Of a DNA stretch of 64,000 nt, positions 1 to 64,000 are shown piece by piece. The notes under the pieces are model-generated. The model did no database searches. It worked only from the letters and a program-made list of their open reading frames with translations, and was not told the DNA's origin. Each line of letters starts with the position of its first letter. Within the stretch, counting starts at the first letter, position 1. The position numbers and the translations under genes are program-made. The stretch lies in the NCBI RefSeq assembly GCF_014873145.1, contig NZ_JADBEK010000001.1, forward strand, positions 10,726,001-10,790,000. The letters are read 5' to 3'. The stretch comes from Nonomuraea angiospora. GTDB lineage: Bacteria > Actinomycetota > Actinomycetes > Streptosporangiales > Streptosporangiaceae.

Positions 1-502
1 TCCTGGCGGCCAGCCTGGTCTGCGGCGCCAGCGCGAGCACCTGCAGCGCGGCCAGCCGAAGGTACGTCTCCTGCGCGATCTTGGCCGCCGCGCCCCAGTA
101 GACCATGAACCCGTCGCCGATGCTGTCCACGTGCCCCGCCACCCACTGCACGTTGGTGCGGAAGGCGTCGAGCTCGGCCCGCAGCCGGTTGGCCGCGCTC
201 GCGAACTCCTTCTGGTCCCCGGCGATCCAGTTCTGGCCCGAGTTGTTGATCACCATGGTCAGCGAGTTGTTCGCGCCCTTGTCGAGCCGGCCGCCCGCGC
301 CCGCCTGGAGGTTGGCGGCCGCCTCCCAGATGCCGGGCACGTTCGCGACCGCGGGAACGGTGGCCAGCAGGCCGACGACGACCGACGGCTCCATCCTGGC
401 CGCCTTGCGCAGGACGCCCTGCACGGCCTCGGGGTCGGGCGGGTTCTTCGACAGGCGCAGGGGAGAGCCGTCCCGGGCGCGCCCGGCCACCCTGGGCGTC
501 AT
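1..502 (-). CDS. Partial helical protein, putative type VII secretion substrate
   Basis: Reading frame from an ATG at 502..500 running off the left edge of the window; about 167 residues are visible and the C-terminus is missing. The start overlaps the stop of the upstream 107-residue gene (ATGA), so the two are translationally coupled. The visible part is mostly alpha-helical; the stretch around NWIAGDQKEFASAANRL through WVAGHVDSIGDGF looks like a helical hairpin of the WXG100/PPE-like kind, and there is no signal peptide. eccB lies divergently 0.5 kb away, which fits an ESX substrate or accessory protein. The family assignment is inference from helix pattern and context only. Confidence 0.6.
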   Translation of the reverse strand, partial: MTPRVAGRARDGSPLRLSKNPPDPEAVQGVLRKAARMEPSVVVGLLATVPAVANVPGIWEAAANLQAGAGGRLDKGANNSLTMVINNSGQNWIAGDQKEFASAANRLRAELDAFRTNVQWVAGHVDSIGDGFMVYWGAAAKIAQETYLRLAALQVLALAPQTRLAAR

Positions 503-822
503 GGCTTCTTCACCCGCTGGACGATCAGGTCCTCGGCGGTGCGCCAGTTGCGCTCGGCGAAGGCCAGGTCCTCGCCCTCCCACTTCCGCATCACCGCGAG
601 CGCCGTCTCGGTGTCGCGGACGAACGAGTCGAGCAGCGACCGGTACAGTGCCCCGACCGTCCACTCGCCCAGCGGCCCCCAGCCGGGGAAGCCGACCGCC
701 CGGTTCTCCTCGAAGATCTGGCGCACCTCGTCGAAAACCGGCAGGAGGTCGTCCCTGATGCCCCGCCGGACCTCGCCGATCGCGTCGGGGGTGATATAAC
801 GCGTATCCGGATTCACGATCAT
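499..822 (-). CDS. Small hypothetical protein, ESX-locus associated
   Basis: 107-residue protein starting with ATG at 822. It is hydrophilic and predicted helical, with no signal peptide or membrane segment. It carries a short central WGPLGEW element rather than a canonical central WXG. Its stop codon overlaps the start of the next gene (ATGA), making a two-gene unit that continues past the left window edge. It is transcribed divergently from eccB across a 145-bp gap. The family is not recognised; a role as chaperone or partner of the following helical protein is inferred from coupling alone. Confidence 0.6.
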   Translation of the reverse strand: MIVNPDTRYITPDAIGEVRRGIRDDLLPVFDEVRQIFEENRAVGFPGWGPLGEWTVGALYRSLLDSFVRDTETALAVMRKWEGEDLAFAERNWRTAEDLIVQRVKKP

Positions 823-967
823 CAGCCTGTTACGTGCCGGGCGCGCGGAACAGGGACGTCATTCACTGGTCATTGATCATTCTCAATTACGAAACCAGCC
901 AGCTTCTCCATATTTATCCCGATAAATTGGGTTAAGTTGGGGAGTCATGTGATCCAAGGGGCGGGAG

Positions 968-2386
968 TTGCACAGCCAGCGCGACCTTTATCAGGCCTAC
1001 CGCCTCACCGTTCAGCGCATCGGCCTGGCGCTCCTGCGCGCCCAGCCGAACCAGCCCGAATGGCCGCTCCGCCGGCAGAACATCGGCTTCCTCGCCGGCA
1101 TCATGGTCGCGGTCCTGCTCTGCGTCGGCTTCGCGGTCTTCGGCCTGCTGCGCCCGGGCGGCACGAAGGCGCTGGAGGAGCCCGGCACGCTGATCATCGA
1201 GCGCGAGACCGGCGCCAGGTTCGTCTACAGCCAGGAGCAGCGCAGGCTCATCCCCGTCGCCAACTACGCCTCCGCCCGCCTCGTGCTCGCCGCCCAGGAC
1301 GTCAAGGAGCGCGTCGTCGCGCGGGAGGCGCTGACCAAGTACGAGCGCGGCGCCCTCATCGGCATCCCCGAGGCCCCCGACTCGCTGCCCGGCCCCGCGA
1401 ACCTGGCCCGCGGCCCCTGGGCGGCCTGCGTCCAGGAGCGCGCGGAACCGACCGGGCGCAAGCCGTACGTGACGCTGGTCGCCGGGCGCGACCTCGGCGG
1501 CGCGCCGCTCGCGGAGGGGAACGCGCTGCTGGTCGACGTGGGCGGGCAGCGGTGGGCGATCTGGCGGGGCACCCGCATGCGCGTGCCCACAGGCATCGCC
1601 CGCGGGCTCACCTCGGCCGTCCCCGCCGCCGTGCCCGTGGCCTGGCTGAACGCGCTGCCCGAAGGGCCCGACCTGGCCGCGCCCGACGTCCGCGGTCGCG
1701 GCCGGCCGGTCGCGGGGCCCGGGGGTAGGACAGCGGCCGTGGGGCAGGTCTTCCGCGCGGCCGGCGTGGCCGGCGGCGAGGACCGCTGGTACGTGCTGCT
1801 GGACGACGGCCTGGCCCCCCTCACGCAGGCCCAGGCCACGCTGCTGCTGAGCGACCCCGACAGCAGGGCGGCCTACGGCGGCGGCGCGGTCAGGGAGATC
1901 GCCGTCGACGCGGCCTCCGCCAACGCCGCCCCCCACTCGCGGACCGCCGTCCCCGCCGACGGCCTGCCCGCGGTCATGCCGCGCATGACCGCCTACGACC
2001 CGGCCAGTCCCATCTGCGTCGTCTACGCCGACACGGACACCGGATCCACCCGCGTCCGGCTCACCACCGGCGCCAAACTGCCCGAGCCGCGCGGCGACGC
2101 CACCGACCTCGTACGCCTGCCGCCGGGCCGGGCGGTGCTGGCCGGCGTCCTGCCCGGCGACGGGCAGCTGAACGCGGTCCAGTCCTACTACCTGGTCACC
2201 GCCGAGGGCCGCCGCTACGCCGTGCCCGGCGCCGACGTGCTGGCCAAGCTCGGCTACGCCCCCGGCCAGGCCACCCCGGTGCCCGCCAACGTGCTCCAGC
2301 TCATCCCCGAAGGGCCGGTGCTCGACCCGGCCAGGGCGGCCAGGCCCCTGCTCGAAGGGGGCCGGTCGCAGGCCGCGGGTCAGTAG
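968..2386 (+). CDS. eccB: Type VII secretion system core protein EccB
   Basis: 472 residues from a TTG start preceded by a purine-rich AAGGGGCGGGA. The N-terminus reads MHSQRDLYQAYRLTVQRI, followed by a single transmembrane helix at about residues 40-62 (GFLAGIMVAVLLCVGFAVFG). A long extracytoplasmic domain with EccB-type repeats follows. This is the family hallmark: EccB is the single-pass component of the ESX/type VII inner-membrane complex with EccC, D and E. Length is in the usual 450-500 range. No eccC, eccD, eccE or mycP is in the window, so the rest must lie elsewhere. It runs convergently into the WXG100-SLT gene, the two stops overlapping by 7 bp. Confidence 0.93.
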   Translation: MHSQRDLYQAYRLTVQRIGLALLRAQPNQPEWPLRRQNIGFLAGIMVAVLLCVGFAVFGLLRPGGTKALEEPGTLIIERETGARFVYSQEQRRLIPVANYASARLVLAAQDVKERVVAREALTKYERGALIGIPEAPDSLPGPANLARGPWAACVQERAEPTGRKPYVTLVAGRDLGGAPLAEGNALLVDVGGQRWAIWRGTRMRVPTGIARGLTSAVPAAVPVAWLNALPEGPDLAAPDVRGRGRPVAGPGGRTAAVGQVFRAAGVAGGEDRWYVLLDDGLAPLTQAQATLLLSDPDSRAAYGGGAVREIAVDAASANAAPHSRTAVPADGLPAVMPRMTAYDPASPICVVYADTDTGSTRVRLTTGAKLPEPRGDATDLVRLPPGRAVLAGVLPGDGQLNAVQSYYLVTAEGRRYAVPGADVLAKLGYAPGQATPVPANVLQLIPEGPVLDPARAARPLLEGGRSQAAGQ

Positions 2387-3459
2387 CCGCGGTAGCCGCC
2401 GCCGGTCTTCAGCCCGACCACGCCGGGCACGTTCGAGACCGAGCCGTAGCGCTCGATGGCGTACCGGACGCCCGCGATGATGTTGTCCACCGGGTTGTAG
2501 ACGTTGTCGTGTCCCGGCAGCTTCCAGCGCTGGAAGGTGGGGTCGATCGTCTGCATCAGCCCCTTGGACGGCGTGCCTCTGGCCGCGTTGGAGTCCCAGG
2601 TGTTGACGCTGTTCGGATTGCCGCCGGACTCGTGCCGGATGATCGTGTAGATGTCGTTGACGTTCATCTTCTCGACCGGGTAGCCGTTGGCCTTGAGGAT
2701 CTCGACGGCCTGGTTGATCCAGCCGGCGATCTGTCCTTGAGGGGCGGGCCCGCCGCCGGGCGGGGGCGGGCCGCTGGGGCCGTACCCGGCGAACCCGGAG
2801 CTCGACGAGCCCGTGCTCGCGGCCAGCGCGGTCGTGCCCGGCTCCTGCCGCGCGGGCGACCAGCCGAGCGCCCTGCCCGCGCGGGGGGCGAAGGGCTGCG
2901 CGTCCGGCTCGCCCAGCTCGGCGGCGACGTCCGGGATCGTTGCGAGCGCCTTCTGGATCTTTCCCGCCGTGTCGGACAGGACCGTGCCGGTGTCGGCCAC
3001 AAGCTGCCGCAGCGTGCCGCGGGCCTGGTCGAGCGCGGGTTTCAGGCTCTGGGCGACCTGCTCCTCGGTGGGCCGCGGCTCGCGGCCCCGCACCTCCTGC
3101 GCGGCGGCGGCGTAGGCGTGGCAGGTCTCCAGCGCCCGCGACTCGGCCGAGCGCAGCGTGCTCGCGGCGGCGTCGAGGTGGCCCGCGCACTCCTGCAGCG
3201 CCTGCCGCAGCCCGTCGCCGCAGCGCACCACCTGGCCCATGTAGCCGGTGAACGCCTCCGCGCTGCCGCCCTGCCACGCGCCGCCCACGCCGGCGGTCGC
3301 GGTGCGGATCGCCTCGGTGTGCCGCTGACCGGTGCCGGCGGCGGCGCGCCAGGCGTTCGCCGCCGAGGCGATCCCGCCCGGGTCGCCGATCACCTTGGCG
3401 GCCAGGTCGGCCAGCTCGGCGCCACCCGGCGCGGCTCTGACCTCGTCGAGCGGGCTCAT
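2380..3459 (-). CDS. WXG100-like domain fused to SLT lytic transglycosylase
   Basis: 359 residues from ATG at 3459, coupled by ATGA to the upstream EspC-like gene. Residues about 1-110 are helical and carry AWQGGSAEAF, a WXG100-type W-x-G turn. A helical middle and a Pro/Gly linker (about 210-235) follow. The last 120 residues form a soluble-lytic-transglycosylase domain: IIRHESGGNPNSVN contains the catalytic Glu in the ESGGNP motif, then ARGTPSKGLMQTIDPTF and NIIAGVRYAIERYG. There is no Sec signal, so the N-terminal helical hairpin likely directs export through the type VII apparatus. A role in local peptidoglycan cleavage around the secretion channel or as a secreted effector is inference. 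Confidence 0.85.
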   Translation of the reverse strand: MSPLDEVRAAPGGAELADLAAKVIGDPGGIASAANAWRAAAGTGQRHTEAIRTATAGVGGAWQGGSAEAFTGYMGQVVRCGDGLRQALQECAGHLDAAASTLRSAESRALETCHAYAAAAQEVRGREPRPTEEQVAQSLKPALDQARGTLRQLVADTGTVLSDTAGKIQKALATIPDVAAELGEPDAQPFAPRAGRALGWSPARQEPGTTALAASTGSSSSGFAGYGPSGPPPPGGGPAPQGQIAGWINQAVEILKANGYPVEKMNVNDIYTIIRHESGGNPNSVNTWDSNAARGTPSKGLMQTIDPTFQRWKLPGHDNVYNPVDNIIAGVRYAIERYGSVSNVPGVVGLKTGGGYRGY

Positions 3460-3731
3460 GATCGAACCGCGCCGCCATCGGCGTCGATGACGGTGCGCCG
3501 GACGGCGTCGAGCGTGCGCTCGACCGCCTCCAGCCGGCCGCCCAGGGTCCGCGCCGCCAGCTCGGAGACCCGCGCCAGGTCGGCCGCCGCCGTGGCCAGG
3601 GCCGCGGACCCGGACACGTCCCCGAACGCCGCCGCGCCCGGCGCCTGGCCCTTGATGCCCGAGAACGCGCCGGCCGCCGCACCGGCCGCCTCGGCGCACC
3701 CGGCCAGCGCGTCGCGCTGGAACTTGAGCAT
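3456..3731 (-). CDS. EspC-like type VII secretion target protein
   Basis: 91 residues using the ATG at 3731. Upstream in-frame sequence is low-complexity and overlaps the neighbouring gene, so this start is preferred (GGAAGGAGCGGG lies just before it). The sequence is Ala-rich and helical, with the pattern LARVSELAARTLGGRLEAVERTLDAVRRT typical in general character of small EspC/WXG-type targets. The length is right for the family. It is followed directly, with ATGA overlap, by the WXG100-SLT fusion, so the two are probably made in equal amounts and may form a heterodimer for export. Family assignment is moderate. Confidence 0.7.
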   Translation of the reverse strand: MLKFQRDALAGCAEAAGAAAGAFSGIKGQAPGAAAFGDVSGSAALATAAADLARVSELAARTLGGRLEAVERTLDAVRRTVIDADGGAVRS

Positions 3732-3745
3732 CCCGCTCCTTCCCG

Positions 3746-4774
3746 TCAACGCCGGAACAGCTCCAGCAGTTCGTCCGCCCGATGGGTGCGGGCGATCCAC
3801 ACCTCGCGCCCGCGGCGCTCACGCGTGATCAGCCGCCCGGCCCGCAGCCGGTCGCAGTGGTACGTGAGGCCGCTGGGCGCGATCTTCATGTCGGTGGCCA
3901 GCATCGACATGGTCATGGGCTGGTCGAGCGCGCACAGCAGGTCCGCGCGGACCGGCCCCACGAGCGCCGTCAGCTCGTCCACGGCCGGCGCGACGGGCTT
4001 GCGCCACAACGAGTCCGCCCCGCGCACGGGGTAGGCGATCCACACCGCCTCCGGGTCGTCCAGGCCGAGGATCAGGGCGTCCTTGCCGGCCAGCATCGGC
4101 ACCAGGACGATCTTGCGGTCGCCCAGCTCGAACGTGCCGGGTTCGAGGTCCGGGATGAGCAGGCCGCGCTCGCCGTACACGATGCGCTCGCTGAGTGCGC
4201 CGAGCAGCAGTTCGGGGCCGCCGCGCACGGTGGCGACGCCGACCCGTTCGATCTCCCTGTCCAGCAGCGGGCGGCCGCGCTTCCACAGGGGCTCGGTGGT
4301 GTTCCAGACGTCGGCCAGGGCGCCGGCGTAGCCGAGCAGCCAGCGGCCCGGCCGCTCGGCCGCCGACCGCCAGTGCGCCGGCAGCGGCCCCGGGCCGAAC
4401 GCCTGCTCGAGGTCCGTGATCAGGCGGTCGGGCGGCGTGTCGTGCAGGGCGCTGATCTGGGCCTGCATGGAGACGTCCTGGCCGATGGGCGTGTGCGGCA
4501 CCAGGATGTCCGGCGCGACGGAGTGGCCGGGTGCGGCCAGCGGGCGTACGGCCTCGTGGCCCAGCGGGCCGACGCGCGAGCTGATCGCGCGCCGCCAGAG
4601 TTCGGGCAGGCCGCGGCGGCGGCCGGCGAGGGCGTCGGCGATCATGGCGAGGACGGTCAGGTTGGGCGAGACGGAGACATATAGCCGGGGTGTGGAGCTC
4701 ACGCGCAGCTCGCTCCAGACCTTGGTGCTTGTTACTTGGGCCCCCACAGGTAGGACTGTAGACAGGGAAGACAT
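3746..4774 (-). CDS. ArsR-type winged-helix transcriptional regulator
   Basis: 342 residues. The C-terminal 80 residues are a winged helix: LLCALDQPMTMSMLA, then MKIAPSGLTYHCDRL as recognition helix and a basic wing (ITRERRGREVWIA). The larger N-terminal region (about 1-250) has no recognised domain; this architecture (unknown N-terminal region plus C-terminal ArsR-like HTH) is common in actinomycetes. No metal-binding Cys pair is visible in the HTH. The ATG at 4774 gives the longest frame; a start at the GTG some 8 codons downstream is possible. It ends 14 bp before the EspC-like gene, so it may be co-transcribed with it. Confidence 0.75.
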   Translation of the reverse strand: MSSLSTVLPVGAQVTSTKVWSELRVSSTPRLYVSVSPNLTVLAMIADALAGRRRGLPELWRRAISSRVGPLGHEAVRPLAAPGHSVAPDILVPHTPIGQDVSMQAQISALHDTPPDRLITDLEQAFGPGPLPAHWRSAAERPGRWLLGYAGALADVWNTTEPLWKRGRPLLDREIERVGVATVRGGPELLLGALSERIVYGERGLLIPDLEPGTFELGDRKIVLVPMLAGKDALILGLDDPEAVWIAYPVRGADSLWRKPVAPAVDELTALVGPVRADLLCALDQPMTMSMLATDMKIAPSGLTYHCDRLRAGRLITRERRGREVWIARTHRADELLELFRR

Positions 4775-5201
4775 CTCCGGAGGAATGCTTCGAGAATGCT
4801 CGAAACGTCCGTAAGCGGGATGATCAACTTCTACGTGATGCGAACGCTCCGGCTTTCCGTGACGCGCGTCCGCCGCTCTGGGCTCACGTTCATGGTGTGT
4901 CCTTTTTGTGGTGCTGTGCTGTGATTTATCGAGAACTTACGCCCCTCCACTAACTTCTCGCTTAAAAGGCTCTAACAGACACTTGTCCATCACTGGCACC
5001 ACATACCGCGCACCGAGGGTCGGCAATCTTGCACCCCGGGTCAAGAGATCGCCTCCTGTGAGTGGGTTTTTCCAACCTCCCTCGTCCCCGGCCCGGTGGC
5101 CGGGTCACCCCTCGGGATGCAAGGCTTCCCGCATCCGCCCCGGTCCCCCTGCGAACGGGTGGCCGGGGTGGAATCCCCGCAGGGCACTGGAAGGAGTGCG
5201 T
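4775..5201. other. 427-bp intergenic region with one perfect hairpin
   Basis: No convincing gene was found. It is the divergent promoter region between the ArsR-type regulator and the DUF397-like gene, with an AT-richer stretch at about 4895-4975. A perfect hairpin, CCCGGCC-CGGT-GGCCGGG, occupies 5087-5104, about 100 bp upstream of the DUF397-like start, in a position suited to a leader structure. AAGGAG at 5191-5196 is the ribosome binding site of that gene. Confidence 0.5.
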
Positions 5202-5390
5202 ATGAGTCAAGTAGCCGGCCGCGTCGAGGCCAAGCGGATCAACGACCACGTGGAGCTCATTCACGTCGATCACCCGGACGCGGTGTTGGAAGTACCGCGC
5301 CGCGACTGGGAGTCGTTCACCGCGGCGGTCAAGGCGGGCTCGTTCGACCTCGAGACGCTCAACCGGTTGGCCGAGGAGAACGTGGCCTGA
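5202..5390 (+). CDS. DUF397-like small protein
   Basis: 62 residues from ATG at 5202 with AAGGAG six bases upstream. The pattern VELIHVDHPDAVLEVPRRDW followed by ESFTAAVKAGSFDL matches the C-terminal half of DUF397 proteins (a short beta hairpin, then W-x-x-F-x-x-x-V-K-x-G-x-F). DUF397 genes normally sit beside an XRE-family regulator; here none is adjacent and the divergent neighbour is ArsR-like. It is followed by a strong terminator hairpin. DUF397 function is generally described as regulatory; nothing more specific can be read here. Confidence 0.8.
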   Translation: MSQVAGRVEAKRINDHVELIHVDHPDAVLEVPRRDWESFTAAVKAGSFDLETLNRLAEENVA

Positions 5391-5407
5391 CGCCCCGCTC
5401 GCACGAA

Positions 5408-5444
5408 GAGGCGCCCGCTCTCAGCGCAGTGGAGCGGGCGCCTC
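5408..5444. terminator. Bidirectional intrinsic terminator-like hairpin
   Basis: Perfect 13-bp stem GAGGCGCCCGCTC / GAGCGGGCGCCTC with an 11-nt loop. It lies between the stops of two convergent genes (DUF397-like and haloperoxidase), where a shared factor-independent terminator is expected. There is no T-tract, as is common in actinomycetes. Confidence 0.85.
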
Positions 5445-5476
5445 CGTGGTGCCGCGTCCTGTCAAGGGGGCGGACC

Positions 5477-6901
5477 TCAGCCGCGGCCGGACCAGTACGC
5501 CTTGGCTCGGTCCCAGGCCGCCGTGCCGACCGCGCGGCCGAGGGCGCGGCCCTGGAGGTCTCCCAGGCGGAAGTGGATGCCGCCGTACCGGCGCGAGATC
5601 CCGGCCTCGTCGGCCGCGTCGGTGAACGTGGGCCAGCGCAACGTCACGTCCTGCGCCGGCGTCACCCCGGGCTCCACCTGCGACGAGCCCTTGGCCACCA
5701 CGGCCTGCCCGCCGAACGCGTCGCCGCCGGTGAAGCGCCTGAGCACCTCGGCCGCCGCCGCGCTGAACGTGCTGTGCCCCGAGACGTACTCGGCGAACGG
5801 CGGCGTCGGGAACGTCGGCACCTGGAACGGCACCCACGTGGCCCCGTCGATCACCCGGCCGCCCCACGTCGGGATCTGCTGCCCCTGGTACAGGAACCGG
5901 ATCGCGGTGATCGGGCGGCCCGAGTCGTGGTCGCGCTTGACCTCCCACGCGGCGATCCCGGCGTCCATGACCGAGTTGGCCAGCGCGAAGAACAGCTTCA
6001 CGTCCTGGTCGAGGCCGTGGTGGTCGCGCGCCGAGATCTGCTGCGCGAACAGGCTCCAGTGGCCGGGCGGCGTCTCGCTGTTGGGGCCGTCGGCCCAGTA
6101 TTCGGCGATCGACTTCTGCCGGTCGGTCAGCGCGGCCGTGGTGGACACGATCTCGGCGGCCTGCGTGCGGAAGCCGGACGAGCCGTAGGCGTACGGCGGG
6201 GGCACGGCGTCGGCCAGGCCGCGGGCGGCGCCGCTGAAGGAGGCCACCTGGCCCCAGTGCGGCGCCAGGAACGGCGGCGTGACCGTCGCCCCGGCCCGGT
6301 TGACGTACGTCAGGGGCGCCCACCGGCCGGGATCGTTGAGCGAGGTCAGCGGGTCTGCCACCACCACGGGGGCGTTGACGGGCGCGTAGCCGGTGGTGTC
6401 GGCGTAGCCGCCGAGCTGGTTGGAGCCGTCGGCGTGCCGGTGGTCGAGCACCGCCTGGCAGGCGGTGACGCCGGTCCGCGCCGGGACGCCCGACGTGTCG
6501 GCCGGGTCGTAGCCCAGGTCGGTCATCAGCGCGTCGAACGTGGCCCGCTGCGCCGGATAGAGGTCGACCGCCGCCAGGTGGGCGGCGAAGCTGATGGCCG
6601 CGGCCTTGTTGGCGTCGGTGCGCTCGGCCGCGGGCCGCCGCAGCGAGCCGCCCAGCCGGGTGCCGACGGCGACCGCGTCGTAGGCGGCCCACGCGTCGTA
6701 GGCGCAGGTGTGCACGATCGCCAGCGCCCTGGCCACCTGCGGCGGGCCCAGCGTGCCGGTGCGCACCGCGGTGAGCAGCGTCTGGTTCCACCGGACGACC
6801 ACGTTGGGGCCCGTGGCCTGGGCGGGTAAGGCGGGCAGGGCGAGCGCGGCGGCGCTCACCAGCGCGAGCGCGGCCACGCGTAAGGATCTCAGAACGGGCA
6901 A
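5477..6901 (-). CDS. Secreted vanadium-dependent haloperoxidase-type protein (PAP2 fold)
   Basis: 474 residues from a TTG at 6901, chosen because it places a clean Sec signal peptide (LRSLRVAALALVSAAALALP, cleavage after PAQA) at the N-terminus. All vanadate/phosphate-binding motifs are present in order: K-R-D-H-D-S-G-R-P (WEVKRDHDSGRP), SGHSTF (EYVSGHSTF), and S-R-R-Y-G-G-I-H-F with the final Arg/His. Those residues bind vanadate in haloperoxidases and phosphate in PAP2 phosphatases, so peroxidase activity is not proven. Many actinomycete paralogues of this length are annotated vanadium-dependent haloperoxidase. It is divergent from the GH3 gene. Confidence 0.88.
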   Translation of the reverse strand: MPVLRSLRVAALALVSAAALALPALPAQATGPNVVVRWNQTLLTAVRTGTLGPPQVARALAIVHTCAYDAWAAYDAVAVGTRLGGSLRRPAAERTDANKAAAISFAAHLAAVDLYPAQRATFDALMTDLGYDPADTSGVPARTGVTACQAVLDHRHADGSNQLGGYADTTGYAPVNAPVVVADPLTSLNDPGRWAPLTYVNRAGATVTPPFLAPHWGQVASFSGAARGLADAVPPPYAYGSSGFRTQAAEIVSTTAALTDRQKSIAEYWADGPNSETPPGHWSLFAQQISARDHHGLDQDVKLFFALANSVMDAGIAAWEVKRDHDSGRPITAIRFLYQGQQIPTWGGRVIDGATWVPFQVPTFPTPPFAEYVSGHSTFSAAAAEVLRRFTGGDAFGGQAVVAKGSSQVEPGVTPAQDVTLRWPTFTDAADEAGISRRYGGIHFRLGDLQGRALGRAVGTAAWDRAKAYWSGRG

Positions 6902-7066
6902 GGCGTTTTCCCCTCGCTGTGTGCGGACCCCCGGGGTGCCTCCGGGGCATGACGACGATTCCATACTCGAACACATTTTCGGGCTAGCCTTTCGGTGACA
7001 GTCGCCTGCCGTTCCGGTGAAGGGCGGTCCGATTCTTCGCAATCCCCCTTGATGGCGCGCCATTCT

Positions 7067-7075
7067 GAAAGTTTC
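7067..7075. promoter_or_regulatory. LacI-type palindromic operator (GAAAGTTTC) upstream of GH3
   Basis: The core GAAA-G-TTTC, within CTGAAAGTTTCGG, lies just upstream of the -35 of the GH3 promoter. A nearly identical site, CTGAAAGTTTCAG, precedes the LPMO gene at 17105-17119. Glycosidase promoters in actinomycetes often carry GAAA(N)TTTC-type LacI operators; binding here is inferred. Confidence 0.55.
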
Positions 7076-7095
7076 GGTGATCGATCGAAATATTC

Positions 7096-7124
7096 TTGAC
7101 GGCTTTGTGGCGGGCACTTAGAGT
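7096..7124 (+). promoter_or_regulatory. Putative sigma-70-type promoter of the GH3 gene
   Basis: TTGACG at 7096-7101 and TAGAGT at 7119-7124 are separated by 17 bp, a good match to the -35/-10 pattern of the principal actinomycete sigma factor. They lie about 30 bp before the ATG at 7153. Confidence 0.55.
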
Positions 7125-7152
7125 CCGAATTCAATGATCGGAATGAGGGGCC

Positions 7153-9492
7153 ATGACATCAGTGAACGCGCCGGGCCTGGCGCCCTGGCGGGACAGCGCG
7201 CGGACGGTCGGCGAACGGGTCGAGTCCCTCCTCGCGGAGATGACGCTGGAGGAGAAGGTCGCGCAGCTCGGCTCCGTCTGGCTCCAGAACGGGCCCGAGC
7301 ACGGCAACGTGGCGCCGATGCAGGACCGCTTCGAGCAGGCCGAAGGGCTGGACGCGCAGCTGGCCCACGGGCTCGGGCACCTCACCCGGGTGTACGGCAC
7401 CGCCCCGCTGTCCGCCGCCGAGGGCGCGGCCCGGCTGCGCAAGCTCCAGGAGCTGGTGGTCACGTCCAACCGGCTCGGCATCCCGGCCATCGCCCACGAG
7501 GAGTGCCTGACCGGGTTCGCGACGTTCGGGGCGACCGCGTACCCGACGCCGCTGGCCTGGGCGGCCACGTTCGACCCGGACCTCGTCGAGCGCATGGCCG
7601 CGGCGATCGGCGCCGACCTGCGGGCCGCGGGCGTGCACCAGGGCCTGTCTCCGGTGCTCGACGTCGTACGCGACTACCGCTGGGGGCGGGTCGAGGAGAC
7701 CCTGGGCGAGGACCCGTACCTGGTGGGCCGGATCGGCGCGGCCTACGTGCGCGGCCTCGAAGGCGCCGGGATCATCGCCACCCTGAAGCACTTCGCCGGC
7801 TACGGGGCCTCGCGCGCGGCCCGCAACCACGCCCCCGTCAGCATCGGCCCGCGCGAGCTGGCCGACGTGATCCTCCCGCCGTTCGAGGTCGCGCTGCACG
7901 AGGGCGGCGCGCGTTCGGTCATGTGCTCCTACACCGACCTCGACGGCGTGCCGGTCGGGGCGAGCGCTGACCTGCTGCGGCGGCTGCTGCGGGATGAGCT
8001 GGGCTTCGACGGGACCGTGGTGTCCGACTACTGGTCCGTCCCGTTCCTCGCCTCCACGCACCGGGTGGCCGCGGACGACGCCGAGGCCGGGGAGGTCGCG
8101 CTGCGGGCGGGCGTCGACGTGGAGCTGCCCGAGACGGTGTCGTACGGCGCGCACCTGGTCGCCAAGGTCCGCGCGGGTCATGTCGAGGAGGCGCTGGTCG
8201 ACGAGTCGGTACGCCGGGTCCTGCGCCAGAAGATCGAGCTCGGCCTGCTGGACGGCGGCCCGCTCGTCCCGGACGGCGCGGACGACGTCGATCTGGACAG
8301 CCCGCGCAACCGCGGGATAGCCGCTGAGATCGCGGAACGTTCCATCGTGCTCCTGAGCAACCCCGACGGCCTGCTGCCCATCGGCCCCGGCACGACCGCC
8401 CGGCTCGCCGTCATCGGGCCGTGCGCCGACGACCCGCGTACCCTCATGGGCTGCTACGCCTTCCCCAACCACGTGCTCGACCGCTACCCGGAGCAGGGCA
8501 TGGGCCTGCCCATCCCGTCCATCAGGGAGGGCCTCACGCGGGAGTTCCCCTACGCCGACGTGCGCCACTGCCTCGGCGCCGAGGTGTCGGGCGACGACGC
8601 GTCGGGGATCCCCGGGGCCGCCGAGCTCGCGGCCGAGGCGGATCTCGCGCTCGTGTTCGTCGGCGACCGGGCCGGGCTGTTCGGCGGCGGCACGTCGGGA
8701 GAGGGCTGCGACGTGGCCGACCTGCGGCTGCCCGGACTCCAGCCCGACCTGGTCGAAGCGGTCCTCGCGACCGGCACGCCGACCGTGCTCGTCGTGGTCT
8801 CGGGCCGGCCGTACGCGCTCGGCGCCTACAAGGACCGGGTCGCCGCGCTGGTCCAGGCGTTCTTCCCCGGCGTGGAGGGCGCGGCCGCGGTGGCGGGCGT
8901 GCTGAGCGGGCGGGTCAACCCGTCGGGACGGCTGCCGGTGCAGATCCCCGGCACGCCGCCGATCAGCCCGTCCACCTACCTCCAGCCGCCCCTGGGGAGG
9001 AGGGCGGAGGGCATCACGGTCCTCGACCCCACTCCGGCGTACGCGTTCGGGCACGGCCTGTCGTACTCGGCCGTCGAGTACGTGGCCATGACGACGGACG
9101 TGGCCGAGTGCCCCGCCGACGGCGCGGTCGAGGCCCGGGTGCAGGTGCGCAACGCCGGCGCCAGACCGGTGGAGGAGGTCGTGCAGCTCTACGCCTCCGA
9201 CCCGGTCGCGCGGGTCGCCAGGCCCGTCGTGCAGCTCATCGGGTTCGCCAGGGTGGCGCTGGAGCCGGGGGAGGAGCGGGCGGTGGTGTTCGCCGTGCCC
9301 GCGGACGCGTTCTCGTACACCGGTCCCGACCTGCGGCGCGTCGTCGAGCCCGGGACGATCGTGCTCTCCGCCGGGCCCTCCGCCGAGGACCTGCCGCTGC
9401 GGGCCGCCGTCCGGGTCACCGGCGAGACCGTCGTGCTCGGCTCGAAGCGGCGGCTCACCACTCACGAGACGCCGGGCCGCCGAGCCGGCTAG
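7153..9492 (+). CDS. Glycoside hydrolase family 3 (beta-glucosidase/beta-xylosidase type)
   Basis: 779 residues from ATG at 7153 with GAGGGG upstream. Full GH3 layout: TIM-barrel-like domain (about 20-350) with IPAIAHEECL, ATLKHFAGYG and the nucleophile in VVSDYWSV (Asp near residue 292); (alpha/beta) sandwich (about 380-620) with GGTSGEGCDVADLRLP and RLPVQIP; C-terminal fibronectin III-like domain (about 650-765) with HGLSYS and QLYASDPVARVARP. There is no signal peptide, so it acts inside the cell on imported oligosaccharides. The SDYW and EECL signatures favour the xylosidase/glucosidase branch; substrate cannot be fixed. It overlaps the convergent EEP gene by 4 bp at the stops. Confidence 0.92.
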   Translation: MTSVNAPGLAPWRDSARTVGERVESLLAEMTLEEKVAQLGSVWLQNGPEHGNVAPMQDRFEQAEGLDAQLAHGLGHLTRVYGTAPLSAAEGAARLRKLQELVVTSNRLGIPAIAHEECLTGFATFGATAYPTPLAWAATFDPDLVERMAAAIGADLRAAGVHQGLSPVLDVVRDYRWGRVEETLGEDPYLVGRIGAAYVRGLEGAGIIATLKHFAGYGASRAARNHAPVSIGPRELADVILPPFEVALHEGGARSVMCSYTDLDGVPVGASADLLRRLLRDELGFDGTVVSDYWSVPFLASTHRVAADDAEAGEVALRAGVDVELPETVSYGAHLVAKVRAGHVEEALVDESVRRVLRQKIELGLLDGGPLVPDGADDVDLDSPRNRGIAAEIAERSIVLLSNPDGLLPIGPGTTARLAVIGPCADDPRTLMGCYAFPNHVLDRYPEQGMGLPIPSIREGLTREFPYADVRHCLGAEVSGDDASGIPGAAELAAEADLALVFVGDRAGLFGGGTSGEGCDVADLRLPGLQPDLVEAVLATGTPTVLVVVSGRPYALGAYKDRVAALVQAFFPGVEGAAAVAGVLSGRVNPSGRLPVQIPGTPPISPSTYLQPPLGRRAEGITVLDPTPAYAFGHGLSYSAVEYVAMTTDVAECPADGAVEARVQVRNAGARPVEEVVQLYASDPVARVARPVVQLIGFARVALEPGEERAVVFAVPADAFSYTGPDLRRVVEPGTIVLSAGPSAEDLPLRAAVRVTGETVVLGSKRRLTTHETPGRRAG

Positions 9493-10478
9493 GGCAGGCG
9501 CAGCTCGGCGAAGACGCCGCGGTGGTCGGTCCTGGGCACGTCCACGATCTCGACCCGGTTCACGGCCACCCGCCGGTCGGCCAGGACGTGGTCGATGGAG
9601 ATGATGGGCGGTATGCCCCGGCCGTTCGGCCAGGTCGCGACCAGGCCCTTGCCCACCTGGTCGGCGGCGTCCACGTAACCGCGGTCGAGCAGGTCGCGGA
9701 AGGCGCGGTGGTCGAGGCTGGCGTTGAAGTCGCCGGCCAGCACCCGGATCGCCGACGGCGAGGCCGGGGGCAGCGCGCGCAGGGAGGCCTTCCACTCCGC
9801 CTCCTTGCGCCCGAGCGGCGGATTGGGGTGAACGGCCACGAACTCGACCTTGCCGCCGCCGGGCAGCGCCACGGTGGCGGCGGGCATGTTGTGGCCGATC
9901 GGGGTGAACAGGCCGGTCAGCTCCGTCACCGGATGCTTGGAGAAGATGCCGCTGCCGGTGGCGCCGAACTCGGCCTGCAGCACCCGGTGGGGCAGGAGCT
10001 GCTTCATCCCGGCCGCGTCCAGTCGCTCGACCTCGGCCGGGGTGAGCTCCAGGGCGCTGAACACCTCGACGTCGAACCTGCGTACCAGGTCGACGACGGT
10101 CTGCGCGTCACCGCGGCCGAACAGGTTGACCGTCAGCACCCGCAGCGGCGCGCCCTTCGCGGGCGGCTGCTCGGCGCTGAAGGCCCGCGGCGTCACGACC
10201 GACACCAGCACCGCGCAGACGAGCGCCGCGGCGAGCGCGGCCGGGCGGTTGCGCCGGAGCAGCGACAGGATCGCGGTCAGCGCCGCCAGCCCGGCCCCGA
10301 TGGGGGTCACGGTCATGAGCTGGGTCGGGAACGAGCCGCCCTCCATGCCGGCCACCCTGATGACGGCCCACAGGGCCAGCAGCGCGACGACCGTCCACGC
10401 GAACCACCGCCTGCGCCGCTTCTTGGGAGCGGGGGAGTCGCCCTCCGCGGCCGGCCCGGCCGCCACCGTTGTGCTCAC
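9489..10478 (-). CDS. Membrane-anchored endonuclease/exonuclease/phosphatase family protein
   Basis: 329 residues from a GTG at 10478; a longer frame exists but its N-terminus is arginine-rich and unlikely. After a Lys/Arg-rich cytoplasmic tail (PKKRRRRW), three transmembrane helices lie at about 27-46, 56-76 and 80-103. An extracytoplasmic EEP domain follows, with the metal ligand Glu (FSALELTPAEV), catalytic His (VAVHPNPP), AGDFNASLDH, SIDHVLAD and the final RTDHRGVFAEL. All active-site motifs are intact. Substrate may be a phosphodiester, nucleic acid or sphingomyelin-like lipid; the fold alone does not decide. Confidence 0.85.
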   Translation of the reverse strand: MSTTVAAGPAAEGDSPAPKKRRRRWFAWTVVALLALWAVIRVAGMEGGSFPTQLMTVTPIGAGLAALTAILSLLRRNRPAALAAALVCAVLVSVVTPRAFSAEQPPAKGAPLRVLTVNLFGRGDAQTVVDLVRRFDVEVFSALELTPAEVERLDAAGMKQLLPHRVLQAEFGATGSGIFSKHPVTELTGLFTPIGHNMPAATVALPGGGKVEFVAVHPNPPLGRKEAEWKASLRALPPASPSAIRVLAGDFNASLDHRAFRDLLDRGYVDAADQVGKGLVATWPNGRGIPPIISIDHVLADRRVAVNRVEIVDVPRTDHRGVFAELRLP

Positions 10479-10613
10479 TCCGCCGTCCCGTCCGCCTCGT
10501 CTCACCGCTTGAACCTTAAACTGCCCTGGGACGGCTCGCGCCGCGTCCACAGCTCGCTCTCAGGTTCCCTCGCCCAAGGGGATGCCGGTAGGGATGTAAG
10601 AAACCCTTACCAC
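10479..10613. other. Short divergent region with a small palindrome
   Basis: GTAAG-AAACC-CTTAC at 10596-10610 is a perfect 5-bp-arm palindrome immediately before the first in-frame ATG of the CU044_5270-like gene. It may be an operator or promoter part. Nothing else is recognisable. Confidence 0.3.
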
Positions 10614-11144
10614 ATGCTCCATGAACGATGTGCTCCCGACCGAAGGAACCGGGCTTCGCCGCCGTTCGCCGTACGACTCGACGACGAGCGCGCTCCCGAA
10701 GTCTCCTATCCCCAGGTGGGATCCACCCATGTCACCACGAAGGAGGTCATGAACCTGCCGACCGACGTGGCGAAGCTCCGGCAGGTGCTTCTGGGGTGGA
10801 CCCGGAGAAGCGGTCAGGGGGCCGGCGAGGAGTCCCTGTACGCGGAGGCCACCAGCCTGCTCTCGCAACTTCCGACGACTCCCCGGCTGCGCGCCGCGCT
10901 CTACCGCGTGCTGGCGGACATGCCGCGAATGGTGAACACCGGGGCGACCACCGACCCGATCGGACGCGCCGGGACGGGCATCGAGCTGTCGGGCAGCGGC
11001 CGGCGGATCGTCATCGACGAGACCTCGGGCCGGCTGCTGGCCGCGGAGGAACGGGATGCACGTGCGCTGACCTCGTGGACCGCCCTGACCGCGTCCGGCT
11101 GGACGGACGCGAGACCGGCGCTTCCCACCAGGACCATCGACTGA
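10614..11144 (+). CDS. CU044_5270-like C-terminal domain protein, probably a truncated remnant
   Basis: Reads up to 176 residues from ATG at 10614. A shorter form from ATG at 10749 (131 residues) has AGGAGG only 2 nt before it, too close for good initiation. The segment VTTKEVMNLPTDVAKLRQVL, then LRAALYRVLADMP, RAGTGIELSG, RRIVIDETSGRLLAAEE and SGWTDARPALP resembles the C-terminal half of the actinomycete CU044_5270 family. Those proteins normally have an N-terminal cytoplasmic part and a transmembrane helix, both absent here. Because family-like sequence extends upstream of the second ATG, this looks like a 5'-truncated gene. Function unknown. Confidence 0.5.
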   Translation: MLHERCAPDRRNRASPPFAVRLDDERAPEVSYPQVGSTHVTTKEVMNLPTDVAKLRQVLLGWTRRSGQGAGEESLYAEATSLLSQLPTTPRLRAALYRVLADMPRMVNTGATTDPIGRAGTGIELSGSGRRIVIDETSGRLLAAEERDARALTSWTALTASGWTDARPALPTRTID

Positions 11145-11200
11145 CGTGCGCGGCTGACGGGGACCTCTGACCAGCCGGATTCCCGGCCCGCGTCGGCGTG

Positions 11201-11953
11201 TCAGGCGGTGACGTAGTCGGCGATGATCACCGTGGCGTCGTCCTTGGGATCGGCCGCGGCCATCTCGTCGTACAGCCGGTCCAGGCACGCGCTCGGCGAC
11301 GTCCCCCCGGTGAACAGCTCCTTCATACGCGCCGCCCCGAGCGCCCTGATCGCCCCGCTCGTGACGACCACGACGCGGTCGCCGGGACGGAGCGGAACGG
11401 CGCCGACCTCGGCGTTGAGCTCCGACGGCAGGCCGATCCCGCGTAACGGCGGGTCGTCGCCGAAGGAGTGCGACGTGGTGAGCGGCTGCGGCTGCGCGCC
11501 TTTCGGGCAGTGCCAGATCGCGCCGTCACCGACGTGCGCGAAGCGCAGGCGCGGGCTCTCGCCCGGTTCGAGGAGGATCACGTCCAGGCTGGTGACCAGG
11601 GCGGGCCCCGCGCCGCCGCGCAGGGACGCGGTCCGCACGGCGCGATGCGCCGCCTGCGCGCACTCGTCCAGGTCCTCCTGGTACTGCGGCCTCGCCCCGA
11701 CCACGGCGCCCAGGGCCAGGGCCGCGGCCGTGTGGGCCGGCCCGCCGCCGGCCGCGCCGCGGGCCGCCGCGACCAGCCGCTCCTGGATGACGTACGCGTC
11801 CGACGGCCGCCCGCGCGAGCCCTCGTACGTGCCCCCCACCGCCACCAGGCGCGGCCGGGCCACCGGCATGCCGGCCGGCCAGTTCCCCCGCCGGCCGCGG
11901 ACCGTCATCACCGACAGGCAGCCGACCAGGATCGAGATCACCAGCAAGGTCAT
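11201..11953 (-). CDS. Membrane-anchored PP2C-like (PPM) protein, degenerate active site
   Basis: 250 residues from ATG at 11953 with GAGGGGACC upstream. A single N-terminal hydrophobic helix (LLVISILVGCLSVMTV) anchors it. The remainder follows the PPM/PP2C fold: LRFAHVGDGAIWHC (GDG motif), LRPGDRVVVVTSGAIRALG, and the final DDATVIIADY. The first metal-binding block, normally A-V-A-D-G-x-G-G, reads VAAARGAAGGG, so the aspartate that bridges the two metals is missing. Catalysis is therefore doubtful and it may be a pseudophosphatase. It is divergent from the sensor-kinase operon across an intergenic inverted repeat. Confidence 0.7.
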   Translation of the reverse strand: MTLLVISILVGCLSVMTVRGRRGNWPAGMPVARPRLVAVGGTYEGSRGRPSDAYVIQERLVAAARGAAGGGPAHTAAALALGAVVGARPQYQEDLDECAQAAHRAVRTASLRGGAGPALVTSLDVILLEPGESPRLRFAHVGDGAIWHCPKGAQPQPLTTSHSFGDDPPLRGIGLPSELNAEVGAVPLRPGDRVVVVTSGAIRALGAARMKELFTGGTSPSACLDRLYDEMAAADPKDDATVIIADYVTA

Positions 11954-12020
11954 GAGGTCCCCTCTCGTCGCATCGTCGCGACCCGCAGCCCAGTACACGC
12001 GCTGCCGAGCGGACGCGACT

Positions 12021-12065
12021 GACGGCTGATCGGCCGTCGTAGCGGATGACGGCCGATCAGCCGTC
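12021..12065. repeat. Perfect 18-bp inverted repeat with nested palindromic arms
   Basis: GACGGCTGATCGGCCGTC (12021-12038) and its exact reverse complement (12048-12065) flank 9 nt. Each arm is itself an inverted repeat (GACGGC-N6-GCCGTC). The element lies between the divergent PP2C-like and sensor-kinase genes, so it is not a shared downstream terminator; two dimeric operator sites or a cruciform are more likely. Confidence 0.85.
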
Positions 12066-12155
12066 ATGCCGCCGGACACGCGGGGAGCCAGTGTGCGGGA
12101 AGGCGGTCAACACCGCGAGCAGAGCCGGCACGAGGGAAATGACGATGCGACCCAT
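12057..12155 (-). CDS. Possible 32-residue hydrophobic peptide
   Basis: ATG at 12155, preceded by GGGTGAAGAC, opens a 32-residue frame beginning MGRIVISLVPALLAVLTAFP and ending in a basic tail (RVRRHDG). It would be a one-helix membrane peptide upstream of the PP2C-like gene, its stop falling inside the inverted repeat. No homologue is recognised and codon evidence is weak at this length; it could be chance. Confidence 0.22.
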   Translation of the reverse strand: MGRIVISLVPALLAVLTAFPHTGSPRVRRHDG

Positions 12156-12233
12156 GTCTTCACCCGGCGCCACAGAGACGCACTTACGTTATTGTGAAGC
12201 CCGTCTTGTGCTGTCATCGCGAGCGGGCGGCTC

Positions 12234-13388
12234 ATGTCTCTCCCCGGTTCCACGAGATACGACTCCGCGACCAGGCACATGGAGCGGACCATCGCGCGCA
12301 CCGGTGCGGGGGCGCGGGGCGTGGTGGGGTTCGTGGCGATCGTCGCCGCGACCCTCGGCGCCGTTCCACCGGTCTCCGTCGCCTGGCTGGCGCCCGCGCT
12401 CGCGGTCGACCTGGTGTGGACGGGGCTGTTCCTGTGGGTGGCCTGGCGCGGCCGGCGGCTTCCGGCCTGGCTGGTGGCCGGTGACGCGGTCATCACCGTC
12501 GCCCTCTGCCTCGTCCAGGGCCACCTCGTCGGCGGGGCCGCGCTCGAAGGCGGGTCGAGCTGGATCGCGGGGCTGGTGACGATGACCATCGTCGTGTCGG
12601 GGGTCACGTGGCGGCCGTGGGTGGCCGTGTCCGTCGGGCTCGTCGTGGCGGGGGCGTACCTGGCCGGGATGCGGCTGGCGGCCCCGTACCAGGAGGTGGC
12701 CGGGACGCTGGGGATCCACCTCGTGCAGATCCTCTGCATCGCGCTGCTGATGACGTTGCTGCGCCGCTCCGCCGCCTCGGCGGACGCGTTCCTGCGGGAG
12801 AGCGCGCGCGCCGAGATCGCGCTCATCGTCGAACGGCTGCGCCGCGAGGACGAGCTGCGCCAGGTCGGCAGCGTCCACGAGACGTCGCTGCACACGCTGA
12901 CGATGGTCGGGCTGGGCACGTACGACAAGCCCTCGCCCACCCTGCGCCGGCAGGCGGTGGCAGACCTGGCGGCGCTGGAGAAACTGCGCGACAGGCCGAG
13001 CGCCGAGTCCGCGCCCATCGCCCTGGACGCCCTGCTCGACGAGGTGGCCGGGCGGGTGACGGGGCTGGACGTCCGCAGGCGGCTGAGGCCGGAGACGGTG
13101 CCGGGGGAGGTCGCGGAACGGTTCGCCCGCGCGGTCACCGAGGCGCTGGCCAACGTGGCGCTGCACGCCGGGGTGGGCGAGGCCGAGCTGGTCTCCAGCC
13201 GGTGCGACGGCGAGATCAGGGTGGAGGTCGCGGACGCCGGAGGCGGTTTCGACGTGGAACGGGTGCCGTCGGACCGGTTCGGCGTGCGCGGGTCGATCCT
13301 CGACACGATGCGCTCGCTCCCGAACGCGGGCGCCGACATCCGCTCCGGCGACCAGGGCACCCGGGTGAGCCTGTGGTGGCGGCCATGA
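12234..13388 (+). CDS. Membrane sensor histidine kinase
   Basis: 384 residues. Five or six transmembrane helices fill residues about 25-185; a dimerisation helix follows with a phospho-acceptor candidate in GSVHETSLHTLTMVGLG (about 220), then an HATPase_c domain with N-box EALANVALHAG and G-box VADAGGGFD plus a final DQGTRVSLWW. This is the compact MacS/NarL-type kinase seen in actinomycetes, where the H-x-x-x-L-H-T-L pattern replaces the usual H-box. ATG at 12234 is the first; a second in-frame ATG at residue 16 (MERTIAR) is equally possible. It leads an operon with a degenerate kinase and a response regulator. Confidence 0.83.
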   Translation: MSLPGSTRYDSATRHMERTIARTGAGARGVVGFVAIVAATLGAVPPVSVAWLAPALAVDLVWTGLFLWVAWRGRRLPAWLVAGDAVITVALCLVQGHLVGGAALEGGSSWIAGLVTMTIVVSGVTWRPWVAVSVGLVVAGAYLAGMRLAAPYQEVAGTLGIHLVQILCIALLMTLLRRSAASADAFLRESARAEIALIVERLRREDELRQVGSVHETSLHTLTMVGLGTYDKPSPTLRRQAVADLAALEKLRDRPSAESAPIALDALLDEVAGRVTGLDVRRRLRPETVPGEVAERFARAVTEALANVALHAGVGEAELVSSRCDGEIRVEVADAGGGFDVERVPSDRFGVRGSILDTMRSLPNAGADIRSGDQGTRVSLWWRP

Positions 13389-13393
13389 GTACT

Positions 13394-13485
13394 GGCATGT
13401 GGTGGCGCGGGGCGGTCGTGAGCGGCGGCATCCGGTGGCGCGGGGGCGGCCGCGAGCGGCGGCATCTTGCGGGGCGGGGGCGGCC
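13394..13485 (+). repeat. Short GC-rich tandem repeat between kinase genes
   Basis: Three consecutive units starting GGCATC/GGCATG, 33, 34 and 25 bp long (13394, 13427 and 13461), fill the gap between the stop of the first kinase and the ATG of the next gene. They place GGGGGCGG just before that ATG and may affect its ribosome binding site. Confidence 0.65.
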
Positions 13486-14625
13486 ATGACCGATGACATC
13501 GAAGAGGTGGCGCAGCGGTACGCCCGCTACACCGCGATCGGCGCCATCGTGATCACCGCGGTCTGGCACACCGGCTACGACCTCACCGTCACCGTCTCGG
13601 GCTGGCCCGCCTTCCGCTGGCCGTGGCTGGTGGCGGCGGCCTGGATCGCCTACACGGCGGTCGTCGTGATCGCGGCGCGATCGCTGGTCACGGCGTTCGA
13701 GGGGCCGGGCAGGGCCCGCGCGCTGGCCGCCGTCGTGCTGGCCGCGGACGTCGCGGTGATCGTGTCCTGCCGCCCCGAGGACCTGCTCGGCCCCAGCGAC
13801 TGGGGCTGGGGCTCGGTGGGCTGGGTCGGCGTCCTGCTCCTGTGGAACCGGCCGGCCTGGCGGCGCGAGCTGATCGCGTTCCTCTCCCTCAACGCCGGGA
13901 TCATGCTGACGGCGATGATCGTGACGGGGACCGTCGACCGGGTCTCCATCGCCAAATACCTCATGGTCATGGTGGGGAGCATCACGCTCCAGCTCGGCTA
14001 CGCGGCGGGCTGCCACACGCTGCGCGTCCGCGCCGAGGACGCCGCGCTGCTGGCCCGCCGGCTGGCCAGCGACGACGCCTGGCGGGAGTCCGCCCAGCGC
14101 ATCCACGCCGACCGGCTCCGCCGCTACGCCGCGATCCGAGACGTGGCGGAGTCGCTGCTCGAACAGCTCGCCGACGGGGCCGACCCGGGGGATCCCCGCG
14201 TACGCGAGGACTGCACGGCCGGGGCCATGCGGCTGCGGCGGCTCATCACGGAGCGGGAGGACGTGCCGGACGAGCTGGTGTCGGTGCTGCGCGAGCGCAT
14301 CGACGCGGCCGAGCGGCGCCAGGTGCTGGTGACGGCGCCGCCGTTCGGGGAGCGCATGCCCGCGCTGCCGGACGGCGTACGGGAGGATCTGCTCAGAGCA
14401 CCCGTGCGGGCGCTGGACGGGGCGCGGTCGCGGGCCAGGGTCACGGTGTCCGCGATGTCCACAATGGTGAGCGTGGCCGTCGTGGCCGACAACGACGACC
14501 TGCCCGTCAGCGCCACCCCGGTGCGGGAGCCGAGCGGGGTCGTCGTCACCTATCAGCGGCAGGGAGGGGAGGTATGGGTCAACAGCATCTGGGAGGGCCC
14601 GCCGGCGCCGCGGCGGGACGCGTGA
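13486..14625 (+). CDS. Membrane sensor protein with degenerate kinase domain
   Basis: 379 residues from ATG at 13486; the frame is open further upstream but only through the GC-rich tandem repeat. About six transmembrane helices span residues 18-180, with a cytoplasmic helical linker after them (RRLASDDAWRESAQ). The C-terminal third aligns in position with an HATPase domain but lacks the Asn of the N-box and the D-x-G-x-G of the G-box (the region reads LRAPVRALDGARSRARVTVS and SVAVVADNDDLPVS). It is thus a kinase-like partner probably unable to bind ATP. Its stop falls within the next gene. Confidence 0.7.
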   Translation: MTDDIEEVAQRYARYTAIGAIVITAVWHTGYDLTVTVSGWPAFRWPWLVAAAWIAYTAVVVIAARSLVTAFEGPGRARALAAVVLAADVAVIVSCRPEDLLGPSDWGWGSVGWVGVLLLWNRPAWRRELIAFLSLNAGIMLTAMIVTGTVDRVSIAKYLMVMVGSITLQLGYAAGCHTLRVRAEDAALLARRLASDDAWRESAQRIHADRLRRYAAIRDVAESLLEQLADGADPGDPRVREDCTAGAMRLRRLITEREDVPDELVSVLRERIDAAERRQVLVTAPPFGERMPALPDGVREDLLRAPVRALDGARSRARVTVSAMSTMVSVAVVADNDDLPVSATPVREPSGVVVTYQRQGGEVWVNSIWEGPPAPRRDA

Positions 14626-15305
14626 CGGTCGCCCTGGTGGAGGACCATCAGGTGGTGGTGGACGGCGTGCGGTCGTGGTTCGGGCCGCCGAGCCCGGTGG
14701 AGCTGGTCGCGCAGGGGCCGACCATCGAGTCCGTGCGCGGCGTGCAGGCCGACGTGCTCCTGCTGGACCTCAACCTCAACGGCACCATGGTCGTGGACCG
14801 GGTCGCCGAGCTGTGCGCGGGCGGCCAGCGGGTCATCGTCTTCTCCGAGCACGAGGAGCCGGAGACGGTGCGCGCGGTGCTGGACGCGGGGGCGTCGGCG
14901 TTCATCGGCAAGGGCCGGGCCACCCGGGACTCCTGCCTGGAGACCATCCTGGAGGTGGCGGCCGACCGGCCGTCCGTCACGCCGCCCATGGCCCAGGCGA
15001 TCGCCACGGACGAGGGCCCGCACCGGCCGCAGCTGTCCGACAAGGAGCGGGCGGCGCTGCTGTACTGGTTCCAGTCGATGTCGAAGGCGTCGGTGGCGGC
15101 CAGGATGGGCATCAAGGAGCGCACCGTGCGCCAGTACATCGACCGCGCCAGGGTCAAGTACGCCGCCGCCGGCCGCCCCGCGCCGACCAAGGAGAAACTC
15201 CTCATCTGCGCCATCCAGGACGGGCTGGTCCAGCCGGACGAGGTGACCGTCTACACCTCACTGGCCGCCCGCGCGACGCCGTCCGAGGAGTTCCGCCCTG
15301 GGTGA
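14574..15305 (+). CDS. LuxR/NarL-type response regulator
   Basis: 243 residues from ATG at 14574, which has GGAGG six bases upstream. A GTG at 14622 overlapping the preceding stop (GTGA) is the main alternative and would begin TVALVEDHQ. Receiver domain: acidic pair in VEDHQ, phospho-acceptor Asp in VLLLDLNLNG, Ser in VIVFSEHEE and Lys in FIGKGR. C-terminal HTH: LSDKERAALLYWFQS, KASVAARMGIKERTVRQYID, with an extended linker reading like the LuxR-HTH of MacR-type regulators. It overlaps the degenerate sensor by 52 bp and presumably acts with the intact kinase at 12234. Confidence 0.87.
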   Translation: MGQQHLGGPAGAAAGRVTVALVEDHQVVVDGVRSWFGPPSPVELVAQGPTIESVRGVQADVLLLDLNLNGTMVVDRVAELCAGGQRVIVFSEHEEPETVRAVLDAGASAFIGKGRATRDSCLETILEVAADRPSVTPPMAQAIATDEGPHRPQLSDKERAALLYWFQSMSKASVAARMGIKERTVRQYIDRARVKYAAAGRPAPTKEKLLICAIQDGLVQPDEVTVYTSLAARATPSEEFRPG

Positions 15306-15402
15306 AGACGTTCTGCCGTGGGCGATGGGGGGCTGCACGGGCCCCTCCGGAAGGGCAAGGTGATTCTCGAACGGGCGGCCGATCGAGAGGTGGTGTCACG
15401 TC

Positions 15403-16401
15403 ATGGCGGTGGCGGAGGTGCTGGGCCCGGGTGAGTGGCTGGGGTCGGAGCTGCGCGACGACGACAGCTGGCGGATCCGGCTCACGGAGGCACACCGGCA
15501 GGAGGTGCTCGCCGCCGTCCATGCGGCGGGGCGCGAGGTTACGGAGGCGCATCGGCAGGAGGTGCTCGCGGCGGGGAGCGAGGTTACGGAGGCGCATCGG
15601 CAGGAGGCGCTCGCGGCGGGGAGCGAGGTGTCTCGAGAGAGCTTCCGGCTGCCGACGCTCGGCCCCGTCCTGCGCCGGGTGCGCGACGAGCTCACGCATG
15701 GCCGCGACTTCTTCCTGCTCCAGGGGGTGCCCGTCGAGGGGCTGAGCGAGCGCCAGTGCGAGACGGTCGCCCTCGGCCTCGCCTCCCACGTGGGCGGCAT
15801 CGTCCCGCAGGGCCCGGAGGGGGCGCCGGTGATGCACGTACGCGACACGGGCGCCGACCCGTCCCATGCGCGGACCAAGAGCTACCAGCACAGCGGCCGG
15901 CTCGGCTACCACAGCGACCCGACCGACGTCGTGGCCCTCCTCTGCGTCCGCCCGGCCAAATCCGGCGGCCTCAGCGCCGTCGTCAGCTCCGTGGCGGTGC
16001 ACAACGAGGTCGTGCGCACCCGGCCTGACCTGGCGGAGGTCCTCTACGAGCCGTGGTGGCACGACCGCCGCACCGGCGACGGCCCCGACAGCTTCTACAC
16101 CAAGCCGATCTGCGCGGCTCGCCCCGGGGGCGGGGTGTCCATGGCGTACGGCCCCGACTACCTACGCTCTGCCCAGCGCGGCGCCACCGTGCCGCCCTTC
16201 ACCCGGGCGCAGGAGGAGGCCATGTCCCGCCTCGACGACCTGACCAACGACCCCCGCTTCACGCTCACCATGGATCTGCGGCCGGGCGACCTGCAGTTCC
16301 TCAACAACCACGTGACCTTGCACAGCCGCACCGCCTACGAGGACCACCCCGAGCCGTCCCGCCGCCGCCACTTACTCCGCCTCTGGCTCAGCATGAGCTG
16401 A
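15403..16401 (+). CDS. Fe(II)/2-oxoglutarate-dependent TauD/TfdA-family oxygenase
   Basis: 332 residues from ATG at 15403 (GAGAGG upstream). The double-stranded beta-helix signature is present: iron ligands in GYHSDPTD (H-x-D) and the distal His in NNHVTLHSRT, with RLWL carrying the 2-oxoglutarate Arg. The pattern LQGVPVEGLSERQCE and GRLGYHSD resembles the clavaminate-synthase-like/asparagine-oxygenase branch. Residues about 27-76 hold a tandem repeat, TEAHRQEVLAAGSEV, present twice and once in expanded form, in place of the usual short N-terminal lead. It stands alone; substrate unknown. Confidence 0.85.
   Translation: MAVAEVLGPGEWLGSELRDDDSWRIRLTEAHRQEVLAAVHAAGREVTEAHRQEVLAAGSEVTEAHRQEALAAGSEVSRESFRLPTLGPVLRRVRDELTHGRDFFLLQGVPVEGLSERQCETVALGLASHVGGIVPQGPEGAPVMHVRDTGADPSHARTKSYQHSGRLGYHSDPTDVVALLCVRPAKSGGLSAVVSSVAVHNEVVRTRPDLAEVLYEPWWHDRRTGDGPDSFYTKPICAARPGGGVSMAYGPDYLRSAQRGATVPPFTRAQEEAMSRLDDLTNDPRFTLTMDLRPGDLQFLNNHVTLHSRTAYEDHPEPSRRRHLLRLWLSMS
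15541..15630 (+). repeat. 45-bp in-frame tandem repeat in the oxygenase gene
   Basis: Two near-identical 45-bp units (15541-15585, 15586-15630), preceded by a diverged 57-bp unit (15484-15540). Each encodes T-E-A-H-R-Q-E-x-L-A-A. Because units are multiples of three, the frame is kept; near-identity of copies 2 and 3 indicates recent duplication. Confidence 0.85.
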
Positions 16402-16409
16402 GGCAGTGG

Positions 16410-16985
16410 TCAGCGCCGCGGGCGCTCGAGATCGCCCGGATCAAAACTGACGGCGAAAGGCGTCGTCAGGGTCGCGACCTGACCTGCCTTGTAGGCGGTC
16501 GGCGGGTCGTAGCTGTCACCGTTGAGCTCGTAGACGTAGATCGTCGGCCCTTCCCCCATTTCGACTCGCCAGTAGCTGGGGATGCCTGCCGCTGCATACG
16601 CCGTGACCTTGAAACCCTTGTCCCTTTCCTTGGTGCTTGGGCTGACCACTTCCGCCGCGAGCAAGATCTCCTCTGGCGCGTACATGAGCTGATCCATGTC
16701 TGCGGGCACGATGACAAGGTCAGGTATGTAGTAGTCCTTGTCGGTGACGCGGAGATTGACGGTTGCCAAGGGCTCCAGCTCGGGTGGCGCCGCATCGTCG
16801 AGGATGCGCTGCAGTCGATAGATGGCGCGCTGGTGGGAAGATGTGGGGGAAGGGCTCACCAGTAGGCTCCCGTTGAAGAGCTCATAGCGGTTCCCGTCGT
16901 CGGGGAACTTGAGCAGGTCGTCGACTGTGTACGGCGGCGCAGGAAGGACAATCTCGCGCCTCGTGGTCGGTTCGATCGTCGCCAT
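16410..16985 (-). CDS. Uma2-family (DUF820) putative endonuclease
   Basis: 191 residues from ATG at 16985; an upstream in-frame ATG would add 14 residues. PD-(D/E)xK nuclease motifs are in the expected order: YYIPDLVIVP (Asp), LLAAEVVSPST (Glu), followed by KERDKGFKVTAYAAAGIPSYW (Lys and core helix). Uma2 proteins are numerous in actinomycetes and cyanobacteria; the fold is restriction-endonuclease-like but biological roles are poorly known. Base use is slightly less GC-biased than its neighbours. No partner methylase or toxin partner is adjacent. Confidence 0.85.
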   Translation of the reverse strand: MATIEPTTRREIVLPAPPYTVDDLLKFPDDGNRYELFNGSLLVSPSPTSSHQRAIYRLQRILDDAAPPELEPLATVNLRVTDKDYYIPDLVIVPADMDQLMYAPEEILLAAEVVSPSTKERDKGFKVTAYAAAGIPSYWRVEMGEGPTIYVYELNGDSYDPPTAYKAGQVATLTTPFAVSFDPGDLERPRR

Positions 16986-17104
16986 TGCGGTCACCCACCA
17001 AGTATCGGGAACCTTACCCTCGCTCACATGCTACTTCCCCGATTCTCATCACTTTAAGTTCTGGGTCGATCACGTATCGACACATTCTCTCTGGATCGGG
17101 CACA

Positions 17105-17119
17105 ACTGAAAGTTTCAGT
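17105..17119. promoter_or_regulatory. Palindromic operator upstream of the LPMO gene
   Basis: ACTGAAA-G-TTTCAGT is a perfect 15-bp palindrome about 190 bp upstream of the LPMO start, in the 319-bp region between it and the divergent Uma2 gene. The core GAAAGTTTC recurs before the GH3 gene (7067-7075). The rest of this intergenic region shows no other clear feature. Confidence 0.55.
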
Positions 17120-17304
17120 CAATCTGGCGGGATGGCGGGAAAGCCCTTTCCGCTGCTCACCCGGCACGTCGACCTGGGTGTGCGGAGAGATGACCATGAG
17201 CTGACATAGCCCGTCATTTGTGTGGACTTGTGGGGTCAGATACGGTCGCCCCGCGGAGCGCTCCCTTTCCCGGAACCCCCCGACCGGAACACGGAGATCG
17301 CACT

Positions 17305-17973
17305 ATGCCCCAAGCCGGACCCCACCGCTGGGCGCGGCGCGCCCTCGCTGTGCTGCTGACCACGGCGATGATCTTCGCCGTGCCCCTCGCCGAGTCCGCC
17401 TCGGCACACGGCTCGGTCGTCGACCCCGCCTCCCGCAACTACGGCTGCTGGCTGCGCTGGGGCAACGACTTCCAGAACCCCGCCATGCAGCAGCAGGACC
17501 CCATGTGCTGGCAGGCGTGGCAGGACAACACCAACGCCATGTGGAACTGGAACGGCCTCTACCGCAACGGGGTCGGCGGCAACCATGAGGCCGTCATCCC
17601 CAACGGCCAGCTGTGCAGCGCGGGCCTGACCGAAGGCGGCCGCTACCGCTCCATGGACACGCCGGGAGCGTGGACGATGGCGAACCTGACCGGCAGCACG
17701 TTCAACATCCGCCTGAGCGACCAGGCCAGGCACGGTGCGGACTACATCAAGGTCTACATCACCCGCCAGGGCTACAACGCCGTCACCACGCCCCTGGGCT
17801 GGAACAACCTGGAGCTGGTCCGCACGACCCCCAAGTACGCGCCCGGTGACGTGTACATGATCAACGACATCAGCAAGGGCTCGCGCACCGGCCGTCACGT
17901 GATCTACACGATCTGGCAGGCCTCGCACATGGACCAGTCGTTCTACTTCTGCAGCGACGTCAACTTCGGCTGA
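17305..17973 (+). CDS. Secreted AA10 lytic polysaccharide monooxygenase
   Basis: 222 residues. A signal peptide (about 1-35: basic start, ALAVLLTTAMIFAVPLAES, cleavage after ASA) exposes HGSVVDPASRNYGC, so the mature protein begins with the catalytic His of the copper histidine brace. The second ligand lies in GNHEAVIP and the C-terminal YTIWQASHMDQSFYFCSDV carries the conserved aromatic/axial residue. Cysteines at matching positions fit disulfides. The size is that of a single-domain enzyme with no binding module. It oxidatively cleaves crystalline chitin or cellulose; HGSVVDPASRNYGCW is shared by actinomycete members acting on either. Confidence 0.93.
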   Translation: MPQAGPHRWARRALAVLLTTAMIFAVPLAESASAHGSVVDPASRNYGCWLRWGNDFQNPAMQQQDPMCWQAWQDNTNAMWNWNGLYRNGVGGNHEAVIPNGQLCSAGLTEGGRYRSMDTPGAWTMANLTGSTFNIRLSDQARHGADYIKVYITRQGYNAVTTPLGWNNLELVRTTPKYAPGDVYMINDISKGSRTGRHVIYTIWQASHMDQSFYFCSDVNFG

Positions 17974-17977
17974 GCCG

Positions 17978-19198
17978 CTACGGGCGGGGGCGGGTCGAGG
18001 CGCGGATGGAGAGCTCTATCGGGTGTACGCGCTCCGTGCCCACGGGCGCGGCCCCGGACAGCAGCTCGAACAGCAACTCCGCGCAGCTCGCCCCCGCTTC
18101 CTTCGGGCGCAGGTCGATCGCGGTGATCGGCGGATCGGACTGGCGGGTGGCGGCGCTGTCGACGCACGAGGCGAGCAGCACGTTCAGGCCGGCCTCCCGC
18201 AGCAGCGGCGCCACCTCGGTCGCCGCCCCGGCCGGCGCACACACCAGGGCATCCAAAGGCCCGTCCCCACCCCTCTCCAAGGTCGGCCCCAAGTCTGTCG
18301 CCTCGCCCGGCTCCGAGTCTGTCGCCTCGCCCGGCTCCGAGTCTGTCGCCCCGCCTCGCCCCAAGCCCGTCGCCTCGACCGGTCCCAAGCCCGCCGCCTC
18401 GCCCGACCCCTGAGCGGCCGGAGGGCGGGTGGCCAGGGCGGGCTCGCCTTGGGCGCGGGTGGGTGGGGCGGCGTCGAGGAGGGCGCGGGCGGCGGATCGG
18501 ACCTCGTCGCCCGAGGCGTCGAAGGACACCCGCCGCACCAGCGGCACCACCCCGTGCGCCGCGCACCACTCCAGGTAGCCCCGGTGTACGCTCGCCGCCC
18601 AGTCGCTCTCGTCCCCGGCGACGATGAGCGCCGGCCGTGACGCGCCCGATTCGCGCAGGTGGTCGAGGAGACGGCCCAGCATCGAGGCGTGCTCGGACCA
18701 GACCACGCCGTCCGCCTGCCGGGAGCCGGGGAAGCGTTCGCACGAGACCGTCGGCAGGCCCGTCGCCATCAGGCTCTCCACCACGGGGTCGCCGCCCAGC
18801 GGGTCCCCGAGCACGAGGCCGTCCACGCGCGGCGGCCGTGAGCGGCGCTGGCCGGACGTGATCAGTGTGACGTCGTAGTCGTGCCGCGCCGCCTGCTCCA
18901 CCACGCCGAACACGAACGACATGTAGTAGGAGGAGCGGGTCAGGACCTCGGGGACGTGCAGTCCGATGGTGCCGGTGCTGGCCTTGCGCAGGTGCCTGGC
19001 CGAGCCGTTGGGCACGTAGCCGAGCCGCTCGGCGACCTGCGCGACCGCCTCCCGGGTGCGCTCCGAGACCCGCCCGGAGCCACGCAGCGCGTCGGAGGCC
19101 GTCGTCTTCGACACCCCCGCCTCCCTGGCGACGGTGAGGATCGTGACCGGCTCCTCCGCGCGCACGCCTGCCCGCTCGCGCCCCTCGTCTGCTCGCAC
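17978..19198 (-). CDS. LacI-family transcriptional regulator with internal repeat insert
   Basis: 406 residues from GTG at 19198; GTG at 19165 (beginning VRAEEPVTILTV) is an alternative closer to the HTH. LacI HTH: TILTVAREAGVSKTTASDAL, hinge RLGYVPNGSARHLRK, then a periplasmic-binding-protein-like sensor domain (VDGLVLGDPLG, DHLRESGASRPALIVAG). Between VRSAARALLDAAPP and PLDALVCAPAGAA the domain is broken by about 65 low-complexity residues made of 8-residue units such as PGEATDSE. It is convergent with the LPMO gene, 4 bp apart, and might control it and the GH3 gene through the GAAAGTTTC sites (inference). Confidence 0.85.
   Translation of the reverse strand: MRADEGRERAGVRAEEPVTILTVAREAGVSKTTASDALRGSGRVSERTREAVAQVAERLGYVPNGSARHLRKASTGTIGLHVPEVLTRSSYYMSFVFGVVEQAARHDYDVTLITSGQRRSRPPRVDGLVLGDPLGGDPVVESLMATGLPTVSCERFPGSRQADGVVWSEHASMLGRLLDHLRESGASRPALIVAGDESDWAASVHRGYLEWCAAHGVVPLVRRVSFDASGDEVRSAARALLDAAPPTRAQGEPALATRPPAAQGSGEAAGLGPVEATGLGRGGATDSEPGEATDSEPGEATDLGPTLERGGDGPLDALVCAPAGAATEVAPLLREAGLNVLLASCVDSAATRQSDPPITAIDLRPKEAGASCAELLFELLSGAAPVGTERVHPIELSIRASTRPRP
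18293..18412 (-). repeat. 24-bp in-frame tandem repeat in the LacI-family gene
   Basis: Five consecutive 24-bp units (starting 18293, 18317, 18341, 18365, 18389); the first two are identical, the rest progressively diverged. They encode 8-residue units around G-E-A-T-D/G-x-x, located in a surface insertion of the effector-binding domain. A contingency-type length change would not break the frame. Confidence 0.85.
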
Positions 19199-19821
19199 GC
19201 CCTGATGGTAGCGGCCCTGATCGCCCACTTCCGCCGGGCGAGACTGCCCCACCCCACCGGAGCCGCCCGGCGGTCTCCGCGCCTCACGTGCGCAGGGGCC
19301 CTGTGGTGGTTTCAGGTGTTTGGTGGGTGGCGGGTCTGCTGGGTTTGGCTTGGCGCTTCGGTGGTGGGGGCCCTCCACTGGTCTCGGCGTTTCATGGGTG
19401 GCCGGTCCGTTGGGTCGGCTTCGCGTTCCGGTGGTGGCGCTGGGCCGTTCGGTGGTCTCGGTGTTTCCGGGGTGGTGCTGGGCCGTTCGGTGGTCTCGGT
19501 GTTTCCGGGGTGGTGCTGGGCCGTTCGGTGGTCTCGGTGTTTCCGGGGTGGTGCTGGGCCGTTCGGTGGTCTCGGTGTTTCCGGGGTGGTGCTGGGCCGT
19601 TCGGTGGTCTCGGTGTTTCCGGGGTGGTGCTGGGCCGTTCGGTGGTCTCGGTGTTTCGGGGGCGGCTGGCTCGTTCGGTTGGCTTCGCGTTTCAGGGGTG
19701 GCGGGGGTTCCGGTAAACGGTCTGTTTCGGGTGGCGGTTGGGTCTTGTCTCGGTCCGGGGGTCGCAACTAAGTTAGCCCAAACCTTGCCGGAACGTTCCG
19801 GCATCAGAAAGGGGCGGAACG
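19199..19821. repeat. Non-coding region with a 38-bp minisatellite (core 19442-19657)
   Basis: About 5.7 head-to-tail copies of a 38-bp unit beginning GGGCCGTTCGGTGGTCTCGG start at 19442, 19480, 19518, 19556, 19594 and 19632 (the last partial). Copies 1-5 are identical by eye. Diverged copies occur on both sides, from about 19310 to 19740. 38 is not a multiple of three, so the array opens long frames in several phases; these are artefacts. It sits upstream of both the LacI-type gene and the amine oxidase gene. No spacers are present, so it is not a CRISPR array. Confidence 0.9.
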
Positions 19822-21720
19822 TTGCACCTGACCACCGGGAAGCACCCCCATCCTCTCGACCCCCTCACCGCGCAGGAGATCGACGAGGTCAGGCGGATCC
19901 TGATGCAGCAGGGCCTGCTGACCGACACGGTGCGGGTGTCCTACCTCGGCCTCGAGGAGCCACCGAAGGGCGAGGTCCTGGCGTACGAGCCGGGCGCCCC
20001 CGTCGCGCGCCGGGCCCGCGCGTTCCTCCTCGACCTGGCCACCGAGACGGCCGAGGACGTGATCGTGGCGATCAGCGCGGGCACGGTCGAGGAGCGCAGG
20101 CCCATCGATCCGGTCACCGACGGCCAGGTGCCCATGCTGGACGAGGAGCACGCCCTGGTCAGGCGGGTGCTGAGGGAGGACCCGGCCTGGGCCGAGGCGC
20201 TGCGGCGCCGGGGGATCGAGGACCCGGCGGGCGTCTACCTGGCCGCGCTGAGCGCGGGCAACTTCGGCCTGCCCAAGGAAACGGGCCGGCGGGTGGCGAG
20301 GGTGCTGGCGCACCTGATGCCCACGCCCGAGAGCCTCCCGTGGGCCCACCCCGTGGACGGCCTGGTCGCGTACGTGGACCTGGTCAAGGGCGAGGTCATG
20401 GAGATCGTGGACACCGGCCCCCAGCCGATCCCCGCCGAGCCCGGCGACTACCACCTCGGCCCGCACCGGACCACGCAGAAGCCCATCCACATCACCCAGC
20501 CGGACGGCCCCAGCTTCACGGTCGACGGCCCCCTGGTCACCTGGGAGAAGTGGAGCCTGCGCCTCGGGTACGACATGCGCGAAGGGCTCACCCTGCACCA
20601 GATCGGCTTCGAGGACGACGGCCGCGTCAGGCCGATCGTCTACCGGGCGTCGGTGGCGGAGATGCTGGTCCCGTACGGGGACCCGAGCCCCATCCGGTTC
20701 TGGCAGAACTACTTCGACACCGGCGAGTACCAGCTCGGCAAGCTGGCCAACTCCCTGGAGCTCGGCTGCGACTGCCTCGGCGAGATCACCTACTTCGACG
20801 CCGTCGTGACGGACGGCGCCGGCGTGCCCAAGGTGATCACGAACGCGATCTGCATGCACGAGGAGGACTACGGCGTGCTGTGGAAGCACACCGATCCGGC
20901 CAACGGCTCCAGGGAGACCCGCAGGCAGCGGCGCCTGGTGATCTCGTTCTTCGTCACGGTGGGCAACTACGACTACGGCTTCTACTGGTACCTCTACCTC
21001 GACGGCACCATCGAGCTGGAGGTCAAGGCCACCGGCATCGTCTTCACCGGCGCCTACGACGACCGCGCCGCGCCCTACAGCTCGGAGGTCGCGCCGGGGC
21101 TGGCGGCGCCGTACCACCAGCACCTGTTCAGCGCCCGGCTGGACATGACGGTGGACGGCGTGGCGAACGCGGTCGACGAGGTGGAGGCGGTCGCGGTCGA
21201 GAGCCCGTACGGCAACGCCTTCGGCCGCGCCGTGAAGCGGCTGCGCACCGAGGGGGAGGGCCGGCGCGACGCCGACCTCGCCAGGGAGCGCACCTGGCAC
21301 GTCGTCAACCCCGGCGTACGCAACCGCCTCGGCCGCCCGGTCGGCTACGCCCTGCACCCCGAGGGCAAGCCGGCCCTGCTCGCGCACCCGGAGTCGTCCA
21401 TCGGCAGGCGGGCCGAGTTCGCGACCAGGCATCTGTGGGTGACGCGGTACCATCCCGCAGAGCGCTATCCTGCCGGTGACCTGGTCAACCAGCATCCCGG
21501 CGGCGCGGGCCTGCCCACCTACACCAGGGCCGACCGCGACATCGACGGGCAGGACATCGTGCTGTGGCACACGTTCGGCCTGACACATTTCCCCCGCACG
21601 GAGGACTGGCCGATCATGCCGGTCGACACGTGCGGCTTCGTACTCAAGCCGGTCGGGTTCTTCGACCGCAACCCCACGCTCGACGTCCCGCCGAGCGCCG
21701 CCGAACGTTCCTGCCACTAG
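19822..21720 (+). CDS. Primary-amine oxidase (copper, topaquinone)
   Basis: 632 residues from a TTG at 19822 preceded by AAAGGGG. The N2/N3-like domains are followed by the catalytic beta-sandwich. The topaquinone precursor Tyr is in TVGNYDYGFYWY (near residue 383), the catalytic base Asp in EITYFDAVVTD, and copper ligands in PYHQHLF (HxH) and FGLTHFPRTEDWPIMP. All essential residues are present. It oxidises primary amines to aldehydes with release of ammonia and hydrogen peroxide. No signal peptide is visible, so it is cytoplasmic. It is first in an operon with a peptide-type ABC importer and amide hydrolases, which suggests amines are released in the cell from imported conjugates. Confidence 0.93.
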   Translation: MHLTTGKHPHPLDPLTAQEIDEVRRILMQQGLLTDTVRVSYLGLEEPPKGEVLAYEPGAPVARRARAFLLDLATETAEDVIVAISAGTVEERRPIDPVTDGQVPMLDEEHALVRRVLREDPAWAEALRRRGIEDPAGVYLAALSAGNFGLPKETGRRVARVLAHLMPTPESLPWAHPVDGLVAYVDLVKGEVMEIVDTGPQPIPAEPGDYHLGPHRTTQKPIHITQPDGPSFTVDGPLVTWEKWSLRLGYDMREGLTLHQIGFEDDGRVRPIVYRASVAEMLVPYGDPSPIRFWQNYFDTGEYQLGKLANSLELGCDCLGEITYFDAVVTDGAGVPKVITNAICMHEEDYGVLWKHTDPANGSRETRRQRRLVISFFVTVGNYDYGFYWYLYLDGTIELEVKATGIVFTGAYDDRAAPYSSEVAPGLAAPYHQHLFSARLDMTVDGVANAVDEVEAVAVESPYGNAFGRAVKRLRTEGEGRRDADLARERTWHVVNPGVRNRLGRPVGYALHPEGKPALLAHPESSIGRRAEFATRHLWVTRYHPAERYPAGDLVNQHPGGAGLPTYTRADRDIDGQDIVLWHTFGLTHFPRTEDWPIMPVDTCGFVLKPVGFFDRNPTLDVPPSAAERSCH

Positions 21721-21734
21721 AGGAGAAGAGGCCC

Positions 21735-23357
21735 ATGCGTCCCATACGCCTGGCCTGCGGTGTCATGGCAGCCCTGCTGGCCTCGGCCTGCGCCGCCACC
21801 GGAACGACCACCACCCCCGCCACAGCCCCCGACCGGCCCAACCCGACCGGTTACCTCGCCACAGCCGACCAGTCACTCCCCGTCGGCGGCACGCTCAACC
21901 TGGCCGTGCACATCGACAGCGGCGCCGCCACCGGCTACGACCCGCAGCTCGCCGACGTCGCCACCACCTGGCAGCTGCTCTCGCTGTCCTACGAGACGCT
22001 GGTCACGGTGGGCCCCGACTTCAGCGTGCAGCCCATGCTGGCCGACAAGTGGGACACCCCCGACCCCAAGACGTACGTCTTCCACCTGCGCGACGGCGTC
22101 ACCTTCTCCAACGGCCGCGAGATGACGGCCGACGACGTGGTGGGCAGCCTGAAGCGGCTGCTGGCCTCCAAGTCGGTCTGGCGCGGCCAGCTCGGCCCGG
22201 TCAAGTCGGTCACCAAGGACGGCGACCGCGCGGTCAAGGTCACCCTGAGCGAGCCGTACACGCCGTTCCTGGCCGCCCTCGCCAACATCCCCGCCGCCGT
22301 CCTGCCCATGAAGGAGATCGACGACAAGTCGGTCGACCCGGCCAAGACGCTGCTCGGCACCGGCCCGTACGTGGTGGAGAACCACCGCCAGGACGTGTCG
22401 TGGACCTTCAAGCGCAACGACAAGTACTGGTCCAAGGGGAAGCCGGCCGCCGACGCCGTCAACGTGACGATCGCCCCCGAGGAGGCCGCGCGCATCGCCG
22501 CCCTGCAGAACGGCAGCGCCGCGCTGGCCACGCTGGGCAACGTCGACTCGGCGACCATGCTGGCCGGGGCGAAGAACGTCCAGGTCGTCACCCAGGCCAC
22601 CACCGACTTCTACTACCTCATGCTCAACACCCAGGCGGCCGGCTCCAAGTTCGCCGACCCGAGGGTGCGCCAGGCCGTCGCCATCGCGCTCGACCCGAAG
22701 CAGATCGCCGACGTGGCGCTCGGCGGCAAGGGCAGGCCGACGGCCATCACCCCGGCGGGCCTGCCGGGCGCCTGCGACCCGGCCGCGCTGCCGTCGGCGT
22801 CCAAGAGCGTGGACGAGGCGAAGAAGCTGCTGGCAGACGCGGGCGCCCAGAACCTGACGTTCACGCTCAGCATCTTCTCCACCGAGCCCGCCCCGGCGGT
22901 CGCCCAGGTGATCCAGCAGAACCTCCAGCAGGCCGGCATCACCGTGAAGATCGAGCAGCTCGACGAGGCGAGCTGGTCGGGCAAGGTGTACGGCAAGGCG
23001 CCCGCCGAGTTCGACGCCGCGCTGTCCTGGTTCGCCGGCTACGCCGACCCCGGCATGGTCACCAAGTGGTGGAACCCGGAGACGGCCGGCTTCAACGTCG
23101 GCTTCATGAAGCCGGACAAGGAGCTGAACACCCTCATTGACGCGGCCGGCAAGGAGCCCGCGGGAGCCGCCCGCGACAAGGCGCTGGCGGCCGTCTGCGC
23201 CAAGGCCGACACCGACGCGCAGATGATCCCGCTGGTCACCCGCCCGGCCACGATCGCGTTCCGGACCGACGCGCTCAGCCCCAGCCTGTACGCCACCGAG
23301 GGGTACGGCAACGTGCTGCGCCTGATCGCCGACGCCCGCGTGAAGAAGACCCAGTAG
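21735..23357 (+). CDS. ABC importer substrate-binding lipoprotein (family 5, peptide type)
   Basis: 540 residues from ATG at 21735 (AGGAGAAGAGG upstream). A lipoprotein signal ends at ASAC near residue 19. The SBP_bac_5 fold is evident: LADKWDTPDPKTYVFHLRDG, VTFSNGREMTADDVVGSL, LGTGPYVVENH, VRQAVAIALDPKQIA. It captures a peptide- or opine-like ligand outside the membrane for the permeases that follow. It starts 14 bp after the amine oxidase stop and ends 2 bp before the first permease, so it is in the same transcript. Confidence 0.92.
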   Translation: MRPIRLACGVMAALLASACAATGTTTTPATAPDRPNPTGYLATADQSLPVGGTLNLAVHIDSGAATGYDPQLADVATTWQLLSLSYETLVTVGPDFSVQPMLADKWDTPDPKTYVFHLRDGVTFSNGREMTADDVVGSLKRLLASKSVWRGQLGPVKSVTKDGDRAVKVTLSEPYTPFLAALANIPAAVLPMKEIDDKSVDPAKTLLGTGPYVVENHRQDVSWTFKRNDKYWSKGKPAADAVNVTIAPEEAARIAALQNGSAALATLGNVDSATMLAGAKNVQVVTQATTDFYYLMLNTQAAGSKFADPRVRQAVAIALDPKQIADVALGGKGRPTAITPAGLPGACDPAALPSASKSVDEAKKLLADAGAQNLTFTLSIFSTEPAPAVAQVIQQNLQQAGITVKIEQLDEASWSGKVYGKAPAEFDAALSWFAGYADPGMVTKWWNPETAGFNVGFMKPDKELNTLIDAAGKEPAGAARDKALAAVCAKADTDAQMIPLVTRPATIAFRTDALSPSLYATEGYGNVLRLIADARVKKTQ

Positions 23358-23359
23358 CC

Positions 23360-24328
23360 ATGCGCCTGCTGATGTGGTGGGCCGGCCGGGCGCTCAGCTC
23401 GGCCGCCACGCTCCTGGGCGTCTCCGTGCTGATCTTCACGGCGGTGCGCCTGATGCCCGGCGGTTTCGCGGAGACCGTGCTGGGCCCGTTCGCCACGGCC
23501 GAGCAGAAGGCGGAGCTGGCCACCCGCTACGGGCTCGACCAGCCGGTGTTCATGCAGTACGGGCACTGGCTGGCCGCCGTCGCGGGCGGCGACTTCGGCA
23601 TCTCGATGATCAGCCGCCAGCCGGTCGGCGCGGAGCTCCTGGCCCGGCTGCCGGTGACCGGCGAGCTGACCGTGCTGGCCGTGGCCGCCAGCGCGCTGGC
23701 GGGGGTGCCCCTGGGCGTGCTCACCGCCGTGCGCTCCCGGCCGGGCGGCGGCGGCGCGGCGGGGCGGCTGCTCAGCGGGCTCGGCGTCAGCGTGCCGGAG
23801 TTCGTGCTGGGCAGCCTGGTCGTGTTCGTCTTCTCCCGGTACGCGCTCGGACTGGAGGTCGGCACGTGGGTGCCGTTCACCCAGGACCCGGCCGCGAACC
23901 TCGCCACGATGGTGCTGCCGGCCGCCGTCCTGTCGGTGTTCGCCATCTCCGTCACCGCCAGGACCACCCGGGACGCCGTGCTCGGCGTGCTGGTCGAGCC
24001 GTACGTCACGGCCGCCGTCGGGCGCGGCGAGTCGCCGTGGTTCATCGTCCGGCACCACATCCTGCGCAACGCCGCCACCCCCGTGGTGACGCTGCTCGGC
24101 ACCATCACCGCGTACCTGCTGGGCGGGGCGCTCATCGTGGAGCACGTGTTCAACCTGCCGGGCGTCGGCTCCTACATCGTGCAGGCCGTCGGCCGCCGCG
24201 ACTACGCCGTCGTACAGGCGGGCGTGCTGCTGGCGGCGGCGGTGTTCATCGTGATGAACGTGCTGATCGACTTGCTCGTCGGGGTCCTGGACCCGAGGCT
24301 GGGCGTGCTGGCGGGGAGGCGTTCATGA
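23360..24328 (+). CDS. ABC importer permease, DppB type
   Basis: 322 residues. Six transmembrane helices, beginning ALSSAATLLGVSVLIF. The N-terminal region has the DppB signature RLMPGG, then LDQPVFMQYGHWL and GDFGIS. The inner-membrane-protein-dependent motif near residue 220 reads RGESPWFIVRHHILRNA, which contacts the ATPases, followed by VEHVFNLPGVGSYIVQA. It overlaps the next permease by 4 bp (ATGA). Confidence 0.92.
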   Translation: MRLLMWWAGRALSSAATLLGVSVLIFTAVRLMPGGFAETVLGPFATAEQKAELATRYGLDQPVFMQYGHWLAAVAGGDFGISMISRQPVGAELLARLPVTGELTVLAVAASALAGVPLGVLTAVRSRPGGGGAAGRLLSGLGVSVPEFVLGSLVVFVFSRYALGLEVGTWVPFTQDPAANLATMVLPAAVLSVFAISVTARTTRDAVLGVLVEPYVTAAVGRGESPWFIVRHHILRNAATPVVTLLGTITAYLLGGALIVEHVFNLPGVGSYIVQAVGRRDYAVVQAGVLLAAAVFIVMNVLIDLLVGVLDPRLGVLAGRRS

Positions 24329-25143
24329 GGAAGCTGGACCGGCTGTCCATCGGCGGGCTCGTCTGCCTGGCGGTCCTGGTGGTGTTCGCGCTGGGCTCGC
24401 TGGTCGGAGCCGGGGGAGACCCGGACGCGATCGTCGGGCCGCGCCTGCAGCCGCCGGGGCCCGGCTGGTGGCTGGGCACCGACAACCTGGGCCGCTCGGT
24501 GCTGCCGCGCGTCATGGAGGGCGTGGGCACGACGCTGCTGCTGTCGTCCGTCGCCGTGCTGGTGACGGCGGCGCTGAGCGCCACGTTCGGCATCATCGCC
24601 GGCTACCGCGGCGGCTACCTGAACGAGCTGGTGATGCGCCTGGTGGAGGTGCTCTACTCCTTCCCCGCCATCGTGCTCGCGATCCTGGTCGCCGCGGTGC
24701 TCGGCCCCGGGCAGACGGCGGCGCTGGCCAGCATCGTGCTGGTGACGATCCCGCTGATGACCCGGCTGGTGCGGGCCGCCGCCGTGGCCGTGTCGCAGCG
24801 CGACTACGTCACCTCGGCCGTCATCAGCGGGGCCGGGCTGCCGCGCGTGCTCGGGCGGCACGTGCTGCCCAACGTGGCGGGCACGATCGCGGTGCAGGGC
24901 ACGTACGCGCTGTCGGTCGGGATCGCGGTCGAGGGCGGGCTGAGCTTCCTCGGGTTCGGCGTGCAGCCGCCGCAGGCCTCGCTCGGCGTGCTGATCCAGC
25001 AGGGCGGCACCTACATGATCGCCGCGCCCTGGCTGATCCTCGGCCCCGGGGTCGTGCTCGTGGCGGCGATCCTGGCGATCAACGTGGTGGGCGACGGGCT
25101 GCGCGACCGGCTCGAACCCCGGGAGACGAGGTCTTTGACTTGA
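24325..25143 (+). CDS. ABC importer permease, DppC type
   Basis: 272 residues from ATG at 24325. DppC signature: GWWLGTDNLGRSVLPR near residue 50, then the permease domain with about six helices including IVLAILVAAVLGPG. The ATPase-contact loop is SGAGLPRVLGRHVLPNV, followed by VEGGLSFLGFGVQPP. The last codons lie directly at the edge of the non-coding element at 25144; the final residues ETRSLT may have been altered by its insertion. Confidence 0.92.
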   Translation: MRKLDRLSIGGLVCLAVLVVFALGSLVGAGGDPDAIVGPRLQPPGPGWWLGTDNLGRSVLPRVMEGVGTTLLLSSVAVLVTAALSATFGIIAGYRGGYLNELVMRLVEVLYSFPAIVLAILVAAVLGPGQTAALASIVLVTIPLMTRLVRAAAVAVSQRDYVTSAVISGAGLPRVLGRHVLPNVAGTIAVQGTYALSVGIAVEGGLSFLGFGVQPPQASLGVLIQQGGTYMIAAPWLILGPGVVLVAAILAINVVGDGLRDRLEPRETRSLT

Positions 25144-25416
25144 CTTCCTTCCCACGGCCGAAGCCAGGGAACTCCGGCCCTCACAGGTCGGATCTTCCTG
25201 CTTCACCGCCAGCCGCCCGCCAGAGAGAAGGACTCCCCTTGAGGTCTTACACCGGCTCCACAGGCGTTTCACCTCTCCGCCAGCCCGGCGGCGAGGGCAT
25301 TGCAGGACACACAGGTGACGGCTTGGTTATCGCCGCCTCACACACTGTAGCGAACCTCGTGATGCCGCGAGGCGCTTTCTCCTCGGGTCTCAATGCCGGG
25401 GCAGTCATGGTGGAGG
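25144..25416 (+). mobile_element. Structured non-coding element, HEARO/omega-RNA-like, without its nuclease gene
   Basis: About 275 bp with no open frame interrupts an operon whose other internal junctions are 4-bp overlaps or a few bases. A hairpin at the left end (25149-25171: TTCCC, inner GGC-CGAA-GCC, GGGAA) is preceded by the direct repeat TTGACTTGAC at 25135-25144. Two hairpins close the right end: CCTCG/CGAGG (25355-25372) and CCTCGG/CCGGGG (25381-25401). Internal blocks such as GCATTGCAGGACACACAGG and CGCCGCCTCACACACTGTAG look, from memory, like a sequence repeated in streptomycete-type genomes next to IscB/TnpB (IS200/IS605-type) genes. If so, this is an ORF-less derivative. A simple attenuator is the alternative. 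Confidence 0.42.
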
Positions 25417-25423
25417 AGGTTTG

Positions 25424-26350
25424 ATGAGCCTGCTCACGGTGCGGAACCTGGTGATCGACTACGCCGGGACCAGGGCGCTGGACGGCGCCGACCTGGAGGT
25501 GGCGCAGGGGGAGACCGTCGGCCTGGTCGGAGAGAGCGGGTCCGGCAAGTCCACGCTCGGCTCCGCAGTCGGCCGGCTGCTGCCCAGGGCGGCCCGGCGC
25601 GGCGAGGGGGAGGTCGTGGTGGCCGGGGAGCCGGTGTTCGACCTGCCCGCCGACCGGCTGCGCCGCCTGCGCAGGAAACATCTCGGGTTCGTCTTCCAGG
25701 ACCCGATCGCCTCGCTGAACCCGACCATGCGCGTCGGCGACCAGCTCCGCCTGGTGCTCGGGCGCGGCGCCGACGTGGGCTTCCACCTGGGGCGGGTCAA
25801 GCTCGACGACCCCCGCGTCATGCGGGCGTACCCGCACCAGCTCTCCGGCGGCATGGCGCAGCGGGTGGCCATCGCGATGGCCATGGCCACCGAGCCCGAG
25901 CTGCTCGTCGCGGACGAGCCGACCGCCGCGCTGGACAGCCAGGTGCGCGAGGAGGTGCTGAACGTGGTCTTCTCCCTGGCCGCCGCGGCCGGGACGAGCA
26001 TCCTGTGGCTCAGCCACGACCTGCCCGCCGTCGCCCGCAGGTGCGACCGGGTCGCGGTCATGTACGGCGGCCGGGTCGTCGAGGCCGGGCCGGCCCGCGA
26101 GGTGCTGGGCAATCCCGCTCACCCCTACACGGCGGCGCTGGCCGGGTCGGCGCCCGCCGCCGCGGCCCACGGCGTCCGCCTGGAGCCCGTGCCCGGCCGC
26201 CCGCCCGTCCTCACCGGGCCGTCGCCGGGCTGCGCCTTCGCGCCGCGCTGCCCGTTCGCGGAGGAGCGCTGCGAGCACGAGCGCCCGGAGCCGGTCCGGG
26301 TGGGTAAGCAGGACGTGCTCTGCCACCGGGCGGAAGAGGTCGCGGCATGA
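25424..26350 (+). CDS. ABC importer ATPase, DppD type
   Basis: 308 residues from ATG at 25424 with GGAGGAGG six bases upstream, supplied by the end of the preceding element. Walker A GESGSGKST, Q-loop GFVFQDPIASLNP, signature LSGGMAQR, Walker B ELLVADEPTAALD, switch His in LWLSHDLP. The C-terminal oligopeptide-ABC extension has the Cys motif CAFAPRCPFAEERC, typical of an Fe-S-type tail. It couples ATP hydrolysis to uptake and overlaps the next gene by ATGA. Confidence 0.92.
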   Translation: MSLLTVRNLVIDYAGTRALDGADLEVAQGETVGLVGESGSGKSTLGSAVGRLLPRAARRGEGEVVVAGEPVFDLPADRLRRLRRKHLGFVFQDPIASLNPTMRVGDQLRLVLGRGADVGFHLGRVKLDDPRVMRAYPHQLSGGMAQRVAIAMAMATEPELLVADEPTAALDSQVREEVLNVVFSLAAAAGTSILWLSHDLPAVARRCDRVAVMYGGRVVEAGPAREVLGNPAHPYTAALAGSAPAAAAHGVRLEPVPGRPPVLTGPSPGCAFAPRCPFAEERCEHERPEPVRVGKQDVLCHRAEEVAA

Positions 26351-27084
26351 TTCTCGAACTCGACGACGTCACCGTCACTTTCGCCGCCGGGCCGCCGCTG
26401 CGGCGCATCCACCTGGACGCCATGCGGCACGTGTCCCTGTCCGTCGCGGCGGGGGAGACGCTGGGCCTGGTCGGCGAGTCCGGCTCGGGCAAGACGACCA
26501 CCAGCCGGGTCGCGCTCGGCCTGCAGCGGCCGACGTCCGGAGCGGTCAGGTTCGACGGCCGGCCCTTCCCCAGGCGGCGGCGCGAGCTGGCGGGCCGGAT
26601 GCAGGCCGTGCTGCAGCACCCGCACTGGTCGCTCAACCCGCGCATGCGCGTCGGCCAGAGCGTCGCCGAGCCGCTGGACGTGCTGGGCCGCCCGGCCAGC
26701 GACGCGGTCACCGAGATGCTGGAGCACGTGGGGCTGGAGGCGTCGTTCGCCTCCCGCTACCCCCATGAGCTGTCCGGCGGCCAGCGGCAGCGCGTCTCCA
26801 TCGCCCGCGCGCTGGTCACCCGGCCCAGGTTCATCGTCTTCGACGAGGCCGTCAGCGCGCTGGACGTCTCCGTGCAGGTGCAGATCCTCAACCTCATCAA
26901 GGACCTGCAGGCCGAGTACGGCTTCAGCGCCCTGTTCATCTCCCACGACCTCGGCGCGGTCCGCTACGTCGCCGACCGGATCGCGGTCATGCGCAAGGGC
27001 GAGATCGTCGAGACCGCCGACACGGCCACGTTCTACTCGGCCCCCGCTCACGAGTATTCGAAACAGCTTCTGGAGGCATTGTGA
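26347..27084 (+). CDS. ABC importer ATPase, DppF type
   Basis: 245 residues, overlapping the preceding ATPase by 4 bp. Walker A GESGSGKTT, Q-loop region MQAVLQHPHWSLNPRM (the usual F-Q-D is L-Q-H here), signature ELSGGQRQR, Walker B RFIVFDEAVSALD, switch FISHDLGAVRYVADR. It is shorter than usual, lacking the C-terminal Cys-rich oligopeptide extension. It forms the second half of the heterodimeric motor. Confidence 0.9.
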   Translation: MILELDDVTVTFAAGPPLRRIHLDAMRHVSLSVAAGETLGLVGESGSGKTTTSRVALGLQRPTSGAVRFDGRPFPRRRRELAGRMQAVLQHPHWSLNPRMRVGQSVAEPLDVLGRPASDAVTEMLEHVGLEASFASRYPHELSGGQRQRVSIARALVTRPRFIVFDEAVSALDVSVQVQILNLIKDLQAEYGFSALFISHDLGAVRYVADRIAVMRKGEIVETADTATFYSAPAHEYSKQLLEAL

Positions 27085-28067
27085 CCAGTGAGCCCCGGCT
27101 CGCCACCCCGTCCGCGTTCGCGCCCGGCGTGCCGCGCAACGCTGACCTGCCGCTCGCCCCGCAGGCCAGCCCCGGGCGCGGGTCGGTCGCGTTCGACCTG
27201 CCCGGCGTGCTCGTCGGCACGGCCGAGTACGCGGAGGGCCCCACCGGGTGCACCGTGATCCACGTACCGGCGGGCGCGCGCACAGCCGTGGACGCGCGCG
27301 GCGGCGCGGTCGGCATGAGCGGCGGGTACGACTACAACCACGCCATCTGCTTCGCCGGCGGCTCGGTGTACGGCCTGGCCGCCGCCGCGGGCGTGAGCGA
27401 CGAGCTGCTGGCCCGCAGGGACAACCGGACCCGCTGGGACGACCTCCAGCTCGTGTCCGGCGCGGTGATCTACGACTTCTCGGCCAGGGAGACCGCCGTC
27501 TACCCGGACGGCGAGCTGGGCCGGGCCGCGCTGCGCAACGCCGTCGAAGGCGAGTTCCCGGTGGGCCGGTGCGGCGCGGGCCGCACGGCGAGCACCGGCA
27601 AGGTGGACTTCGGGCGGGCCGAGTTCGCCGGTCAGGGGGCCGCGTTCGGCACGTTCGGCGAGGCCAAGGTGCTGGTGGCGACCGTGGTCAACGCCGTCGG
27701 CGCGGTCGTCGACCGGCAGGGCGGGATCGTGCGCGGCAACTACCACGCCGAGGACGGCGCTCGCCGCCACCCCGGCGCCGACTACGCCGCGATGGTCGGC
27801 GACCCGGCCCCGGCCGTCATGGGCAACACCACGCTGACCGTCATGGTCACGAACGTGCAGCTGACCGACGTCGAGCTGCTCCAGGTGGGCCGCCAGGTGC
27901 ACAGCTCCATGCACCGCGGCATCCAGCCGTTCCACACCATGAACGACGGCGACGTGCTGTTCGCGCTGACCACGGACGAGGTGGACCTGGTGAGCGTCAA
28001 GCCCACCGGCCTCGGGACGCTCGCGTCGGAGCTCGCCTGGGACGCGATCCTGAGCGCGGTGGAGTAG
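27081..28067 (+). CDS. P1-family peptidase (DmpA/beta-aminopeptidase type)
   Basis: 328 residues from GTG at 27081, overlapping the ATPase stop (GTGA). The Ntn-hydrolase P1 family autocleaves before a Ser/Thr nucleophile; here the site is VMGNTTLTVMVTNV, with Thr after Asn near residue 254. Upstream signatures GMSGGYDYNHAICFAGGSVYGL and GRCGAGRTASTGK fit. Family members release N-terminal D- or beta-amino acids from amides and peptides. It lies between the importer ATPases and a flavoprotein, so it probably processes the imported ligand in the cytoplasm. Confidence 0.88.
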   Translation: MTSEPRLATPSAFAPGVPRNADLPLAPQASPGRGSVAFDLPGVLVGTAEYAEGPTGCTVIHVPAGARTAVDARGGAVGMSGGYDYNHAICFAGGSVYGLAAAAGVSDELLARRDNRTRWDDLQLVSGAVIYDFSARETAVYPDGELGRAALRNAVEGEFPVGRCGAGRTASTGKVDFGRAEFAGQGAAFGTFGEAKVLVATVVNAVGAVVDRQGGIVRGNYHAEDGARRHPGADYAAMVGDPAPAVMGNTTLTVMVTNVQLTDVELLQVGRQVHSSMHRGIQPFHTMNDGDVLFALTTDEVDLVSVKPTGLGTLASELAWDAILSAVE

Positions 28068-28071
28068 CCCC

Positions 28072-28668
28072 ATGCACGTCTTCCCCCGTTACGCCGCCAA
28101 GGACCCGGCCCAGGCGATCGAGCTGGTCAGGCGCAACCCGTTCGCCCTGGTCGTCAGCATGGTGGACGGCGTGCCGGTCGCCACGCACGTCCCCGTCATC
28201 CTCGAGGGCGGCGCCCTCGAAGGCGGCGCCCTGCTCGGCCACATGGCCCGCGCCAACCCCCACTGGCGCTCCTTCGAGTCCGCGCCCGACGTGCTCGTGG
28301 TCTTCTCCAGCGCGCACGGGTACGTCTCGCCCACCGTGTACGCGACCGACCCGGCCGTCCCGACCTGGGACTACGCGGCCGTACACGTGACGGGACGGGT
28401 GGAGCTGATCGACGACGCGCTCGACGTGGTGGAGCGCACGGTCACGGCCCTGGAGGCGCTCCGCTCGCCCTCCTGGGAGCCGACCCCGGCGTCCAGGGAG
28501 AGGTTCGCCGCGCTCCTGCCGGGGGTAGTGGCTTTTCGGGTGCATGTGCATACCGAGAAGAGCATGTTCAAACTGAGCCAGGACATCGACGCCGAGCGGT
28601 ACGCGCGCGTCCGCGCCTCGTTCGCGGCCGAGAACCCCAGGCTCGCCGACCTGATGGATGGTTCATGA
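28072..28668 (+). CDS. PaiB-like FMN-binding split-barrel protein
   Basis: 198 residues. MHVFPRYAAKDPAQAIELV, then NPFALVVSMVDGVPVATHVP, LLGHMARANPHWR, VFSSAHGYVSPTVY and the final FRVHVHTEKSMFKLSQDID match the FMN-binding negative transcriptional regulator/PaiB family at its usual length of about 200. The family binds flavin in a split barrel; a DNA-binding role is assumed from Bacillus PaiB rather than seen. It starts 4 bp after the P1 peptidase and overlaps the C45 gene by ATGA, suggesting a catabolic rather than a global role. Confidence 0.88.
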   Translation: MHVFPRYAAKDPAQAIELVRRNPFALVVSMVDGVPVATHVPVILEGGALEGGALLGHMARANPHWRSFESAPDVLVVFSSAHGYVSPTVYATDPAVPTWDYAAVHVTGRVELIDDALDVVERTVTALEALRSPSWEPTPASRERFAALLPGVVAFRVHVHTEKSMFKLSQDIDAERYARVRASFAAENPRLADLMDGS

Positions 28669-29732
28669 CTTTCCCCACTTTCACGTCGACGCAGATTGAC
28701 CCCCGGGCCCGCGGCAAAGAACTCGGCACGCACCGGAGCGAGGCGATCCGCGCCAACCTCTCCGGCTACTCCGACCTGTTCACCGTCGCGGGCGCCACCG
28801 CGACGCAGGTCCGCTCATGGGGTGAGCTGGCCCTGGAGCGCACCGCCGACTGGGCGCCGCACCTGGCGGAGGAGATCGCGGGGATCGCGGGCGGCGCCGG
28901 CCTGGAGCCCTGGCAGGTCGCCGTCGTCAACGCCCGCACGGAGATCCTGGCCGCCATCGACGCGACCGGCGAGGGGGAGTGCTCCACCTCCGTCGTGCTG
29001 CCCGGGCCGGGGGAGGCGCCGCGCACGGTACAGACGTGGGACTGGCACGACCACCTGCGCGACGCGCCCATGCTCTGGGAGCTGGAGCCGCGTCCGGGGC
29101 ACGTCGTGCGCACGTTCACCGAGGCCGGGGCGCTGGCCAAGATCGGGGTGAACACGGGCGGGCTCGGCATCCACTTCAACATCCTGCGCCACGACTCCGA
29201 CACGGCCGACCTCGGCGTGCCCGTCCACCTGATCGCCCGCAGGATCCTGGACGAGGCCACCACGGTGGAGGAGGCCGCCGACATCGCGCGCTCGGCCACC
29301 GTCTCCGCCTCGACCGTCATCACGGCCGTGACCTCGTCGGACGCGGCCTCGATCGAGATCTCCCCGGCCGGGGTCGCGGTCATACCGCCGGAGCCCGACG
29401 GCGTGCTGCAGCACTGCAACCACTTCCTCGACCCCGCGCTGGCCAAGGACGAGCGGCATTCCACCGACCGGCCCAGCACGTACGCCAGGTTCCAGCACCT
29501 GCGGGCCAACACCGAGGGCCTGAGCAGCGACGACCACACCAAGCGGGCGCTGGCCATGCTCAGCCACGGCCCCGACGACGCGCCCGTCTGCGCCCACCCG
29601 GACCAGACGATGCCGATCAACCAGCGGTGGGAGACCGTCGCGACGATCGCGCTGGACGTCGTCGCCGCGCGGCTGCGGGTACACCAGGGCGGGCCGTGCC
29701 AGGTCACCGAGGCGACCTGGCAGACGTTCTGA
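28665..29732 (+). CDS. C45-family peptidase / acyl-CoA:6-APA acyltransferase-like amidohydrolase
   Basis: 355 residues. Ntn-hydrolase of the isopenicillin N acyltransferase type: GEGECSTSVVLP holds the nucleophile Cys (near residue 106) exposed by self-cleavage after the preceding Glu/Gly region. WDWHDHL, then INTGGLG-like GVNTGGLGIHFN and LQHCNHFLDP follow family order. It hydrolyses or transfers acyl groups on amides. Last gene of the amine oxidase operon; its stop abuts the stop of the glutaryl-CoA dehydrogenase gene on the other strand with no spacer. Confidence 0.85.
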   Translation: MTFPTFTSTQIDPRARGKELGTHRSEAIRANLSGYSDLFTVAGATATQVRSWGELALERTADWAPHLAEEIAGIAGGAGLEPWQVAVVNARTEILAAIDATGEGECSTSVVLPGPGEAPRTVQTWDWHDHLRDAPMLWELEPRPGHVVRTFTEAGALAKIGVNTGGLGIHFNILRHDSDTADLGVPVHLIARRILDEATTVEEAADIARSATVSASTVITAVTSSDAASIEISPAGVAVIPPEPDGVLQHCNHFLDPALAKDERHSTDRPSTYARFQHLRANTEGLSSDDHTKRALAMLSHGPDDAPVCAHPDQTMPINQRWETVATIALDVVAARLRVHQGGPCQVTEATWQTF

Positions 29733-30896
29733 TCAGTGGAACGCGGCGATCCCCGTGAGCGCCTTGCCCAGGACCAGGGAGTGGATCTCGGACGTGCCCT
29801 CGTAGGTCAGCACCGACTCGAGGTTCACGGAGTGCCTGATCACCGGGTATTCGAGGGTGATGCCGCTCGCTCCGAGCAGCGTGCGGCACTTCCTGGCGAT
29901 CTCCAGGGCCTCGCGCACGTTGTTCAGCTTGCCGGCGCTCACCTGCTCGGGGGTGATCGTCCCGGCCTCCTTCAGCCGGCCCAGGTGCACGGCCAGCAGC
30001 AGGCCCTTGCCCAGCTCCAGCGCCATGTCGGCGAGCTTCTCCTGGGTGAGCTGGAACGAGGCCAGCGGCCTGGCGAACACCTCGCGGTCGCCCGCGTACG
30101 CGATGGCCGTCTCCAGGCAGTCGAGCGCCGCCCCCATCGCCCCGAACACGATCCCGAACCGCGCCTCGTTCAGGCAGCCGAGCGGCCCCGACAGGCCCCG
30201 CGCGCCGGGCAGCAGGGCCGCGTCCGGCAGGCGCACCCCGTCGAGCACCAGCTCGCTCGTCACGCTCGCGCGCAGCGAGATCTTGTGCTTGACGTCGTTC
30301 ACGGTGAAGCCCGGGGTGCCCGCCGGAACCAGGAAGCCCCTGACGCCCTCGTCCGTACGCGCCCACACCACCGCCACGTCCGAGACCGAGCCGTTGGTGA
30401 TCCACATCTTGGTGCCGTTCAGCACCCAGTCGCCGCCCTCGCGCTTGGCCGTGGTCCGCATGCCGGCCGGGTCGGAGCCGAAGTCGGGCTCGGTCAGGCC
30501 GAAGCAGCCGATGCGCTCGCCGGCCGCCATCGCGGGCAGCCACTCCTGCTTCTGCTCCTCGCTGCCGTACTTCCAGATGGCGTACATCGCGAGGGACCCC
30601 TGCACCGAGACCAGGCTGCGCAGCCCGGAGTCGGCCGCCTCCAGCTCCAGGCAGGCCAGCCCGTACGAGACCGCGCCCATGCCCGCGCAGCCGTACCCCT
30701 CGAGGTGCATGCCGAGCACGCCCAGCGAGCCGAGCGTGCGGGCCAGCTCGCGGGCCGGCAGCTCCCCGGTCTCGAACCACTCCGCGACGTGCGGGCGGAT
30801 CTCCCGGTCGCAGACGCGCCTGACCGTGGTCCTGATCTCGCGCTCCTCCTCAGTGAGCAGCGTGTCGAAGGCGAAGAGCGCGGTCGGGGTGGTCAT
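29733..30896 (-). CDS. Acyl-CoA dehydrogenase, glutaryl-CoA dehydrogenase type
   Basis: 387 residues from ATG at 30896 (GGAGGTTGTCCG upstream). Acyl-CoA dehydrogenase motifs: CFGLTEPDFGSDPAGM, KMWITNG, GCLNEARFGIVFGAMGAAL and the catalytic base Glu in LTYEGTSEIH. N-terminal LTEEEREIRTTVRRVCDREI and the ARFGI helix with substrate-binding Arg fit the glutaryl-CoA branch. It would oxidatively decarboxylate glutaryl-CoA to crotonyl-CoA with FAD. It is divergent from a semialdehyde dehydrogenase and a class III CoA-transferase, which makes the glutarate assignment consistent. Confidence 0.88.
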   Translation of the reverse strand: MTTPTALFAFDTLLTEEEREIRTTVRRVCDREIRPHVAEWFETGELPARELARTLGSLGVLGMHLEGYGCAGMGAVSYGLACLELEAADSGLRSLVSVQGSLAMYAIWKYGSEEQKQEWLPAMAAGERIGCFGLTEPDFGSDPAGMRTTAKREGGDWVLNGTKMWITNGSVSDVAVVWARTDEGVRGFLVPAGTPGFTVNDVKHKISLRASVTSELVLDGVRLPDAALLPGARGLSGPLGCLNEARFGIVFGAMGAALDCLETAIAYAGDREVFARPLASFQLTQEKLADMALELGKGLLLAVHLGRLKEAGTITPEQVSAGKLNNVREALEIARKCRTLLGASGITLEYPVIRHSVNLESVLTYEGTSEIHSLVLGKALTGIAAFH

Positions 30897-30913
30897 CGGA
30901 CAACCTCCGTATT

Positions 30914-30940
30914 TTGGATCCAATATTGAAAATCCAATAT
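30914..30940. promoter_or_regulatory. GntR (FCD)-type operator in the divergent glutarate promoter
   Basis: TTGGATCCAA (30914-30923) is a perfect 10-bp palindrome, followed by ATATTG-N6-CAATAT (30923-30940). TTGGATCCAA-like palindromes are typical targets of FCD-subfamily GntR regulators. It lies in the 67 bp between two divergent genes and a GntR/FCD gene closes the same operon (33604-34272). Confidence 0.65.
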
Positions 30941-30963
30941 GGCACAGTTAGGGTTCGTTGACC

Positions 30964-32412
30964 ATGGACGTTCTGAATCTCGCTGTTCTCAATCTCATTG
31001 GGGGCCGCTGGGTCGAGGGTGACGGCGAGGAGTTCGCCGACACCAACCCCGCCCGGCCCAGCGAAGTGGTCGCGCGGGGGCGGTTCGCCTCCGCCGCCGA
31101 GGTGGAGCGGGCCGTCGCCGCGGCCCGCGCGGCGGCGCCCGGGTGGGCGGCGACGCCCCACCACGCCCGCGCGGCGGTGCTCGTGGCCGCCGCCGACCTC
31201 GTGGACGCCGCCGCCGACGAGTGGGGCGCCGAGCTGGCCCGCGAGGAGGGCAAGACGCTGCCCGAGGCGGTCGCCGAGGTACGGGGCTCGGCCCGGATCC
31301 TGCGCTACTACGCGGGCGAGGCCGACCGCGAGAGCGGCGAGATCTTCGCCTCCCCGCGCCCCGGCGAGAACGTCCTCGTGGTCCGCAAGCCGATCGGCGT
31401 GGCCGGGCTGATCACGCCGTTCAACTTCCCGATCGTCATCCCCGCCTGGAAGATCGCGCCCGCCCTCAGCTACGGCAACACCGTCGTGTGGAAGCCGTCG
31501 TCGCTGGTGCCGCTGCTGGCCTACCGGCTGGCGCAGGCGCTGACGTCGGCGGGGCTGCCGGACGGTGTGCTCAACCTCGTGTACGGCGAGGCCGAGGCCG
31601 GCTCGGCCATCGTGGACCACCCCGGCGTGGACGCGATCTCCTTCACCGGCTCCACCGCGGTCGGGCGGGCCGTGATCGCGCGCTGTGGCGAGCTGGGCAA
31701 GCCGGTGCAGACGGAGATGGGCGGCAAGAACGCCTCCGTCGTGCTCGCCGACGCCGACCTCGACCACGCCGCCGAACAGGTCTGCCTCGGCGCGTTCCGC
31801 TCCACGGGCCAGAAGTGCACGGCCACCTCGCGGCTCGTCGTGGCCTCCCAGGTCGCGGACGAGCTGCTGGAACGGGTGACCGCACGGGCCGCGCGCCTCG
31901 TGGTCGGCGACCCCCTGTCGCCGGAGGTCGAGATGGGCCCGCTGGTCAGCTCGGCCGCCCGGGACCGGGTGACGTCCGGGGTCGCGCGGGCCGTGGACGA
32001 GGGGGCCAAGCCGCTGGCGGGCTCCTCCCCGTACGACGGCGAGGGCTGGTTCGTGCCGCCGACGGTGCTCGACCTGCCGGGGACCGGGGTGGACTTCTGG
32101 CGAACCGAGCTGTTCGGGCCGGTGGTCGGCGTGGTGCGGGCGTCGGGGACAGAGGAGGCTCTGGAGCTGGCCAACCTCAGCGACCACGGCCTGTCGGCGG
32201 CCATCTTCACCAGGGACCTGGGCGTGGCCCTGCGGGCGGTCGAGCGGCTGGACGTCGGCGTGCTGCACATCAACTCAGAGTCGGCCGGGACCTTCCCGTA
32301 CGTGCCGTTCGGCGGGGTCAAGCAGAGCGGGTTCGGGCCCAAGGAGCAGGGGCGGGCGGCCCGCGAGTTCTTCACCCACACGATGACCGTCTACCTCGGG
32401 GCGCCGGCGTGA
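30964..32412 (+). CDS. NAD(P)-dependent aldehyde (semialdehyde) dehydrogenase
   Basis: 482 residues from ATG at 30964; a TTG two codons earlier is possible. ALDH motifs: GLITPFNFPIVIPAWKI, VVWKPSS, SFTGSTAVGRAV, catalytic Glu in VQTEMGGKN, catalytic Cys in GQKCTATSR, and ELFGPVVGVVRA. Similar enzymes act on 2-oxoglutarate semialdehyde, succinate or glutarate semialdehyde. The next gene is a CoA-transferase and the opposite gene a glutaryl-CoA dehydrogenase, so oxidation of glutarate semialdehyde to glutarate is the most coherent role (inference). Confidence 0.88.
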   Translation: MDVLNLAVLNLIGGRWVEGDGEEFADTNPARPSEVVARGRFASAAEVERAVAAARAAAPGWAATPHHARAAVLVAAADLVDAAADEWGAELAREEGKTLPEAVAEVRGSARILRYYAGEADRESGEIFASPRPGENVLVVRKPIGVAGLITPFNFPIVIPAWKIAPALSYGNTVVWKPSSLVPLLAYRLAQALTSAGLPDGVLNLVYGEAEAGSAIVDHPGVDAISFTGSTAVGRAVIARCGELGKPVQTEMGGKNASVVLADADLDHAAEQVCLGAFRSTGQKCTATSRLVVASQVADELLERVTARAARLVVGDPLSPEVEMGPLVSSAARDRVTSGVARAVDEGAKPLAGSSPYDGEGWFVPPTVLDLPGTGVDFWRTELFGPVVGVVRASGTEEALELANLSDHGLSAAIFTRDLGVALRAVERLDVGVLHINSESAGTFPYVPFGGVKQSGFGPKEQGRAAREFFTHTMTVYLGAPA

Positions 32413-32479
32413 GCGAGCGTAGCGAGCGAACAATCAAACGCAGCACGGGTCCGGTCACGCGACCGACGAAGGAGGGCGC
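32413..32479 (+). other. Intergenic gap with GAGCGAGCGTAGCGAGCG motif
   Basis: The bases right after the dehydrogenase stop read GAGCGAGCGTAGCGAGCGAA, a doubled GCGAGCG. Such motifs recur between genes in several actinomycete genomes. A ribosome binding site GAAGGAGG for the CoA-transferase follows. Confidence 0.4.
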
Positions 32480-33607
32480 GTGACCGGTGGTGCTCTTTCG
32501 GGGCTCTTGGTGGCGGACTTCAGCCGGGTGCTGGCGGGGCCGTACGCCACGATGCTGCTGGCCGATCTGGGCGCGGAGGTGGTCAAGGTGGAGCGGCCGG
32601 GCGCGGGGGACGACACCCGCGCCTGGGGGCCGCCGTACGCGCCCGACGGCGAGGCCACGTACTTCCTCGGCGTCAACCGCAACAAGCGCTCGATCGCCCT
32701 CGACCTGCGCGAGGACGTCGAGGTCGCGCGGGCCCTGGCCGGCCGGGCGGACGTGCTGGTCGAGAACTTCCGGCCCGGCACGATGGACCGGCTCGGGCTC
32801 GGCTACCCGGCGCTGCGCGAGCTCAACCCCGGGCTGGTGTACTGCTCGATCACCGGGTTCGGGTCGGGACCCGGGGCCGGGCTGCCCGGCTACGACCTCA
32901 TCGCGCAGGCGGTGGGCGGGCTGATGAGCGTCACCGGCGAGCCCGGCGGGCCCGGGACGAAGGCCGGCGTGGCGCTGGTGGACGTGATCACCGGCCTGCA
33001 CGCCGGGCTGGGCATCCTGGCCGCGCTCCGCCACCGCGACACCACCGGCGAGGGGCAGCACGTCGAGGTCTCGCTGCTGTCGTCCCTGCTGTCGGCGCTC
33101 ACCAACCACGCCTCCGCCTACGCCGCCGCCGGAGTGGTCCCCCAGGCGATGGGCAACCGGCATCCCAGCATCGTCCCGTACGAGGTCTTCGAGGCCGCCG
33201 ACCGCCCGATCGTGATCGCGGCCGGCAACGACCGCCAGTTCCAGGCCCTCTGCGGGGCGCTGGACCGCCCGGACCTCGCCGGGGACCCCCGCTACGCCAC
33301 CAACGCGGACCGGGTCGCCGGCCGCGTCGGGCTCGTCGCCGAGCTCAACGCGGCGCTGGCCGCCCGCACGGCCGACGAGTGGTTCGGTACGCTCACCGCC
33401 GCCGGGGTGCCCTGCGGCCCGATCAACGACCTGGCCGCCGCCTTCGCCCTGGCCGACGACCTCGGCCTCGAGCCCTCCGTACGGCTCGACGGCGTCGGCC
33501 AGGTCGCCAACCCCCTGCGGCTCAGCGCCACCCCGCCCTCCTACCGCCGCCGGCCGCCCCGGCTGGGAGAGGATGACGACTGGGTTCGTGAGATATTGGG
33601 GCGATGA
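32480..33607 (+). CDS. Class III CoA-transferase (CaiB/BaiF)
   Basis: 375 residues from GTG at 32480 (GAAGGAGG upstream). Family motifs: ADFSRVLAGPYATMLLADLGAEVVKVERP, NRNKRSIALDL, VENFRPGTM, catalytic Asp in LPGYDLIAQAVGG, and the C-terminal GVPCGPINDLAAAFA. Length is standard for the family. With the glutaryl-CoA dehydrogenase next door, succinyl-CoA:glutarate CoA transfer is likely. It overlaps the GntR gene by ATGA. Confidence 0.9.
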   Translation: MTGGALSGLLVADFSRVLAGPYATMLLADLGAEVVKVERPGAGDDTRAWGPPYAPDGEATYFLGVNRNKRSIALDLREDVEVARALAGRADVLVENFRPGTMDRLGLGYPALRELNPGLVYCSITGFGSGPGAGLPGYDLIAQAVGGLMSVTGEPGGPGTKAGVALVDVITGLHAGLGILAALRHRDTTGEGQHVEVSLLSSLLSALTNHASAYAAAGVVPQAMGNRHPSIVPYEVFEAADRPIVIAAGNDRQFQALCGALDRPDLAGDPRYATNADRVAGRVGLVAELNAALAARTADEWFGTLTAAGVPCGPINDLAAAFALADDLGLEPSVRLDGVGQVANPLRLSATPPSYRRRPPRLGEDDDWVREILGR

Positions 33608-34272
33608 GTTCGGACGAGGCACGACGCAGGCCGCCGACGGCCCAGCAGTTCGTGCTGGGCGAGCTCCGCCTTGCCATCACCACCGGGCGCCTGCGCCCCG
33701 GCGCCCCCATCCGGCAGGACGCGCTGGCCGAGGAGCTGCAGGTCAGCCGCGTCCCCCTGCGTGAAGCGCTCAAGACGCTCGAAGGCGAGGGCCTGGTCAC
33801 CTACAAGGCGCACAAGGGCTACTGCGTCGCCATGCTCTCGCTCGACGACCTGCGCGAGGTCTACCGCATCCGCGAGCTGCTGGAGGAGGAGGCCGTCCGG
33901 CGGGCCGTCGAGCGCCTCACGGACGCCGACCTCGCCCGGCTGGAGTCGGCCCAGGAGGAGGTCGAGCGGGCCGCCGCGGCGGGCGACGTGCTGGCCATGG
34001 CGACGGCCAACCGGCTGTTCCACATGACGCTGTTCGAGTGCGCGGGCATGCCCCGGCTGGTGCGCCTCATCAGGACCCTGTGGGACACCACGGACGCCTA
34101 CCGGTCGATGTACTACGGCGACGCGGGCAACCGGGAGCGGGTCGTCAAGGAGCACCGCGCCACCCTCGACGCCCTGCGCCGCCACGCGGCCGACGAGGCG
34201 GTGACGACGCTCGACGTCCACCGCGCCCACGCGGTCGCCGAGCTGGAGTCACTCCTCGGCCCCTCCTCATGA
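33604..34272 (+). CDS. GntR-family transcriptional regulator, FCD subfamily
   Basis: 222 residues. Winged helix at about 10-78: LGELRLAITTGRLRPGAPI, QDALAEELQVSRVPLREAL, LEGEGLVTYKAHKGYCV. FCD effector domain at about 90-215 with metal-ligand His residues in NRLFHMTLFE, VKEHRATLDAL and VHRAHAV. It closes the semialdehyde dehydrogenase/CoA-transferase operon and probably represses it and the divergent dehydrogenase through the TTGGATCCAA site, with glutarate or a related acid as effector (inference). Confidence 0.9.
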   Translation: MSSDEARRRPPTAQQFVLGELRLAITTGRLRPGAPIRQDALAEELQVSRVPLREALKTLEGEGLVTYKAHKGYCVAMLSLDDLREVYRIRELLEEEAVRRAVERLTDADLARLESAQEEVERAAAAGDVLAMATANRLFHMTLFECAGMPRLVRLIRTLWDTTDAYRSMYYGDAGNRERVVKEHRATLDALRRHAADEAVTTLDVHRAHAVAELESLLGPSS

Positions 34273-35802
34273 CTGCATGGAGCCCCAGAAGGCGCAATTG
34301 CTGGCGTCGGCGGTGTCGGTCAGGTGGATGCCGTCGCGTCCCGGAGCCAGGCTGAGCACGTCGCCGGAGCCCTGGAAGAGCGGCCAGCGCGGGACCCAGG
34401 GGGCGTTCGGGTGGCCGTCGCGGGCGAACGACGTCCAGTAGCCGATCATGGCGTTGGACAGCCGCTGCTGCTCGGCGTTGAGCCGGTTGGGCGAACCGGG
34501 GAACAGGTAGAGCAGCTCCGTCGCGTGCTCGGCGCCCTCCTCGAAGCCGGGCACGTCCATCAGCGGCGGCGCGGCGCGGTCGGCGAACTGGTAGGCGTAG
34601 ACCTTGACCCCGGCCCGGGCGAGCAGGGCGAAGGCGTCCTGGTGCGCGCAGGTGGCGAGCGGGCCGGTGCCGTGGGTCAGCATGGTGGCCAGCCCGATCC
34701 GCAGGTCGGGGTGGCCGGTGGCGGGATAGCGGGCCAGGACCTGGTCGGCGTTGGTCCCATATGTGCCGCGCACGAACTGCTCGTACTGTGCCCGTGTGAT
34801 CGGCTTCGGATAGGTGAGACCGGTGTAGAGGCGCATCTCGTCGAGCGTGTTGCCGTGCATGACGGGCACGCGGTTGATCCGGCCGCTCTCCAGCGCGGCG
34901 CGCGGCTGCAGCGGCAGCACGTGGTCGCCGCCCGCGACCGGGTACGGATTGTGGCCCCGGAACGCCTCCAGCAGCGTCTTGACCGGCAGCGCCCGCAGGC
35001 AGGCGGCCGCCCCGGCGGCGCAGCCCACGGCCTCGGCGAACCTGGCCCCCTCGGCCTCCGCCTGCTCCGCGGTGCGCGTGGGGGAGGAGCAGCTGAAGCT
35101 CTGCACGATCGCCTTGTCGAACAGCCCGGCGGCGGTGGGCGAGGCCAGGTCGGCGCAGATGTCGGCGGCTCCGGCGGACTCCCCGAACAGCGTCACGTTG
35201 CGCGGGTCGCCGCCGAACGCCTCGATGTTGCGCCGCACCCAGCGCAGCGCCGCCTGCTGGTCGAGCAGCCCGTAGTTGCCGCTCTGGTAGCGCTCGCCCG
35301 TCTCGAGCGCGGGGTGCGCCAGCCAGCCGAGCGCGCCGAGCCGGTAGTTGACGCTCACGACCACGACGCCGCCCCGGGTCACCATCCTGGTCAGGTCGTA
35401 GGAGGCCGGGTTGCCGCCGGCGTTGCCGCCGCCGTGCAGCCACACCATGACCGGCCGGTCGCGGCCCCTGCGCGGCGCGGTGACGTTGAGGTAGAGGCAG
35501 TCCTCGCTGTACGACGTCCGGCCGCCGTAGGGTTCGACGAGTTGCGCGCACTGGCTGCCGAAGGCGGTCGCGTCGCGGACGTCGGTCCACGGCTTGGCCG
35601 GCTGCGGCGGGCGCCATCGGAGCGGGCCCGTGGGCGGCTCGGCGTACGGGATGCCGCGGAAGATCCGATGGTCCTTGCGCACCTCGCCTTTGACCATGCC
35701 CTTGTCGGTGCGCACCAGCGCGGACGGAGCCGACTGCGCGACGGCCGGAGTGGTGGTCATGACCAGGGAGAGCGCTGCCACCGCGGCGCGAACGAGTCTC
35801 AC
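34267..35802 (-). CDS. Secreted type-B carboxylesterase
   Basis: 511 residues from GTG at 35802, starting with a Sec signal (LVRAAVAALSLVMTTTPAVA). Esterase family motifs: FRGIPYAEPPTGPLRW, EDCLYLNVTAP, oxyanion-hole VWLHGGGNAGG, and the nucleophile elbow FGESAGAADIC. Acid residue around NTLDEMRLY and catalytic His in TCAHQDAF complete the triad. It hydrolyses carboxylic esters outside the cell; substrate unknown. Its stop overlaps the convergent GntR gene. Confidence 0.88.
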   Translation of the reverse strand: MRLVRAAVAALSLVMTTTPAVAQSAPSALVRTDKGMVKGEVRKDHRIFRGIPYAEPPTGPLRWRPPQPAKPWTDVRDATAFGSQCAQLVEPYGGRTSYSEDCLYLNVTAPRRGRDRPVMVWLHGGGNAGGNPASYDLTRMVTRGGVVVVSVNYRLGALGWLAHPALETGERYQSGNYGLLDQQAALRWVRRNIEAFGGDPRNVTLFGESAGAADICADLASPTAAGLFDKAIVQSFSCSSPTRTAEQAEAEGARFAEAVGCAAGAAACLRALPVKTLLEAFRGHNPYPVAGGDHVLPLQPRAALESGRINRVPVMHGNTLDEMRLYTGLTYPKPITRAQYEQFVRGTYGTNADQVLARYPATGHPDLRIGLATMLTHGTGPLATCAHQDAFALLARAGVKVYAYQFADRAAPPLMDVPGFEEGAEHATELLYLFPGSPNRLNAEQQRLSNAMIGYWTSFARDGHPNAPWVPRWPLFQGSGDVLSLAPGRDGIHLTDTADASNCAFWGSMQS

Positions 35803-35870
35803 TGGGGCCCCCTGTGATTACTGTACGTAATTCTTCCGTTCCTGACCGTACACGAAGAGGGGGCGTGGAA

Positions 35871-36668
35871 CTACTGATTTATGCGCCCGGCCAGGTCGGC
35901 CACGGCGCCCACGACCTCGTCGCCGGCCAGCATGACCAGGTCGTTGTGGCCCGCCCCGGCGACCTCCACGGTGGTGGCCCGCTCACCCGCCGCCTCGGCG
36001 ACCGCCCTGCTGAGCCGCGGGGGCACGATCGTGTCGCGGGTGCCGTACACGACGACGACCGGCGCCCGCACCCGCCGGATGTCCTCCGCGACCGGGAAGC
36101 GGTCCCGCAGCAGCGTCCTGACCGGCAGGAACGGGTAGTTGGCCCGACCGGCGGCGGCCAGGTCGGTGAACGGGGAGCGCAGCACCAGGCCGCCGGGCGG
36201 GCGCTCCAGGGCGAGCCGGGTGACCACGGCCGCGCCCAGGCTCTCGCCGAAGTAGATGACACGGCTGTCGCCGAGGTGGTCGCGGGCGGCCAGGGCGTCC
36301 TGGCGCAGCCCCTCCTCCGTCGGGGTGCCGGGGTTGCCGCCGTAGCCGCGGTAGTCCATGAGGAGCACCGCGAACCCGCGGTCCGACAGCGCGCGGGCCA
36401 AGGGGGCGCGGTCGCGGCGGTTGCCCCCGTTCCCGCCCGCGATCAGGACGGTCACGCCGCGGGTGCCGGGGACGTACCAGGCCGCCAGCCGGAGCCCGTC
36501 GGCGGTGGTGAACGTGACGTCCCGCGCGCCCGGGACGACCTCGGCGGCGGGCGGCACGGGGGCGCTGTCGGGCAGGTAGATCAGCCGCCGCTGGAACACC
36601 CACAGCAGGGCGAGCAGCAGGAGCAGCACCGCGACCACCACGAGGGCGGCGCGCGTCAGCGTCGTCAC
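35871..36668 (-). CDS. Membrane-anchored alpha/beta hydrolase
   Basis: 265 residues from GTG at 36668. One N-terminal transmembrane helix (ALVVVAVLLLLLALLWVF) is followed by FQRRLIYLPDSAPVPP, typical of the ABHD13/BEM46-like group. Nucleophile elbow YFGESLGAAVVTR; Asp in VVYGTRDTIVPP; His in GAGHNDLVML. Full catalytic triad. It follows the amidohydrolase gene by 43 bp on the same strand and may be the last gene of that operon. Confidence 0.85.
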   Translation of the reverse strand: MTTLTRAALVVVAVLLLLLALLWVFQRRLIYLPDSAPVPPAAEVVPGARDVTFTTADGLRLAAWYVPGTRGVTVLIAGGNGGNRRDRAPLARALSDRGFAVLLMDYRGYGGNPGTPTEEGLRQDALAARDHLGDSRVIYFGESLGAAVVTRLALERPPGGLVLRSPFTDLAAAGRANYPFLPVRTLLRDRFPVAEDIRRVRAPVVVVYGTRDTIVPPRLSRAVAEAAGERATTVEVAGAGHNDLVMLAGDEVVGAVADLAGRINQ

Positions 36669-36711
36669 CCTGCCACTATGCAACGCCGCCCGCCCCGGAG
36701 CGGGCCCCGGC

Positions 36712-37923
36712 TCAGCCGGAGACGACCCGGCCCGCCTGGACGACGTGGCGGAGGTGGGCAGCGTCGGCGAGGACGCCGATGTCGGCCAGCGGATCGCCGT
36801 CGAGCACGAGCAGGTCCGCGTGCGCCCCCACGGCCAGCGTGCCGACCTCGCCCGCCATCCCGACCAGCTCCGCCGCCCCGGCCGTCGCGGCCCGCAGCAC
36901 GTCGATCGGCTGCTGCACCTCCCGCCGGAGCCGGAACTCGTGGTTCTGGTGCCGGTGCATGCCGCCCAGCAGGTCGGTCCCGTACGCCAGCCGCACCCCG
37001 CCGCGCGCGGCCCGCTCCAGCGCGGCCAGCCCGGCCTCCAGCACCTCGTCCACCTTGCGCCAGCTCCGCTCGGGCAGCCCGAACGTGCGCCCCTCCTCCT
37101 TGAGCGCCCAGTACGTCACCAGCGTCGGCACCAGGAACGCGTCGTGCCGCCGGAACAGCTCCACGCTCGTGTCGTCGATCAGGTTCCCGTGCTCGATCGA
37201 GCGCACCCCGGCCTCGAGCGCCCGGTTGACGGCCCTGGCGGTGTAGGCGTGCGCGGCGATGTACCGGTTGGCCGCCTCGGCCTCCTCGACGGCCGCGCGC
37301 AGCTCGTCCATGGAGTACTGGGTCGAGTCGATGCGGTCGGTCGGGGAGGCCACGCCGCCGGAGGCCATGACCTTGATGTGGTGCGCGCCCTTGCGCAGCT
37401 CGTCGCGGGCGGCGACGCGTACGGCGTCGACCCCATCGGCCACGCGGCCGACGCCGGCGCAGCACGGGTGGTCGTCCTGCTGGTGCTCGCCCCGGCCGCG
37501 GAAGTCGGCGTGGCCGCCGGTCTGGCTCAGCCCCTTGCCGCAGAACAGCAGCCGCGGCCCCCGGATCAGCCCCTCCGCCTGCGCGTCCGCCAGCCCGAAA
37601 TCGGCGCCGGAGGCGTCGCGCACGGTGGTGAAGCCCCGGTCGAGCATCCCGCCCATGATCTGGGCGCTGTGCGCGGCGACGTAGGAGGGGGACATGGAGC
37701 CGAGCGTGCCGAGGTTCGCGGTGGAGGCGGTGACGTGGACGTGCGCGTCGATGAGCCCCGGCACCACGTGCGCCCCGGCGGCGTCGATCACCCGCGTGCC
37801 GTCCGGCGCGCTCAGCCGGGGTCCCGTCTCGACGACCCGGCCGTCCGCGCAGCGCAGGTCGCCCTCGGCGTACTCGCCGCTCGTCACGTCCAGGATCAGG
37901 GCGTTACGCAACAGCAGATTCAC
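36712..37923 (-). CDS. Metal-dependent amidohydrolase (imidazolonepropionase/prolidase-like)
   Basis: 403 residues from GTG at 37923, overlapping the GAF gene stop (GTGA). Amidohydrolase metal motifs in order: PGLIDAHVHVTA (HxH), IKVMASGGV (bridging Lys), YIAAHAYTARA and RSIEHGNLI (His ligands), LAYGTDLLGG (Asp), then the C-terminal beta-sandwich GTLAVGAHADLLVLDGDPL. The group hydrolyses amide or imide bonds, including Xaa-Pro dipeptides. An MFS carrier and a GAF protein precede it. Confidence 0.87.
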   Translation of the reverse strand: MNLLLRNALILDVTSGEYAEGDLRCADGRVVETGPRLSAPDGTRVIDAAGAHVVPGLIDAHVHVTASTANLGTLGSMSPSYVAAHSAQIMGGMLDRGFTTVRDASGADFGLADAQAEGLIRGPRLLFCGKGLSQTGGHADFRGRGEHQQDDHPCCAGVGRVADGVDAVRVAARDELRKGAHHIKVMASGGVASPTDRIDSTQYSMDELRAAVEEAEAANRYIAAHAYTARAVNRALEAGVRSIEHGNLIDDTSVELFRRHDAFLVPTLVTYWALKEEGRTFGLPERSWRKVDEVLEAGLAALERAARGGVRLAYGTDLLGGMHRHQNHEFRLRREVQQPIDVLRAATAGAAELVGMAGEVGTLAVGAHADLLVLDGDPLADIGVLADAAHLRHVVQAGRVVSG

Positions 37924-38348
37924 GCGGCACCTCCGCGAAGAGCCGGGACGGCGAGCGGCGCGAGCGAGCGCGCCACGGCCACCGACTCCTCGTCATAGCT
38001 TCCCTCGGCGTCGAGGATGTTCAGCACGCCGAGCACCTCCCCCTGGTCGACCACGGGGACGTTGATGATCGTCCCGCAGCCCAGGCTCTCGATCAGCTCG
38101 TGGTCGGCGAAGATCTCCCGCACCGCGGCCCGGTCCTTGCCGAAGTACGGCTCCCGGCCCTCGATGCACCGCGCCAGCCAGCCCTGGGCGACCTCCACGG
38201 TCTTCTCGCCGCCCACCGGGTACTGCTCGGGGTGGCTGGTGTGGACGCGGCGCAGCGCCCGCCGTTCCGGCACCCAGGCCAGGACCGTGAACAGCCGCAC
38301 TCCCACCTCCCGCCGCACGGTCTCTTCGAGCTCGCTCAATCCGGTCAT
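37920..38348 (-). CDS. GAF-domain protein
   Basis: 142 residues covering one GAF domain: VRLFTVLAWVPERRALRRVH, then SLGCGTIINVPVVDQGEVLGVLNILDAEGSY, whose Cys-x-x-x-I-N-V-P-V core is typical. There is no output domain. It overlaps both neighbours by 4 bp (MFS upstream, amidohydrolase downstream), so it is strictly co-translated. A small-molecule-sensing or binding role in the uptake pathway is inferred. Confidence 0.8.
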   Translation of the reverse strand: MTGLSELEETVRREVGVRLFTVLAWVPERRALRRVHTSHPEQYPVGGEKTVEVAQGWLARCIEGREPYFGKDRAAVREIFADHELIESLGCGTIINVPVVDQGEVLGVLNILDAEGSYDEESVAVARSLAPLAVPALRGGAA

Positions 38349-39718
38349 CTGCTCGCCTCCTTGGCGGGTTCCGTCAGTTCCTCAAGTGATCGCCCGGCCG
38401 TGGCCAGGCCGAACACGACCACGCACACCACCCCGGCCACCAGCACCGCCGTCGTCAGGCCGAACACCCCGCCGAAGCCGAGGTTCGCCGCCGACAGCCC
38501 GATGATCGTCGGCGCCAGGATGCTGCCGACCCGGCCGAACGCGCTCGACAGGCCCGTTCCGGTGGCGCGGATCCAGGTGGGGAAGACCTCGGGGGTGTAG
38601 GAGTAGACGCCCGCGTACGTGCCGTTCAGGAAGAACGACAACACCGCGCCCGCGAGCGTGATCGTGGCGGGCGTGTCCATCTGCGACAGCCAGAACGCGC
38701 TGACCGCCGAGCCGGACAGGTAGATCGCGATGGTGTTCTTGCGGTCGAGCCGCTCCGACAGCCAGGCCGCGGAGAAGTAGCCGGGGACCTGCGCCAGGTA
38801 GATGATGATCGAGAACTCGAAGCTCTTGGTCACCGTGATGCCGCGCTGCACGAGCAGGGTGGGGATCCACGAGAAGAACCCGTAGTACGAGAACGTGATC
38901 ACGAACCAGATCAGCCACGTCACGGCCGTCCGCCTGGCCATGACCGGGCTCCACAGGAACCGCAGCGCGCTGAGCAGGTTGACCTTCACCGGGTTGGTGA
39001 CAGGCTGGGCGGCCGACTCGGGCACCGGCGGGAGCGGCTGGCCGGTGGCCCGCTCGACGCGGCGTTCGAGGTCGGCGACCACCGCCTCGGCCTCGTCCAC
39101 GCGGCCGTTCTGCAGCAGGAAGCGCGGCGACTCGGGCAGCGAGCGGCGCCACCACAGCAGCATGACGATCGGCAGCGCGGTGATCAGCTGCGCGATCCGC
39201 CAGCCGTCGTCCATCGTCGGGACCACGAAGCGGCCGATCAGCGCCGCCATCACGAACCCGAACGAGAAGAACCCGGCCAGCGCGCCGATGAACCAGCCGC
39301 GCCGCTTCGCCGGCACGAACTCCGACAGGAACGGCGCGATGATCGCGCTCTCCGCGCCCGCGCCGGCCCCGGCCAGCACCCGGGAGGCCAGGAAGACCTC
39401 GTAGTTCGGGGCGAACGCGGCGACCACGGAGAAGGCGGCGTAGAAGGCGAGCGCGTACATCATGACCTTCTTGCGGCCGATGCGGTCGCCGAGCAGGCCG
39501 GCGACGGTCGCGCCGAACAGGAACCCGAACGGGGTCGCGGACCCGATGAGGCCGAGCTGGCCGTTGGACAGGCCCCATGCGTCCTGCGCGCTGGGGAGCA
39601 AGAATGCCACGACGGCCGAGTCCATGCCGTCGAAGGTGTAGCCGAGGCCGCCGATGAGGAGGAGCAGGTAGTGAGGGCGGCTCAGCGGGAGCCGGTCCAG
39701 ACGGGCCAACAGGGTCAT
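38345..39718 (-). CDS. MFS transporter, aromatic-acid/sugar-porter-like
   Basis: 457 residues from ATG at 39718. Twelve transmembrane helices; loop 2-3 motif GLLGDRIGRKKVMM, helix 4 FLASRVLAGAGAGAESAII, PESPRFLLQNGR after helix 6, and SERLDRKN in the second half. The FDGMDSAVVAF opening (Asp in helix 1) is that of the AAHS-type acid:H+ symporters. It heads the GAF/amidohydrolase operon and probably imports its substrate; it is divergent from the RpiR regulator. Confidence 0.88.
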   Translation of the reverse strand: MTLLARLDRLPLSRPHYLLLLIGGLGYTFDGMDSAVVAFLLPSAQDAWGLSNGQLGLIGSATPFGFLFGATVAGLLGDRIGRKKVMMYALAFYAAFSVVAAFAPNYEVFLASRVLAGAGAGAESAIIAPFLSEFVPAKRRGWFIGALAGFFSFGFVMAALIGRFVVPTMDDGWRIAQLITALPIVMLLWWRRSLPESPRFLLQNGRVDEAEAVVADLERRVERATGQPLPPVPESAAQPVTNPVKVNLLSALRFLWSPVMARRTAVTWLIWFVITFSYYGFFSWIPTLLVQRGITVTKSFEFSIIIYLAQVPGYFSAAWLSERLDRKNTIAIYLSGSAVSAFWLSQMDTPATITLAGAVLSFFLNGTYAGVYSYTPEVFPTWIRATGTGLSSAFGRVGSILAPTIIGLSAANLGFGGVFGLTTAVLVAGVVCVVVFGLATAGRSLEELTEPAKEASR

Positions 39719-39830
39719 AGAGCACACCTTTCCCGAGGTCATGGCCCTTCAGGTCGATTGCGCAGCAACATATAGTGCGAAATATCCGAAATGCAATGGT
39801 CTTTGCAGAATGACGGTGGAGAGTGACACG

Positions 39831-40730
39831 GTGACAGAGCGGGTCGCGGACAGCTTCGAGGACTGGTTGCGCACCCGGGTGCCCCCGCGCGGGCTGCGCG
39901 GCAAGGCGGCCGCGGTGCTGGAGATCCTGCTCTCCCAGCCGCGGCGGGCGTCGTTCGAGTCCGCGGCGGAGCTGGCGCAGGTCGCTGGGGTGAACGTGGC
40001 GACCGTGACGCGTACGGCGCAGGCGCTCGGGTTCGCCGGGTGGCCGGCGCTCCAGCAGGAGCTGCGGGCGCGCTACCTGTCCTCGCTGAGCGCCGGCCAG
40101 GTGGCCGCCGAGCACCATGGCAACGGCTCGCCCAGCTCCCGCTCGCTCCGGCGCGACCTGGACAGCCTCGCGCTGCTGAACCGCCGCCTCGACGAGGGCG
40201 TCCTGCTCACGATCGCCGAGGCCGTCGCGGCGGCGGGCCGTACCGTGATCGTCGCCGACGGCAGCTACGCGGCCGTCGGGCTGGCCCTCGCCCACAACGC
40301 CCGCCTGGCGGGCTATCCCGTCGCGGCCGTGACCAACGGCGACGCGGAGCTGGCCAACGCGGTGGCCGCGCTCGGCGCCGGGGACGTGCTGGTGGCGATC
40401 AGCTTCTGGCGCCTGTACGAGAGCACGGTCCTGGCCGCGAACGTGGCCCGCTCGCGCGGGGTGCGGGTGTTCGCCCTCACGGACGCGGCCAGCCCCGCGC
40501 TGGCCGAGGCGGCCGAGGAGGTGGTCATGGTGCCGGCGGAAGGGGAGGCGTTCTTCCCGTCGCTGACGGCGGGCATGGCGGTCGCCCAGGCCCTGGTCAC
40601 CCAGCTCGCCGCCGTGGACCCGGCCCGCACCGGGGCCTCGATCGAGGCGGCGGAGGCCATGTGGACGCGCTTCGGCCTGCTGCACCGCCGCCCGGCCACC
40701 CCTACACCCCCCAGTCCGCCGAGCGCTTAG
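39831..40730 (+). CDS. MurR/RpiR-family transcriptional regulator
   Basis: 299 residues from GTG at 39831, preferred because GGTGGAGAG lies upstream; an ATG at 39810 would add seven residues but has no ribosome binding site. HTH_6 domain at about 15-80: AELAQVAGVNVATVTRTAQALGFAGWPALQ. SIS domain at about 115-265: RTVIVADGSYAAVGLALAH, GDVLVAISFWRLYEST, VRVFALTDAASP. It is divergent from the MFS/GAF/amidohydrolase operon; the A+T-rich 112 bp between them (39719-39830) should hold its operator. The effector is probably a sugar phosphate-like or other ligand of the SIS fold. Confidence 0.88.
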   Translation: MTERVADSFEDWLRTRVPPRGLRGKAAAVLEILLSQPRRASFESAAELAQVAGVNVATVTRTAQALGFAGWPALQQELRARYLSSLSAGQVAAEHHGNGSPSSRSLRRDLDSLALLNRRLDEGVLLTIAEAVAAAGRTVIVADGSYAAVGLALAHNARLAGYPVAAVTNGDAELANAVAALGAGDVLVAISFWRLYESTVLAANVARSRGVRVFALTDAASPALAEAAEEVVMVPAEGEAFFPSLTAGMAVAQALVTQLAAVDPARTGASIEAAEAMWTRFGLLHRRPATPTPPSPPSA

Positions 40731-40749
40731 TTAAGCGAGCCTTGCCTAT
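40731..40749 (+). promoter_or_regulatory. Iron box (DtxR/IdeR-type operator)
   Basis: TTAAGCGAGCCTTGCCTAT matches the actinobacterial iron box TTAGGTTAGCCTTACCTAA at 14 of 19 positions, including the central AGCCTT and CCTA half. It lies about 60 bp before the ABC pair, so iron-dependent repression by a DtxR/IdeR homologue is expected. Confidence 0.7.
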
Positions 40750-40811
40750 TCGAGAACGCCTGTAACAAAATCGGTTCCAGGCGGAAACCCTCGAAGCGCG
40801 GAGGCTCACAC

Positions 40812-42614
40812 ATGACGATCACCGCCGAACCGGCGGCCCCCGTGGCGTCCCCGCCCGAGGACGACGGGCCCGCCCCCGACCGCGCCGCGTTACTGGCGCT
40901 GCTCGCCCCCATCCGTCCGAGGCTGGTCGCCGCCGCCGTGCTCCAGGTGGTGTACGCCGTCTCGGCGCTCGTGCCGTTCGTGTGCGTGGCCGAGCTGGCC
41001 CGGGTGCTGCTGGGCCCGGCCCCCGAGACCGGCCGGGTCTGGCTGATCGCCGGGATCGCGGTGGCCGGGCTGCTGGTCAGGTTCACGTCGTTCGGCCTGG
41101 CCGGGGCGATCACCCACTTCGCGGACGCCGACCTGCAGCTCCACCTGCGCCGCCGGATGGCCGCGCACCTGTCGCGGGTGCCGCTGGGCTGGTTCGGCGA
41201 GCGCAACTCGGGCCAGGTCAAGAAGGTCCTGCAGGACGACGTGCGCGAGATGCACCACCTCGTCGCGCACGCCCTGCTCGACCTGCTCGCGGCCGTGGTG
41301 ACCCCGCTGGCCGCGCTCGCCTACCTGCTGTACGTCGACTGGCGGCTCACGCTCGTCGTGCTCGTCCCGGTGCCGCTGTTCGCCGTCGCGTTCGCGGTCA
41401 TGATGCGCGGCTACGACGAGCAGATGCGCCGCTGGAGCGAGGCGAACACCAGGATCAGCGCGGCCGTGGTCGAGTTCGTGCAGGGGATCGCGGTGATCAA
41501 GACGTTCGGGCAGGCCAGACGCTCCTACCGGCGCTTCGCCGAGGCCGCCGACGACTTCGCCGAGTTCTTCGGCGCCTGGGTGCGGCCCATGCTCAGGCTC
41601 AGCGGCGTCTCGAACGCGCTCATCTCGCCCCCGACCATGCTGCTCGTGGCCACCGCGGGAGGCGTCGTGTTCGCCGCGAACGGCTGGCTGGCGCCGGTGG
41701 ACGTGCTGCCGTTCGTGCTGGTCGGGGTGGCGCTGACGGCGCCGTTCCTCACCCTGGACATGGGCTCGATGCGGCTGCGGCGCGCGGCCGAGTCGGCCGG
41801 GCGGGTGGCCGCGCTGCTGGCGACGCCGCCGCTGCCCGAGCCCGCCGAGCCGACCCGCCCGCACGGCCACCGGGTGGAGTTCCACGACGTGTCGTTCTCC
41901 TACGACGGGAGCACGCCGGTGCTGCGCGGCGTGGACCTGACGCTGGCGCCCGGCACCGTGACCGCGCTGGTCGGGCCGTCGGGCTCGGGCAAGTCCACGC
42001 TGGCCAAGCTGCTGCCCCGCTTCTACGACCCCGGCGCGGGCCAGGTGACGGTGGGCGGCGTGGACGTGCGCGACATCGGCTCCGCCGAGCTGTACCACCA
42101 CGTCGGCTTCGTCCTGCAGGACGTGCAGCTCCTGCGCGCGTCCCTCGCGGACAACATCGCGCTCGGCCGCCCCGGCGCGGGGCGCGAGGAGGTCGAGCGG
42201 ATGGCCCGCGCGGCCCAGATCCACCACCGGATCACGGAGCTGCCGCGCGGCTACGACTCGGTGATCGGGGAGGACGCCCACCTGTCGGGCGGCGAGGCGC
42301 AGCGCGTGTCGATCGCCCGCGCCCTGCTGGCCGACGCGCCGATCCTGGTGCTGGACGAGGCCACCGCGTTCGCCGACCCGGAGTCGGAGTCGGCCATCCA
42401 GGACGCGCTGTCCACGCTGGTGGCCGGGCGCACGCTGCTGGTCATCGCGCACCGGCTCGGCACGATCACCGGCGCCGACCAGATCGCGGTGCTCGACGGC
42501 GGCCGGATCGTCGAGCGCGGCACCCATGACGAGCTCCGCGCGGCCGGCGGGCTCTACACCCGGCTGTGGGCGGCCCACGTACGCGACGACGATCGGGATT
42601 GGACCCGGGCATGA
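40812..42614 (+). CDS. ABC exporter-fold half-transporter, IrtA-like
   Basis: 600 residues from ATG at 40812. Six-helix type-IV ABC membrane domain (about 35-320) and a C-terminal ATPase: Walker A VGPSGSGKST, Q-loop GFVLQDVQLL, signature HLSGGEAQR, Walker B ILVLDEATAFADPE, switch VIAHRL. The FADPESE variant after Walker B is typical of the siderophore-associated IrtAB/YbtPQ group, which import ferric siderophores despite the exporter fold. The iron box upstream and the coupled second half-transporter support this. No siderophore-interacting domain is fused. Confidence 0.83.
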   Translation: MTITAEPAAPVASPPEDDGPAPDRAALLALLAPIRPRLVAAAVLQVVYAVSALVPFVCVAELARVLLGPAPETGRVWLIAGIAVAGLLVRFTSFGLAGAITHFADADLQLHLRRRMAAHLSRVPLGWFGERNSGQVKKVLQDDVREMHHLVAHALLDLLAAVVTPLAALAYLLYVDWRLTLVVLVPVPLFAVAFAVMMRGYDEQMRRWSEANTRISAAVVEFVQGIAVIKTFGQARRSYRRFAEAADDFAEFFGAWVRPMLRLSGVSNALISPPTMLLVATAGGVVFAANGWLAPVDVLPFVLVGVALTAPFLTLDMGSMRLRRAAESAGRVAALLATPPLPEPAEPTRPHGHRVEFHDVSFSYDGSTPVLRGVDLTLAPGTVTALVGPSGSGKSTLAKLLPRFYDPGAGQVTVGGVDVRDIGSAELYHHVGFVLQDVQLLRASLADNIALGRPGAGREEVERMARAAQIHHRITELPRGYDSVIGEDAHLSGGEAQRVSIARALLADAPILVLDEATAFADPESESAIQDALSTLVAGRTLLVIAHRLGTITGADQIAVLDGGRIVERGTHDELRAAGGLYTRLWAAHVRDDDRDWTRA

Positions 42615-44329
42615 TCGGAGAACTGGGCGCCGTACTCGGCCCCGAGCACGGGGCGCGCCTGCGCCGCAGCCTGCTCGCGATGACCGTGTACGGCGTGCTG
42701 CAGGGCGCGTCGTTCGCGATGCTCGTGCCGGTGCTGCGCGCGCTGCTGTCCGGCGAGGCCGCCGGAGCGTGGCTCGCGGCCTTCGCCGCCGTGGTCGCGG
42801 CCACCGCCGTCGCCTCCTACCTGCAGTCGCAGTACGGATACGCGGTCGGCCTGGCCGCCCTGCGCACGCTCTACCACCGGATGGGCGACCACGTGGCCGG
42901 GCTGCCGGTCGGCTGGTTCAGCGCCGACCGGGTGGGCCGGCTCGGACAGCTCGCGGGCAAGGGCGTCATGGACGTGATGAGCGTGCCCGCCCACCTGCTC
43001 CAGGTCGTGGTGACCTCGGTGACCGCGCCGGCGACCGTGCTGGTGTGCATGTTCGTCTTCGACTGGCGGCTGGGGCTGGCGGCCCTGGTCACGGCGCCGT
43101 TCCTGTGGCTGGCGTTCCGCTGGACGCAGACCCTGGTGCAGCGGAGCGACACGGCGATGGACGACGCGGGGGCCGAGGGGGCCGACCGCGTGGTGGAGTT
43201 CGCCCGGCAGCAGGCGTCCCTGCGGGCCTTCGGGCGCACGGCGGACGGCTACGACCTGCTCGACGGCGCGCTGGTGCGGCAGCGGTCGGCGCTGCGGCGC
43301 CTGCTGCGGACCACGCTGCCCGGCCTCGGCGCGGTCGCGCTGACCGTGCAGCTCGCCTTCACCGCGATCCTGCTGGTGGGCTGCTCGCTGGCGCTCGGCG
43401 GCGCGGTGGACGTGCCGGAGCTGGTCGGGGTGCTGGTCCTGGCCGTGCGGTTCACCGAACCGCTGCTCGCCGCCGCCGACGTGGGCGGCGAGCTGCGCAT
43501 GGCACGCGGCGCGCTGCGGCGCATCCGCGACGTCCTGACCACGCCGCCGCTGCCGTCCGGCGGGACGGCGCGGGCCGGCGAGCCGTCGATCGAGCTGGAC
43601 GGGGTGAGCTTCGCCTACGACGAGCGGCCGCTGCTGCGGGGGGTGAGCTTCACCGTCGCGCCCCGCACGGTGACCGCGCTGGTCGGGCCCTCCGGGTCCG
43701 GCAAGACCACGCTCACCCGTCTCATCGCCCGCTTCTGGGACGCCTCCGCCGGCTCGGTCCGGGTCTGCGGGAACGACGTGCGCGACTACCCGCCCGAGGA
43801 CCTGATGGCCCAGCTGTCGATCGTGTTCCAGGACGTCTACCTGTTCGAGGGCACGCTGGAGGACAACATCCGGCTGGGGCGGCCGGACGCGACGGACGAG
43901 GAGGTCCGCGAGGCGGGCCGGCTGGCGCGGGTCGAGGAGATCGCCGAGCGGCTGCCCGGCGGCTGGCAGGCGCGGATCGGCGAGGCAGGGGCGACCCTGT
44001 CCGGGGGCGAGCGCCAGCGGGTGTCCATCGCCCGCGCGATCCTCAAGGACGCCCCGATCGTCCTGCTGGACGAGGCCACCGCCGCGCTGGACCCGGAGAA
44101 CGAGTCCGCCCTGATGGACGCGCTGGCCACGCTCGCCCGCGACCGGACGCTGCTGGTGATCGCGCACCGGCTGAGCACGATCGCCGCCGCCGACCAGATC
44201 GTCATGCTGGAGGGCGGCGTGATCGCCGAGCGCGGCACCCATCAGGAGCTGTTGGAGGCGGGCGGCCGGTACGCTGCGTTCTGGGAGGAACGCGCGCGGG
44301 CCCGCGGCTGGCGCCTCGTACGCGCCTGA
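42611..44329 (+). CDS. ABC exporter-fold half-transporter, IrtB-like
   Basis: 572 residues, ATGA overlap with the first half-transporter. Membrane domain (about 20-310) with helices such as VYGVLQGASFAMLVPVL. ATPase: Walker A VGPSGSGKTT, Q-loop SIVFQDVYLFEGTLEDNI, signature LSGGERQRVSIARAIL, Walker B IVLLDEATAALDPENE, switch VIAHRLSTI. It pairs with the upstream gene to form a heterodimer; ferric-siderophore uptake is inferred from the iron box and family, and export cannot be ruled out. Confidence 0.85.
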   Translation: MIGELGAVLGPEHGARLRRSLLAMTVYGVLQGASFAMLVPVLRALLSGEAAGAWLAAFAAVVAATAVASYLQSQYGYAVGLAALRTLYHRMGDHVAGLPVGWFSADRVGRLGQLAGKGVMDVMSVPAHLLQVVVTSVTAPATVLVCMFVFDWRLGLAALVTAPFLWLAFRWTQTLVQRSDTAMDDAGAEGADRVVEFARQQASLRAFGRTADGYDLLDGALVRQRSALRRLLRTTLPGLGAVALTVQLAFTAILLVGCSLALGGAVDVPELVGVLVLAVRFTEPLLAAADVGGELRMARGALRRIRDVLTTPPLPSGGTARAGEPSIELDGVSFAYDERPLLRGVSFTVAPRTVTALVGPSGSGKTTLTRLIARFWDASAGSVRVCGNDVRDYPPEDLMAQLSIVFQDVYLFEGTLEDNIRLGRPDATDEEVREAGRLARVEEIAERLPGGWQARIGEAGATLSGGERQRVSIARAILKDAPIVLLDEATAALDPENESALMDALATLARDRTLLVIAHRLSTIAAADQIVMLEGGVIAERGTHQELLEAGGRYAAFWEERARARGWRLVRA

Positions 44330-44371
44330 CCGGTGGGCGGCGCGACGTGATCGACGGCGGTAGGGGGCTCG

Positions 44372-45052
44372 ATGGGTGAGGAGACGACGGCGCGGGAGTG
44401 GCGCGTGCTCGGCCGCCCGCGCGGCCGCCCGCCGCGCATCACCCGGCCCGACATCGCCGACGCCGCGCTGGCCGTCGGGTTCGACAACCTGACCCTGGCC
44501 ACCGTGGCCGAGCGCCTGCGGGTCGCCCACTCGGCCCTCTACCGCCACGTGGCCGACCGCGAGGAGCTGGTCATCGTGGCCATCAACCGCGCGATCGGCA
44601 AGGCGGCCTGGCCGGAGCCGACCGGCGAGTGGCGCTCGGACCTGGAGGCGCAGGCCGGGGCGCTGTGGGCGCTGCTGGAGGCGCACCCCGGCCTGATCAA
44701 GGAGTTCCTCAAGCTCAGGCGCTTCCCCGACGAGGTGATGCACCGCTTCGGCGCGGCCGTTCAGCGCCTGATCGGCTACGGCTTCGCGGTGGAGGACGCG
44801 TTCCTCGCCGTCGACACCGTCTTCGACCTGGCGATCGACGTCTTCGGCAGGAGCCAGCAGCTCGACGCGCCCGCGGGCGGCTCCGCCGGCACGGCCAAGG
44901 TTCGCGACAGCTCGGCCGACGCCTGGGCCGAGGCGGTCGGCCCGGAGGTGGCGCCCGTCATGCGGCGGGCGCTGTCGGAGCCGGCCTCCGTGTGGTTCGG
45001 CCGCAAGCTCGGCCTCGTCCTGGACGGCATCGCGGCCGGCCTGGCCCCCTAG
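44372..45052 (+). CDS. TetR-family transcriptional regulator
   Basis: 226 residues from ATG at 44372 (AGGGGG upstream). TetR HTH: ITRPDIADAALAVGFDNLTL, ERLRVAHSALYRHVADREEL. The C-terminal ligand domain (TetR_C-like) has EWRSDLEAQAGALWALLEAHP. It lies 42 bp after the IrtB-like gene, same strand, so it is likely co-transcribed and may regulate that operon in response to the transported compound. Confidence 0.87.
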   Translation: MGEETTAREWRVLGRPRGRPPRITRPDIADAALAVGFDNLTLATVAERLRVAHSALYRHVADREELVIVAINRAIGKAAWPEPTGEWRSDLEAQAGALWALLEAHPGLIKEFLKLRRFPDEVMHRFGAAVQRLIGYGFAVEDAFLAVDTVFDLAIDVFGRSQQLDAPAGGSAGTAKVRDSSADAWAEAVGPEVAPVMRRALSEPASVWFGRKLGLVLDGIAAGLAP

Positions 45053-45055
45053 AGG

Positions 45056-45595
45056 TCACAACCAGCTGGCGCGGACACTCGCGGCCGAGGCGTCGTCCGG
45101 CGGGGTGGCGAGGGCGCCGGAGTGGACGCCGTCGAGCAGGCGGGCGACGGTCTCGACGATCTCCTGGGCGCGCTCGCGCAGGCCCGCCACGTCCGCCGCG
45201 CTCACCTCGCCGCGGTCCACGCCGACCTCGTCGAGCACGCCCTCCAGGTCGGTCAGCCGCGCGCTCAGCCACTTCAGCGGCTCGCCGGAGAGCTCCTTGT
45301 CGAACACCCGCCGCCCCGGCTCCCACCCGTCGATGCCGGGGTGATGGTGGGTACGGTCGAAGCTGCCGGGCGTGCCGTTGACCGACTCCAGCAGGTCCAC
45401 CCGCCAGAGGGGGCGTTCGACGGTGATGGGCCGGGCCGAGTAGATCGACCCGTTCAGCTCGCCGGAATGCAGCTTCCGCAGCTCCAGGCGCACGCCCCGC
45501 TCGGCGCCCTCCTGTCCCTTGAGCGGGTCGGGGTCGACGAAGTAGATGTCGCTCACCGCCACGCCGATCCGGTCGAAGCCGAAGACGTAGAGCAT
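45056..45595 (-). CDS. Conserved hypothetical protein
   Basis: 179 residues from ATG at 45595. The sequence opens MLYVFGFDRIGVAVSDIYFV and contains GVRLELRKL, GSIYSARPITVERPLWRVDLL and THHHPGIDGWEPG. No signal peptide or membrane helix, and no family with a known role is recognised; the regular beta-strand spacing suggests a small soluble barrel-like domain with a helical C-terminal tail (GLRERAQEIVETVARLLDGV). Its stop is 3 bp from the convergent TetR stop. Confidence 0.7.
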   Translation of the reverse strand: MLYVFGFDRIGVAVSDIYFVDPDPLKGQEGAERGVRLELRKLHSGELNGSIYSARPITVERPLWRVDLLESVNGTPGSFDRTHHHPGIDGWEPGRRVFDKELSGEPLKWLSARLTDLEGVLDEVGVDRGEVSAADVAGLRERAQEIVETVARLLDGVHSGALATPPDDASAASVRASWL

Positions 45596-45669
45596 GGGGA
45601 ACCACTCCTTCACGAAAGCCGGGAGCCGGGGCCTTCATGGACGTACCCACTTGACGGCCGGGCGATCGC

Positions 45670-46230
45670 TCAGTGGAGGCGGTAGCCGATCTGCCCCGCC
45701 GGTTCGGCCGGGCCCCGGCTCAGCAGCAGCGTGCCGAGCCAGATGAGCGCCATGCCGACCGGCGTCAGGGCCGGTTCGAGCAGCCCCCCGATCAGCACCG
45801 CCACGCCCGTGGCCGTGACGGCCGCGCTCAGCACCGTGACCCGCCGCAGCGCCGCGAGCACGAACGCCATCGCCACCAGGGCGGCGAAGGCGGCCCCGTA
45901 GACGAACGGCTCCCACGCCGCCACGCGCGGGCTCTCGAACCTGTTGTAGAGGTCGACGGCGAGCCCGACGACGTTGGCGGCCGTGCTGAGCAGCGCCATC
46001 CCCGTGGCGACGTCCGCCGCCGCCCGCCACCCGCCCGTCACGGGCCCGGCCATGCGGCGCAGCGCCAGGAGCATGACGCCGAACATCAGGAACCCGGCCA
46101 GCAGGACCGCGTGCGCGGCCGCCCACCACGGCCCGCCCACGGCGTCGGCGCCCGGGAGGCGCGTGAGGAGACTGCCGGCGAGCAGCGCGGCGGGGGCCGC
46201 GGTGAAGGAGATCTGGGTGAGGCGGTTCAT
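45670..46230 (-). CDS. Six-helix integral membrane protein, unknown function
   Basis: 186 residues from ATG at 46230; a GTG three codons upstream is possible. About six hydrophobic helices (for example PAALLAGSLLTRLP, AAHAVLLAGFLMFGVMLLAL, TVLSAAVTATGVAVLIGGLL), short loops and few charged residues. No transporter or enzyme motif. Isolated in orientation, between the hypothetical gene and the permease gene, which are on the same strand. Confidence 0.65.
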   Translation of the reverse strand: MNRLTQISFTAAPAALLAGSLLTRLPGADAVGGPWWAAAHAVLLAGFLMFGVMLLALRRMAGPVTGGWRAAADVATGMALLSTAANVVGLAVDLYNRFESPRVAAWEPFVYGAAFAALVAMAFVLAALRRVTVLSAAVTATGVAVLIGGLLEPALTPVGMALIWLGTLLLSRGPAEPAGQIGYRLH

Positions 46231-46303
46231 GAGGCCCACGATGCCCCCTCGGGTCAGGGGCGCTCATCGGTGATCGCCCCTGACTTTCCCCTGATCTCCC
46301 CGG

Positions 46304-47590
46304 TCAGGCGAAGTAGCGCAGCCAGACGTACGCCCAGGCCATCAGGGTGCTGATGATGGTCACGACGATGCCGTACCGGGTGAACTGCCAGAAGGTGATC
46401 TTGTGCCCGGACCGCGCGGCGATGCCGAGGGCCACCACGTTGGCGCTGGCCGCCACCGCCGTGCCGTTGCCGCCGAAGTCCGCGCCCAGCGCGAACGCCC
46501 ACCACAACGCCTGGCCGGTGCTCGGGTCGGGGATCTGGGCTACCACGCCCTCCACGATCGGGGCGGTCGTGGCGACGTACGGGATGTTGTCGAAGAACGC
46601 GCCCAGCACGCCCGAGCCGAACAGCAGCGCCGTCGCGGCGACGAAGTAGTCGTCGCCCAGCGCGCCCAGGGCCCACGTGCCGATCGCCGCGATGACACCC
46701 GTGTGGACCAGGCCCGCGACCATGATGAACAGGCCCATGAAGAACACCAGCGTGGACCACTCGACCTCGCGCAGCACCTCGTTGACGTCCGTGCGCGCGA
46801 CCATCAGCATCACCCCGGCCCCCACGAGGGCCACGATCGACGGGTCGACGTGAGCCACCGCGTGCAGCGCGAACCCGGCGATCACCAGGCCCAGCACCAC
46901 CAGGCAGCGGGTCAGCAGCCGCGGGTCGGTGATGGCCCGCCGCTCGTCCAGCGCCATCACCGCCGCGGCGTGCCCGGCGTCGTAGTGGAACGACCCGCGG
47001 AACATCACCCGGGTGAGCAGCACGAACACGGCGAAGACGACCACCACGATCGGCGCCATGTGGACGAGGAAGTCGTTGAACGTCAGCCCCGCCCGGCTGC
47101 CGATGATGATGTTGGGCGGGTCACCGATGAGGGTCGCGGCGCCGCCGATGTTGGAGGCCAGCACCTCCGCGATGAGGTACGGCTGGGCGGGGATGCGCAG
47201 CCGGTCGCACACCATGATGGTGACCGGCGCGACCAGCATGATCGTGGTGACGTTGTCGAGGAAGGGCGAGGCCACGGCGGTGATCGCCATCAGCATGACC
47301 ATCAGCCGGTACGGCCTGCCCTGCGACCGCTTGGCGGCCCAGATGGCGAGGTAGTCGAAGACCCCCGTCTGCTTGATGATCCCCACGATGATCATCATGC
47401 CGAAGAGCAGGAAGATGACGTTCCAGTCGATGCCTTCGTGCTCGGAGAAGAACACCTCCGCGCCGGGGACGAGACCCAGGACGGCCATCAGCCCGGCGGC
47501 GATGAGCACCACCTTGACCTTGTCGGCCTTCTCGGTGGCGATGAAGAAGAACGCGACCAGGAAGATCGCGAGGGCTACGTATGCGCTCAT
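46304..47590 (-). CDS. ArsB/NhaD-type ion transporter (citrate-transporter fold)
   Basis: 428 residues from ATG at 47590. About 11-12 helices with the ArsB/NhaD/CitT signatures: IIVGIIKQTGVFDYLAIWAA, ASPFLDNVTTIMLVAPV, ASNIGGAATLIGDPPNIIIGS in the first half and GAFFDNIPYVATTAPI, GADFGGNGTAVAASANVVALG in the second. Family members move Na+, dicarboxylates or arsenite. The GDPPN and paired D-N motifs mark NhaD-like antiporters more than dicarboxylate carriers, but substrate is open. Confidence 0.87.
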   Translation of the reverse strand: MSAYVALAIFLVAFFFIATEKADKVKVVLIAAGLMAVLGLVPGAEVFFSEHEGIDWNVIFLLFGMMIIVGIIKQTGVFDYLAIWAAKRSQGRPYRLMVMLMAITAVASPFLDNVTTIMLVAPVTIMVCDRLRIPAQPYLIAEVLASNIGGAATLIGDPPNIIIGSRAGLTFNDFLVHMAPIVVVVFAVFVLLTRVMFRGSFHYDAGHAAAVMALDERRAITDPRLLTRCLVVLGLVIAGFALHAVAHVDPSIVALVGAGVMLMVARTDVNEVLREVEWSTLVFFMGLFIMVAGLVHTGVIAAIGTWALGALGDDYFVAATALLFGSGVLGAFFDNIPYVATTAPIVEGVVAQIPDPSTGQALWWAFALGADFGGNGTAVAASANVVALGIAARSGHKITFWQFTRYGIVVTIISTLMAWAYVWLRYFA

Positions 47591-47593
47591 CCG

Positions 47594-47749
47594 TCAAGCC
47601 CCGGCGGCCCGGACCGGGCGGCGGGGCATGACGGTACAAGGTGGGATTGGCGGCACACGGCTATCGACCTCCGGAGTCGGAACAGGTTCGGGCTTGGTGA
47701 GCCGCCGCTCCAGGACGATCGTCTCGTGCGCGCGCCGCATCGAGGTCAT
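47594..47749 (-). CDS. Possible 51-residue protein upstream of the permease
   Basis: ATG at 47749 opens a 51-residue frame ending 3 bp before the permease ATG. It begins MTSMRRAHETIVLERRLTKP and continues Pro-rich (EPVPTPEV, VPPIPPCTVMPRRP). The position, directly before and in phase with the permease transcript, suggests a leader peptide or small partner, but codon bias is mixed and no ribosome binding site at good spacing is visible. The rest of the 321-bp divergent region (47591-47911) holds the kinase promoter and nothing else recognisable. Confidence 0.3.
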   Translation of the reverse strand: MTSMRRAHETIVLERRLTKPEPVPTPEVDSRVPPIPPCTVMPRRPVRAAGA

Positions 47750-47911
47750 CCTTCGCGGGCGGCGGCTCCGCTCCAGTCTCGTGGTCCGGGCGGGCCCGGC
47801 ACCATCGGGTCCAGCACCCATCTGGGGAGGGACGGAGCATGTAGGGGCGTCGCGCAGGATGGGGGTCAGGCCGGATCGACAACGGTACCGGGAGACAAAG
47901 AGGCTGGTGAG

Positions 47912-48904
47912 ATGAACGAGGGGGCGAAGAGGACGACCAGGAGCCCGGCGCAGGCGCTGTTCCGGCGGCTGTTCATGATCAACGGGCTGGTGTTCGCGGT
48001 GGCCACGGCCGTCCTCGCGGTCTCACCGGCCACCGTGTCCGCGCCCGTCGTGCTGGCCGAGGTGCCGGTGCTGATCGTGGGCCTGGCGCTGATGCTGGCC
48101 GCCAACGCGCTGCTCCTGCGCCGCAGCCTGGCCCCGCTGGACGCGCTGACCACGCTCATGCAGCGCGTGGACCTGCTGCGGACCGGTGAGCGGCTGCCCG
48201 ACGGCGGCAACAGCGACCTCACCCACGTGATCGCCACGTTCAACGCGATGCTCGACCGCCTGGAGGCCGAGCGCAGCGCCAGCAGCGGCCACGCCCTGGC
48301 CGCCCAGGAGGGCGAGCGGCGGCGCATCGCCCGCGAGCTGCACGACGAGATCGGCCAGAGCCTGACCGTGGTGCTCCTCGGCCTGAAGCGGGTGGTCGAC
48401 CGCGCGCCCGGCGACCTGCGCGAGGAGCTGCACGGCGTGCAGGAGACCGTGCGCGCCAGCCTCGACGAGGTGCGGCAGGTCGCCCGCCGGCTGCGCCCCG
48501 GCGTGCTGGAGGACCTCGGCCTGCACGCCGCCCTGAGCGCCCTGTGCAGCGACGTCTCGCAGATGAGCGGCGTCCAGGTGACCCGCGCCGTCCAGCACGA
48601 CCTGCCAGAGCTGGGCGAGGACGTCGAGCTCGTGCTGTACCGGATCGCCCAGGAGAGCCTCACGAACATCGCCAGGCACGCCCGCGCCACGCGTGCCGAG
48701 CTGTCGCTGGCCACGCACGACGGGCGGCTGACCCTGCGCGTCACCGACGACGGGCAGGGCGGCGCGCGCCAGGACGGGGCCGGGATCCGGGGCATGCGCG
48801 AGCGCGCCCTGCTGATCGGCGCCCGCCTGACCGTCGACTCCCCGCCGGGGGAGGGCACCCGCGTCCACCTGACCATCCCGAACGATCGGAGCCCAACGCG
48901 GTGA
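47912..48904 (+). CDS. NarL-type sensor histidine kinase
   Basis: 330 residues from ATG at 47912. Two transmembrane helices (about 20-42 and 50-70) with almost no extracytoplasmic loop, then a HAMP-like segment (SLAPLDALTTLMQRVDLL). HisKA_3: RRRIARELHDEIGQSLTVVLL with the phospho-acceptor His. HATPase_c: QESLTNIARHARAT (N-box), VTDDGQGG and GAGIRGMRERALLIG. All residues needed for activity are present. GTGA overlap with the cognate regulator. Confidence 0.92.
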   Translation: MNEGAKRTTRSPAQALFRRLFMINGLVFAVATAVLAVSPATVSAPVVLAEVPVLIVGLALMLAANALLLRRSLAPLDALTTLMQRVDLLRTGERLPDGGNSDLTHVIATFNAMLDRLEAERSASSGHALAAQEGERRRIARELHDEIGQSLTVVLLGLKRVVDRAPGDLREELHGVQETVRASLDEVRQVARRLRPGVLEDLGLHAALSALCSDVSQMSGVQVTRAVQHDLPELGEDVELVLYRIAQESLTNIARHARATRAELSLATHDGRLTLRVTDDGQGGARQDGAGIRGMRERALLIGARLTVDSPPGEGTRVHLTIPNDRSPTR

Positions 48905-49557
48905 GCACTGCCAAGACCAGGATCCTGCTGGCCGACGACCACGCGCTGGTCCGCCGGGGACTGAAGATGATCCTCGACGCGGAGCCCGACCTGGAGGTCG
49001 TCGCCGAGGCCGCCGACGGCGCGGAGGCCGTCACGGCCGCGTCGGAGGACGCGGTGGACCTGGCCATCCTGGACATCGCGATGCCGCGGATGACCGGGCT
49101 CCAGGCGGCCCGCGAGATCTCCCGCCGCGCGCCCGGCATCCGCATCCTGATCCTGTCCATGTACGACAACGAGCAGTACTTCTTCGAGGCCCTCAAGGTC
49201 GGCGCCTCGGGATACGTGCTCAAGTCGGTCGCCGACCAGGACCTGCTGGAGGCGTGCCGGGCCACGATGCGAGGCGAGCCGTTCCTGTATCCCGGGGCGG
49301 TCACCGCGCTCATCCGCGACTACCTGCAGCGCTCGCGCGAGGGCGAGCGCATGCCCGAGAGCATCCTGACGCCCCGGGAGGAGGAGATCGTCAAGCTGAT
49401 CGCGGAGGGCAACTCGGCCAAGGAGATCGCGGAGACGCTCGTCATCAGCGTGAAGACCGTGGACCGGCACCGGGCCAACATCCTGCAGAAGCTCGGCATG
49501 CGCGACCGCCTCGACCTGACCCGCTACGCCATCCGCGCGGGCCTCGTCGAGCCCTGA
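48901..49557 (+). CDS. NarL/FixJ-type response regulator
   Basis: 218 residues from GTG at 48901. Receiver: ILLADDHALVR, phospho-acceptor in LAILDIAMPRMTG, ILSMYDNEQYF, Lys in YVLKSVAD. LuxR HTH: LTPREEEIVKLIAEGNSAKE, IAETLVISVKTVDRHRANIL. A standard two-component partner for the preceding kinase. It ends 2 bp before the stop of the convergent NACHT gene. Confidence 0.93.
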   Translation: MSTAKTRILLADDHALVRRGLKMILDAEPDLEVVAEAADGAEAVTAASEDAVDLAILDIAMPRMTGLQAAREISRRAPGIRILILSMYDNEQYFFEALKVGASGYVLKSVADQDLLEACRATMRGEPFLYPGAVTALIRDYLQRSREGERMPESILTPREEEIVKLIAEGNSAKEIAETLVISVKTVDRHRANILQKLGMRDRLDLTRYAIRAGLVEP

Positions 49558-49559
49558 CG

Positions 49560-52500
49560 TTACAGGTCAGCGGGCCAACTCAGTCCATAGCGAGCGCCGT
49601 CTGCCATGATGACGCGCCGGGAATTGAGGAAGAGACGTCGATCCGCCTGGCGTAGCCTGTCCAGCCCCATCCTTGTGAGTACATTCGCGACCGCCAACTC
49701 GTCCCAGGGAACATCCGTAGCGGCGATTTCGAGCTCCATCAGGATGACGGCGACGCGTAGCCGGGCATAGGGCGACGGATCGACCTTGACGAGATCATGG
49801 ACGAGGCTTTTCTGCCGGGTGTCGCGCGCGATGAGGTCCGATACGCAATCGGCGATCGCATCGGCGTTCCGCTCACCCTTGATCAGTGGAATCAGCCGGC
49901 GGATCAGTGTGGCAGTAACTTCCGGCTCGATTTCTGGTATGTCCCGTGCGAGCAGGCGCAGGATGCTCCCGACGCAGTCGATGGCCGACTCATGGCCGTC
50001 CGGCATCGACAACTGCCGGAGCAGGTCTCGATATCCTGTGGCGACATCCGTGCGGCCATAGAGCAGGTTCTCCAGACAGTCGGCCAAGGGTTCCTTCCGC
50101 ATGACGATCCCCCGCTCGGGGATGCCGACGTTCTCACCCCTGTCACCGGCCAAGCCCAAGGATTCGTCCAGGAGAAACCGTTTCTCCATCCGCTCTATCT
50201 CGTGCTTTGCCGCCACATCATGCGCCCCAGTCGAATTGAGGGAGTCTGGGTCCGAGGAGAGCGACAACTCGCCGATCGACACCCGGACATCGTCCTCAGC
50301 GGCCTCGGAAGTCCTGCTCACACGGAAGAGCTGAAGATGGTTGAGCCATTCCTCCTTCAGCGCCGCGTGCTTCACAAGGTGTGCATGACGCTGCCACTCG
50401 TCGATCGGGTCGGTGCCGATCCCGAGTAACTCCCTGACGCTCACATACTCCGCGGTGGTCGCGCTCATGACGATCAGATTGGCCTCGTAGTATGCACTTC
50501 GCTTCGTCGTCATGAGCCGATTGGGCAGGTACTCGGCAAAACGATGATCGGTTCGATTGTCGCGTTGCTGGAACAGTCGCGTGACGAGTTTGTCGTAGGC
50601 GCCGGTGGTGCCAGCCATCTCCTTGAGGAAGCCGAGCACAGCCCGTCGACTGGACAGCAACGCGAACGAGGAGAGCGCGTAGAGCGGACCGTCCTGCGGC
50701 CGGTCGTCGCCGAACGGTCTCGCGGAGGCGGCGGCCTCGGCGCGCAACTGCTCGAGCACGTTGAAAAACAGGAAGGCGACGAGATATTCGGCGAAGGTGG
50801 CGTGCAGGAACTCGTACGTCGCGACCGGCTGCCCGTTCTGGACGGCCTTTGCCTCATGGATGAAGAAGAATCGTGCGATGATCTTCTCTGCCGGGCTGAG
50901 TGAGGCGCGGAAATCCGTGCTCGGCGACCTTCCGTCCTTCGGGAACCACACTTGCAGATCTTGATCGATCTCGTCTCGCGAGACCCATTGCCGGCGTCGG
51001 TTCATCATGGCGATGGCGACGATCGCCAGCCTCCTGAGCTCATAATCAACGGCCTCCTCCATTGCCTCGGCGGCCAGGTTGGAGTCTTTTTTGGCGATCT
51101 CCCTTTCCACGAAACGGGTCAGCACCCGGCGATAGAGCTCAGTCCGTGCGATGCACCCGGAGTCGAGCTGTAGCCCATTGGCATCGGCATCGTAGAGCGC
51201 GAGCATGAGCAGCAGTAAGGGCTCGGATGCCAGCTCTCTCTGAGACACCACATGCTCTGGGAGAAGCGGACGTAGCGCCCGACCTCGGAAATAGTTCTCG
51301 TTGACCGAATTCCAGGTCTCTATCCATGTGCTGATCTGTTCCGGATCGAAGGGTTCGAGCTGGACGGCGAGGAGGCCGTCGGGCAACCTGCACCAATTGG
51401 CGACGGCCGCGCGGGTGGTGACCACGGCTGCGACCGCACGGCCCTGGTCGCGTTCGCGTCGCTGGAAATCGGCCACCTTCTCGAGGAAGTCGCTCCTGTG
51501 CACCCCTGTGGCCTGGACTGCCTCGTCGAGCCCGTCGAAGAGCAGCACGGGCAGTATTCCTGAGTGTGCGGCGGAGCGTGCGAGGTTCGCCCAGTGGACG
51601 TTCTCGTGTGTCAACTGAGATACCGCGGCCTCGATCTGCATGTGCGGCTCGGCATCGGCCGGCACACTGCGCATCGAAATACAAATCGGCAGGAACTGGT
51701 TCGCCGGGAGCCGGGCAGCCAGAATCTGCATGAGCACCGACTTGCCTGAGCCGGGCTGGCCGAGAACGATCAGCGGAGCCGTTACGGCTCGCGGCGAGGT
51801 GAGGAATCCCGCGAGGAATTGTGGCAGGTTCTTCCGGACCTTGACGTTCTCCCACCACACTCTGGAACTGATGTCGGCCGGGGTCCCGGATTCGGTGACC
51901 TGGCGGATCCGGCGGGAGACGGCATGTCCGCCGCCGGGCTCGCAGACACGAAACCTCGGGTCCACGTACGCGGCCGAGAGCTTGGGTATTCGCAGATCTT
52001 CCGGCAGATCCCTCGCGGCATTGACCGGCCGGTCGAGTGCCGCCCTGTTCGCGTTGGTGATGCTCAGCAGTTGGTGGGCGGGAGCGATCCCGGATACGAG
52101 ATCCGAGAGCCTGTGCTCCAGTTCGGCCAGACCCGTGCGGATGACGTCCCGAGTTGCCTGATGGTGTCCAATATCGGCCCAAATGGAAAATTCTCGACAA
52201 TCGAGACTCAACTGTCGATACAGCTCTTGATAGCGAGCGCAGGCATAATCGGGAAGCTCGCCTATCAGGCGGAGCGGCACGTGACGCTGCGCTGTCTCGT
52301 CCAGATCCTCCCAGATTTTCAGGCCGCGAAGGAAGGTTGTGAGACTGGCGGCCACCGCGACGTAATGCCGCCGTATGATGTGGAGGTTCTCTTCGTAGGA
52401 CCGGTGCATCTCGGGCACCAAGACCTCAGCGTTCAGGATGTTGTCTCTGACCTTGTCCTTGCTCTTGGACCGGTTGCCGATTTCCACGATCTCTCTCCTG

Positions 52501-52832
52501 CTCAGGTCGAGTTGCTTCGCGGTGAACGGCAGGTCTACCTGGTCGATAGCCTCCAGAAACGCGGCGAGCACGATGATCGCGTGGGCTGCTTCCAGTCGTT
52601 GTGTGCGTGTGTATCGACCAAGGCCGCTGAGTTTGCCGCGCAGGTTGCTGACGAGTTCGTGGCACAGGCGTACGGCTTCTGCTTTGGCGTCTATCAGGCC
52701 GAGAGCAACGCTGAAGCCTGCGGCGGCGGCACCAAGGAGAGCCCCACCGACGATCTTGTCCAAGGCCTTGATCGTCGCGCTCTCTCCACCGAGTATGCGG
52801 AGCGCGTCCGCGTACGTGATCGATTTCGACAC
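49560..52832 (-). CDS. NACHT STAND NTPase with N-terminal helical domain (candidate anti-phage protein)
   Basis: 1090 residues from GTG at 52832, beginning VSKSITYADALRILGGES; the longer frame adds an unlikely 42-residue lead. Residues about 1-115 (DAKAEAVRLCHELVSNL, TRTQRLEAAHAIIVLAAFLE) look like the NACHT N-terminal helical domains (NNH7-like) of bacterial bNACHT proteins. NACHT core: Walker A VLGQPGSGKSVLM (about 358-365), Walker B ILPVLLFDGLDEA (about 430), sensor RTELYRRVLTRFVE and FLHATFAEYLVAFLFF. The last 400 residues are helical without recognised repeats and would be the sensor. A+T-rich codons are much more frequent than in neighbours, suggesting transfer. No second gene is coupled, fitting single-gene bNACHT defence. 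Confidence 0.82.
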   Translation of the reverse strand: MSKSITYADALRILGGESATIKALDKIVGGALLGAAAAGFSVALGLIDAKAEAVRLCHELVSNLRGKLSGLGRYTRTQRLEAAHAIIVLAAFLEAIDQVDLPFTAKQLDLSRREIVEIGNRSKSKDKVRDNILNAEVLVPEMHRSYEENLHIIRRHYVAVAASLTTFLRGLKIWEDLDETAQRHVPLRLIGELPDYACARYQELYRQLSLDCREFSIWADIGHHQATRDVIRTGLAELEHRLSDLVSGIAPAHQLLSITNANRAALDRPVNAARDLPEDLRIPKLSAAYVDPRFRVCEPGGGHAVSRRIRQVTESGTPADISSRVWWENVKVRKNLPQFLAGFLTSPRAVTAPLIVLGQPGSGKSVLMQILAARLPANQFLPICISMRSVPADAEPHMQIEAAVSQLTHENVHWANLARSAAHSGILPVLLFDGLDEAVQATGVHRSDFLEKVADFQRRERDQGRAVAAVVTTRAAVANWCRLPDGLLAVQLEPFDPEQISTWIETWNSVNENYFRGRALRPLLPEHVVSQRELASEPLLLLMLALYDADANGLQLDSGCIARTELYRRVLTRFVEREIAKKDSNLAAEAMEEAVDYELRRLAIVAIAMMNRRRQWVSRDEIDQDLQVWFPKDGRSPSTDFRASLSPAEKIIARFFFIHEAKAVQNGQPVATYEFLHATFAEYLVAFLFFNVLEQLRAEAAASARPFGDDRPQDGPLYALSSFALLSSRRAVLGFLKEMAGTTGAYDKLVTRLFQQRDNRTDHRFAEYLPNRLMTTKRSAYYEANLIVMSATTAEYVSVRELLGIGTDPIDEWQRHAHLVKHAALKEEWLNHLQLFRVSRTSEAAEDDVRVSIGELSLSSDPDSLNSTGAHDVAAKHEIERMEKRFLLDESLGLAGDRGENVGIPERGIVMRKEPLADCLENLLYGRTDVATGYRDLLRQLSMPDGHESAIDCVGSILRLLARDIPEIEPEVTATLIRRLIPLIKGERNADAIADCVSDLIARDTRQKSLVHDLVKVDPSPYARLRVAVILMELEIAATDVPWDELAVANVLTRMGLDRLRQADRRLFLNSRRVIMADGARYGLSWPADL

Positions 52833-53028
52833 AAGCTGATTATTGTGTGTCTTGGAGATGTTCGGTGGGTAATGCTGTGATCGACGCCCTAGCTTGAGGC
52901 GATAAATTAATGGGCTTTTGTCCATATAGGTCACGAAATGGGATCTCGTGGTGGACAAGTGGGCCGCCTCGCCCGGCTTGGACCACTCCTCGCGCTGTGG
53001 GAGCGAGTAGTGGCCCTGTGCCCGGGGA

Positions 53029-55851
53029 TCAGAGCATGCGCTGGATGACCTGCGGCGTGGCCGGCACGTCGTCGTTCTCGATGGAGTGCCGCTCCTCGGC
53101 GGTGATCAGGCCGAGGCCGTGCAGGATGGCGGCCGCCCTGCGCCAGAGCCGGCGGGCCTCGTCGCACTCGCCGCTCTCGCTCAGCGCGTGCCCGAGCCCC
53201 CAGAGGCTCTCCGCCTCGACGTAGTCGCCGCCGTGGCCCGCGGCCCGGTAGCGGGCCAGCGCCTCGCGGTGGTGCGCGACCGCCCGGGCGGGGTCGCCGG
53301 CCAGCCGGTACGCCTCCGCGAGGTTGGCCAGGGCGGTCACCGCGTCGAGCGCCGCGCCCGTCTCCTCCAGGATCGCGACCGATCGCACGCCGGCCTCGAC
53401 GGCCTCGGCGAACCGCCCGGCCCGCTGGTAGACCAGCCCGAGATGGGTGAGGATGGCGCCCTGCCCGTAGCGGTCGTCCATGAGCGCGATGGCCTGCCGA
53501 TGATGGTCGGCGGCCTCGTCGAAGCGGCCCGCCCCGCGGTAGGCGATGCCGAGGTGGTCGAGCAGGGCGGCCGCGCGGCGCTTGTTCCCCAGCCGCCGGT
53601 GGATGGCCAGCGAACGGTTCATGTGGGCGATGCCGACGATCTGGTTGCCCACGCACACGTGCGCCCAGCCGAGGTCGCCCAGGACCACGGCCTCGTCGAA
53701 CGGCTCCGCGGTGTGCTCGGCGGCCCGCAACGCGGCTTCGCTGAGAGCCAGCAGCCCGCGCCAGCGGCCCGTGGAATAGAGCGGGACCGCGAACGTCACC
53801 GCCAGCGCGACCCCGAGCCCGGCCGCGGGCGTGCCGCGCGTCTGGCCGACGGCCGCGAGCAGGTTGTCCTCCTCGGCGTCGACCCAGGCCCGCAGGTCCT
53901 CGTTCGTCTCCAGCGCCAGCCCGGGACGCGTGAGGGAGCTCGGGCCGACCTCGTTGCGCCACGTGTAGGCCGGCTTCAGCATCTCGATCGCCGTGCGCGC
54001 GGTGGCCAGGTGGTGGTGCAGCGCGCGCTCCACGGCCAGCCGCCTGGCCGGCTCGCTCTCCTCCTCCGCCGCCCGCTCGCGGGCGAACAGCCGCAGCAGG
54101 TCGTGCAGGTCGTAGCGGTCGGGGGCGCGTTCCTGCACGAGCCGCGCGTCCACCAGCAGGTCGAGCAGGCGCTGGGCGCGTTCCTCGGGCAGGCCGGCCA
54201 GCGCGGCGGCCGTGGGCAGGCCGAGATCGGGGCCGTCCAGCAGGCCGAGCAGCCGGAACATCCGCGCCGCCGCGATCCCGTCGGCGTCGGACTTCAGCTC
54301 CTGGTAGCCGGCCTGGAAGCTGGCGCGCAGCCCCCGGTCGTCGGCCCGCAGCTCGTCGAGGCGGCGGTGGGCGGAGGCCAGCCGCCCGGCCAGCGCCGAC
54401 ACCTGCCACGACGGGCGGGCCCGCAGCCGGGCCGCGGCCAGGCAGAGCGCCAGCGGCAGGCCGCCGCACAGCCGGACCACCTCGGCCGCGGCGGCGGGCT
54501 CGGCGGCGATCCGCCCGTCGCCGACGATGCCGCCCAGCAGGGCCAGGGCGTCGCCGTTGGGCAGCACGTCCAGCGACACCTGCGTGGCGCCGTCGAACGA
54601 GGCGAGCATCCGGCGGCTGGTGACCAGCACGGCGCACGTCGGACTGCCGGGGAGCAGGGGCCGCACCTGCGCGGCGTCCCTGGCGTTGTCGAGGATGACG
54701 AGCATCCTCCTGCCGACGGTCAGCGACCGGAACCGGCCCGCGGCCTCCTCCAGGTCCGTGGGCACCGCCGACCCGGCCACGCCCAGCGAGCGCAGGAACC
54801 GCCCGAGCGCCTCGACCGGATCGACGGGGACGACCTGCGGCGAGGCGCCGTGCAGGTCCACGTAGAGCTGGCCGTCGGGGTAGCGGCCGGCCAGCGCGTG
54901 GGCGACGTGGATGGCCAGGGAGGACTTGCCGACGCCGCCGATGCCGCTGATCTGGCAGATCCGCACCGCGCCCGGCCCGTCGCCGGCCAGCGCCGCGCTC
55001 ACCCGCGCCACCTCCTCGGCCCGCCCGGTGAACGACGCCGGCGCGGCGGGCAGCTCCGCCGGCACCGCGGCCGGGGGCGGGCCGGCGGACACCGGCGCCG
55101 CCGGCGGCTCGGCGTCCGGCTCCTCGCGCAGGATGCGCTGGTGCAGCTCCTGCAGCTCGCCGCCCGGCTCGACGCCCAGCCCGTCGACGAGCCGCCGCCT
55201 GGCGTCGCGGTACACCTCCAGGGCGGCGGCCCTGCGCCCGTCCTGGTGCAGCGCCGCCATCATCAGGTACGCCAGCCGCTCCCGCAGCGGATGCTCGCCG
55301 ATCAGCACCGGCAGCTCGGCCAGCGGCTCCCGGCACAGCCCGAGACGCAGGTCGGCCGCGATGCGCTCCTCGACGGCCGCGAGCCGCTCCTCCTCCAGCG
55401 GCCCGCCGAACGTCTCACGCAACCACTCGCCGGCGACCCCGGCCAGCGGCGGCCCGCTCCACAGCTCCAGCGCCCGCCGCAGCAGCGGGCCCGCCTCGTC
55501 CTGGCCGCCCGCCCGCGCCCGCTCGACCAGGTGGCGCGAGAGGTAGAGGTCGACCCGCAGCGGATCGAGGTCGAGCCGGTAGCCGGGCGAGGAGGTGACC
55601 AGCTCGACGCCGGGGATCCCGGCCAGGACCCGGCGCAGCCGCGACACGTACCCCTGGATGGCGTTGCGGGCCGACGGCGGCGGCTCCTGGTCCCACACGG
55701 CCTCCACCAGCCGGTCGAGTGGCACCGTGCGGCCCGGGTGGAGCAGCAGCATGGCCAGCACCGAGCGCTGCTGCGCGGTCGAAGGCCCCAGTGACCTGCC
55801 GCCCGACCAGATCCCCACCGGCCCCAGCAGCCGGAACTCCGCACCGTCCAA
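53029..55851 (-). CDS. SARP/AfsR-type regulator with NB-ARC and TPR domains
   Basis: 940 residues from ATG at 55851. N-terminal winged helix (about 5-95: EFRLLGPVGIWSGGRSLGP, VPLDRLVEAVWDQEPPPS, YVSRLRRVL), BTAD domain (about 100-245), NB-ARC ATPase (P-loop ISGIGGVGKSSLA near 301-309; Walker B RRMLVILDNARDAAQV; RLCGGLPLALCLAAARL), winged linker, and a TPR array in the last 280 residues (YRGAGRFDEAADHHRQAIAL-type units). AfsR-type proteins activate antibiotic or developmental genes. No biosynthetic cluster is visible in the window. Confidence 0.92.
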   Translation of the reverse strand: MDGAEFRLLGPVGIWSGGRSLGPSTAQQRSVLAMLLLHPGRTVPLDRLVEAVWDQEPPPSARNAIQGYVSRLRRVLAGIPGVELVTSSPGYRLDLDPLRVDLYLSRHLVERARAGGQDEAGPLLRRALELWSGPPLAGVAGEWLRETFGGPLEEERLAAVEERIAADLRLGLCREPLAELPVLIGEHPLRERLAYLMMAALHQDGRRAAALEVYRDARRRLVDGLGVEPGGELQELHQRILREEPDAEPPAAPVSAGPPPAAVPAELPAAPASFTGRAEEVARVSAALAGDGPGAVRICQISGIGGVGKSSLAIHVAHALAGRYPDGQLYVDLHGASPQVVPVDPVEALGRFLRSLGVAGSAVPTDLEEAAGRFRSLTVGRRMLVILDNARDAAQVRPLLPGSPTCAVLVTSRRMLASFDGATQVSLDVLPNGDALALLGGIVGDGRIAAEPAAAAEVVRLCGGLPLALCLAAARLRARPSWQVSALAGRLASAHRRLDELRADDRGLRASFQAGYQELKSDADGIAAARMFRLLGLLDGPDLGLPTAAALAGLPEERAQRLLDLLVDARLVQERAPDRYDLHDLLRLFARERAAEEESEPARRLAVERALHHHLATARTAIEMLKPAYTWRNEVGPSSLTRPGLALETNEDLRAWVDAEEDNLLAAVGQTRGTPAAGLGVALAVTFAVPLYSTGRWRGLLALSEAALRAAEHTAEPFDEAVVLGDLGWAHVCVGNQIVGIAHMNRSLAIHRRLGNKRRAAALLDHLGIAYRGAGRFDEAADHHRQAIALMDDRYGQGAILTHLGLVYQRAGRFAEAVEAGVRSVAILEETGAALDAVTALANLAEAYRLAGDPARAVAHHREALARYRAAGHGGDYVEAESLWGLGHALSESGECDEARRLWRRAAAILHGLGLITAEERHSIENDDVPATPQVIQRML

Positions 55852-55917
55852 CGGCCGCCCCTCTCAGTGATCGGCTTCCACCCTATCCAGCCGACGATCA
55901 TCGCGGGCGCAACCGTC

Positions 55918-57312
55918 TCATCCTCCGGAGTCCACGCGGCGGCCGTTGATCCACACCTCGCGCAGCACGAGCCCCGTCACCTCGCGTACGACGTCGTCCT
56001 CGGCCATCTCCTCGAACACGCTGTCGGTCACCCGCACGCCCTTGATCGGGTTGCCCGGGTTGCCGATCAGGTTGAACGCCCTGGGCGCCCGCCCCGCCCG
56101 CAGGCGGCGCACGTCGATGGCGCCCACGTCGGGGAAGTACGGGCCGGTGTCCTTGTTCTCGTAGTTCAGGGCCACCTCGATCACCGCATCGGCGGCCTGG
56201 CCCACCGTGATGTCTCTGAAGTAGACGTCCCTGACGTAGCCGCCGCGGTCGGGGTTGGTCTTGATCCGGATCGCGCGCTCCAGGCGGGGGCTGCTCATCG
56301 TGCAGTTCCAGGCGTAGACCCAGCGCACGCCGCCGGTGGTCTCGCTGCCGATCGTCACGCCGCCGTTGCCGTCGCGCATCACGCAGGAGTCCACGAGCAC
56401 GTTCGCGGAGGGCGCGTTCACCCGGCGGCCGTCGGCGTTCTTGCCCGCCTTGATCGCCACGCAGTCGTCGCCCGTGTTGAACTCGCACCGCTCGATGAGC
56501 ACGTCCACGCACGACTCGGGGTCGCAGCCGTCGTTGTTGGGGCCGTTCGGGCTGTCCACGGTGACCTCGCGGATCGTCACGTTGGCGCACAGGACCGGGT
56601 GGATGTTCCACATGGGGGAGTCCTTGACCGTCACGCCCTCGATCAGGACGTTGCGGCAGCGGTAGAGCTGGATGAGGTTGGGGCGCAGGTAGTGGCCCTC
56701 GCCGAACACCCGCTCGGCCACCGGCACGCCCTGCTCGGCCATGGCGGCCAGCAGGTTCTTGTCGGGCCGCTCGGACGGCGGCGGGTCGCCCGACCAGTCC
56801 CACCAGTGCGTGGCGTCGGCCTGGCCGTCGATCGTGCCGCTGCCGGTGATCGCGACGTTCTCCCGCTCGTAGGCGTAGACGAACGGGGAGTAGTTCATCA
56901 GCTCGACGCCCTCGTAGCGGGTGTGGACGACCGGCAGGTAGTCGGCCGGGTTCCGGCTGAACCGGATCGTGGCGCCCGCCTCCAGGTGCAGCTCGACGTT
57001 GTCGGCCAGGTGGATCGCGCCGGTGAGGTACGTCCCCGCGGGCACCAGCACGCGCCCGCCGCCGGCCGCCGCGCAGGCCGCGATCGCCTGCCGGAAGGCG
57101 TCGGTGCACATCGCGGTCCCGTCGCCGACCGCCCCGTGGCGCGTGACGGGGAAGGTGCGGCGGGGGAAGCGGGGTGGCCTGATCCGCCGCCGGATCCGCG
57201 GCACCCTGGCCCAGCCGTCCAGGTCGGGGGCCGCCTCCGCTCGCTCGGTGATCAGTTGGGGGGCCAGCACCGCGCCGGCCGCCGCGGCCAGGAAGCTCCT
57301 GCGGGACTTCAT
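55918..57312 (-). CDS. GH28 polygalacturonase-type glycosidase (Tat signal)
   Basis: 464 residues from ATG at 57312. Twin-arginine signal MKSRRSFLAAAAGAVLAPQL. Right-handed beta-helix of GH28: GAVGDGTAMCTDAFRQAI, YSPFVYAYERENVAITGSG, NGPNNDGCDPESC (N-x-D-G-x-D type), NTGDDCVAIKAGK (GDD catalytic pair), and RIKTNPDRGG. The fourth family motif, usually G-H-G-G-x-x-I-G-S, reads RDGNGGVTIGSET with Asn for His. It cleaves galacturonic-acid linkages in pectin; the substitution may mark a rhamnogalacturonan-type or weakened activity. First of four same-strand genes in upstream order from GH29. Confidence 0.88.
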   Translation of the reverse strand: MKSRRSFLAAAAGAVLAPQLITERAEAAPDLDGWARVPRIRRRIRPPRFPRRTFPVTRHGAVGDGTAMCTDAFRQAIAACAAAGGGRVLVPAGTYLTGAIHLADNVELHLEAGATIRFSRNPADYLPVVHTRYEGVELMNYSPFVYAYERENVAITGSGTIDGQADATHWWDWSGDPPPSERPDKNLLAAMAEQGVPVAERVFGEGHYLRPNLIQLYRCRNVLIEGVTVKDSPMWNIHPVLCANVTIREVTVDSPNGPNNDGCDPESCVDVLIERCEFNTGDDCVAIKAGKNADGRRVNAPSANVLVDSCVMRDGNGGVTIGSETTGGVRWVYAWNCTMSSPRLERAIRIKTNPDRGGYVRDVYFRDITVGQAADAVIEVALNYENKDTGPYFPDVGAIDVRRLRAGRAPRAFNLIGNPGNPIKGVRVTDSVFEEMAEDDVVREVTGLVLREVWINGRRVDSGG

Positions 57313-57321
57313 GGTGTGCTC

Positions 57322-58317
57322 CTATCCGTGCGCCAGGGAGATGCCGCGCCGCTCGACCAGCGTGTGCTCGCCGACCCGGTACGGCTCCACCCGCCGTACC
57401 GCCGTGTAGAAGTGGTGGGGCCGCCCGCCGTGGGTGACGAGCGCGGGCTTGTGCGCGTACGTGTCGTCGGCCGAGCCCGGCGGGCCCACGTCGATGAGGA
57501 TCTCGCCGCTCTTGCGCCAGGTGCGCAGGTCGCGGGAGACCGCGAAGCTCTCCCTCGCGTGCCCGTCGAACGAGAGCCCGAAGTAGAACATCACCCACCA
57601 GTCGCCGTCGCGCAGCACGCACGGGTCGGAGGCGAAACGCTCGTCGAACTCGCCGGGACCACCGTGCGGGACGACCGGTCCGGGCTCGGGGCGCTCCCAG
57701 CGTTCGAGATCGGGGGAGACGGCGTAGCCGATCTGCTCGCGCCAGCCGTCGTAGGTGCGGTTCTTGGCGTTGTAGAAGCAGTAGTAGAGGCCGTCGTGGC
57801 GCAGCAGCCACGACTTGTACAGGCCGCCGCGCTCCCACGCGCCGCCGTCCTGCGGGCGCAGCACCGACCCGACGTCCACCCAGGTACGCAGGTCCTCGCT
57901 GGCCACGAACCCGATGACCGCCGCGCCCATCTCCATGCCCGCCTCGGGATAGGCGTGGTACGTGCCGACCGCCCGGCCGTCCAGCCAGGTCACCTGGCCG
58001 GGGGAGTCGAGGCGGTTGTCGCGCACGATGGACGTGAGCGCCGCGTTGTACCCCCGGTACGGGTGCGCGGGGTCGCGCGGCAGGATCACCTCGCCCGGCG
58101 TCCACGACACGAGGTCCGCCGAGCGGCTCAGCGCGGTCTGGTAGCCGGTCCCGTCGAAGCCGACGTACGTCATCAGGTATTCGCCGCCGTCGGAGCACAC
58201 GAACGGGCAGTCCACGAACAGGCTGTCGAACCTGCCCGGCTCCCGCGACCCCTCGACCAGCAGCCTGCCGGCCTTGTGCGGCGTCCTGACGCGGGCGGCG
58301 TCGTACGTGCCGATCAC
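57322..58317 (-). CDS. Five-bladed beta-propeller glycosidase (GH43/GH32-like)
   Basis: 331 residues from GTG at 58317, which overlaps the GH78 stop (GTGA); a GTG at 58338 is an alternative. Repeating blades with DCPFV at the first Asp, SLFVDCPFVCSDGGEYLMTY, YKSWLLRHDGLYYCFYNAKN, FASDPCVLRDGDWWVMFYFG and VSRDLRTW give the propeller pattern of clan GH-J/GH-F enzymes. Catalytic acids cannot be assigned with certainty. No signal peptide. It lies between pectin-type GH28 and rhamnosidase genes, so it likely removes arabinosyl, galactosyl or similar side groups inside the cell. Confidence 0.72.
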   Translation of the reverse strand: MIGTYDAARVRTPHKAGRLLVEGSREPGRFDSLFVDCPFVCSDGGEYLMTYVGFDGTGYQTALSRSADLVSWTPGEVILPRDPAHPYRGYNAALTSIVRDNRLDSPGQVTWLDGRAVGTYHAYPEAGMEMGAAVIGFVASEDLRTWVDVGSVLRPQDGGAWERGGLYKSWLLRHDGLYYCFYNAKNRTYDGWREQIGYAVSPDLERWERPEPGPVVPHGGPGEFDERFASDPCVLRDGDWWVMFYFGLSFDGHARESFAVSRDLRTWRKSGEILIDVGPPGSADDTYAHKPALVTHGGRPHHFYTAVRRVEPYRVGEHTLVERRGISLAHG

Positions 58318-60806
58318 CGCCCAGCCCCGAACATCCACCGCCCGGCCGGCACCTCATAGGCGTGGGCCCCGAGTTTGGCCGCCGCGTCCGGCACGGCGTG
58401 CCGGGCGAGCCCGAGGTCGGGCAGCCGCACCTCGGCCGACGAGCCCGGCGGGACCGTCACGTCGAGCGTGAACTCCCCGTCCGCGCGGGTCCAGGACACC
58501 TCGACCCCGCCGTACGGGGTCACGGTGCTGGCCCGCACCGACTCCAGGTCGCCGGGGGCGGCGGGCTCGATCAGCAACCTGCGGAAGCCGTTCGAGCCGG
58601 GGGCCTGGCCGATGCCGCCGAGGCCGCGGTAGAACCAGGCGTCGACGGCGCCCAGCATGTAGTGGTTCTGCGACAGGCCCCTCGTGGGCCCGTCCCACGC
58701 CTCGGTGAGCGCGGTGGCGCCGTGCCGTACCTGGTAGCCGTAGCTGGGGTGGCTCGTCGAGGTGGCGAACGCCCACAGGGCGTCGTGCCGTCCCGCCCGG
58801 CCGAGCACCCTGAACAGGGCGGGCAGCGCGATCTCGCCGACCGTGATGCCGCCGCCCGCCACCGCCTCCGAGATCCGGTCCAGCACCCGCTCGTCGGTGA
58901 CGACGCCCATGTCGAGCGCCAGGATCTCCGACGCCTGGCTGCGGGAGCCCGCGAAGGCACGGGAGAACGCGGCGGTGATCTGCTCGGTCAGGGCCCGGTA
59001 GCGCCTGGCGTCGTCGTCGCGGCCCAGCACCCCGGCGGCACGCGCCATGGTGCCGGCGGCCCGCCAGAAGCCCCAGGTCGAGACCAGCGGGACGGGCGTC
59101 GAGTCGTCCAGGCCGATCCAGTCGCCCAGCCCGTGGCCGAGGATGCCGTCCTCGGCCTTGGACGTGAGGTAGTCCACGTAGCGGCGCATCGCGTCGTAGT
59201 GCGTCCGCATCGCCGACGGGTCGCCGTACCAGCGGTAGAGCTGCCACGGGATGCGGACGATCGCGCCGCCCCAGTTGGGGTCGTCCCTGAACGGGGCGTC
59301 GAACACCAGGAACTCCGGCGCGATGTCCGGCACCAGCCCGTCCCCGGTCTGCGCCTCGGCGATCGTGACCAGCAGCTCGCGGTAGTAGGCGGCCACGTCG
59401 TAGTTGTAGGCGACGACGTCGAACAGCAGGTGGGTCTGCTCCAGCCAGCCCAGCTTCTCCCGGTGCGGGCAGTCGGTGAGGACGCTGTACATGTTGCCCC
59501 GCACCGCGCGGTCGATGATCGTGTGGATGTCGTTGACCAGGGCGTCGGAGGTCTCGAACGCGCCGGTGGGGGTGTTGTCGGCGCGCAGCACGAGCGCGGT
59601 CACGGCCTCCGGGCCGACGTGTTCTGGCAGGCCCTGGACCTCGACGTAGCGGAAGCCGTCGTAGCGGAAACTCGGGTGCCAGGTCTGCGGGCCGTCCTTG
59701 GTGACGTACGTGTTGAAGATCGGCGCGCCGGTGGTGGGCTTCGACTGGATGACGCGGCCGTAGTCGTCGAGCTGGTCGCCGGGCACGAGCCGCAGGTGGC
59801 GGCCGGCCGGGAGGTCCAGGCTCAGCTCGGCCCAGCCCGCGACGACCGTGCCGACGTCGAAGACCGGCGTGCCGTCGGCGGCGGCGAGCCGGGCGGTGGC
59901 GGGCAGCCGTTCGGTGACCCTGATGGGCGGGCAGGCGCGCGACCTGAGCACGTCCTTCGTGCCGGGGACGACGGTGGCGGGGAGCCAGCCGGAGGCGGTG
60001 CGGCGGGCGTCGTGGTCCTCGCCGCCGTACCAGTGGGAGCGCACGGTCGGGCCCTCGGCGGCCCGCCAGTCGGGGCCCGTGACGAACCGGCCGAACGAGC
60101 CGTCGGCGTATTCCAGTTCGAGCTGCGCGATGGCCCGAGGGGCGGCCTTGGAGCCGAAGAACTTCATGTACCGGTCCTGGTGCGGGAAGACGTGCGCGAT
60201 CCCCGGGCCCAGCTCGACGCCGAGCGCGTTGCGGCCCTCGCGCAGCAGCCCGGTCACGTCGTGGGTGGCGTACACGACGCGCCTGGCGAAGTCCGTGTAC
60301 GGCGGCTCCAGCACGGCGTCGGTCACCGGCGCGCCGTTCACGGTGGCGACGTAGACGCCGAGGCCCGCGACGTGCAGCCGGGCGCGGGTGACCGGCTGGG
60401 CCAGGACGAACTCGCCCTTCAGCAGCGGCAGCGGCCTGCCCTCGCCCGCGCGCGGGTTGCCCTCGTCGTGCCAGTCGGGGTGGGTGATCCACGAGGCCGT
60501 CCAGTCGTCCGGGCTCAGCAGGCCCAGCTCGAAGCGGGCGGGCGGGCTCCAGCCGGACCACCGGCCGCCGGCGTCGCGGACGCGCACCCGCCAGCTCGCC
60601 GCCGTGCGGGAGGTCAGGGGCCGCCCGTCGTACACCACGCGCTGGTCGGCCGACTCGACCTCGCCGGTGTCCCACAATCCGGGCTCGACCTGTACGTGGT
60701 AGCCGGTCTGCGCCGAGGTGCCGGTCAGCTGCCAGCTGAGTGTCGGGCGGGTGATCTCGATGCCGAGGGGGTCGGTCAGGTCGCACGTTCGCAGGTTCGT
60801 CACCAT
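58314..60806 (-). CDS. GH78 alpha-L-rhamnosidase
   Basis: 830 residues from ATG at 60806. Multi-domain layout: N-terminal Fn3-like domain (RTCDLTDPLGIEITRPTLSW, WRVRVRD), Bac_rhamnosid_N (LLKGEFVLAQPVTRARLHVAGLG), a second sandwich domain, and the (alpha/alpha)6 barrel containing MYSVLTDCPHREKLGWLEQ (catalytic acid Glu) and GLGDWIGLDDSTP. The C-terminal sandwich follows HYMLGAVDAWFYRGLGGI. All conserved features are present and it has no signal peptide, so it acts on imported rhamnosides. GTGA overlap with the propeller gene. Confidence 0.92.
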   Translation of the reverse strand: MVTNLRTCDLTDPLGIEITRPTLSWQLTGTSAQTGYHVQVEPGLWDTGEVESADQRVVYDGRPLTSRTAASWRVRVRDAGGRWSGWSPPARFELGLLSPDDWTASWITHPDWHDEGNPRAGEGRPLPLLKGEFVLAQPVTRARLHVAGLGVYVATVNGAPVTDAVLEPPYTDFARRVVYATHDVTGLLREGRNALGVELGPGIAHVFPHQDRYMKFFGSKAAPRAIAQLELEYADGSFGRFVTGPDWRAAEGPTVRSHWYGGEDHDARRTASGWLPATVVPGTKDVLRSRACPPIRVTERLPATARLAAADGTPVFDVGTVVAGWAELSLDLPAGRHLRLVPGDQLDDYGRVIQSKPTTGAPIFNTYVTKDGPQTWHPSFRYDGFRYVEVQGLPEHVGPEAVTALVLRADNTPTGAFETSDALVNDIHTIIDRAVRGNMYSVLTDCPHREKLGWLEQTHLLFDVVAYNYDVAAYYRELLVTIAEAQTGDGLVPDIAPEFLVFDAPFRDDPNWGGAIVRIPWQLYRWYGDPSAMRTHYDAMRRYVDYLTSKAEDGILGHGLGDWIGLDDSTPVPLVSTWGFWRAAGTMARAAGVLGRDDDARRYRALTEQITAAFSRAFAGSRSQASEILALDMGVVTDERVLDRISEAVAGGGITVGEIALPALFRVLGRAGRHDALWAFATSTSHPSYGYQVRHGATALTEAWDGPTRGLSQNHYMLGAVDAWFYRGLGGIGQAPGSNGFRRLLIEPAAPGDLESVRASTVTPYGGVEVSWTRADGEFTLDVTVPPGSSAEVRLPDLGLARHAVPDAAAKLGAHAYEVPAGRWMFGAGR

Positions 60807-60818
60807 GGCTTGGACTCC

Positions 60819-62324
60819 CTAGGTGATCTTGAGCATGTACGCGGCTTTCGTGGGTGGCGTCGGGGGCAGGTCGGCGTAGAGGGCCTCCTCGGCCAGCCGC
60901 CAGGCGACGGGGCCGTGGCCCAGGAGCTCGACCCGGGCGGGGCGGCTTTCGAGGAGCCCTTCGCCCGTGCCCAGGCTCGCGATGGTGGCGGTGCCGTCCT
61001 GCGGCCAGGCGAGGAGCGTGGCGTACACCGTGTCGCCGCGCCGGGTGAAGCGGATGTCGCCCGGCCGGTAGGCGCGCTCGGCCTCGTTGTAGCCCTCGTA
61101 GCCCTTCGTCTCGCCCAGGCCCGTGGCGCCCTCGGCGGCGCGCTTCCACGGCGTCGTGCCGTACACGCCCTCGCCGCAGATCCGCAGCCACTCGCCCACC
61201 TCGCCCAGCAGGGCGCGGGCGCGCGCGTCCACGGTGCCGTCGGCGCGCTGCGGGACGTTGAGCAGCAGGGTGCCGTTCTTGCTGACCACGTCGATCAGCG
61301 TGTGCACGACCTGCTGCGACGTCTTGCGCGGGTGGAACATCGGGTCGTCGTCCGAGCAGTCGAACCACTCGCCGTCGCTGGTGTCGAACTGCCAGGGGTG
61401 GGGCTGCGCCGCGTCGAGCTGGCGGCGTTCGCAGTCGAGGACGACGGCGGTGCGGTCGGCGTCGGGGACGTCCTTGACGGTCACCAGGCCGCCGGTCGGG
61501 CAGGTGTTGTAGTAGTGGGCGAGCAGGTCGAGACCGCGCGTGCTGACCGGGTCCGACTCGACCACGCTGCCCGCGTCGAACGGCAGGCGGCCGTCGTCGA
61601 GATAGACCAGGTCGGGGCGGTAGCGGTCGATCGCCTCGCGCACGCGGGCGTAGAAGCGGTCCGCCACGTGGGGCGGGGGCTTGGCGCCCGGGGCGTGCCT
61701 GGCCGGGTAGAGCTCGGCCGGGTCCAGGCCCTCCCACCAGGTGCCGGCGCCGTCGCCCCTGGTCAGCCCGCCGTCGTGCGGCTCGCCGGTGGCCGGGTCG
61801 GCGCCGTGCGCGACGTCGAGCCAGCGCCAGGTCCAGTTGTTGTGGAAGCTGAGCCCGAACGGCAGCCCGGCCGCGCGGGCCGCCCGCTCCCAGGCGCCGA
61901 CGATGTCGCGGCGCGGTCCGACGCGGGTGGCGTTCCAGGCGTGCTGCCCGGAGTCCCACAGGTCGAAGTTGTCGCAGTGGGCGGCCAGGGCGACGAAGTA
62001 GCGGGCGCCGCTGGAGACGTACAGGTCGATCAGCTCGCCGGGGTCGAAGCGCTCGGCGCGCCAGCGGGGGAAGAGGTCCTTCGCGCCGCCCGCGCCGAAG
62101 TGGGCGCGGTGGTGGGCGTGCTGGCGGTCGGCGCGGCGGCGTTCCCAGGGCTCGGAGGCGGGTTGCATGCCGTAGAGGTGGCGGGCGTACCAGTCGCCCG
62201 AGCTCGCCACGGACTGCGGGCCCCAGTGTGACCAGATGCCGAACTTGGCCTCCCCGAACCACTCGGGGATGCGGTGACCGCGTAACGAATCCCAATCCGG
62301 CAGAAACCCTCTCAATGGGCACAC
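60819..62324 (-). CDS. GH29 alpha-L-fucosidase
   Basis: 501 residues from GTG at 62324; a TTG three codons later is possible. Fucosidase motifs: WFGEAKFGIWSHWGPQSV, SSGARYFVALAAHCDNFDLW, FGLSFHNNW, nucleophile Asp in PDLVYLDDGRLPF, and VSKNGTLLLNVPQRADG. No signal peptide, so intracellular. It heads the GH29-GH78-propeller-GH28 run of minus-strand genes (gaps of 12, -3 and 9 bp), probably one transcript for degradation of a fucose/rhamnose/galacturonate-containing polysaccharide such as rhamnogalacturonan. Confidence 0.9.
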   Translation of the reverse strand: MCPLRGFLPDWDSLRGHRIPEWFGEAKFGIWSHWGPQSVASSGDWYARHLYGMQPASEPWERRRADRQHAHHRAHFGAGGAKDLFPRWRAERFDPGELIDLYVSSGARYFVALAAHCDNFDLWDSGQHAWNATRVGPRRDIVGAWERAARAAGLPFGLSFHNNWTWRWLDVAHGADPATGEPHDGGLTRGDGAGTWWEGLDPAELYPARHAPGAKPPPHVADRFYARVREAIDRYRPDLVYLDDGRLPFDAGSVVESDPVSTRGLDLLAHYYNTCPTGGLVTVKDVPDADRTAVVLDCERRQLDAAQPHPWQFDTSDGEWFDCSDDDPMFHPRKTSQQVVHTLIDVVSKNGTLLLNVPQRADGTVDARARALLGEVGEWLRICGEGVYGTTPWKRAAEGATGLGETKGYEGYNEAERAYRPGDIRFTRRGDTVYATLLAWPQDGTATIASLGTGEGLLESRPARVELLGHGPVAWRLAEEALYADLPPTPPTKAAYMLKIT

Positions 62325-62335
62325 CTATCTTATTG

Positions 62336-62431
62336 AAACGATTTACGGATGATATATTTATTCAATCGCTGATGTCAATGCATACTGCGGCTGGTCTTCT
62401 GAGAACCTGGCGTCTAGGGTTAAAACGTTTT
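62336..62431. promoter_or_regulatory. Divergent promoter with two LacI-type operator candidates
   Basis: AAAACGTTTT at 62422-62431 is a perfect 10-bp palindrome; AAACGATTT at 62336-62344 is a one-mismatch version. Both contain the central CG of LacI-family operators, and each sits next to one of the divergent GH29 and GH2 starts. The AT-rich bases between them (62340-62370) are suited to promoters. No LacI gene is nearby in the window, so the regulator probably lies to the right. Confidence 0.6.
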
Positions 62432-62450
62432 GTCTCGGAGGGACGTGCGG

Positions 62451-64000
62451 ATGGTTGATTTCCACGAGGACCCCGGGCCGGGCTCCGGGCGGCGGGCGGC
62501 ACGCGCGGACTTCCTCTCCGACGCGCCGCGCCTGTCGCTCAACGGCGGGTGGCGCTTCCGGCTCTCCGGCACGGCCGAGGGCACGGGCCCCTCGCTGCCC
62601 GACCCGGCGCTCGACGACAGCGGCTGGGAGACGATCCGGGTGCCGTCGCACTGGGTGCTGGAGGGGCACGACCGCCCGCTCTACACCAACACCGCCTACC
62701 CGTTCCCCATCGACCCGCCGCACCTGCCCGACGCCAACCCCACGGGCGACTACCGCCTCCGCTTCGACCTGCCCGAAGACTGGCCCGGCGACTGGCCCGG
62801 CGACAGGGCCGTGCTGCGCTTCCAGGGGGTGGACTCCTGCGGCACGGTGTGGCTGAACGGCTCGCTGCTCGGCCACTCGAAGGGGAGCAGGCTGCCGTTC
62901 GAGTTCGAGGTCACCGGGCTCGTCCGGCCGCGCGGCAACCTGCTCGCCGTACGCGTGCACCGCTGGTCGTCGGGCAGCTACCTCGAGGACCAGGACATGT
63001 GGTGGCTGCCGGGCATCTTCCGCGACGTGGAGCTGCTGGCCCGCCCCTCCGGCGGCATCGACGACTTCACCGTCCGCGCCTTCTACGACGCCTCCGACGG
63101 CTCCGGCACCCTCCTCGTCACCGCCGACGCCCCCGGCCTGGTCGAGCTCCCCGAGCTGGGCCTCACGGTCGCCACCGGGGAGGAGGTCACCGTCCCCGCC
63201 GTCGAGCCGTGGAGCGCGGAGCGCCCGCGCCTCTACCGCGGCACCCTTACCGCGGCCGGGGAGACGATCGACCTCCCGATCGGGTTCAGGACCGTCGAAA
63301 TCGCCGGCGGGCGGCTGCTCGTCAACGGGGCGCCGGTCCTCTTCCGCGGCGTCAACCGGCACGAACACCACCCGGAACGCGGCCGCGCCCTCGACCGAGA
63401 CACCATGATCCGCGACATCGTGCTGATGAAGCGCCACAACGTCAACGCCGTGCGCACCGCCCACTACCCGCCACACCCGGAGTTCCTGCGGCTGTGCGAC
63501 GAGTACGGGCTGTGGGTGGTGGACGAGTGCGACATCGAGACCCACGGGTTCATCTACGCCGGCTGGGAGGGCAACCCGCCGGCCGAGCCGATGTGGCGCG
63601 ACGCCCTGCTCGACCGGGCCCGGCGCATGGTCGAACGCGACAAGAACCACCCCAGCGTCGTCATCTGGTCGCTCGGCAACGAGAGCGGGAGCGGGCCGGC
63701 GTTCGGCGACATCGAGCGGTGGATCCGGGCCCGCGACCCCGGCCGGCCGCTGCACTACGAGCGCGACCCGAGCTACCGGCACTCCGACTTCCACAGCCTC
63801 ATGTACCCGTCGCTGGACGACCTGGAGCGCATCGGGCGGCGCGAGGAGGACCCGCCGGACGGGGTGGCGCCGGGGTCGGCCGACGACGTGCGCCGTCGCG
63901 GGCTGCCGTTCCTGCTGTGCGAGTACGCCCACGCCATGGGGAACGGGCCCGGCTCGCTGGCCGACTACCAGGCGGTCCTGGAGTCGTACGAGCGGTTCTG
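62451..64000 (+). CDS. GH2 beta-galactosidase (LacZ type), partial
   Basis: About 516 residues are visible from ATG at 62451 (CGGAGGGACG upstream); the C-terminus lies beyond the window. Sugar-binding domain (about 30-200: RLSLNGGWRFRLSG, GVDSCGTVWLNG, YLEDQDMWWLPGIFRDV), immunoglobulin-like domain, then the TIM barrel: FRGVNRHEHHPERGRAL, MKRHNVNAVRTAHYPPHPEF, acid/base Glu in VIWSLGNESGSG and nucleophile Glu in LLCEYAHAMGNGPG. Both catalytic residues are present. It removes terminal beta-galactose, in keeping with a side-chain role in the adjoining pectin-type cluster. Confidence 0.92.
   Translation, partial: MVDFHEDPGPGSGRRAARADFLSDAPRLSLNGGWRFRLSGTAEGTGPSLPDPALDDSGWETIRVPSHWVLEGHDRPLYTNTAYPFPIDPPHLPDANPTGDYRLRFDLPEDWPGDWPGDRAVLRFQGVDSCGTVWLNGSLLGHSKGSRLPFEFEVTGLVRPRGNLLAVRVHRWSSGSYLEDQDMWWLPGIFRDVELLARPSGGIDDFTVRAFYDASDGSGTLLVTADAPGLVELPELGLTVATGEEVTVPAVEPWSAERPRLYRGTLTAAGETIDLPIGFRTVEIAGGRLLVNGAPVLFRGVNRHEHHPERGRALDRDTMIRDIVLMKRHNVNAVRTAHYPPHPEFLRLCDEYGLWVVDECDIETHGFIYAGWEGNPPAEPMWRDALLDRARRMVERDKNHPSVVIWSLGNESGSGPAFGDIERWIRARDPGRPLHYERDPSYRHSDFHSLMYPSLDDLERIGRREEDPPDGVAPGSADDVRRRGLPFLLCEYAHAMGNGPGSLADYQAVLESYERF

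Follow-up and report, generated by a model that had tools for sequence, protein, structure and literature searches.

The window, the whole 64,000-nucleotide stretch that we analysed, comes from the single-contig, 13.09-Mb genome of the soil actinomycete Nonomuraea angiospora. It carries a minus-strand gene encoding a protein of 1,090 amino acids, with 0 internal stops (Table 1). The Walker A, Walker B and WHD motifs quoted in the preliminary description, together with the N-terminus VSKSITYADALRILGGES, are all found in the translated frame; that description gave no strand, its observation is confirmed, and its interpretation is supported in part. In an alignment with P0003 from Nonomuraea sp. 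NPDC049421, the closest homologue, the GTG start coincides with that protein's ATG, and a TTG further upstream, at 52958, is a possible but not a supported alternative. Across 38 aligned homologues, the invariant positions include G358, P360, G361, G363, K364 and S365 of Walker A, D433, G434, D436 and E437 of Walker B, and F675, L676, H677, T679, F680 and E682 of the WHD motif. Moreover, the switch residues are all present and invariant in 38 aligned proteins: K364, D436/E437, the sensor arginine R474, the HD1 proline P538 and the WHD histidine H677. Judging from the role of its counterparts in NLRC4 and NLRP3, H677 is presumably the expected ADP-binding histidine.

A histidine kinase and a LuxR-type response regulator lie on the plus strand, convergent with the gene, and a BTAD-NB-ARC-TPR regulator, which we take to be of SARP type, lies on its other side. 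The gene stands alone between this two-component system and the SARP gene, as first described, and has no operon partner. Since none of the ten flanking ORFs that were scanned is a defence gene, the locus offers no defence-island support. The 230 bp upstream gave short matches only, in 14 other genomes. One of these (blastx E 0.003) resembles the final 11 residues encoded by a gene of neighbouring type, presumably DUF6766, but its length does not allow a donor to be named. A promoter and terminator scan was uninformative, and the predicted upstream RNA fold was no better than shuffles (z -1.08).

Base composition sets the gene apart from its surroundings. GC is 0.593–0.632 in 1-kb intervals lying mostly inside the gene, against 0.715–0.778 in those immediately flanking it and a minimum of 0.667 elsewhere in 40–64 kb, which bears out the earlier remark that the gene is less GC-rich than its neighbours. 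Its GC3 is 0.760, compared with 0.961 ± 0.017 (minimum 0.921; z -11.7) for 36 other ORFs of the window, a set that was hand-picked from a caller using codon-position GC, which flatters these ORFs, and that excludes the adjoining kinase and regulator, both of which the caller muddled. Very low GC3 also distinguishes the gene from other actinomycete NNH7-NACHT genes such as P0003.

Table 1. Coordinates of the NNH7-NACHT gene, its parts and its surroundings in the window.
Feature	Position	Strand	Basis
LuxR-type response-regulator ORF; true start probably ~48.9 kb	48544..49557	+	Response_reg and GerE; 216-aa equivalent in L029
Segment of 3,469 bp absent from sister genome G022	49558..53026	.	blastn to L024: homology stops at 49557, resumes at 53027
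NNH7-NACHT gene	49560..52832	-	open frame; GTG start at 52832, stop at 49560
C-terminal helical domain, aa ~862-1090, candidate sensor	49563..50249	-	AF2 helices; fastest-diverging region in relatives
NLR-type module NBD-HD1-WHD-HD2, aa ~247-861	50250..52094	-	modelled fold
WHD motif FLHATFAEYLVA, aa 675-686	50775..50810	-	sequence; six residues invariant in 38 homologues
Walker B LLFDGLDEA, aa 430-438	51519..51545	-	sequence
Walker A GQPGSGKS, aa 358-365	51738..51761	-	sequence
NNH7 N-terminal helical domain, aa 1-223, predicted effector/adaptor	52164..52832	-	PF22738; AF2
Upstream region carried with the gene	52833..53026	-	proximal half AT-rich (GC 0.45), distal half GC 0.68
BTAD-NB-ARC-TPR regulator (presumably SARP type)	53029..55851	-	domain scan

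The encoded protein is an NNH7-type bacterial NACHT protein. The Pfam family NNH7 (PF22738) spans residues 3–221 (E 7e-72; 242.7 bits, above the curated cut-off of 27), in agreement with the proposed NNH-family N-terminus, and an AF2 model of this piece is helical, with a pLDDT of 76.5. The Pfam NACHT model falls under its curated cut-off (22.7 against 26.7 bits). Because the NNH7 paralogues examined likewise fall short, we regard this, for the present family, as a weakness of the model and not of the protein. The assignment as a NACHT-type STAND NTPase, also proposed earlier, is settled by the modelled fold and not by the Pfam score: the AlphaFold model of residues 247–861 matches NLRC4, NOD2 and NLRP3 over the whole NLR module, and the 17 Foldseek matches at E ≤ 0.001 consist of 16 NLR chains and one STAND-TPR chain, with nothing else. 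PDB sequence searches with the single protein or the A1 profile returned chance P-loop matches only, and the Pfam, PADLOC and NCBIfam scans gave no effector or sensor name besides NNH7.

What might the NNH7 head do? HeLo and CC four-helix heads permeabilise membranes, and it is possible, if on balance doubtful, that NNH7 does the same. Residues 27–45 are hydrophobic and rich in glycine and alanine, and reach the maximum Kyte-Doolittle value of the protein (1.85). However, just 43% of 232 family members attain 1.6 at the equivalent position, this stretch is the hydrophobicity maximum in only 88 of the 232, model confidence within it is below 50, and NNH7 found no fold relative among PDB structures, an absence that does not amount to proof. 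Separately, we considered whether the conserved R79...H84 might be HEPN-like and dropped the idea; spacing alone, compared with that of the HEPN motif, is weak, and HEPN does not appear among the 50 fold-search matches listed.

The last ~400 residues (690–1090) had been described as a single region that could be a new sensor. They are not one block: up to ~861 they belong to the WHD and HD2 of the NLR module, and a separate helical domain makes up the rest. Nor is this domain brand-new, as profile searches find it, weakly, in 82 of 268 NNH7 entries (11 training rows included); it was detected in nine of 119 homologues, besides two copies of the window protein. P0003 has the same architecture from end to end and is 54% identical over its full length, with 66% identity in NNH7 and 67% in the NACHT core, compared with ~26–39% in the C-terminus.

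In relatives, this C-terminal region is the fastest-diverging part of the protein. We compared dN in 23 hand-chosen pairs of relatives, 17 accessory-type and six core, none including the window gene. C-terminal dN exceeded that of the mid and NACHT regions in 23 of 23 pairs; the pairs partly overlap, and the result is the same in all 13 that share no member. Among the accessory-type pairs the ratio was 1.9–11, with a median of 3.8 (17/17), and NNH7 dN also exceeded mid and NACHT dN in 16 of 17. No region had a dN/dS above 1, the highest being 0.96 in the C-terminus of L084/L085. The tail of relatives therefore evolves fast, without a dN/dS sign of positive selection. C-terminal divergence alone is no proof of sensing, since the core pairs show the same (6/6).

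How is the family distributed? Some match occurs in 49 of the 54 Nonomuraea genomes. NNH7 itself was found in 132 of 249 genomes of the order, in 3 of 396 in a phylum sample that included the window's own genome and in which at most seven candidates per genome were scored, and in 0 of 14 control genomes. A core-type copy (≥700 bits with the core query) is present in 43 of the 54 genus genomes. These copies have short tree branches. Of the 14 loci inspected, 13 have the copy directly downstream of an AMP-binding acetyl-CoA-synthetase-like gene, the fourteenth having been missed through a mis-called reverse ORF. Accessory copies occur in ~30 of the 54 genomes: at six loci beside TetR, ABC-transporter and AurF-like genes, at five in another shared site, and others at unique positions. 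Within the species pair G016/G036, core copies are 86% identical and accessory copies 70%. The window gene belongs to an accessory clade in which P0003 and P0004 are nearest to it, followed by P0007 (Nonomuraea), Microbispora and Planobispora; all forks are starred except that of Planobispora (81). A strict dependency of accessory copies on a core helper is unsupported within the genus, as an intact core-type copy is missing from 5 of 30 accessory-bearing genomes (G014, G038, G051, the incomplete G032 and the broken G015) and from 5 of 24 genomes without an accessory copy.

Among the 28 commonest neighbour clusters listed across 113 loci, neighbourhoods were of genus level and no family-wide partner emerged. 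Within the wider clade of the window gene, a MerR-like gene and another that is presumably a SAM-methyltransferase each recur at seven loci; neither lies within the examined stretch of the window. No NNH7-NACHT copy was found in an IMG/VR scan or in 50,697 phage records, and no chromosome-borne mobile carrier was found. Of 72,556 plasmid records, five matched: three large Streptomyces plasmids over 76–78% of the query, one over 10%, and an 11.85-Mb record of Nonomuraea gerenzanensis that looks like a chromosome.

The protein shares the NLR module fold with NLRC4, NOD2 and NLRP3, but has neither the CARD or PYD (Pfam) nor the LRR of animal NLRs, carrying instead an NNH7 head and a short helical tail. 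Bacterial NLR-related proteins are reportedly the subject of a 2023 Cell paper. Avs4 (AVAST) is a weaker match than the NLR chains, and no Avs family was reported by the PADLOC scan. That scan and the NCBIfam scan gave no convincing defence family (best E 0.019 and 0.043, the latter far under the cut-off). The NCBIfam match is to DS-8 (NF053861), which touches residues 354–456 and scores 11.5 bits where the cut-off is 790. The DS-8 anti-phage protein has a NACHT domain, according to the available portion of PMC13092281; the window protein lacks a metallophosphatase domain in the Pfam scan.

A further parallel is with experimentally protective bNACHT proteins, which, like the window protein, are single-gene, tripartite NACHT proteins (PMC12169576, available portion). 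The preliminary description held that NNH-type N-termini are known to be anti-phage, and this is not established for NNH7: in the same portion of that source, protective bNACHT02/12 are of SNaCT type and bNACHT25/32 combine a nuclease with NCH1. The Pfam scan, which may not hold models for SNaCT and NCH1, reports neither of these and no nuclease in the window protein, whose N-terminus is NNH7. A literature search found no paper on the NNH7 domain, the listed matches to its name having titles on unrelated subjects, and the words NACHT, NLR, Avs and STAND are absent from the main text of a paper on the antiviral arsenal of Actinobacteria (PMC10482375).

We favour, with some confidence, a single-gene NLR-like receptor with an anti-invader and probably abortive function, for which an anti-phage role is the best inference. 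In characterised bNACHT proteins, as described in the available portion of PMC12169576, the C-terminus senses, NACHT oligomerises and the N-terminus acts as effector. Carried over by analogy, this cycle would begin with an ADP-bound, self-inhibited monomer, whose C-terminal helical domain would sense an invader product or a host change caused by the invader. Exchange of ADP for ATP would then allow the NACHT modules to build a ring-like oligomer, bringing together the NNH7 heads, which would trigger arrest or death of the cell ahead of invader spread (abortive infection). In favour of this reading are the NNH7 head, the NLR-type fold with its invariant switch residues, the presence or absence of the gene as a one-gene segment, its outlying GC3, and the faster divergence of head and tail than of the switch in relatives. 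Counting against it are the missing match to a defence family, the scanned neighbours, the lack of copies in the phage and IMG/VR records and the few plasmid matches; several NNH7 genes also occupy stable genus-level positions, unlike typical mobile defence genes.

Regulated cell death or self/non-self control that is not specific to phage, such as hyphal incompatibility, plasmid or conjugation surveillance, or development in a multicellular bacterium, is a rather unlikely alternative. In its favour, filamentous-type actinomycetes are the source of the named relatives, few genomes of the wider phylum sample carry NNH7, and the slowly evolving core-type copy keeps its place near an acetyl-CoA-synthetase-like gene. 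Additionally, eLife surveys from 2020 and 2021 link STAND systems with multicellular prokaryotes (PMC7159879 and PMC8195603, in the portions available). However, the window copy is accessory and foreign in composition, which fits defence better than development.

The anti-invader reading also agrees with the history of the locus. A comparison with relatives revealed an empty site in the sister genome G022, whose DNA is 96.7% identical to the window over 10,597 columns up to 49557 and 96.1% over 5,010 from 53027; its citrate transporter and SARP proteins are 99% and 95% identical. The segment missing there comprises the NNH7-NACHT gene, two bases past its stop and ~194 bases upstream. At the G022 junction, the TGA that ends the response regulator is immediately followed by the stop codon of the SARP gene (TCA on the plus strand), and a 2-bp GA at both segment junctions makes their placement ambiguous. 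The sole G022 match to the window protein is that genome's core-type copy, 36% identical. The segment contains no integrase, transposase or repeat, no 8-base repeat, inverted or direct, occurs at its two ends, and no mobility gene adjoins the NNH7-NACHT gene. That the gene was acquired on its own, as suspected earlier from base use, is well supported by the empty site and the GC3 outlier. The opposite direction, deletion in G022, is unlikely. Among the loci compared the RR-SARP junction occurs in these two only, so there is no outgroup to set the direction, and in five other genomes with the response-regulator region a different gene comes next in each. However, the GC3 is foreign to the host and favours gain, and the directly abutting stop codons are tidier than a random deletion would leave.

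It is very improbable that the protein is a STAND switch regulating the adjacent two-component system or SARP gene: its position among regulators speaks for this, as does the fact that the adjacent SARP protein also belongs to the STAND class (NB-ARC), but G022 retains both neighbours without it, the Pfam scan finds no DNA-binding domain, and the gene is convergent with the response regulator and apparently has its own upstream region.

Do NNH7-NACHT genes always act singly? At least 15 of the 132 NNH7-bearing genomes of the order carry two NNH7 domains within ~3.6 kb on one strand. Of 14 tandem pairs examined, six are two canonical copies and eight (L155–L162), from the same taxonomic family as the window gene, combine a canonical, fast-evolving gene 1 with a same-strand gene 2 of ~975 amino acids, also NNH7-NACHT but altered. 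Walker B of gene 2 reads DGLEE or DGVEE, not DGxDE, in the two examples aligned, and its WHD motif is eroded to FTDPVLGDYL or FSHPSLGEYL. The end of gene 2 is conserved, with a mean pairwise identity of 0.81 in its last block, against 0.40–0.41 in the final two blocks of gene 1. The gene 2s cluster in a clade of their own (100/100), as do the gene 1s (98/94); the inner order matches for L162, L155 and the L158–L161 group, but L156 and L157 pair as sisters in the gene 2 clade only. These separate clades with largely mirrored branching indicate that gene 1 and gene 2 were inherited together. We tentatively raise the idea that NNH7-NACHT genes form an NLR-like repertoire of filamentous actinomycetes with true sensor/helper pairs, in which lone copies, the window gene among them, might be accessory sensors, working unaided or with another copy enlisted as helper.

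Altogether, the window gene offers a testable single-gene analogue of NLRs in actinomycetes, with a natural pair of strains, one with and one without the gene, at 96–97% identity. If NNH7 proves to be the executioner, the set of bacterial NLRs would gain an N-terminal effector without a recognised fold. Should the tandem pairs act as sensor and helper, they would provide a bacterial counterpart of the paired NLR logic of plants and animals that is open to simple genetics.

NNH7 genes occupy at least two stable genomic positions in the genus, one held by the slow core-type copy and one by fast-evolving genes (see table). An acetyl-CoA-synthetase-like gene lies directly upstream of the core-type gene in 13 of the 14 loci examined. 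TetR, ABC-transporter and AurF-like genes are found near the NNH7 genes of the six loci at the second position.

Stable positions of NNH7 genes in the genus Nonomuraea
Feature	Locus and coordinates	Other loci
Slow core-type NNH7-NACHT gene	L034:7965-10823	equivalents in L035-L047
Fast-evolving NNH7 genes, second stable position		L049, L052, L060, L061, L063, L066

Across the wider clade of the window gene, two kinds of neighbor recur beside NNH7 genes, each at 7 loci: one is MerR-like and the other probably encodes a SAM-methyltransferase. Loci with these neighbors include L069, L071, L072, L074, L088 and L112, among others.

Eight loci from the same taxonomic family (L155-L162) carry two NNH7-NACHT genes in tandem on the same strand, at approximately 3-10.6 kb of each locus. 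Gene 1 is canonical and fast-evolving, while gene 2 is conserved, with an altered Walker B and an eroded WHD motif. The two genes form separate clades whose branching is largely mirrored.

The window's own genome contains a fourth NNH7 match (G000:C1:3600178-3600621, L004), which is partial, includes an in-frame TGA and is apparently a decayed copy. NNH7 reading frames of 1479-2362 aa, far beyond the family norm, were called in L050, L055 and L058, and may reflect either additional domains or over-called ends.

Upstream of the window gene, positions 52948-52983 hold a short match to the final 11 residues (SKPVGAAHLST) of a protein from locus L148, a possible donor-locus relic or a chance match. 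The gene itself (49560-52832) contains two TTA codons, at aa 539 and 802, a codon that is rare in such genomes. These codons may make the gene dependent on the bldA leucine tRNA.
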